The notes beneath the pieces were generated by a model. It had not been told where the DNA came from, did no database searches, and saw nothing but the letters and a program-made list of their open reading frames with translations. Positions 1 to 23,546 of a stretch of 23,546 nt of DNA are shown piece by piece. A program made the translations under genes and the position numbers. Position 1 is the stretch's first letter. Each line of letters opens with the position of its first letter. This DNA is from a virus: positions 1 through 23,546 of the IMG/VR virus record IMGVR_UViG_3300047323_000163; one strand, written 5' to 3'.

Positions 1-2
1 CC

Positions 3-209
3 GCGCTTGAAATGGTCGTGACGCACAACATCCTGTTGGGTGCCATGCGGCGGATAGTCGACGGTCGAGTGTCCAAGTACGTGAGTCAGTACACGTACGA
101 GGAATGCGTGTCCTTCCTGAAGGACGGGCCCGAACACGCGGATTTCGATGCGGACTCGGCTGATCAGGTAATGCAGGTTGCCACGCTCGGAGAGGTGGTC
201 TACGGATGA
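3..209 (+). CDS. Hypothetical protein, probably 5'-truncated by the window edge
   Basis: The reading frame is open from the window edge to a TGA at 207-209. The first ATG is at position 12, but the few bases before it hold no ribosome site, so the visible 65 to 68 residues are probably the C-terminal part of a longer protein or a gene whose leader lies outside. The sequence is mixed helical, with a basic stretch near the start (MRRIVDGR) and an acidic C-terminal half (DFDADSAD). I recognise no family. Its stop overlaps the start of the next gene as ATGA, which points to one operon with translational coupling. I do not assign a function. Confidence 0.55.
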   Translation, partial: ALEMVVTHNILLGAMRRIVDGRVSKYVSQYTYEECVSFLKDGPEHADFDADSADQVMQVATLGEVVYG

Positions 210-388
210 CCGCCTACCAGGAAGGCGATTACGTCTACATCCTGCGCGAGGACGGCACGGTATTGACGGCCGGACGCGTCAAGAGGCAGCGGCCGGACGG
301 CCGTTACAAGGTGAGGAAGGCCGGACGGAGTCAGGTGGTCACCGTCCCGTCTGAACGGCTGGCCATTCATCCGCAGAACGGTTGGTAG
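206..388 (+). CDS. Small basic hypothetical protein, possible SH3-like beta barrel
   Basis: This 60-residue protein starts at an ATG overlapping the previous stop by four bases (ATGA), with GGAGAGG about nine bases upstream as ribosome site. It is rich in short alternating beta-type segments (GDYVYILRED, GTVLTAGRVK, GRYKVRKAG, QVVTVPSERL) and is strongly basic, which is compatible with a small SH3- or KOW-like fold that binds nucleic acid or protein. That fold is inference from pattern only. It is the last gene before a strong hairpin at 406-432, so it closes an operon coming from the left. No known family was recognised. Confidence 0.65.
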   Translation: MTAYQEGDYVYILREDGTVLTAGRVKRQRPDGRYKVRKAGRSQVVTVPSERLAIHPQNGW

Positions 389-405
389 CGAGCGCTTTTA
401 GTGAG

Positions 406-432
406 GGCCGGGACATTGACGCTGTCCCGGCC
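406..432 (+). terminator. Hairpin terminator after the first small-gene operon
   Basis: A perfect 10-bp stem (GGCCGGGACA with TGTCCCGGCC) encloses a 7-base loop and is followed by TTCGCTAT rather than a clean T-tract. It lies 17 bases past the stop at 386-388. GC-rich stems with weak T-tracts are common actinobacterial and actinophage terminators. Confidence 0.7.
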
Positions 433-467
433 TTCGCTATGGACGCTCGGACGAGGGGAGATTGAGC

Positions 468-653
468 GTGAAAAAGGTGATTGAGGTCGTGCACTGCGAT
501 GCCTGCGACAAGAAAGGCGAAGAGCGGGACGCGACAACCGCGCTTTCAGTAGCGGGTGACTCGTGGGACCTGTGCGACGAGCACGGAGAGAAGTTCCGCG
601 CCTACTTCGAGGCCCTGTTCAGCAAGACGACGACCAATGCGGCTGCCGCGTAA
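468..653 (+). CDS. Small zinc-ribbon-like protein
   Basis: I chose the GTG at 468 because GAGGGGAG ends seven bases before it; a TTG at 462 in the same frame would leave a single base of spacing. The 61-residue product carries a CDAC pair near residue 10 and a second metal-type pair, CDEH, near residue 37 after WDL. This CxxC...CxxH layout is that of the small zinc-ribbon proteins common in actinobacteria and their phages. The C-terminal end is a helix followed by an alanine run. It sits 17 bases before the DUF3987 gene and probably shares its transcript. Zinc binding is inferred from the cysteine pattern; partner and role are unknown. Confidence 0.7.
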   Translation: MKKVIEVVHCDACDKKGEERDATTALSVAGDSWDLCDEHGEKFRAYFEALFSKTTTNAAAA

Positions 654-670
654 GAGAGGGAACACACCAC

Positions 671-2092
671 ATGTCTAAGGCTTTTGAGTCTATGAAGTAC
701 GGCCCGATCGGTGAGGCTGTGACCAATGCGATGCCGCACACGGAGGCGGACCCGATAGGCGTGCTCGCGTCCACGCTGGCCGTGTTCTCGTCGGCCCTGA
801 ATGGCCGAGTCATCATGGAAGGGGGCAGGCCGGCCGTCGTGTGGACGGTCCTTGTCGGCAAGAGTGCGCTTGGTCGGAAGGGCACCGCGAAGCGGACGGC
901 TGACCGCATCCTGGCCCCGTCCATCGGCGGATTCATGCACTCCCGCACATACGCGGGTGTCACTTCCGGGCCGTCCCTGGTGAACATGCTCTACACGCTG
1001 GAGATGGACTCGCCACGCTCGGAGATGGGGCAGGACGGTCGGGCCCTGATCGTGGAAGAGGAGTGGTCGTCCGTACTGAAGCGGTCGCGTCGCTGCCCCA
1101 CCTTCAGTCAGCAGCTCCGCTCGGCGTGGGACGGGTCCCCGATCTCGAACACCACCAAGAAGGGCATCCAGGAAGTACCGCAACCCCTGCTGGGCATGCA
1201 CGCGCACATCACGCCCGGTGAGTGGGCGAAGTACGTCTCGGCGACCGAGGCCCTGGGCGGCAGCTTCAACAGGTACCTACCGGTCATGGTGGAGCGCTCG
1301 AAGATGCTCCCGTACAACCACAAGGCCAAGATCGGTGAGACCAAGGCCCTGTCGGACGCCTACCACTGGGCACTGCGAGAGCAGAGGGTGATCTCGTTCT
1401 CGGCCGACGCGGGGCGTCGCTATGACGAGCTGCGGGCCATCATCGAGGACCGCATGGCGGAGATGCCCGAGCACCTGTCGTGCTACATGGAGCGGTCGGC
1501 CGAACAGGTGGCCCGTGTCGCTGCCGTATTCACGGCCGCCGAGAAGAAGACGAAGATCAACCGGAAGGCTCTTGAGGCCGCCTGGGCTTTCGTCTCGTAC
1601 TCCATGGCCAGTGTCGAGAAGCTGGTTATGGACGCGTCGACCGCTTCGCAGAAGGCAGTCAAGACGGTCCCGGACATGATCCGCGAGAAGCTGGAGATGT
1701 ACGGGGGCGAGGCCACCTCGACGCTTCTCCTGCGGTCGCTCGGTACGCGGGTTACGGCTGCGAGCCTGAAGGCCATGGTTGCCGATATGCCGGACGTGGA
1801 AGTGACCACGGAGAGGACGGCTGGCCGTGGCCGTCCCGCGACGGTCTATCGCCTGGTCGAGGTCGAGGCCGAGGAGGTCACGCCCGAGGAGCAGCCGCAG
1901 CCGGTTGTGGAGGTGAAGACGGCGGCCGTCAAGGCGCCCAAGCGGAAGGCCGCCACGAAGCCTCGTCTGTCGGTCGTCGGCACCACCGACCAGCCGGTAA
2001 AGGTGACCAGGTCGGGAGCGAAGAAGACCACCGTTCCCGCGAAGGCTTCCGCTTCTGACCCGCTGGAAGCCGCACTGGCCGCGCTCTTCTGA
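671..2092 (+). CDS. DUF3987-family P-loop-like protein, probable replication-associated ATPase
   Basis: The 473-residue product starts at the ATG at 671, with GAGAGGG ten bases upstream; a longer open frame back to 563 overlaps the previous gene and is not used. Landmarks of the DUF3987 family appear in order: a glycine/lysine loop VLVGKSALGRKGTAKR, a GVTSGPSL segment, an acidic VEEEWSSVLKRS strand, LRSAWDGSPI, then HITPGEW followed by a GGSFNRYLPVMVERS box. Near residues 350-415 is a segment resembling a winged helix. The last 65 or so residues are a Lys/Ala/Pro-rich linker ending in a short hydrophobic tip, DPLEAALAALF. The family is related to the helicase-like half of primase/helicase proteins on mobile elements, so a role in phage DNA replication is likely but unproven. 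The stop overlaps the next start by one base (TGATG). Confidence 0.8.
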   Translation: MSKAFESMKYGPIGEAVTNAMPHTEADPIGVLASTLAVFSSALNGRVIMEGGRPAVVWTVLVGKSALGRKGTAKRTADRILAPSIGGFMHSRTYAGVTSGPSLVNMLYTLEMDSPRSEMGQDGRALIVEEEWSSVLKRSRRCPTFSQQLRSAWDGSPISNTTKKGIQEVPQPLLGMHAHITPGEWAKYVSATEALGGSFNRYLPVMVERSKMLPYNHKAKIGETKALSDAYHWALREQRVISFSADAGRRYDELRAIIEDRMAEMPEHLSCYMERSAEQVARVAAVFTAAEKKTKINRKALEAAWAFVSYSMASVEKLVMDASTASQKAVKTVPDMIREKLEMYGGEATSTLLLRSLGTRVTAASLKAMVADMPDVEVTTERTAGRGRPATVYRLVEVEAEEVTPEEQPQPVVEVKTAAVKAPKRKAATKPRLSVVGTTDQPVKVTRSGAKKTTVPAKASASDPLEAALAALF

Positions 2093-3558
2093 TGAGCCAC
2101 AACCTGAGAGCGCACCCCGAGGGGCGCTTGCAGTGCACCGCTTGCCGGGCTGCATTCCTGACGAAGGAGTCGGCCCGGCTTTCTGGTGCCTCGTGCCCTG
2201 GATTCCCGGTGGCGCACGGCCACCAATACGAGCGTGAGCACGTCATCTACCCCTTCTCCTACAACCGAGGAGACGGGTACGGGCCTGACCGCTTGTGCGA
2301 CGTAATCGGCTGCGAACAGTGCGTAGGCCATGCCTGCGACTGCGACGTATGCGCCCAACGACTTGAAATCCCGAGCCTGCGAATCCTCATGGATAACCAC
2401 GACGTAGGCCGTGCCCGATCTATCAACTGGGAGATGGAAGACATGGAAAACGACCTCAAGAGCAAGCTGGCCGGCGTCAAGCACGGCGACTACGTGAGCG
2501 CTTCCGGTGTGGACACCCGAGGGCACAAGGTGACCCGCGTTGGCTTCCTGCTGTGGGAGCCGAAGGAGGTCAAGGCGCAGCGCGAGGGGGTCTCGGTCAA
2601 GGCGTGGCGAGTGTTCGTGGGCGACCAGAACCAGGACGCCACGGACCGTTCAACCTGGGTCACCATGTTCGGAGACACCGGAACGATCGAGCTGCTGACC
2701 ACCGACCCGAACGGGATCGAGTGGCAGGACACCGAGCTGCGGGCCTGCGTTTCATCGGCGGTCATCCTGTTCGGAGGCAAGGCCGGGAAGAACAGCTCGG
2801 GACCGAGCAAGGCTGTAAAGGTGCGCATCGCCTACACCGATAGTGGCGCGTACGTGCTGACCGACCTGGAGACGCGGGAAGAGGTCGCCACCCTTCGCCT
2901 TCAGTCTCGGGTCTGGTGGGCGGCGATGCCCGATGACCACTACAAGGCCATGGACGCTGACGGTTTCAAGGCCGCGATCCGCGGTCATGGCCCGGCCCTG
3001 GTCGAGGACGACGACGAGCACCAGGACCAGGGCGAGACGCCCGCTCCCGAGTGGGAGAAGCGCAAGATGGGGGACTTCGTGAGCTGGGGAGGTGCCCCCA
3101 GGTACTTCCGCTACGGCGGTCTCGCGAAGCGCAAGGCGCATGCTGACGGCTCCATGGTCCGTGTCCGGTGGGCGGAGTCGCGGTTCGGCATGAACAAGCT
3201 GGTCGACGTGTACACGAACGAGGTTCTTGACGAGGTACACACTGCCTCGAACATCTGGGCCGTCCCTGCCACCGACGAGGAAATAGTGGCCCTGCCGCCG
3301 CTGGTCGAACTGCCGGACGCTCGCCCTGACTACTCGCTTCCGCCCGAGGAGCGGAACGAGGGCCTGGTGGACGAGGACGACCAGGAGGAAGAGGAGTACA
3401 TCGAGCCTCGGAAGCCGATCCGCTCGGGTGTCCTCTTCGAAGGCTGGCTCGGGGAGAAGGACGAGACGGGGGGATTCAAGGTGTGGGACAACGCCCGCAA
3501 GCGGTTGATCGGCTGGTTGAGCGCCGACTACAGCATGTTCCGCCCGATCGGAGCGTGA
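2092..3558 (+). CDS. Large hypothetical protein with cysteine-rich N-terminus
   Basis: This 488-residue protein begins at an ATG sharing one base with the preceding TGA, so it is probably translationally coupled to the DUF3987 gene. Residues 1-90 are cysteine-rich: CTAC near residue 15, a cysteine in SCPGF, and a cluster CEQC, CDCDVC near residues 74-87, consistent with zinc sites. The rest is made of short beta-rich modules, with two similar-looking motifs, GDYVSASG near 130 and GDFVSWGG near 325, separated by very acidic linkers (DEDDQEEEEY near 425). An internal in-frame ATG at 2443 has GGGAG nine bases upstream and could give a shorter product lacking the cysteine domain. I recognise no family and assign no function; operon position suggests a partner of the replication gene. 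Confidence 0.75.
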   Translation: MSHNLRAHPEGRLQCTACRAAFLTKESARLSGASCPGFPVAHGHQYEREHVIYPFSYNRGDGYGPDRLCDVIGCEQCVGHACDCDVCAQRLEIPSLRILMDNHDVGRARSINWEMEDMENDLKSKLAGVKHGDYVSASGVDTRGHKVTRVGFLLWEPKEVKAQREGVSVKAWRVFVGDQNQDATDRSTWVTMFGDTGTIELLTTDPNGIEWQDTELRACVSSAVILFGGKAGKNSSGPSKAVKVRIAYTDSGAYVLTDLETREEVATLRLQSRVWWAAMPDDHYKAMDADGFKAAIRGHGPALVEDDDEHQDQGETPAPEWEKRKMGDFVSWGGAPRYFRYGGLAKRKAHADGSMVRVRWAESRFGMNKLVDVYTNEVLDEVHTASNIWAVPATDEEIVALPPLVELPDARPDYSLPPEERNEGLVDEDDQEEEEYIEPRKPIRSGVLFEGWLGEKDETGGFKVWDNARKRLIGWLSADYSMFRPIGA

Positions 3559-3587
3559 CCTTGTCTCCTCTCCTCATGCCCCGGAAG

Positions 3588-3613
3588 CGCCCCTCACGAC
3601 TCGTGCAGGGGCG
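3588..3613 (+). terminator. Hairpin terminator after the 488-residue gene
   Basis: CGCCCCTCACG pairs with CGTG, a bulged C, and AGGGGCG, leaving a 3-base loop, followed by TTATTCGTCT. It begins 30 bases past the stop of the gene ending at 3558. It probably ends the 468-3558 operon. Confidence 0.65.
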
Positions 3614-3663
3614 TTATTCGTCTCTGGCCACGAAGTGGCGAGACGGGGTTTGGAAGGACTGAC

Positions 3664-3707
3664 CCCGTACTGAATACGGGCCCCCGGACGCGCGCCGGCC
3701 GGGGGCC
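3664..3707 (+). terminator. Double hairpin upstream of the secreted-protein gene
   Basis: Two adjacent stems share two bases. CCCGTA/TACGGG occupies 3664-3680 with a 5-base loop. GGCCCCCGG/CCGGGGGCC occupies 3679-3707 and is followed by TTTGCC. The second stem looks like an intrinsic terminator. Because the stems share G3679 and G3680 they cannot both be complete, an arrangement also seen in attenuators. It lies 100 bases before the next start codon. Whether it ends the upstream operon or regulates the next gene cannot be told. Confidence 0.5.
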
Positions 3708-3806
3708 TTTGCCATGCCCGAAAGGGGGCGGAGTGGCGAGAGCGCCACCAAGTCGGACCCGCGTCCGACCAACACCAAACACATCAAGCATGGAGACAGA
3801 AACATC

Positions 3807-4268
3807 ATGAGCAAGGGCAAGTGGATCGCTGGCGGAATCGTCGCCCTGGTCGTCATCGGTGCCGCTGCGGGCGGTAACGATGACTCCTCCAAGCCGAAGG
3901 CGGACAAGCCCGCGGTGGTCCAGTCGGCTACGCCGAAGGCCACCCACAAGGCCAAGCCGAAGGCGGCCCCGAAGTCGGTCAAGGAGCAGTTCGCGGCCTT
4001 CGTCGCCAAGCACGGCACCCCGACCGAGGTTGCTGCGGTCAAGCACGTCACGAAGGTCCAGGGCGGCGACGAGATCAACAACATCTTGGACACGGCCGAC
4101 GTCTACACCGACTACTCGGGCGGGATGTTCGGCCCGCACGGCAACGACGGCAAGCTGATCGCTTCGGCGTTCGCCGACTGGCAGAAGAGCCGGGGCAAGT
4201 CGAGTGACAACGGCCTGGTGACCGTGTACGACAAGGACGCCGAGACCCTGTCCAACGGCAAGTTCTAG
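3807..4268 (+). CDS. Small secreted or membrane-anchored protein
   Basis: The start is the ATG at 3807, with GGAGA ten bases upstream; an open frame back to 3714 lacks a ribosome site and starts inside the hairpin region. The 153-residue product opens with MSKGKW and a hydrophobic stretch (residues 6-21, ending GAAAGG), giving one N-terminal membrane anchor or signal sequence. A Lys/Ala/Pro-rich low-complexity linker spans about residues 25-60, then a folded domain of about 90 residues rich in D, G and Y. No lipobox cysteine is present. Hairpins on both sides (3664-3707 and 4283-4310) make it a separate transcription unit. This design suits a protein displayed outside the host membrane, for example an exclusion factor, but that is inference and I recognise no family. 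Confidence 0.7.
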   Translation: MSKGKWIAGGIVALVVIGAAAGGNDDSSKPKADKPAVVQSATPKATHKAKPKAAPKSVKEQFAAFVAKHGTPTEVAAVKHVTKVQGGDEINNILDTADVYTDYSGGMFGPHGNDGKLIASAFADWQKSRGKSSDNGLVTVYDKDAETLSNGKF

Positions 4269-4282
4269 TCCGCGAGGCTGTC

Positions 4283-4310
4283 AGCGGGGGCCGGTAGGCT
4301 GGCCCCCGCT
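4283..4310 (+). terminator. Strong terminator after the secreted-protein gene
   Basis: A perfect 10-bp stem, AGCGGGGGCC with GGCCCCCGCT, has an 8-base loop and is followed by TTTCGG. It starts 14 bases after the stop at 4266-4268 and ends 18 bases before the GTG of the next gene, so that gene must rely on read-through or on a promoter within the hairpin region. Confidence 0.8.
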
Positions 4311-4328
4311 TTCGGCGTAGGAGCAACA

Positions 4329-4679
4329 GTGAACGAACCGGTCCCCGCTCTCGGGTATGTCCGCGTCAACAATCCGCGGGCGCTCACCGAGTCCGAACGG
4401 CAGCGGAACAGCATCAACGCTTGGGCCTCTCGCACTGGGCACCTGATGGTCGGCTGGGTCGAGGACATCTGGGTACCCGGTACAGGCGGGAACGAAGCGG
4501 GCCTCGAAGAGCTGCTGGACCGTGTCCGAAGCGGTGAGGCAGCAGTGATCGCGGTTGAGGAGATCCACCGCGTTAGCCGCAAGGTTGTTGTGGTCAGGGA
4601 ATGGATGGCCCGCCTTGAGGAGGCCGGCGGCCGGTGTGAGGCGACAGGACCCGCCGAGCCGTACAGGCGCACGGTCTGA
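4329..4679 (+). CDS. Serine-recombinase N-terminal-like protein, catalytic Ser replaced
   Basis: This 116-residue protein starts at a GTG with AGGAG five bases upstream. Its whole length matches the shape of a serine resolvase/invertase catalytic domain: GYVRV at residues 9-13, a QxxxINAWA-type helix followed by GH near 25-38, a VEDxxxPGT turn at 44-52, LEELLDRVRSGE at 59-70, and HRVSR at 80-84, equivalent to the DRLSR arginine motif. The residue after YVRV, where the nucleophilic serine should be, is Asn14, and the arginine usual after the SGT turn is also missing. There is no DNA-binding or large-serine-integrase C-terminal region. It is therefore probably catalytically dead and may act as a regulator or dimerisation partner, or be a remnant. 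Strong terminator hairpins flank it. Confidence 0.65.
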   Translation: MNEPVPALGYVRVNNPRALTESERQRNSINAWASRTGHLMVGWVEDIWVPGTGGNEAGLEELLDRVRSGEAAVIAVEEIHRVSRKVVVVREWMARLEEAGGRCEATGPAEPYRRTV

Positions 4680-4700
4680 TCGAATCGCCCTTGAAACGAG

Positions 4701-4738
4701 AAAAAGGCCCACCCCCATTAACGGGGGTGGGCCTTTTT
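4701..4738. terminator. Bidirectional intrinsic terminator between convergent arms
   Basis: A 16-bp perfect stem runs from a five-A run through GGCCCACCCCC, with a six-base loop (ATTAAC), to the complementary arm and seven Ts. The A-run on one side and T-run on the other make it a classical rho-independent terminator in both directions. It ends the + strand genes (last stop 4679) and the late - strand operon (last stop 4803). Confidence 0.95.
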
Positions 4739-4802
4739 TTATTGGTCCACTTTTGACATGGACATTATTTCATTCTCTCACTCCGAAGCGGACCCCTCCG
4801 CC

Positions 4803-5102
4803 TCAGTACTGGGCAGGCGTACTCGCCTGGTCGGCCGACACATCGGCCGTCTTCTCCGCTGCGATGGCCTCAAGTGCCTTCTGTGCAGCCGCAGCACGGT
4901 CCCAGGGGGACGGCGCGGCCAGCGCGGCAGCAGTCTTGGTGTTCTCGTGCCGCTGGGCAACCTCACTCACACCAAACAGAGCCGCGGCAGTGGCCACAAG
5001 GCCCTCCCACGGGATGTCAGGGAAGAGGAACGCGGCCAGCGGCACAGCCGCCGCAGCGATACCGACGATGCGGACAGCGTGCTTCGAGATGAATTCATTC
5101 AT
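4803..5102 (-). CDS. Putative holin
   Basis: The ATG at 5102 has GGAG six bases upstream; a TTG two codons earlier overlaps that ribosome site and is rejected. The 99-residue protein has a short polar start (MNEFISKH), then two hydrophobic segments at about residues 10-28 and 33-50 separated by PDIPWE, and a long charged alanine-rich cytoplasmic tail containing SEVAQRHE. Size, two helices and position 23 bases after the endolysin, as the last late gene, fit a class II-type actinophage holin that permeabilises the membrane and releases the lysin. The call rests on topology and context and not on a signature motif. Confidence 0.75.
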   Translation of the reverse strand: MNEFISKHAVRIVGIAAAAVPLAAFLFPDIPWEGLVATAAALFGVSEVAQRHENTKTAAALAAPSPWDRAAAAQKALEAIAAEKTADVSADQASTPAQY

Positions 5103-5125
5103 TCGCAACTCCAGTCAGGAAAAGG

Positions 5126-5968
5126 TCACTTGCACTGAGACTTGGCCGACGCCGTGGCAGTCGACTTCGGCTTGGTGCTCGTCTTGGGCTTGGTGGTCGC
5201 CTTCGGCGTCGAGCTGGCCTTCGGCGTGGAGGCCGGCACGGTCACCTTTTGGCCCGGCTGGATCACGTTGGCGTCCTTGATCCCAGAGTTGAGACCGAGG
5301 ACAACAGCAATGGACACACCCGCACTGGCAGCGATCAGGCCGAGCGTCTGACCCGCCTTCACGGTCACCACCTTCGTCTTCGAGGTGCTGGGCTTGGCGT
5401 GCGCTGCGGTCGAGCTGGTCACCGGAGCCGACGCCTTCGCGGCGTAGTGGAAGCCGGTCTTGCCCTTCAGCGCAGGGTCAGCGGTCGTGATGCCTTCCGT
5501 GTACTTCGGCAGGCCGTACCCGTAGGTGTTTGCGTCCCGACGCTTACGCGTCCGCACATAAACCCCGTTGCCTTCCGGGGAACCGTCGACGTTCGTATTG
5601 CCTTCCACGGTCGTAATCGTGTCGGCATCGAAGGCAACGCAAATCCCGGTGTGCGTCCCACCGTCCTTGCCGAAAAAGACCTGACTGCCGATAGCCGGGT
5701 ACTCGGAGAACCGACCCTTCTGCCGGAACCAGTTCACGCCGTAGGCGCAGGACGCGGAGCGCGGGAACAGGTCAGCGACTCCAGCCTTGAGCGCCACCCA
5801 CGAAACGAAGAGGGCGCACCACGGGTACTCACCCGCGCTCACCCATGCCATTCCGGGGACCTGATCGGCGTACTTCTCGTGGTTGTTCCAGTGGCCGTTC
5901 GAGAAGCCTTCCTTGTAGCCCTTCTCGGCCTTCGCGATACTCAGTACCTTCGCAGCCTGACTCGCCAT
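5126..5968 (-). CDS. Endolysin with CHAP peptidase domain and LysM domain
   Basis: The 280-residue product starts at an ATG with AGGAGG a few bases upstream. Residues 1 to about 175 form a CHAP amidase/endopeptidase domain: Cys51 in PWCALFVSWV, His106 in THTG and Glu122 in VEGNTN fit the Cys-His-Glu/Asn catalytic set. Residues 200-245 are a LysM peptidoglycan-binding domain (VVTVKAGQTL ... VIQPGQKVTVP). After it comes a 35-residue Thr/Lys/Pro/Ser tail ending SQCK, which is unusual. There is no signal peptide, so release should depend on the holin encoded next. The CHAP domain is collinear with that of the tail protein at 7111-8091, down to GYGLP at about residue 150, so the two are paralogues. 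A terminator-like hairpin sits just before its ribosome site. Confidence 0.93.
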   Translation of the reverse strand: MASQAAKVLSIAKAEKGYKEGFSNGHWNNHEKYADQVPGMAWVSAGEYPWCALFVSWVALKAGVADLFPRSASCAYGVNWFRQKGRFSEYPAIGSQVFFGKDGGTHTGICVAFDADTITTVEGNTNVDGSPEGNGVYVRTRKRRDANTYGYGLPKYTEGITTADPALKGKTGFHYAAKASAPVTSSTAAHAKPSTSKTKVVTVKAGQTLGLIAASAGVSIAVVLGLNSGIKDANVIQPGQKVTVPASTPKASSTPKATTKPKTSTKPKSTATASAKSQCK

Positions 5969-5987
5969 GTCGTCTCCTCCTTGGCAT

Positions 5988-6014
5988 AAAAAAGAAGGTC
6001 GGCATGGCCGACCT
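5988..6014 (-). terminator. Intrinsic terminator just upstream of the endolysin
   Basis: On the - strand, AGGTCGGC, loop CAT, GCCGACCT is followed by TCTTTTTT. The T-tract ends 19 bases before the endolysin ATG, with the ribosome site between. The arrangement leaves no room for a promoter, so the endolysin probably depends on read-through, or the hairpin protects an upstream 3' end. Confidence 0.8.
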
Positions 6015-6114
6015 CAGTTTTGGGGTATTCTTTTTCGAATTCTTCAGCTCGCGGCGTGGCGTCTCCGGGTGTAGCCTTAAAGGGAGTGCGTAGACGAAGG
6101 GAGGGCATTCGACT

Positions 6115-6429
6115 ATGAACATGGCCGCCCTTTGGATCATCCTTTGCGCCTCCCTGATAGGCGCAGTTTCAGCATTGTGGGTAACCCTCTCTAGAGGGAT
6201 TCGCCACTCTCGCCAACTGACAGTACTAATGGGAACAGCAATGGTGGTTAGGCACTTGAAGGTCCGCCAATTGATCTCAGATACGCCGACTGCTGAAGAG
6301 GCGAGGGAAGCCGAAGAATCTCTCAAGAGGGTGGATGAACTTACCTGGCAGATAAACAAGTCTCTGACTGAACACCTCCAGCGCAGCCCAGAGGAGCAAA
6401 GGGTGCCCGAGAGCCCTGATCACAAGTGA
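6115..6429 (+). CDS. Small membrane protein, moron-like, gene 1 of 2
   Basis: The ATG at 6115 has GGGAGGG about nine bases upstream. The 104-residue product has one N-terminal membrane helix (residues 3-24, rich in A, I, L, W), then a basic segment, RGIRHSRQ, and a mostly charged helical tail (AEEAREAEESLKRVDEL). It is encoded against the surrounding late genes. Codons such as CTA, AGA, AGG, GTA and ATA are more frequent than in the virion genes, which hints at separate origin. It is followed six bases later by another membrane-protein gene, so the two form a cassette. No family was recognised; host-membrane action such as exclusion is speculation from topology and placement. Confidence 0.65.
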   Translation: MNMAALWIILCASLIGAVSALWVTLSRGIRHSRQLTVLMGTAMVVRHLKVRQLISDTPTAEEAREAEESLKRVDELTWQINKSLTEHLQRSPEEQRVPESPDHK

Positions 6430-6435
6430 GGGTCA

Positions 6436-6828
6436 ATGGCAACTGTCCAGAGGCAAAGCGCGCCTCGTCCCGCTAAGATAGTGCCCCGCAAAAAGGGGGC
6501 CGCTGCCGTAGGTGGGGTGAGCACTGGAACGTTGGCGGTGACCATCGGGCAATTTGTAACGCCACGCAGTATTCCCTTTTATGCCCTGACCTATTTGGCG
6601 CCACTGATCACCACAATTTCCGGCCTCGTCATGGCATGGCTGCAAACCCAGATCGCCGTAGTCAATACGTGGTTGCGGCTGTGGCTTCCCCGCAGAATCC
6701 TTAAGCGTCGGCTCAAAGTCCCTGACCTCCCCGCGAAGGAGAGGAAGGAAATAGAGAAGGCGTTGCATGACGTGGATCAGCATCGGATCCTGCAACAGAT
6801 CAGGACGATCAAGGACACAATAGAATGA
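6436..6828 (+). CDS. Small membrane protein, moron-like, gene 2 of 2
   Basis: This 130-residue protein starts seven bases after the previous stop, with GAGGG overlapping that stop as ribosome site, so it is coupled to the gene before it. It has a basic N-terminus (RPAKIVPRKKG), a weakly hydrophobic stretch at about 24-40, and a clear hydrophobic region at about 48-80 broken by a PLI turn, then a strongly basic segment, LPRRILKRRLK, and an amphipathic charged C-terminal helix. Codon use includes TTT, AAA, ATA and GTA, unlike the GC-rich neighbours. It converges with the - strand gene ending at 6835, only six bases away and with no terminator between. Function is unknown. Confidence 0.65.
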   Translation: MATVQRQSAPRPAKIVPRKKGAAAVGGVSTGTLAVTIGQFVTPRSIPFYALTYLAPLITTISGLVMAWLQTQIAVVNTWLRLWLPRRILKRRLKVPDLPAKERKEIEKALHDVDQHRILQQIRTIKDTIE

Positions 6829-6834
6829 TTTAAC

Positions 6835-7098
6835 TCAGCGGCGCAGCGAATTTATTCGTTCAGGATCAAGTGCAGTCAGCAGCTCGATCAACCGAGCATT
6901 CTCGGCCTCGATGCGCGTCAGACGTTCCTTGATTTCATTCATGTCGTTCTGAAGCCGGTCAGCGCGGGCACGCTGTGCCTCGGCCTCTTCCTTCCAGACC
7001 TTTGCGGTATTGGTCTGCCAAGCCGCCCTGACGATGATCAGGGCGGCAGCAACAGCCGATATGAGGCCCGCGTAATCGATGATGCTCTTAGGGCCCAT
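6835..7098 (-). CDS. Small membrane protein with coiled coil, lysis-region
   Basis: The ATG at 7098 has GGGAGAGAG upstream. The 87-residue product has one N-terminal membrane helix (about residues 8-26, with the core LISAVAAALIIV), followed by a long charged heptad-patterned helix from about 33 to 75 (EEAEAQRARADRLQNDMNE and on). One membrane anchor with a cytoplasmic or external coiled coil next to lysin genes is a design seen in accessory lysis proteins of Gram-positive phages, and such genes are sometimes annotated as second holins or just membrane proteins. The gene follows the CHAP tail protein by 12 bases. The sequence does not decide between holin, antiholin and structural roles. Confidence 0.7.
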   Translation of the reverse strand: MGPKSIIDYAGLISAVAAALIIVRAAWQTNTAKVWKEEAEAQRARADRLQNDMNEIKERLTRIEAENARLIELLTALDPERINSLRR

Positions 7099-7110
7099 GG
7101 CTCTCTCCCA

Positions 7111-8091
7111 TTACGCAGGTGCGATAGTCGTGACGGTTCCGCTCGAACCTCGGTACCTGAGTGCGCCACCAGAGACGAACAGGATTCCGCCGCCACTCGG
7201 ATTGGTGGTCGGGGCGGTCGTCGCGTTCTTCATGCTGATGACCGCACCAGCGCTTCCACCAAGATCCGCGGTCGTGCTACCGAGCTGGAGAGCCTTGGTC
7301 AGGTAGGCGATCGAATTGGTGATCTGAGCACCAGCACCCGTGATCTCGAAAACGATATTGCCGTCAGCGTCCTTGAATCGGACGATGGAAGGGGCGGTAG
7401 AGGTGGCTCCCACCACCTCAAGAGCCACGGTCGAGGAGTCGTTCTGCTGGATGAACACACGGCCCGCGTGGGCCGCACCGTCCACGCTCAGAGTGTCCGT
7501 GACCAGGTTGTTCGTCATCAGTCCGCCCGGCCGCAGCTCGGCCGGCCCAGGGCCCATGTGCGAGAGCGCGTACGTGTATCCGGAGACGCCCTTCTTCGCG
7601 GTATCGGCCGTGATGATGCCTTCGGGGTAAGCGGGCAGACCGTACCCGTACACATTCGCGTCGGAACGCTTGCGCTTACGGAAATAGACACCGTCACCCT
7701 CGGAAGTACCGTTATCAGAGGTGTTGGCTTCGATCGTCCAAATGTAAGTCGCGTCGTAGGCGTAAACGATCCCTGTGTGGTCCTGGCCCGAAGTTCCGTA
7801 CATGACCTGAGCGCCAATTGCCGGGTACCAGGACCAACGGCCAGCAGTGTTGAACCACGTAACAGCGGCCGAGCAGTCAGCGGTACGCGGGAAAAGAGCC
7901 GCGCAACCAGCGCGCATCGCTACCCACGAGGTGAACACGGCACACCATGACTGGCCCTGAGCCCAGCTAAGGCCGGGAACTTCCGACGCGTACTTCTCGG
8001 CATTGGTCCAGCCGCCCTCGGTGTATCCCTCGCGATAACCGATCTGCGACTTGGCCACTGCAATAACCTGCGACATAAGCGAGATAGCCAT
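7111..8091 (-). CDS. Tail-associated CHAP hydrolase with fiber-like C-terminal module
   Basis: The 326-residue protein starts at an ATG with AGGAGG six bases upstream. Residues 1-175 are a CHAP domain: Cys50 in SWCAVFTSWV, His105 in DHTG and Glu121 in IEANT are the expected catalytic residues. It aligns without large gaps to residues 1-176 of the endolysin (shared GYGLP, EGI.TAD). Instead of LysM it carries a beta-rich, Gly/Thr/Ser module (about 190-326) ending GGALRYRGSSGTVTTIAPA, a type found at the C-termini of actinophage minor tail and fiber proteins. It therefore probably sits at the tail tip and opens peptidoglycan locally during DNA entry. It is the last of the tail genes. A role as second lysin cannot be excluded. 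Confidence 0.85.
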   Translation of the reverse strand: MAISLMSQVIAVAKSQIGYREGYTEGGWTNAEKYASEVPGLSWAQGQSWCAVFTSWVAMRAGCAALFPRTADCSAAVTWFNTAGRWSWYPAIGAQVMYGTSGQDHTGIVYAYDATYIWTIEANTSDNGTSEGDGVYFRKRKRSDANVYGYGLPAYPEGIITADTAKKGVSGYTYALSHMGPGPAELRPGGLMTNNLVTDTLSVDGAAHAGRVFIQQNDSSTVALEVVGATSTAPSIVRFKDADGNIVFEITGAGAQITNSIAYLTKALQLGSTTADLGGSAGAVISMKNATTAPTTNPSGGGILFVSGGALRYRGSSGTVTTIAPA

Positions 8092-8104
8092 TGATTCCTC
8101 CTAG

Positions 8105-9631
8105 TCAGCTCTGAAGGAGCGTGTTAATTACTCCTGCGACATAGGAGTTACCGGCATCAGAAAGGTGCACAGAGTCAGTGCCGGCCGCACCCGGAGAAGC
8201 GGGGTTAGCCCAGAAGCCCTGTGAATTGAAGTAGTTCCAGGAGTTACGGCCAATGCTCCACAGGTCGACTAGCGCAGCCTCGAAGGACAGCGCCAGGCCG
8301 TGAGCACGGTCTACGTAATCCTGGTATCGGAAGTTCGAGAAGTCGGCCGTTCCGATATGGGGCAGGGCAATCACGATGTCTGTGGCACCCGTAAGCGAGC
8401 CGCCATCGCGGATGTACGCGAGGTGCTGTCGCACAGTGGACGCCCATGCGTCAGCCGAGACGCCGTTCATAACGTCCTCGGGGCTGACCATGTAAACGGC
8501 AAGGTCAGCCGGGTAGCTCGGGCCGCCATTCCAGTCCAGCCGTCCAGGGGCGGTGTAGTGGGAGGCGAATCCATTCCGGCGACCGAAGTTGTTCACGACG
8601 GTTCCCGTCGCGTTTTCAGCCGAGACACCGAATACCGAGAGGTACTGGGCCGAGGTGCCGGTGTGCGTCAGCTTCACCGTGTGAGTGGCAGCGGACAGGC
8701 CCGTGACCGTGGTCTTCCGAACAACCAGACCAGAGGTCGCGGTGTCCGTGATCGCAACGGCGGTAGCTCCGTCGATCGAGTACGACCAGGGTGAGTGAGC
8801 ACCGTCAGCGCTGAGGGTGAAGATGTTCACCGTGGAACCGCGGACCGTAAAGGTGAGCGTGGCGCCGTTGGTGTTGGCGTACAGGTAGCCCCAGCCCGGC
8901 CCCATCTGATACCCGCCGATGTTCCAGGTGCCCGTCTGCGTCACCAGGCCGCCAGAGGTAGTCCACTGGGTGATAGCCGCGGAGTCCGAACCCGAGATGC
9001 CCTGCGAGCTGAAGAGGGCCGAGTGGAAGCCCGTGCCACCGTCGCCACAGGTGGCCTGAAGGGAGGTCGCCAGGACGCCGGGCCAAGACTTGGTACGGAG
9101 GTTGGAGGCGTAGAAGCCGACAGCCGAGCTGCCGCCGAAGACAGCCACGTTCGCCTTGCCGGACCCCTGCTTCGCGGCATCCCTCTTGGGTCGCCAGAAC
9201 TCGCCCCAGCCGCTCGGGGCGTAGATGCCCTTGGCCTGAGAGGCGACAGAGTTGGGGGCCTTCACCCACGAGGCAGCGGTGTTGCTGACGAAGTTCGCGT
9301 CCACATACGCCTTGGTGCCGTGGGGGTCGCTCGCGACCAGGTGCGATTCGAACCGCTCGCCGAGGGTGACCGAGGTCAGAGCGACCTTCCCGCCTCCGAA
9401 ATCCACCCACAGACGCTCGACACCATCGGGGCCGTAAAAGGTGGGAAGGATGCCCTGGGCATCAGCAGTCAGGGACGAGATCGGAGCACCGTCAGCGTCC
9501 GTCAGGTCACTGATCTGGTTCGCGCCACTGGTCGGACCGTCCCACGCGGTCCCAGTGGCGTTGGGGACTCGGGCACCGTTTACATCCTCGGCAACGTCAG
9601 CGGCAGAACCACCAAAGAGATTTCGTGCCAC
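8105..9631 (-). CDS. Minor tail protein with SGNH/GDSL-esterase domain
   Basis: A GTG start at 9631 follows AGGAGG at six bases. The 508-residue protein has an N-terminal virion-attachment type region (about 1-130, with ISDLTDADG and LWVDFGGG) and then an SGNH hydrolase fold: block I FGGSSAVG at 165-172 gives Ser168 as nucleophile (GGS instead of GDS), and block V DSVHL near the end gives Asp486 and His489. Between them, about residues 225-340 form a beta-rich insert. Such domains deacetylate or deacylate glycans and polymers, so this is probably a receptor- or capsule-modifying tail enzyme. It lies between a minor tail gene and the CHAP tail protein, and follows a terminator-like hairpin. 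The substrate is unknown. Confidence 0.82.
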   Translation of the reverse strand: MARNLFGGSAADVAEDVNGARVPNATGTAWDGPTSGANQISDLTDADGAPISSLTADAQGILPTFYGPDGVERLWVDFGGGKVALTSVTLGERFESHLVASDPHGTKAYVDANFVSNTAASWVKAPNSVASQAKGIYAPSGWGEFWRPKRDAAKQGSGKANVAVFGGSSAVGFYASNLRTKSWPGVLATSLQATCGDGGTGFHSALFSSQGISGSDSAAITQWTTSGGLVTQTGTWNIGGYQMGPGWGYLYANTNGATLTFTVRGSTVNIFTLSADGAHSPWSYSIDGATAVAITDTATSGLVVRKTTVTGLSAATHTVKLTHTGTSAQYLSVFGVSAENATGTVVNNFGRRNGFASHYTAPGRLDWNGGPSYPADLAVYMVSPEDVMNGVSADAWASTVRQHLAYIRDGGSLTGATDIVIALPHIGTADFSNFRYQDYVDRAHGLALSFEAALVDLWSIGRNSWNYFNSQGFWANPASPGAAGTDSVHLSDAGNSYVAGVINTLLQS

Positions 9632-9655
9632 TCGGCACCTCCTGAATCAGGGCAT

Positions 9656-9687
9656 AAAGAAAGGCCCTGCCGGGGATGCCGGGGGCC
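9656..9687 (-). terminator. Terminator-like hairpin upstream of the SGNH tail gene
   Basis: On the - strand, GGCCC and GGGCC form the outer stem, CCGG/CCGG the inner stem with a 2-base bulge and 5-base loop, followed by TTTCTTTA. It lies between the minor tail gene ending at 9711 and the GTG at 9631. It probably lowers transcription of the downstream tail-enzyme genes. Confidence 0.6.
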
Positions 9688-9710
9688 GACGTACTTGTCT
9701 ATGGGTTGGG

Positions 9711-10769
9711 TTACTCGCCGAATTCGTTCGCCTCGTACGTGCCGGAAAGGTAGAGAGTCGAACCGGCCGGCAGTGCCCTCAGACCGTCGAGGGCCTGAGC
9801 GAGGTTCGTCCAGTTGGGCGTGTACAGCGTCAGGTTCGAGGAGTTGGCCTGCGTTTGCGCAAGGATCTGCATGGCATTCGGCATGTTGCCGCCGTTGTTG
9901 GGGTTCGAAAGGAACCCTGTAAGCACCTGTCGTATCGCACCGTTGGCAGGCGTCGGGAGAGTCGTACCGAGGTACCAGTTAGTACCGGAGACCACCACGC
10001 CCGTGTCCTCGTAGGCCGTGAAACTGGACGAGAACTGGACCGTGTTCGGAGCGACCCACCGCCACCGACCCTTGCGAGCAGCCGGGGCAGTCTTGCCGTT
10101 GAACATGCTCGGGGTGTACGAGTACGCCTTGCCGAGGGTCTGGGTCCACATGAAGCCGTCGCGGCCCTTGAAGCCCTCGGTCTGAGTCGAGTTGCGGTTG
10201 ACGTCCATGTCGTACACGAAGGAGCCGGACTGCACGTAGGGGGCCGTCAGGTCCGTGTTCCAGGGCGACTCGACGCGGGGCGGCATGTCGAACATCAGGC
10301 GAGAGCTGACGGAGATCGCCGCGTTGCTCTTCGGCACAGCCACCTCGTGAAGCACCATGTCCCAGTTGCCACCGAGAGAACGAGTGGGCTGGGGAGCGAC
10401 GGGAGTAGCCGCGGGCTGACCCTGCACCACAGCGATGTTCACGGACCCGGCCGACAAGTCCGCGCGGATGACGATGATGTCGATGCGTGCGTAAGACGAG
10501 GTGTTGTCTGCGATCGTCAGGGACTTGGTGCCTGTCAGCTCGTAGTAGAAGCCACCGACCCAAGCCCGGCCAGCGTTGACCACCACAGTGCGGCCGGTCG
10601 TAGTGGTGTAGAAGGGCAGGTCCGTCGACTCGTACGAGGAAGCCGTGAGACGCCGGTCGATCCGGTCGCCTCCCCACATCTGCGCCATCTTTTGCCACTG
10701 GACCTGAGAGACCGTATTGGAGCCACCGGCCCCATTGGCGGCCGAGAACGGATAACTAAGTTCTGCCAT
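9711..10769 (-). CDS. Minor tail / baseplate protein
   Basis: This 352-residue protein starts at an ATG overlapping the preceding stop by one base (TAATG), with GAGG close upstream. The first 150 residues (QKMAQMWGGDRIDRRL, then VVVNAGRAWVGGFYYELTG and YARIDIIVIRADL) look like the beta-sandwich start common to siphophage baseplate and receptor-binding proteins that begin with a gp37-partner domain. The C-terminal part (about 210-352) is a separate beta-rich region with Thr/Asn/Gly content, perhaps host-recognition. Position directly after the gp37-like tail gene and before two tail enzymes supports a tail-tip role. It could carry receptor specificity, but no binding site can be read from the sequence. 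Confidence 0.75.
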   Translation of the reverse strand: MAELSYPFSAANGAGGSNTVSQVQWQKMAQMWGGDRIDRRLTASSYESTDLPFYTTTTGRTVVVNAGRAWVGGFYYELTGTKSLTIADNTSSYARIDIIVIRADLSAGSVNIAVVQGQPAATPVAPQPTRSLGGNWDMVLHEVAVPKSNAAISVSSRLMFDMPPRVESPWNTDLTAPYVQSGSFVYDMDVNRNSTQTEGFKGRDGFMWTQTLGKAYSYTPSMFNGKTAPAARKGRWRWVAPNTVQFSSSFTAYEDTGVVVSGTNWYLGTTLPTPANGAIRQVLTGFLSNPNNGGNMPNAMQILAQTQANSSNLTLYTPNWTNLAQALDGLRALPAGSTLYLSGTYEANEFGE

Positions 10770-11998
10770 TACATCCTCGTTTCTAGCTTCCTCAGCTTCT
10801 CGCGCATCTCGAATACGGTCTTGTAAAGGTTCAAGGGATTACCGGTACCCTGCTCGCCGATCTTCGGTGAAACGGTCTGCGTCTTACCGCCGTCCTCGAT
10901 GGTGATATCCACTTCGCGGACAAGGTCGCTGTATTCGGTGCCATCAGCGACGACAGTCACGACATCCCCCACGAAGTAATCCCGGCCGAACTGAATCTGC
11001 GGGGTGTCGATGGGGTAAATCTGGAAGTTGCCGTTCGGGGCACCATCGGAAAGGGCGGAATCCGCAGCATCGATCACGGCAGCCTTGGCCGACTCGAAGT
11101 CAGCGTCAGTCATGTCCGTGGACGCCTTCATGGGCTGACCGGTGCTCGGGTTGGTTTTCAGGCCGAGGTCACGCCGGTCGATGAAGGTCTCGCGGATCGT
11201 GCCCCACTCGGCCTCCGCATCCGCGTTGATCTTCTGGTAGATGTACCGCTCGGCTCCGTCGCCCTGGCAAGCCACGATGGCTCGGGTCGTAGAGGGGGCG
11301 GACAGGGTCCAGATGTACTCGCGCAGGTTGCCCAGCTCCCGAGAGAAGCGGACATCCGCGGAACGGTCCTGCGGGGTGAACACGTCCAGGACGATCTTCT
11401 TCAGGTTGGGGTCGTACACGAACCGGTAGCCGGTGTTCTTCGTGTCGATCCACTCTTCGAACTTGGTCCCCAGGACATCGAACCGAAGCGAGTCGTCCAC
11501 CTGGCCCCCAAGGTTGGGGACGGTCGGGAAGACGACACCAGGCGCTCGACGGTCCGCCACGGCAGCAGGGCCCAGCGCCGACGACAACTCCTGCCAGACA
11601 GCCGTACCGGCCTTCCCAGACACGGTCCGAGTGGCCACCCCCGAGTACTGCTGGGCGATGGTCTTCGCCGGGCTGGGGAAGGCGAGCCGCTGGTAGGCCA
11701 GTTTGTTGTCACACGGTCCACCGACGTACAGCGAGCCCGCCTCGGTGTGCTGCTCAACCGTCCAGTAGTGCTGGAAGGACTCGATGGGGCCGGTCAGGAT
11801 CGGCTTGTCCACACCGTCCTGATAGATCGCGACGCCGCCGCCCTTCTGCAATAGGTCTGCCTGCGGCGTACCGGCCTTGATGAGCAACGTCCAGGAGCCG
11901 GCCTGGCAGTAGCGCACCACCAGGTCCAGCTTCATCCACGTGTCGATCTCGCCCACCCGGTTGAGGTCTCGGTCCCGCACCTCGATTCGATAACCCAT
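10769..11998 (-). CDS. Siphovirus ReqiPepy6 gp37-like tail protein
   Basis: The 409-residue protein starts three bases after the distal tail gene stop; no strong ribosome site is visible, so it is probably translated by coupling. The N-terminus YRIEVRDRDLNRVGEID, then WTLLIKAGT, GVAIYQDG and ILTGPIES, is the typical opening of the gp37-like family (PF14594) found next to the distal tail protein in actinophages. The C-terminal half carries YFVGDVVTV and VREVDITIEDGGKTQTV, the end region of the same family. This family is thought to be the tail-hub or baseplate component equivalent to Tal/gp27-like proteins. It precedes the minor tail protein and shares one base with its start. The exact position in the tail tip is inference. 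Confidence 0.88.
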   Translation of the reverse strand: MGYRIEVRDRDLNRVGEIDTWMKLDLVVRYCQAGSWTLLIKAGTPQADLLQKGGGVAIYQDGVDKPILTGPIESFQHYWTVEQHTEAGSLYVGGPCDNKLAYQRLAFPSPAKTIAQQYSGVATRTVSGKAGTAVWQELSSALGPAAVADRRAPGVVFPTVPNLGGQVDDSLRFDVLGTKFEEWIDTKNTGYRFVYDPNLKKIVLDVFTPQDRSADVRFSRELGNLREYIWTLSAPSTTRAIVACQGDGAERYIYQKINADAEAEWGTIRETFIDRRDLGLKTNPSTGQPMKASTDMTDADFESAKAAVIDAADSALSDGAPNGNFQIYPIDTPQIQFGRDYFVGDVVTVVADGTEYSDLVREVDITIEDGGKTQTVSPKIGEQGTGNPLNLYKTVFEMREKLRKLETRM

Positions 11999-12001
11999 AG
12001 A

Positions 12002-13000
12002 TCAGTAGCTTTCGTAGCGCGGATTGAATGAAATGGAGATGGAGGCCGGCCCACTGCCCGCCACCAGGGCCACATCAATCAGTGAGTCGCCAGGCGGTAT
12101 GTTCCACAGCACCGGATTAGGTGCGAGTAGCGGGTAATAGTTCGTTCCCAAGTCGTCCTTGAGCGTCTTGTAGCCGGGGCGACTGTCCACGATCAGCGTC
12201 CGCCCAGTCGGAATGACATCCGCTCCAGTTCCCAGGGGGCCGATCTGAAAGGACTCCCCGAACGCGTTGGTCAGATTCAGTTGCTTGACGGGCCCGGTGA
12301 TTTCCCAGGTGGGCCAGGCTTCGATGTCGCCGGGATTGGTGACGTCCACAATGGTTTCCGAGGGTAGGCCCTCAGAGAGGCTGGGCGGCAGGAAGGTGCC
12401 GCCGTTGTTGAAGAACGGCTTAGCAGCCTCAAACTTCCAGCTAGCGGCCGTAACTTCATCCGAGTAGAACCAGGGATCAAAGGCGGTGAGCTGGATTCCG
12501 TACTTCACCCATGTGAAACCGGCCTGGTCCGTAGCCTCACTGCCTTCTACACCAGACTTGTAATAGCAGTACAGGTACCGCGGATCTCCGTTTGACTCGA
12601 CAAACTTCAGCACGCAATACCCACGCTTCGGGTTGAGTGCATTGATGAGCTGACGCTTCAGCTTGAGTACAGTCCTGCGGTCGATCCCGTGAATGAAGAC
12701 GGGAAGCATGATTTCGCGCTGTGTGGCCCTGGCACCTCGGAACATTCCACCATCGAGGTTCGGACTGTCGTCCGAGTGCAGCTCCATCGGCGGGGAATCG
12801 AGACCAGTCGCACCAGGCAGCATGAAAATGCTGGGCCAAGCACCACCGGAGAACCCGGTGAGGGGGATCTCCTCCCCCTCACCGTTGTTCCCTGTGATGG
12901 ACACGAAGGTGCGCTGCCATAGGACGCGGTCCGGAGGCTGAGGGCCAGCAAAACCCCTGTTGTCCCTCAGTACTGCCGGTGATACGGCGGGAATTGGCAT
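12002..13000 (-). CDS. Distal tail protein (Dit-like)
   Basis: This 332-residue protein starts at an ATG with AGGAG six bases upstream, 17 bases after the tape measure stop. Diagnostic parts are the early LTGFSGG and a REIMLPVFIHG strand near residue 95, followed by LKRQLINALNPKRG, and later QLTAFDPWFYSD near 170, where this family turns from the N-terminal belt domain to the C-terminal galectin-like domain. The second domain includes WPTWEITGPV and LIVDSRPGYKTL. Dit proteins form the ring joining the tail tube to the tip. Position directly after the tape measure and before the gp37-like hub is the standard siphovirus order. Confidence 0.88.
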   Translation of the reverse strand: MPIPAVSPAVLRDNRGFAGPQPPDRVLWQRTFVSITGNNGEGEEIPLTGFSGGAWPSIFMLPGATGLDSPPMELHSDDSPNLDGGMFRGARATQREIMLPVFIHGIDRRTVLKLKRQLINALNPKRGYCVLKFVESNGDPRYLYCYYKSGVEGSEATDQAGFTWVKYGIQLTAFDPWFYSDEVTAASWKFEAAKPFFNNGGTFLPPSLSEGLPSETIVDVTNPGDIEAWPTWEITGPVKQLNLTNAFGESFQIGPLGTGADVIPTGRTLIVDSRPGYKTLKDDLGTNYYPLLAPNPVLWNIPPGDSLIDVALVAGSGPASISISFNPRYESY

Positions 13001-13016
13001 AGCGCACTCCTAACGA

Positions 13017-16000
13017 TTAGAGACCTCCGTAAAGCGCCTCCGCGTACTTCATCGCCCGAAGCACGGACTGAGTGCTGTTCTCGGACTTCGCTTCGTGGAT
13101 GTGGATTTCGTACTTCTTTCCGCCGAGAATCCCGGCGGTGTCCTGGTCGTTGTAGACCCGCTCGCCTCCGCTGAAATCAATCAGCTCGGGTCCGCGCTCG
13201 CCGACGAGGGCGAGACCAGGCGAAGCCGAAGCGGTGCCCGTCCAATAGCCCTTGGTCCCGGAAAGGGCCTTCGGCCACCCCGAGCCGTATCGGTGCGTCG
13301 CATAGTTCAGGCCCGCATAGATCGAGGCCAGACCGTTGGTGATGCCGAGGCTCTTGTACGGGCCGGCATACGCCGCAAAGGTCTGCGGAATCGTCTGCAT
13401 AAGGCCCTGAGACGGGTAGCCGGCCTTCGCGTTGCTGTCCCAATTGTTGATGGCCTTCGGGTTACCGTTGGACTCAACCTGGATTCGTCGCAGCACCAGA
13501 TCCGTGTAATCCTGGGACAGCTTCAATTCACTCAGTACGCGCTTTACCGTGGGCTTCCATCGCGTGACGCCCTCGCCGGGCGGATTGTCGAGAGAGTACT
13601 TCTCCGCGATGTCTGAAGGCTTGGCCGCATTGACCTTGGCCTTGTCCGAGAAGTCGAACAGGCCTTTCGTGTTCGGAAGGGCTTCCTTTCCTGTCTCGTA
13701 GACATCGCCCAGAACAGTCGTCGCATAGTCCATAGGCGAGGTCGCGAAGGACTTCACGGCCTTCACCATGTCGACTATCTGATTGACTTCGCCGGTACCG
13801 ACATCCCAGAGGGCATCGATCGTCTTAGTCACCGAGCCGACAGGATCGGTTATCAGATCCTTGGCGCCACCGACAATGGACTTTACGGAATCCCAGACGC
13901 CTCCGAAGAGGTCATCGAAAACGCTCGTCAGGGTGTGCGTCGAGAACGTGTCCCCGAGGAACTTTTCACCGCGGTCCAGGATGTTTCCGTTGCCCTTCCA
14001 GACATCGTCATGGAAGTAATCGCCGAGAGTCGGAGCAAAGGCACCGCCGATGATGCCGACGATCTGACCCACGACGGTAGGCAGGCGCTTCAGGAACTTC
14101 CAGGAATCCTCCGTGACGAAGTTGTAGATTCCGTCGAACTTCCCTGCCAGGTCGGAACCGATGTAACGACCTGAACCCTGGCCGGCCCCCAGCATTCCCG
14201 ACTGGATATCCCCACCGAGAGGGGCCGACGTAGCATCGAAGGCCATCGTGTTGATAGCCGCCGTAGCATCGGGCCAGACATTCTGGTTGTGGATCAGGTC
14301 AACGATCTTGTCGATACCGAAGCGGCCGACAATGCCACCACCCGCGAAGCGAGAAAGCTGACCCTTGCGGGCCATCGCATTCCAGGAATGGATCAGGGGA
14401 GCCCCGAGCGTGGCTGTCACCTCGGGGCGAAGGATCGCTTCACCAGGCGACAAGATCGCCGGAACGGAGTCAACGCCGGGCGAGTAGCCCGGCAGGACAC
14501 CACCCGTAGCGAAGTGGGCCAAGTTGCCCTGACTGGTGATCACGCCGCCCGTGTAGGGCTTCTTCGGCTTCTTCCCCTTGCCACTCGATGAGCCGCCGCT
14601 CTTGTGGTTGGCGATGTTGTCGAGGGACGTATCCAGGTGGTTGGCCGCCGTGTGCGCCGAGTTGAGGGAATCCTTCAGGTCATCGACCTGTCCCTTGACG
14701 TCCTTCAGGCTGCGGCCGTTCAGCAGGCCGATACGACCAGCAAGGGAGGTGCTTCCCGTGCCCTGACCGACCTTCGTGTACGCCTTGTCCGCAGCCGTCG
14801 TCAGCTTGTCGAACCAATCCCTGATGTCCTTCAGGGAGCGGCCATTGAGCAGACCAACCCGGCCGGCCACTGAGCCGCTGCCGGTTCCCTGCCCGACCTT
14901 TTCGAAGACGCGGTTAGCCGCATCGTGAACCTTGTCGAACTGGCCCTTGAGGCCGTTGAGGGAACGCCCGTTGAGCAGACCGACTCGACCAGCGAGAGAC
15001 CCGCCGCCAGTGCCCTGGCCAACCTTGGTGTAGCCCTTCTCCGCAGCAGCGTGGACGTGGTTGAACTCGCCCTTCAGGGCGTCCAGCTTCTTGCCGTTGA
15101 GGACGACCACCGAGTGAGCCGTGTCATCGACCTTGTTCTTCAGGTCAGTGACCGTGCCGTGGGCACCGTCGACCGTGACCTTGAGCTGAACCAGCTTCTT
15201 GCCGTCGAGCTGGGTGACCTCGGTCTGAGCGTTCTTCAGCTCGGCCGTCAGCTTGTCGACGTCTTGCTTGGTGTCTGTGATCTGCTGCCTGACGTTCGAC
15301 AGAGACACACGGTTCAGCGGGTCGAAGCCCTGAGTCTGAATCTGGTGAACCTGCTGCTGAGCATCCCGAGCAGCACCCGCAACGCTGTTGTTGCCACTGC
15401 TGGCCAACTGGTGGGCCAGGCGGTCAACGTCCATGCCCGCGACTTCACGAAGCCGGTCACGCAGGTCCGCGGTGCGGTCCTCCGCCTCACGGATCTGAGC
15501 GGCCACACGGTCCATGTCCGAACGGATGCGGTCACCCTGGCTATTGCGGCCGGTGACGCGGTCACGGGCACGTGCAACAGGTCCCCGGTCGTCTCCGCCG
15601 CGCAGCGTGGTGCGACGGTCCCGGTAGCCCTCACGGAAGCTGCCACCGTCAGCCCAAGAGCGGGTACCAGCGAGGCCCTGGCGGACGACTCGGGTAGAGC
15701 CACGGGCCGCGTTGAAGGCACCCCTCGCCGGGCTCAGCCCGATACCCATGATCTTCGTCAGCTTGCCGATGGTCTTCGACAGAATGCCGAAGCCGATAAG
15801 CAAGGGAGCGACGACTACCGCAATCTTGGCGATCTGGAGAATGGCATCCTTGATCGCAGGGTGATCCTGAAGGAAATTAGCCGCATCCTTGAACCAGCCG
15901 GTGATCCGCTTGATTTCCTCAGCGAATGTCATCAGTAGATCGGGGAGCTGCTTCAGGACGGACTTTCCGATATCCCCGACCTCATCGAGGACACCGTTCT

Positions 16001-17876
16001 TGCCCATGAAAGCCTGGCCCAGCTTGGTGTACTGGTACTGGCCGTCCTTACCGGGCTCGGCGAACATCTTGCCGAGGCGGTTTGTGGCCCCCTCGGTCAT
16101 CTGCTGTACTCGGCCGGTGATGGTGGCCGAAGTCATCGTCTTGCCGTAGCCCGCGGAACCGCCGCTGCGACTGGGGTCGTGACCATCGCTATTGACGATG
16201 AACTGCCCGTTCTTGTCCTTGAGTGGCTTTCCGTTCTTACCCTTCTTGAAGTAATTCGGGTCCCAGTACTGGAGAAGGTTGTTCATCATCTCGTTGCCGG
16301 AAACGCCGCCACCCTTGGCGACAGGGGTACCGACAACCTTCCAGAACTCACCGGCACTGTTGAAGCCGAACATCTGGGCCAGCTCGGGCGCAGGAATACC
16401 CGTGGCGTTCACAAGCTGGCTGATGTTTCGCGTGCTCGCCTTGTCCGTGTCGGACATGCGGTCAAGCGCGTACATAGCGCGCTGGAACATCGAAGGGTCG
16501 AGGTTGCCCGCTCGGGCCATGGAGTCGCCGACAGACATGATCAGGTCAGTCGTCTTACCAGCAGCCTGATTAGCGGCCTTCGTCTTGGTGCCCTTCTTGT
16601 ACCAGGCAGGATCAGCAGCCGCGAGAGAGCGGATCATCTTCATTTGGTACTCGTGCATCACATCGACGCTGAACGGAGTATCAATGGCGTACTGCTGGAC
16701 CGTGGCCATTTCCGAGGCCGCGGTCTTGTTGTCGACCCCGGCAGCGGTAAGACCCTTCTGGCCGAGGATTCGCATATCGGCGGACTTGATACCGATGGTC
16801 GTCAGCGCGCCGGCCACCAGGCCGAGAGGGGCAAGCAGCTTAGTCGTGATGAGGTTTCCGGCCTCAGTCGCGTGATTACCCATCGTCTCGATGGTCGATC
16901 CGACGCTCTTGAACTTGCCCTGGAGACGGGTGAATCCCTCGTTGTTCTGGGTCTGAACCCGTGCAAGCTGAGTGCGGTAATCCGTCAGCTGACGCCGCAA
17001 TTCCCGCTGGGTGTTCTGCGAGTCGGTTACCTGCGTGCGAAGCATCGTCTGACGCTGGCGCTGCGTCTCGCGCAGCTCGGTGCGGATACGCGTCTCGTTC
17101 TCACGAATCAGACGGAGACGAGTGGTCTCAATCTCCCGCTCCATACGGGCAGACTGCTCACGCTCCGTTCGCTTCTGACGCTCGGTCGTACGGACCCGTG
17201 TGGCTTCCTCTCGGGCCAACCGGTCCTGAGTGGCAGCGATCTCCCGATCCATGCGGGCTTCGTCTTCAAGCGCCAGACGCCTGGCCTTCTGCTTGGCCTT
17301 CTCGGCGGCCTCGACCTGCTTTGCGGAGGCGGCGACTTCCGCGGCTTCCTGCTTGGCGATACGGGCGTTGGACTCGCGTACGTACTTCTCGTACTCGGCC
17401 TGTGCCTTCTCCTTGCGGGTGATCGCCTGCTGCTGAGACTTTGCGGCCTGGGTCAGAGACTCGGTCTCCTGGCGCTGAGTGGCCCTGAGAGCGGCCTGAG
17501 TCTCCTTGCTGGTCTCCTCGACCAGGGCCCGCTTCTTCTCCTCCAGCTTCCGCAGCTCACGGAAGCGCTTGGTGGCCTGCTCGCCGTACTGCTTGGTGAG
17601 GTCCGCCTCAATCTTCGCGATGACCTCGGCAGAGTCCTTGACCTCGGCCTCTGCGGCAGCACCCGCCTTCGCAGCAGCGGTGCGGACAGCCTTCTCGATG
17701 CCCTTCAGGCCCTCGGTGGTGGCGGTCGTGAACTCCTTGCCAGCCTGGCGGCCAGCCTTCTCCATCTCCCGAGTGATCTCGGTACGGAACTTCCGAACCG
17801 TCTCTTCGGAAAGCCGGGGGTTGATCTCGATGTAACCGGAACCAACCTTGATAGGTCCACGACCAGTAGCCGCCAT
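13017..17876 (-). CDS. Tape measure protein with lytic transglycosylase domain
   Basis: The 1619-residue protein starts at an ATG with AGGAGG overlapping the stop of the preceding frameshift product. Parts in order: a basic/glutamine-rich coiled-coil region at about 60-310; hydrophobic segments near 340 (LAPLGLVAGAL) and 680 (IAVVVAPLLIGFGI); a repeat array at about 855-1075; GGVLPGYSPGVDSVPAIL, the usual tape-measure motif near 1130; and at about 1440-1550 an SLT-type transglycosylase domain with Glu1468 in QVESNGNP, GLMQTIP and AGLNYATHRYG. It ends with GERGPELIDFSGG. Tape measures set tail length and are threaded through the tube; at about 0.15 nm per residue this predicts roughly 240 nm. 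The transglycosylase would act on peptidoglycan at DNA entry. Confidence 0.95.
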   Translation of the reverse strand: MAATGRGPIKVGSGYIEINPRLSEETVRKFRTEITREMEKAGRQAGKEFTTATTEGLKGIEKAVRTAAAKAGAAAEAEVKDSAEVIAKIEADLTKQYGEQATKRFRELRKLEEKKRALVEETSKETQAALRATQRQETESLTQAAKSQQQAITRKEKAQAEYEKYVRESNARIAKQEAAEVAASAKQVEAAEKAKQKARRLALEDEARMDREIAATQDRLAREEATRVRTTERQKRTEREQSARMEREIETTRLRLIRENETRIRTELRETQRQRQTMLRTQVTDSQNTQRELRRQLTDYRTQLARVQTQNNEGFTRLQGKFKSVGSTIETMGNHATEAGNLITTKLLAPLGLVAGALTTIGIKSADMRILGQKGLTAAGVDNKTAASEMATVQQYAIDTPFSVDVMHEYQMKMIRSLAAADPAWYKKGTKTKAANQAAGKTTDLIMSVGDSMARAGNLDPSMFQRAMYALDRMSDTDKASTRNISQLVNATGIPAPELAQMFGFNSAGEFWKVVGTPVAKGGGVSGNEMMNNLLQYWDPNYFKKGKNGKPLKDKNGQFIVNSDGHDPSRSGGSAGYGKTMTSATITGRVQQMTEGATNRLGKMFAEPGKDGQYQYTKLGQAFMGKNGVLDEVGDIGKSVLKQLPDLLMTFAEEIKRITGWFKDAANFLQDHPAIKDAILQIAKIAVVVAPLLIGFGILSKTIGKLTKIMGIGLSPARGAFNAARGSTRVVRQGLAGTRSWADGGSFREGYRDRRTTLRGGDDRGPVARARDRVTGRNSQGDRIRSDMDRVAAQIREAEDRTADLRDRLREVAGMDVDRLAHQLASSGNNSVAGAARDAQQQVHQIQTQGFDPLNRVSLSNVRQQITDTKQDVDKLTAELKNAQTEVTQLDGKKLVQLKVTVDGAHGTVTDLKNKVDDTAHSVVVLNGKKLDALKGEFNHVHAAAEKGYTKVGQGTGGGSLAGRVGLLNGRSLNGLKGQFDKVHDAANRVFEKVGQGTGSGSVAGRVGLLNGRSLKDIRDWFDKLTTAADKAYTKVGQGTGSTSLAGRIGLLNGRSLKDVKGQVDDLKDSLNSAHTAANHLDTSLDNIANHKSGGSSSGKGKKPKKPYTGGVITSQGNLAHFATGGVLPGYSPGVDSVPAILSPGEAILRPEVTATLGAPLIHSWNAMARKGQLSRFAGGGIVGRFGIDKIVDLIHNQNVWPDATAAINTMAFDATSAPLGGDIQSGMLGAGQGSGRYIGSDLAGKFDGIYNFVTEDSWKFLKRLPTVVGQIVGIIGGAFAPTLGDYFHDDVWKGNGNILDRGEKFLGDTFSTHTLTSVFDDLFGGVWDSVKSIVGGAKDLITDPVGSVTKTIDALWDVGTGEVNQIVDMVKAVKSFATSPMDYATTVLGDVYETGKEALPNTKGLFDFSDKAKVNAAKPSDIAEKYSLDNPPGEGVTRWKPTVKRVLSELKLSQDYTDLVLRRIQVESNGNPKAINNWDSNAKAGYPSQGLMQTIPQTFAAYAGPYKSLGITNGLASIYAGLNYATHRYGSGWPKALSGTKGYWTGTASASPGLALVGERGPELIDFSGGERVYNDQDTAGILGGKKYEIHIHEAKSENSTQSVLRAMKYAEALYGGL
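14713..15320 (-). repeat. 42-residue tandem repeat array inside the tape measure
   Basis: Conserved units with core LNGRSL or LNGKKL start at 14713, 14839, 14965 and 15091, exactly 126 bases (42 codons) apart. Each unit continues with LKGQFDKVH-type residues, and the nearer ones carry VGQGTG and AGRVGLLNG. Two weaker units begin near 15199 and 15311, at spacing close to 36 residues. The three lower-coordinate units are the most alike and the divergence grows toward the N-terminus. Confidence 0.85.
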
Positions 17877-17885
17877 ACCGGCCTC

Positions 17886-18589
17886 CTAAAGATTGCTCAT
17901 CTGCGTGAAGAAGTTCGACAGCTCCTCACCGGACGCGAATTCGTGCTCGGCTGGCTTGGGCTTCACCGGCTCGGAAGAGCCAGGGCGGGGAAGAGGCTCA
18001 GGCAGCGGGATGTCCTTTTCGCTGCTGTTGGCCTTGAGGAAGAGGTAGTTGCTCAGCTCCAAAGCGTCCGAGACGCGAGCGAGCAAGTGTTCAGTGGAGC
18101 CCCACTGCGTTGTCTCGTCCATCGTGGCGAGCAGCGTGGATCGTCCAGCCTTGTGCATGAGTGAATTAATCAGCAGGTGGACCCTGCGCAGAGACAACCG
18201 CCCACGCCAGAGGTCGAGGAGATCGACCCCGAAGAATTCAAGGAAGTCCGCTTCCAGCTCTTCGGGGTGTTCCCGGATGACGTGAACGGTTGCTATCAGT
18301 TTCCCGAGCCGGCCGACGCCTCGTTGACCTTGGCGGAAAGCTCCTGGAAGTCACCGATCGTCGGGCCAGTGGCACGGAACTCGGCCCACTTGTCCTCACC
18401 GACGATGATCTTCACGGCCTCCAGCTCGTCTTCCGCGAACAGCAGCTCCAGCGGAATCTTCTTGGCAGGCGGAACCTCGAAGTCGATACCGAGGAACGTG
18501 AACTTGGTCGGCTGCTCGGTCGCCTCGGCCTCCGCAGCAGCGGTCTTGGGGGCGGTCTTCGGGGCAGCGGTCTTACGGGCAGCAGCCAT
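17886..18589 (-). CDS. Tail assembly chaperone, frameshifted long form (gpGT-like)
   Basis: Ribosomes that slip -1 at 18299-18305 continue past the short form stop and read to 17886, giving about 234 residues with the first 97 shared. The extension begins LIATVHVIREH and contains FFGVDLLDLWRGRLSLRRVHLLI, the conserved GVDLxDLWRGxLxxRRL hallmark of actinophage GT extensions. I checked that the extension frame is offset by exactly -1 from the short form frame. In lambda-like tails gpG and gpGT bind the tape measure in a fixed ratio and recruit the tube protein. The genes lie between the major tail and tape measure genes, the normal place. Without the slip, the extension would have no start near its beginning. 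Confidence 0.9.
18296..18589 (-). CDS. Tail assembly chaperone, short form (gpG-like)
   Basis: The 97-residue product starts at an ATG with GGAG five bases upstream. It has a Lys/Ala-rich disordered start (about residues 1-28), then a compact region with KFTFLGIDFEVP, KKIPLELLF and a VGEDKWAEFR helix, and ends in GSGN next to TGA TAG, two stops in a row. It is unlike most proteins outside phages but has the size and place of lambda gpG-type chaperones. It is the abundant partner of the frameshifted long form, and both assist tail tube assembly around the tape measure. The hairpin at 18639-18663 lies between it and the major tail gene. Confidence 0.88.
   Translation of the reverse strand: MAAARKTAAPKTAPKTAAAEAEATEQPTKFTFLGIDFEVPPAKKIPLELLFAEDELEAVKIIVGEDKWAEFRATGPTIGDFQELSAKVNEASAGSGN
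18299..18305 (-). promoter_or_regulatory. -1 programmed frameshift slippery site G GGA AAC
   Basis: The heptamer GGGAAAC, read in frame as xxG GGA AAC directly before TGA, matches the X XXY YYZ rule for -1 slippage. After the slip, translation continues with CTG ATA GCA in the frame of the GT extension. About 31 bases downstream a 9-bp stem, CCCCGAAGA/TCTTCGGGG (18227-18235 with 18259-18267), contains an inner GGAAG/CTTCC stem; its spacing is longer than for typical stimulators. Confidence 0.9.
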
Positions 18590-18638
18590 GGGAACTCCAA
18601 AGGAAACGGGGGGTCATGGGGTGGGGTGAGAGAGAGTG

Positions 18639-18663
18639 GCCGGGGAATTTAGCCCTCCCCGGC
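18639..18663 (-). terminator. Hairpin between major tail and tail chaperone genes
   Basis: GCCGGGGA pairs with TCCCCGGC around a 9-base loop and is followed on the - strand by a CT-rich stretch (CACTCTCTCTC) with no true T-tract. It begins 26 bases after the major tail stop at 18689. It may act as a partial terminator or as a 3'-stabilising stem for the major tail mRNA. Confidence 0.5.
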
Positions 18664-18688
18664 AGAGGCAATTCGGTTGCAGCCCGAA

Positions 18689-19288
18689 TCAGGCGGTCAT
18701 GACCTCGTCGGTGAGCACGTAGCCAAGGCCGCCGTTGTAGTCCAGGGCGTCAATGGTCAGCTCGTACTTCTGGGCCTCGGTGCGCTGAAGCGTGATGCCA
18801 CCGCGGTCCGAGATCATGGCGCGCGGAATAACCGTCCGGTAGTTCTTGCCCTTCTGGGCCCAGTCCACGACGATCGAAAGCTCGGAAAGCTCCGGAGTGC
18901 TGGACAGGTTCAGTCGGTAAACACCGGTCGGAACCGGGGTCGCGTCGTCCGACATGACCTCGACCCAAGACGCACCGTAGAAAAGCTCGGTGGTCAGCTT
19001 CGAGGTCTCCAGAAGGGTCGCCTTGATCTGGAACGAGGCACCCTTCACGTTGTAGAGAACGGGAACCGCGCTCTGCCACGCATTGACCGGGTCCGTCTGG
19101 ATGGACGGGGTAATGGTGACGCCGGACTCGTCCACGTAACCGAAGGACTTGTAACCGGCCGGCGCGGTCTTACCGGCATCGCCTACGTCATCGGGAAGCA
19201 CGGTGCTACCCACACCACCAGTCGGGGAAGGGGCCATGAACAGTCCGCCGTTAGGGGCGAACCGGATCTTGGAAGCGTCATTCGCCAT
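18689..19288 (-). CDS. Major tail protein
   Basis: The ATG at 19288 has GAGGAG about seven bases upstream; an in-frame start at 19330 would put the hairpin at 19314-19339 inside the gene, so it is rejected. The 199-residue protein, MANDASKIRFAPNGG, has the Gly/Pro/Thr-rich N-terminal arm, a GYVDESGVTITP segment near residue 50, SFQIKATLLETS near 84, and a beta-rich C-terminal part ending LGYVLTDEV. These fit the actinophage tube protein that polymerises into stacked hexamers. A terminator-like hairpin precedes it, and the tail chaperone gene follows. Its copy number should be among the highest in the virion. Confidence 0.9.
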   Translation of the reverse strand: MANDASKIRFAPNGGLFMAPSPTGGVGSTVLPDDVGDAGKTAPAGYKSFGYVDESGVTITPSIQTDPVNAWQSAVPVLYNVKGASFQIKATLLETSKLTTELFYGASWVEVMSDDATPVPTGVYRLNLSSTPELSELSIVVDWAQKGKNYRTVIPRAMISDRGGITLQRTEAQKYELTIDALDYNGGLGYVLTDEVMTA

Positions 19289-19313
19289 AAAGGAACTCCT
19301 CAAGCGGGGAAAC

Positions 19314-19339
19314 AAAAAAGGGCCCCACAAGGGGCCCTT
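19314..19339 (-). terminator. Terminator upstream of the major tail protein gene
   Basis: On the - strand AAGGGCCCC, loop TTGT, GGGGCCCTT is followed by further Ts. It lies between the tail terminator stop at 19364 and the major tail ATG at 19288, with 25 bases from T-tract to ATG. It is a textbook intrinsic terminator shape at an unexpected place within an operon. Confidence 0.85.
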
Positions 19340-19363
19340 CGGTCTGGCTAAGCCAGGGGGGTA

Positions 19364-19750
19364 TCAGCTCTCAGTGAAGAAAACTGTGATCTCCCCGCCG
19401 TAGACGTGCTCGCCGGAAGTCGAGTCCGGGTAGTACCGGGGAGAGGAAATCTCGGCAACATCAAGGATCTCGACGTTGCCGATTACTTGGCCGGGCATGG
19501 CTTCTAGGAAGTGCTCACGGCAGATGTAGGCCAGGCCAGCGGCCTGGGCGCGCTCCTGGTGGAACACGTCGTACTCGATGTCTGCGCGGTCCATGCGGTC
19601 CCGCACGACGCGGAAGCCACCGCTGTGGCTGAGGTAGATGGTGGTGTCCCCGACCTCGCGGCCCACCAGGTCGCCTGTCGGCGCGTCCTTGGGGATGTCC
19701 GGGAGTGTGTTGAGGTACTGCCACACCAGGTCGACAGGGTCTACTTTCAT
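19364..19750 (-). CDS. Tail terminator / tail completion protein
   Basis: The 128-residue protein begins at an ATG overlapping the stop of the preceding gene as ATGA. It opens MKVDPVDLVWQYLNTLPD, which resembles siphovirus tail terminators, and has DTTIYLSHSGGF, then ADIEYDVFHQERAQA, where these proteins usually read IDIDVYA-type residues before a helix, and ends in ITVFFTES. The tail terminator caps the tube and joins it to the head connector. Its place between the gp10-type neck gene and the major tail gene is the usual one. The assignment rests on pattern and order, not on a catalytic motif. Confidence 0.8.
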   Translation of the reverse strand: MKVDPVDLVWQYLNTLPDIPKDAPTGDLVGREVGDTTIYLSHSGGFRVVRDRMDRADIEYDVFHQERAQAAGLAYICREHFLEAMPGQVIGNVEILDVAEISSPRYYPDSTSGEHVYGGEITVFFTES

Positions 19751-20097
19751 TCAACCCTCGCCCTCTCCAGAGCGCGCTTCAGATAGAAGCGGCCCGGATG
19801 CCGGTGGCCAGCAGGGTCCTTGTAGCCGCGCTCTTGCAGCATCGCGTGACGCATGTCGCGATCAGGCTCAATGAGCACCTGGCCGTACCAGCCCTTGTAG
19901 GCCGTGACCATCACTTCGATGTGCTTGTGGATGGTGTTCCAGTGCGGCTTGTTGCGAGCCCGCGGTGCCAGTGCCCTGGCGAACACGGCGATGTCCTCGG
20001 TGCGGAGGGCCACCAGGTCGCGGGTCTCGTCGTTGAGGAGGAAGTGTTCCTCCCAACCAGCGTTCATGCGCAGGGTGAACTTGACGTCATCAGCCAT
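19747..20097 (-). CDS. HK97 gp10-like / minor neck protein
   Basis: The 116-residue protein starts at an ATG overlapping the head-closure stop by one base (TAATG), with GAGG six bases before. It carries RARNKPHWNTIHKHIEV followed by YKGWYGQVLIEPD and RHPGRFYLKRALERAR near the end. An early helix, arginine-rich middle, beta hairpin and final helix with LxxAL are seen in the HK97 gp10 and lambda FII/Z neck-protein group. It sits between head closure and tail terminator, exactly where that protein occurs. A related call, tail completion protein, would mean nearly the same thing. Confidence 0.72.
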   Translation of the reverse strand: MADDVKFTLRMNAGWEEHFLLNDETRDLVALRTEDIAVFARALAPRARNKPHWNTIHKHIEVMVTAYKGWYGQVLIEPDRDMRHAMLQERGYKDPAGHRHPGRFYLKRALERARVE

Positions 20098-20426
20098 TAG
20101 CGCCTCACCCTCCGGGCTCTCAAGTAGATGTGGGCGAGGGAGCCTTGACGCCAGATGCGTGGCTCGGACCTCACCTCGTACGTGATGCCGTCGACCACAA
20201 GCCGGTCCGTCGAGTCGACGTTGGCTGTGGGAGGCAGGAAGACAGCGATGTGGATGTCTGTGGTCTCTCGCTTCTGCGAGTCCGCTTCCGTGGTGGAGGC
20301 CGGTTGGACAGATGCCGAACCGGCCCACACCTTCACGGCGTCGTCCCAGTCACGCTTCTTCGTGTAGGCATCCGCAACGATTTCTGCGCGATAGACCTCA
20401 ACGAAGTCAGTGAAGTGACGGGGCAT
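20097..20426 (-). CDS. Head closure / stopper protein
   Basis: The ATG at 20426 has AGGAG five bases upstream and follows the connector stop by eight bases; longer frames upstream overlap that gene. The 109-residue protein has an N-terminal VEVYRAEIVADAYTKKRDW strand-turn, then a VWAGSASVQP segment and DIHIAVFLPPTANVDSTDRLVVDGITYEV-type beta strands, with YEVRSEP then an arginine-rich tail ending RARRVRR. The phrase DRLVVDGxxYEV is typical of HK97 gp7 and SPP1 gp16-like stoppers. It would close the portal channel after packaging and bind the tail. The neighbours on both sides are its expected partners. Confidence 0.78.
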   Translation of the reverse strand: MPRHFTDFVEVYRAEIVADAYTKKRDWDDAVKVWAGSASVQPASTTEADSQKRETTDIHIAVFLPPTANVDSTDRLVVDGITYEVRSEPRIWRQGSLAHIYLRARRVRR

Positions 20427-20434
20427 GCGGACTC

Positions 20435-20788
20435 CTAGCAGTCGTAGCGGCGAAGGGGGAGTGAACCGACCTTTCGCCGGTACTTGCTGAGTGCGGACTT
20501 CGCTTCCCGCGAGAGCCCTTGAGTTGAAGCCGTCTGACCAAACTGAGTTTCCAGCTCGCCTGTGCGTTCCAAGATCACGCCAGGGGCAACGGACAGCCAG
20601 CGGATGACCTCGGCGCACACAACTGTCTTGAAGACGGCAGGGGGAGAGTCCTTATCCCAAGGCTTGGTGCAGTAGCCCGTGACCAGCGCGGAGGCATCGT
20701 CCATGAGGGCCTGGACGCGAAGCAGCTCGCCGTCGTCGAGGGGCCGACCGAGCCGGGCAGCGATGTCGTCAGTGGTCGCCAGGGGCAT
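20435..20788 (-). CDS. Head-tail connector (gp19/gp6-like adaptor)
   Basis: The ATG at 20788 follows AGGAGGG. The 117-residue, mostly helical protein starts MPLATTDDIAARLGRPLDD, followed by a helix with LMDDASALVTGYC, then VCAEVIRWL, and ends in a C-terminal FGQTASTQGLS...LSKYRRK segment. That pattern matches the adaptor family listed as phage gp19/gp15/gp42-like (PF09355) in actinophages. It forms the ring beneath the portal. It is separated from the capsid gene by the opposite-strand gene at 21099-21326 and a 310-base gap, so it may have its own promoter or depend on read-through. Confidence 0.87.
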   Translation of the reverse strand: MPLATTDDIAARLGRPLDDGELLRVQALMDDASALVTGYCTKPWDKDSPPAVFKTVVCAEVIRWLSVAPGVILERTGELETQFGQTASTQGLSREAKSALSKYRRKVGSLPLRRYDC

Positions 20789-21098
20789 GGCGGGTCCCTC
20801 CTTCTAGTGAGTGGATGGCGGCTGTTGGCGAAGAGCGGTGCCCACAAGGGGAGTTGAGCGCTAACGTGATCTGAGGCGGTGGCTTGGGACGCACCGCAAG
20901 TCATCTGATGGGAGTTGGGATGGCACGGGGACCCCCGCGATAAGTGAAGGCGGCCATGTAGGAACGCTCATGCCCAGAGCGGAGTGCCGCCGAAGGGTCG
21001 GAATTCAGTGCAATACGAAGCTGTGGGCATCCGACTCTTCACTGCCTAAATAAGGACGTGATGCCTTTATGAGCCCCTAAAGACTTGGAGAAAAAGAG
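20789..21098. other. Gap between connector gene and moron, probable divergent control region
   Basis: This 310-base stretch has no gene I can support on either strand. It separates the divergently oriented connector gene (-) and membrane-protein gene (+), so it should hold two promoters, but I found no convincing -35/-10 pair; a TAAATA near 21047 is the only -10-like hexamer and has no good partner. A 6-bp hairpin, GCGGTG/CACCGC, lies at 20876-20897. A short - strand frame starting MAAFTYRGG, which begins ACATGG near 20956, runs only 18 codons and has no ribosome site, so it may be a decayed small head gene. Confidence 0.5.
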
Positions 21099-21326
21099 AT
21101 GACTACAGCACCACCACCGGCGCCACCGGCGCCACCACACCCACACAAGGCCTGGGTTGTCCTCGTCGTAATTACGTTGGCTATAGCAGCTGGAGCAATC
21201 GCAGTTGCTATCTTCATCGGACTGCATGCGGCCACTCTAGGAATCGTTGGAGCAGGCGCGCTGACTCTCGTCGGCACGGTTACCTTGCTGCTTCAGGTAA
21301 CTAGGGCGTTGGGACTGACCCCTTGA
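21099..21326 (+). CDS. Two-helix membrane protein, moron between capsid and connector
   Basis: The ATG at 21099 has GGAG nine bases upstream. The 75-residue product starts with a proline-rich arm, TTAPPPAPPAPPHPH, then two hydrophobic helices at about residues 18-42 (AWVVLVVITLAIAAGAIAV...) and 45-70, joined by a short HAATLG turn, with a very short end. It is encoded opposite to all surrounding head genes. Codons such as ATA, GTA, CTA, AGG, GCA, ACA and GGA are common, unlike the GC-ending codons of the capsid gene. A large hairpin follows directly. This has all signs of a moron: own leader, own terminator, foreign composition. The topology is holin-like, but the location argues for a membrane-acting accessory role. 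No family is recognised. Confidence 0.65.
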   Translation: MTTAPPPAPPAPPHPHKAWVVLVVITLAIAAGAIAVAIFIGLHAATLGIVGAGALTLVGTVTLLLQVTRALGLTP

Positions 21327-21330
21327 CGGG

Positions 21331-21357
21331 GGCCCCGGAGCAGCCAGCTCCGGGGCC
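21331..21357. terminator. Bidirectional hairpin between moron and major capsid gene
   Basis: A perfect 11-bp stem, GGCCCCGGAGC with GCTCCGGGGCC, has a 5-base loop. It starts five bases past the stop of the + gene (21324-21326) and lies 14 bases past the capsid stop at 21372 on the other strand, so it can end both transcripts. No clear T-tract follows. Confidence 0.8.
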
Positions 21358-21371
21358 GAGTTGCGTCAGCG

Positions 21372-22436
21372 TCAGCCAGCAGCCGGGGCGTTGTGAGTGT
21401 TGATCTCCGCCTCGACGCCCTGAGCCACGAGAAGCTGCTCGGGCCGGCAGACCTTCGCGTCGTAGATGACGCGGGACTTCACGGCCGACGTGAAGGACTT
21501 CTCCGGGTTGTACGCGGCCATCTCGGCGAACGGCACGACGACGGAGACAGCGGAGGTCGAACCCATGAACAGGTCGACGCTGCCGAACTTCTCGTTGCCC
21601 TTCTTGATGACCGGCGAGGACGGGCGGGCGTGGTTGCCCAGCGCGTTCGCGACCACGACCGGCAGGCCGAGAATCGAGCCGATCTGACCGGAGGCCACGA
21701 CCGAACCGCCGCCGCCGTGCTGCGACGCGTCGATGAACTTCTCGTCCCGCAGGAGGAGAGAGCGCATGCGCGGGGAGACGAACAGGTACCGGTCCTGCGG
21801 AGCAGAGCGGGTGTCCAGCACCTCAAGCATCTTCACCACGTAGTCGTAGACCGACAGCTTGTCCGTGTCGGGGGCGTTCACGTCAGTCGCCTGAACCTTG
21901 GAGATGGCACCCAGCTCCAGCGAGGGGAGACCGGACACGGTGGCGGAACGATTCTCCGCGCCGTTCAGGTCCTTGCCCTGAAGAGCCGCGAGCAGGGTGA
22001 GCGCAACCAGCTCGTCAATGGCAAGCGCGGTCTGACGCGCACGCTGCGAGACCAGGTTGGACATCAGGTCGATGCCGCCCTTGGTCTGGAGCTGGTGAAG
22101 AGCGTCGATCTCCAGGTGGAAGCTGGAGCCCTTCGCGACGGTCATCTTCATGTACTCAAGGGCCGCGTGGTCGGCGTCACCGATCTCGCCGTATGCCTTC
22201 ACCAGGCCCTTGTCAGAAACGGTCCCGTCAACGAAGTGCGGGATTCGGATTACGTCTCCCTCGCGCTTGAACTCGCCCTCATACTGGCGGTTCGTGAACG
22301 GGGAGGCACCGAGGATAAGGTTTTCCTCGATATCGGCAATGAGCTGGGAAGTCCAGACCTCGGGAATGAACTGACCCTGCGTGGTCTGGAGCTGACCGGC
22401 ACCAGTGTTATTGCCAGCCTGAGAAAGAAATGCCAT
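21372..22436 (-). CDS. Major capsid protein
   Basis: The ATG at 22436 has GAGGT seven bases upstream. The 354-residue product has HK97-fold features of the P22-coat/Streptomyces-phage type: an N-terminal FIPEVWTSQLIADIEENL helix, an E-loop-like region GDVIRIPHFVDGTVSDKG, a spine helix region with YVVKMLEVLD and a DRYLFVSPRMRSLLL strand, then SGQIGSILGLPVVVANAL and the C-terminal P-domain segment with AAYNPEKSFTSAVKSRVIYDAKVCRPEQL. It follows the scaffold gene and is normally the most abundant late product. No prohead protease appears in the window and no delta-domain is seen, so processing of the N-terminus is not predicted. Confidence 0.95.
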   Translation of the reverse strand: MAFLSQAGNNTGAGQLQTTQGQFIPEVWTSQLIADIEENLILGASPFTNRQYEGEFKREGDVIRIPHFVDGTVSDKGLVKAYGEIGDADHAALEYMKMTVAKGSSFHLEIDALHQLQTKGGIDLMSNLVSQRARQTALAIDELVALTLLAALQGKDLNGAENRSATVSGLPSLELGAISKVQATDVNAPDTDKLSVYDYVVKMLEVLDTRSAPQDRYLFVSPRMRSLLLRDEKFIDASQHGGGGSVVASGQIGSILGLPVVVANALGNHARPSSPVIKKGNEKFGSVDLFMGSTSAVSVVVPFAEMAAYNPEKSFTSAVKSRVIYDAKVCRPEQLLVAQGVEAEINTHNAPAAG

Positions 22437-22455
22437 AGGTTACCTCACGGGTTTG

Positions 22456-23037
22456 TCAGATTTCGCCTCGCATAAGGGCGTCGAGCTGACCCGCCTTGCG
22501 GGCAGCATTGATCTCCTGCGGGGACATGCGGGAAAGGTCGTCGCGGCCGAGCTGCTGCACTCCGGAACCGCCCTGACGACCAAGGCCGAGGCCCTGTTCG
22601 AATTCAGGCTCAGCGACCGGCTTAGGGAGGGACGAGACGAAATTGCCGATCAGGTCGGCATTCACAGAGCCGTCCTCACCGAGGAACTTCGAGAGGTTCA
22701 GGAACTCGGCGGAAGGCAGCTCGACACCGACCTTTGCGGCCTGTGCACGAAGCTCGGCATCAGCAAGCCGAGTGCCGTATTCGGCAAGAGCCGCGGATCG
22801 GGCCTGCGCCTTGGCAGTCTCGACGGCCTTTTCGGCGTCGGTCATGCCAGCCGTCTTGAGCTGGTCTCGCTCCGCAGAGGCGTCCTTCCACCGCTGTTCG
22901 TTCGTGCGGGAAAGGGACTTCCACTTGTCGACCTCGGCCTGAAGGGCTTCGAGGTTCGGCGTCTGAGGGGTGCCGGCCTCGCCGGTCTCAGCGCCCTCGG
23001 TGGAAGCGGTGCCTGCGTTCTGAGCGTTCTCGTCCAT
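22456..23037 (-). CDS. Scaffold protein
   Basis: The 193-residue product is acidic and largely coiled coil: a Glu/Thr/Ala/Gly-rich start (GTASTEGAETGEAGTP), a heptad-like helix from about residue 28 to 60 (LEALQAEVDKWKSL... then ERDQLK), further EKAVETAKAQARSAALAEY helix, and a C-terminal helix with LSRMSPQEINAARKAG and LDALMRGEI. That last motif, ending with ALM or LLN, is the usual C-terminal signature of actinophage scaffolds. I prefer the ATG at 23037; an upstream ATG at 23052 lies only 11 bases after the T-tract of a terminator and lacks a ribosome site. It directs capsid assembly and is expected to leave the mature head. Confidence 0.87.
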   Translation of the reverse strand: MDENAQNAGTASTEGAETGEAGTPQTPNLEALQAEVDKWKSLSRTNEQRWKDASAERDQLKTAGMTDAEKAVETAKAQARSAALAEYGTRLADAELRAQAAKVGVELPSAEFLNLSKFLGEDGSVNADLIGNFVSSLPKPVAEPEFEQGLGLGRQGGSGVQQLGRDDLSRMSPQEINAARKAGQLDALMRGEI

Positions 23038-23063
23038 GCGTGATCCATCCATTTCGGTGCATC

Positions 23064-23088
23064 AAAAAAGGCCCCCATTCCGGGAGCC
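23064..23088 (-). terminator. Terminator between portal and scaffold genes
   Basis: On the - strand GGCTCCC pairs with GGGGGCC (one U-G pair), loop GGAAT, followed by TTTTTT. It sits in the 60-base gap between the portal stop at 23113 and the scaffold start. A transcript from further upstream would partly stop here. Confidence 0.78.
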
Positions 23089-23112
23089 TGCGTAATGAAA
23101 AGGATTAAGGGA

Positions 23113-23546
23113 TCAACCCTTAACCGGGTTCACAGCCTTGCGGGCTGCGTTACCAGAATTGCCCTGCGGCTGCTTGACGGCAGCCTTCTGGACATCCGAG
23201 CTAGGCTGGCCGGCCTGCTCGTTGGCCTGCTGAGCCGGATTGGGGAACTTCTTCGCCAGGTCCATTGCGGCCTTGGCGTCGTCCTCCCGCATCGACTTAA
23301 AGCGGGCGATCTGCTGCGGTGTGTAACCCGCATCGGAAAGAAGCTGGTCTGTCGGAACACCGATCATCTTCAGCTTCAGAAGTGCATCCATGTGTTGGCT
23401 TTCGGTCCGATTCTCCGGGTCACGCCAAATGACCTCGGCACTCCAAGCCTCAGCACGCTTATCCTTCATGACCTTGAAGGCCAGGCGCATTACGCGCTCC
23501 CAGCCCTCTCCGAAATGGAGCATGCGTTCACGAGTCTTGGCTATCA
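23113..23546 (-). CDS. Portal protein, C-terminal part (continues off the window)
   Basis: The frame is open to the window edge, and the visible part is 143 residues. It reads IAKTRERMLHFGEGWERVMRLAFKVM, the typical crown-proximal helix of SPP1 gp6-like portal proteins (G-W-x-x-V-x-R-L-A-F), followed by EVIWRDPENRTESQHMDALLKLKMIGVP-type residues, the standard portal segment with DPxxxTExQxxDAxxKL, then a GYTPQQIARFKSMRED helix and a glutamine/proline-rich tail ending NPVKG. The rest of the gene lies beyond 23546. The portal forms the dodecameric DNA gate; the terminase gene should lie further out. No minor-head MuF-like gene follows: the next gene is already the scaffold. Confidence 0.93.
   Translation of the reverse strand, partial: IAKTRERMLHFGEGWERVMRLAFKVMKDKRAEAWSAEVIWRDPENRTESQHMDALLKLKMIGVPTDQLLSDAGYTPQQIARFKSMREDDAKAAMDLAKKFPNPAQQANEQAGQPSSDVQKAAVKQPQGNSGNAARKAVNPVKG

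Follow-up and report, generated by a model that had tools for sequence, protein, structure and literature searches.

A probable moron encoding a predicted two-helix membrane protein between the capsid and adaptor genes of a Streptomyces-type siphophage

What is a small gene of opposite orientation doing between the capsid and head-tail adaptor genes of a siphophage? We addressed this question in a 23.5-kb siphophage contig (IMG/VR record IMGVR_UViG_3300047323_000163, 23,546 nucleotides; hereafter the window, meaning the whole stretch of DNA analysed), whose minus-strand genes run from the portal end through scaffold, capsid, adaptor, head closure and tail terminator to the major tail protein. 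A first-pass annotation of the DNA had read the plus-strand gene at the capsid-adaptor junction as a membrane moron. Morons are passenger genes, and we consider it very probable that this one reached the late head operon by horizontal transfer as a single-gene cassette. The features concerned are the following.

20435-20788, minus strand: head-tail adaptor gene (PHROG 137); its first 100-200 nt are part of the exchanged cassette, judging from identity profiles and controls
20789-21098, plus strand: long non-coding leader from the adaptor start to the moron start, identical in contigs L005 and L006
20790-21364: insert, in whose place empty relatives have ~30 bp
21087-21090, plus strand: ribosome-binding site GGAG, read from the sequence, 8 nt before the moron ATG
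21099-21326, plus strand: moron gene, 75 codons, ATG start (ORF list, hydropathy, AlphaFold, purifying selection, presence/absence)
21331-21341 and 21347-21357, between the convergent stops: perfect 11-bp inverted repeat with a 5-nt loop, putative terminator
21372-22436, minus strand: major capsid protein gene (PHROG 267), with a recombination breakpoint within its last 300-400 bp
22456-23052, minus strand: scaffold gene

The structural elements described in the first-pass annotation were all recovered. The 75-residue plus-strand gene has its own ribosome site, lies wedged between genes that PHROGs identifies as capsid and adaptor (the connector of the annotation), follows a long non-coding leader and shares with the convergent capsid gene a hairpin whose 11-bp arms pair at 100%. 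Its codon use is less GC-biased than that of the neighbouring head genes, with a GC3 of 0.51 against 0.73-0.84. The product is predicted to begin with a proline-rich N-terminus followed by membrane helices at about residues 19-42 and 46-70, for which the best 19-residue hydropathy windows score 2.96 and 2.09. An AlphaFold model placed the helices at residues 15-42 and 46-70 (pLDDT 75, pTM only 0.39), and the two hydrophobic helices predict a location in the membrane.

By its gene content, the phage group appears to be one of temperate, Streptomyces-type siphophages. The window capsid protein is 67% identical to that of Streptomyces phage Success and 60% identical to that of Ibantik. Large serine recombinases are encoded by the clade relatives G009 and G010, by the moron carrier L030 (G011) and, 22 kb from the capsid gene of L096, by the Streptomyces sp. 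H39-S7 contig (G002 C102), from which we infer that the group is temperate; no integrase of the window phage itself was seen in the partial window contig.

To compare the junction among relatives, as the annotation had proposed, we gathered related capsid genes from virus contigs and bacterial genomes and counted junctions by hand after removing duplicate loci and omitting the most distant capsid relatives. The adaptor gene lies within ~70 bp of the capsid gene in ~43 of ~50 distinct contigs, and an insert of 500-670 bp occupies the junction in the other ~7. Capsid DNA of L003, L004 and L007-L009 is 93-97% identical to that of the window, and their junction is empty, as is that of L010 (capsid DNA 87% identical); in these six relatives ~30-36 bp separate the capsid stop from the adaptor gene, and the flanks are contiguous. 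L095 and the named phages Success, Ibantik and P318 likewise have no moron at the junction. Presence of the same gene in all relatives, named in the annotation as an observation that would speak against a moron, was therefore not what we found: it occurs in three contigs of the window's clade, with a homologue in one prophage, and near-identical phages do without it. In L005 and L006 the moron differs from that of the window by at most one base, while their scaffold genes are 90% and their capsid genes 95-96% identical to those of the window.

Identity was profiled per 100 nt between the window and L003, which is empty, and between the window and L005, a carrier. Against L003, identity is 100% until ~400 nt before the capsid stop and then falls to 85-98%; against L005, it ranges over 79-100% until ~400 nt before the capsid stop and is 100% thereafter across the insert and 2 kb beyond it, except for one bin at 97%. 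These profiles mark the window as a recombinant of an L003-like and an L005-like phage: homologous recombination brought the moron out of an L005-like phage into an L003-like one. Carrier-empty pairs share only 54-72% identity over the first 100 nt of the adaptor gene, mostly below the sequence that follows, whereas empty-empty controls show 77-96% and no depression. In the Streptomyces mashuensis prophage L098, moreover, a decayed old adaptor start (LPVTPLCIMVRLGRD, compared with LPVIPIDIAVRLGRD in L099) persists after the capsid stop, where it forms one arm of the hairpin. The divergent adaptor starts and this remnant suggest that cassettes bring a new adaptor start with them, a reading drawn from four lineages.

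Other genes occupy the same junction. The prophage of Streptomyces sp. H39-S7 (L096) carries a homologue of 59% amino-acid identity with the same start, stop, length, orientation and place; it was reached only via its capsid gene, a protein-query scan of bacterial genome contigs having returned no match. The Success-like contigs L027 and L030 have a 78-aa gene, and L098 has a 71-aa gene with a TTG start. All of these are convergent with the capsid gene and encode two hydrophobic stretches, the second being weak in L098 (1.49). GC3 is low in the junction genes of L096, L027 and L030 as well, and not in that of L098 (0.90). One common family for all junction genes was considered and set aside, kinship of the L027/L030 gene to the window gene not being found in the comparisons; the window-L098 link is weak (3/1000 local shuffles).

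Might the reading frame simply be a chance opening in inserted non-coding DNA? ORFs of 75 codons are common in the window and antisense frames are open too, yet the conserved start, stop and length of the L096 counterpart, the ribosome site and the consistency of the two-helix design across independent inserts make this explanation extremely improbable. Substitution patterns point the same way. Between the window and L096 morons pS (0.43) exceeds pN (0.25), pS likewise exceeds pN between L027 and L030, and each of these pairs, which are independent of one another, has dN/dS below 1 (Fisher p = 0.007 and 0.0005), showing purifying selection. L027 and L030 also differ in tempo: their capsid genes are 99% identical with a dS of 0.03, whereas their morons show a dS of 0.34, so that the cargo was evidently exchanged or has a faster turnover than its flanks.

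The orientation of the gene bears on its expression. Lying on the opposite strand, the moron cannot be served by the late promoter, and since it opposes late transcription, we infer that it has a promoter of its own and is made from the prophage; gene orientation would thus require independent expression. Scans of the leader and of the sequence upstream of the moron, including a Streptomyces-type TTGAC/TAnnnT pattern, detected no sigma-70 or HrdB-like promoter. In the L027/L030 leader, copies of TTGGCG/CGCCAA recur as inverted elements ahead of the start codon; both phages retain them, with changes, and they are possible operators.

RNA folding of the hairpin at 21331-21357 was well below shuffled sequences on both strands (z = -3.6 for the plus and -3.4 for the minus strand), and the repeat is without a T-tract. 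A hairpin lies between both stops in 4/4 carriers folded (the window, L096, L030 and L098), with z-scores of -3.3 to -3.9 on the moron strand, which is always at least as stable as the capsid strand, and the core of its sequence was found only in carriers. In the L030 stem, G-U pairs on the moron strand correspond to A-C mismatches on the capsid strand; these pairs preserve the moron-strand stem and so suggest that it is the moron transcript which the hairpin serves.

A small hydrophobic protein behind a long untranslated leader also recalls prophage stabilisation by a membrane toxin or addiction module. We hold this to be very unlikely: no antisense RNA partner or antitoxin was recognised, Rfam has no match within the window, no toxin match above cut-off came from PADLOC or NCBIfam, and the gene is readily lost and swapped among phages.

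A second holin or an antiholin, with two membrane helices and late use, was the other function to be weighed, and the annotation had named identification as a holin needed for lysis as contrary to its reading. In its size, its two helices and its short C-terminal tail the protein does match the shape of a class II holin. The window, however, has lysis genes of its own, 15 kb away:

4803-5108: small membrane gene after the endolysin gene
5126-5968: endolysin gene

Both are retained in relatives without the moron, and the moron itself opposes the late operon, is missing from most relatives and matches no lysis family, all of which renders a lysis role very unlikely. Two endolysin-like genes of the window (5126-5968 and 7111-8091; region 4803-8091) match the same PHROG 9589, the second lying within the tail-fibre region.

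The annotation had also stated that the protein resembles no family. That stands for Pfam, PHROGs, NCBIfam and PADLOC, none of which gave a match above chance, and a protein search of phage and plasmid records found none at E up to 10; it does not stand for Streptomyces chromosomes, in which a loose, diffuse family of similar small two-helix proteins exists. Searching Streptomyces genomes by profile brought up L114 (79 aa; hhalign probability 96%, E 4e-9) and L133-L135. L114 groups with the window and L096 proteins; L133-L135 resemble and group with the L098 moron (46% identity for L135). These chromosomal relatives, encoded in host genomes outside any phage head operon, have ~66-79 aa, an H-[KR]-x-[WYF] motif before helix 1 and a Gly/Ala-rich helix 2. 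L118-L122, weak whole-genome matches, were rejected as homologues.

At about positions 1450-1515 of L133, L134 and L135, a strongly conserved upstream palindrome, GTTCTGACAGAAC, is followed by GGAAGG and a TTG start, and looks like an operator. L114/L142, a distant homologue of the window protein, has a serine-threonine repeat N-terminus with 7 copies of AGCACC and lies near ORFs that by eye resemble TnsA/TnsB; it is possibly cargo of a Tn7-like element.

The chromosomal relatives open a further reading, in which the moron was acquired from the Streptomyces chromosomal family and has a host-fitness or regulatory role in membrane stress, transport or development. L133-L135 sit among apparently ordinary chromosomal genes, L133 and L134 adjoining an apparent response-regulator gene (read from translations), and such relatives are equally compatible with a housekeeping or stress function. 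On the other side, fast turnover of cargo between near-identical phages is more typical of conflict genes. We regard this role as a serious possibility, though on balance a doubtful one.

Superinfection exclusion is the function we tentatively favour, at a little short of an even chance, because small membrane exclusion proteins of siphophages provide precedents and the cargo is exchanged rapidly. HK97 gp15 is an inner-membrane superinfection exclusion protein. Together with TP-J34 Ltp and Tuc2009 Sie2009 it exemplifies the membrane exclusion proteins of siphophages, and its gene, like that of the window, is a lone small membrane-protein gene carried as a moron by a temperate siphophage (PMC10883804). 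Unlike gp15, the window gene faces late genes and belongs to a phage of a different host phylum; no sequence relation between the two was found, and the role proposed here is by analogy. Pfam, PHROG, NCBIfam and PADLOC searches returned no sequence relation to a characterised exclusion protein. In the mechanism that we propose for superinfection exclusion, the moron's own promoter would drive its expression and the protein would be made from the prophage. It would lie in the cytoplasmic membrane as a helical hairpin, its two termini facing the cell interior, and would alter the lysogen, most likely by making DNA entry or early infection harder for competing phages. The terminal RNA hairpin would limit antisense transcription reaching the capsid gene.

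The 'ant moron' region of P22, a variable gene set 5' of the tailspike gene that includes the exclusion gene sieA, offers a parallel for the site: in the P22 group, as in the window's group, one late-operon site is repeatedly filled by different accessory genes (PMC2629481). The P22 region is multi-gene and beside the tailspike gene, whereas the window has a single convergent gene at the capsid-adaptor junction. In the Streptomyces prophage Samy, transcription of some genes continues in the lysogen, and these have been put forward as candidate morons; no comparable junction gene was found in the passages of that account examined (PMC11302927). In the libraries and papers searched, no description was found of the site, the orientation or the protein family; the kind of gene is itself known.

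That one junction is repeatedly filled by similarly built, differently encoded convergent genes suggests that a shared role is being selected, and could guide the search for genes of this kind in other phages. Speculatively, and we think it unlikely, the junction could be a reloadable docking site at which the exchanged unit comprises the adaptor start as landing homology, the leader, a convergent two-helix gene and the hairpin, the cargo being drawn from a diverse, unnamed Streptomyces family of anti-phage membrane proteins that is also chromosomal. Near-identical phages with and without the moron, together with the recombinant, make a clean natural experiment on what a small membrane gene does to the lysogen. 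With a gene set against the head operon directly behind the capsid gene, the question also arises of how read-through from capsid to adaptor is maintained.

Two further spots in the window vary among relatives. An opposite-strand insert at 5995-6834, between the endolysin gene and an 87-aa gene, holds two plus-strand genes, 6115-6429 (104 aa) and 6436-6828 (130 aa), with GC3 of 0.60-0.66; the relatives G009 and G010 have only ~40 bp there, which marks an apparent second moron site in the same late operon. After the lysis genes, at 4271-4770, lies a third variable spot, where G009 and G010 carry other small ORFs, and where the window has a plus-strand ORF (4329-4679) that by eye resembles a resolvase N-terminus.
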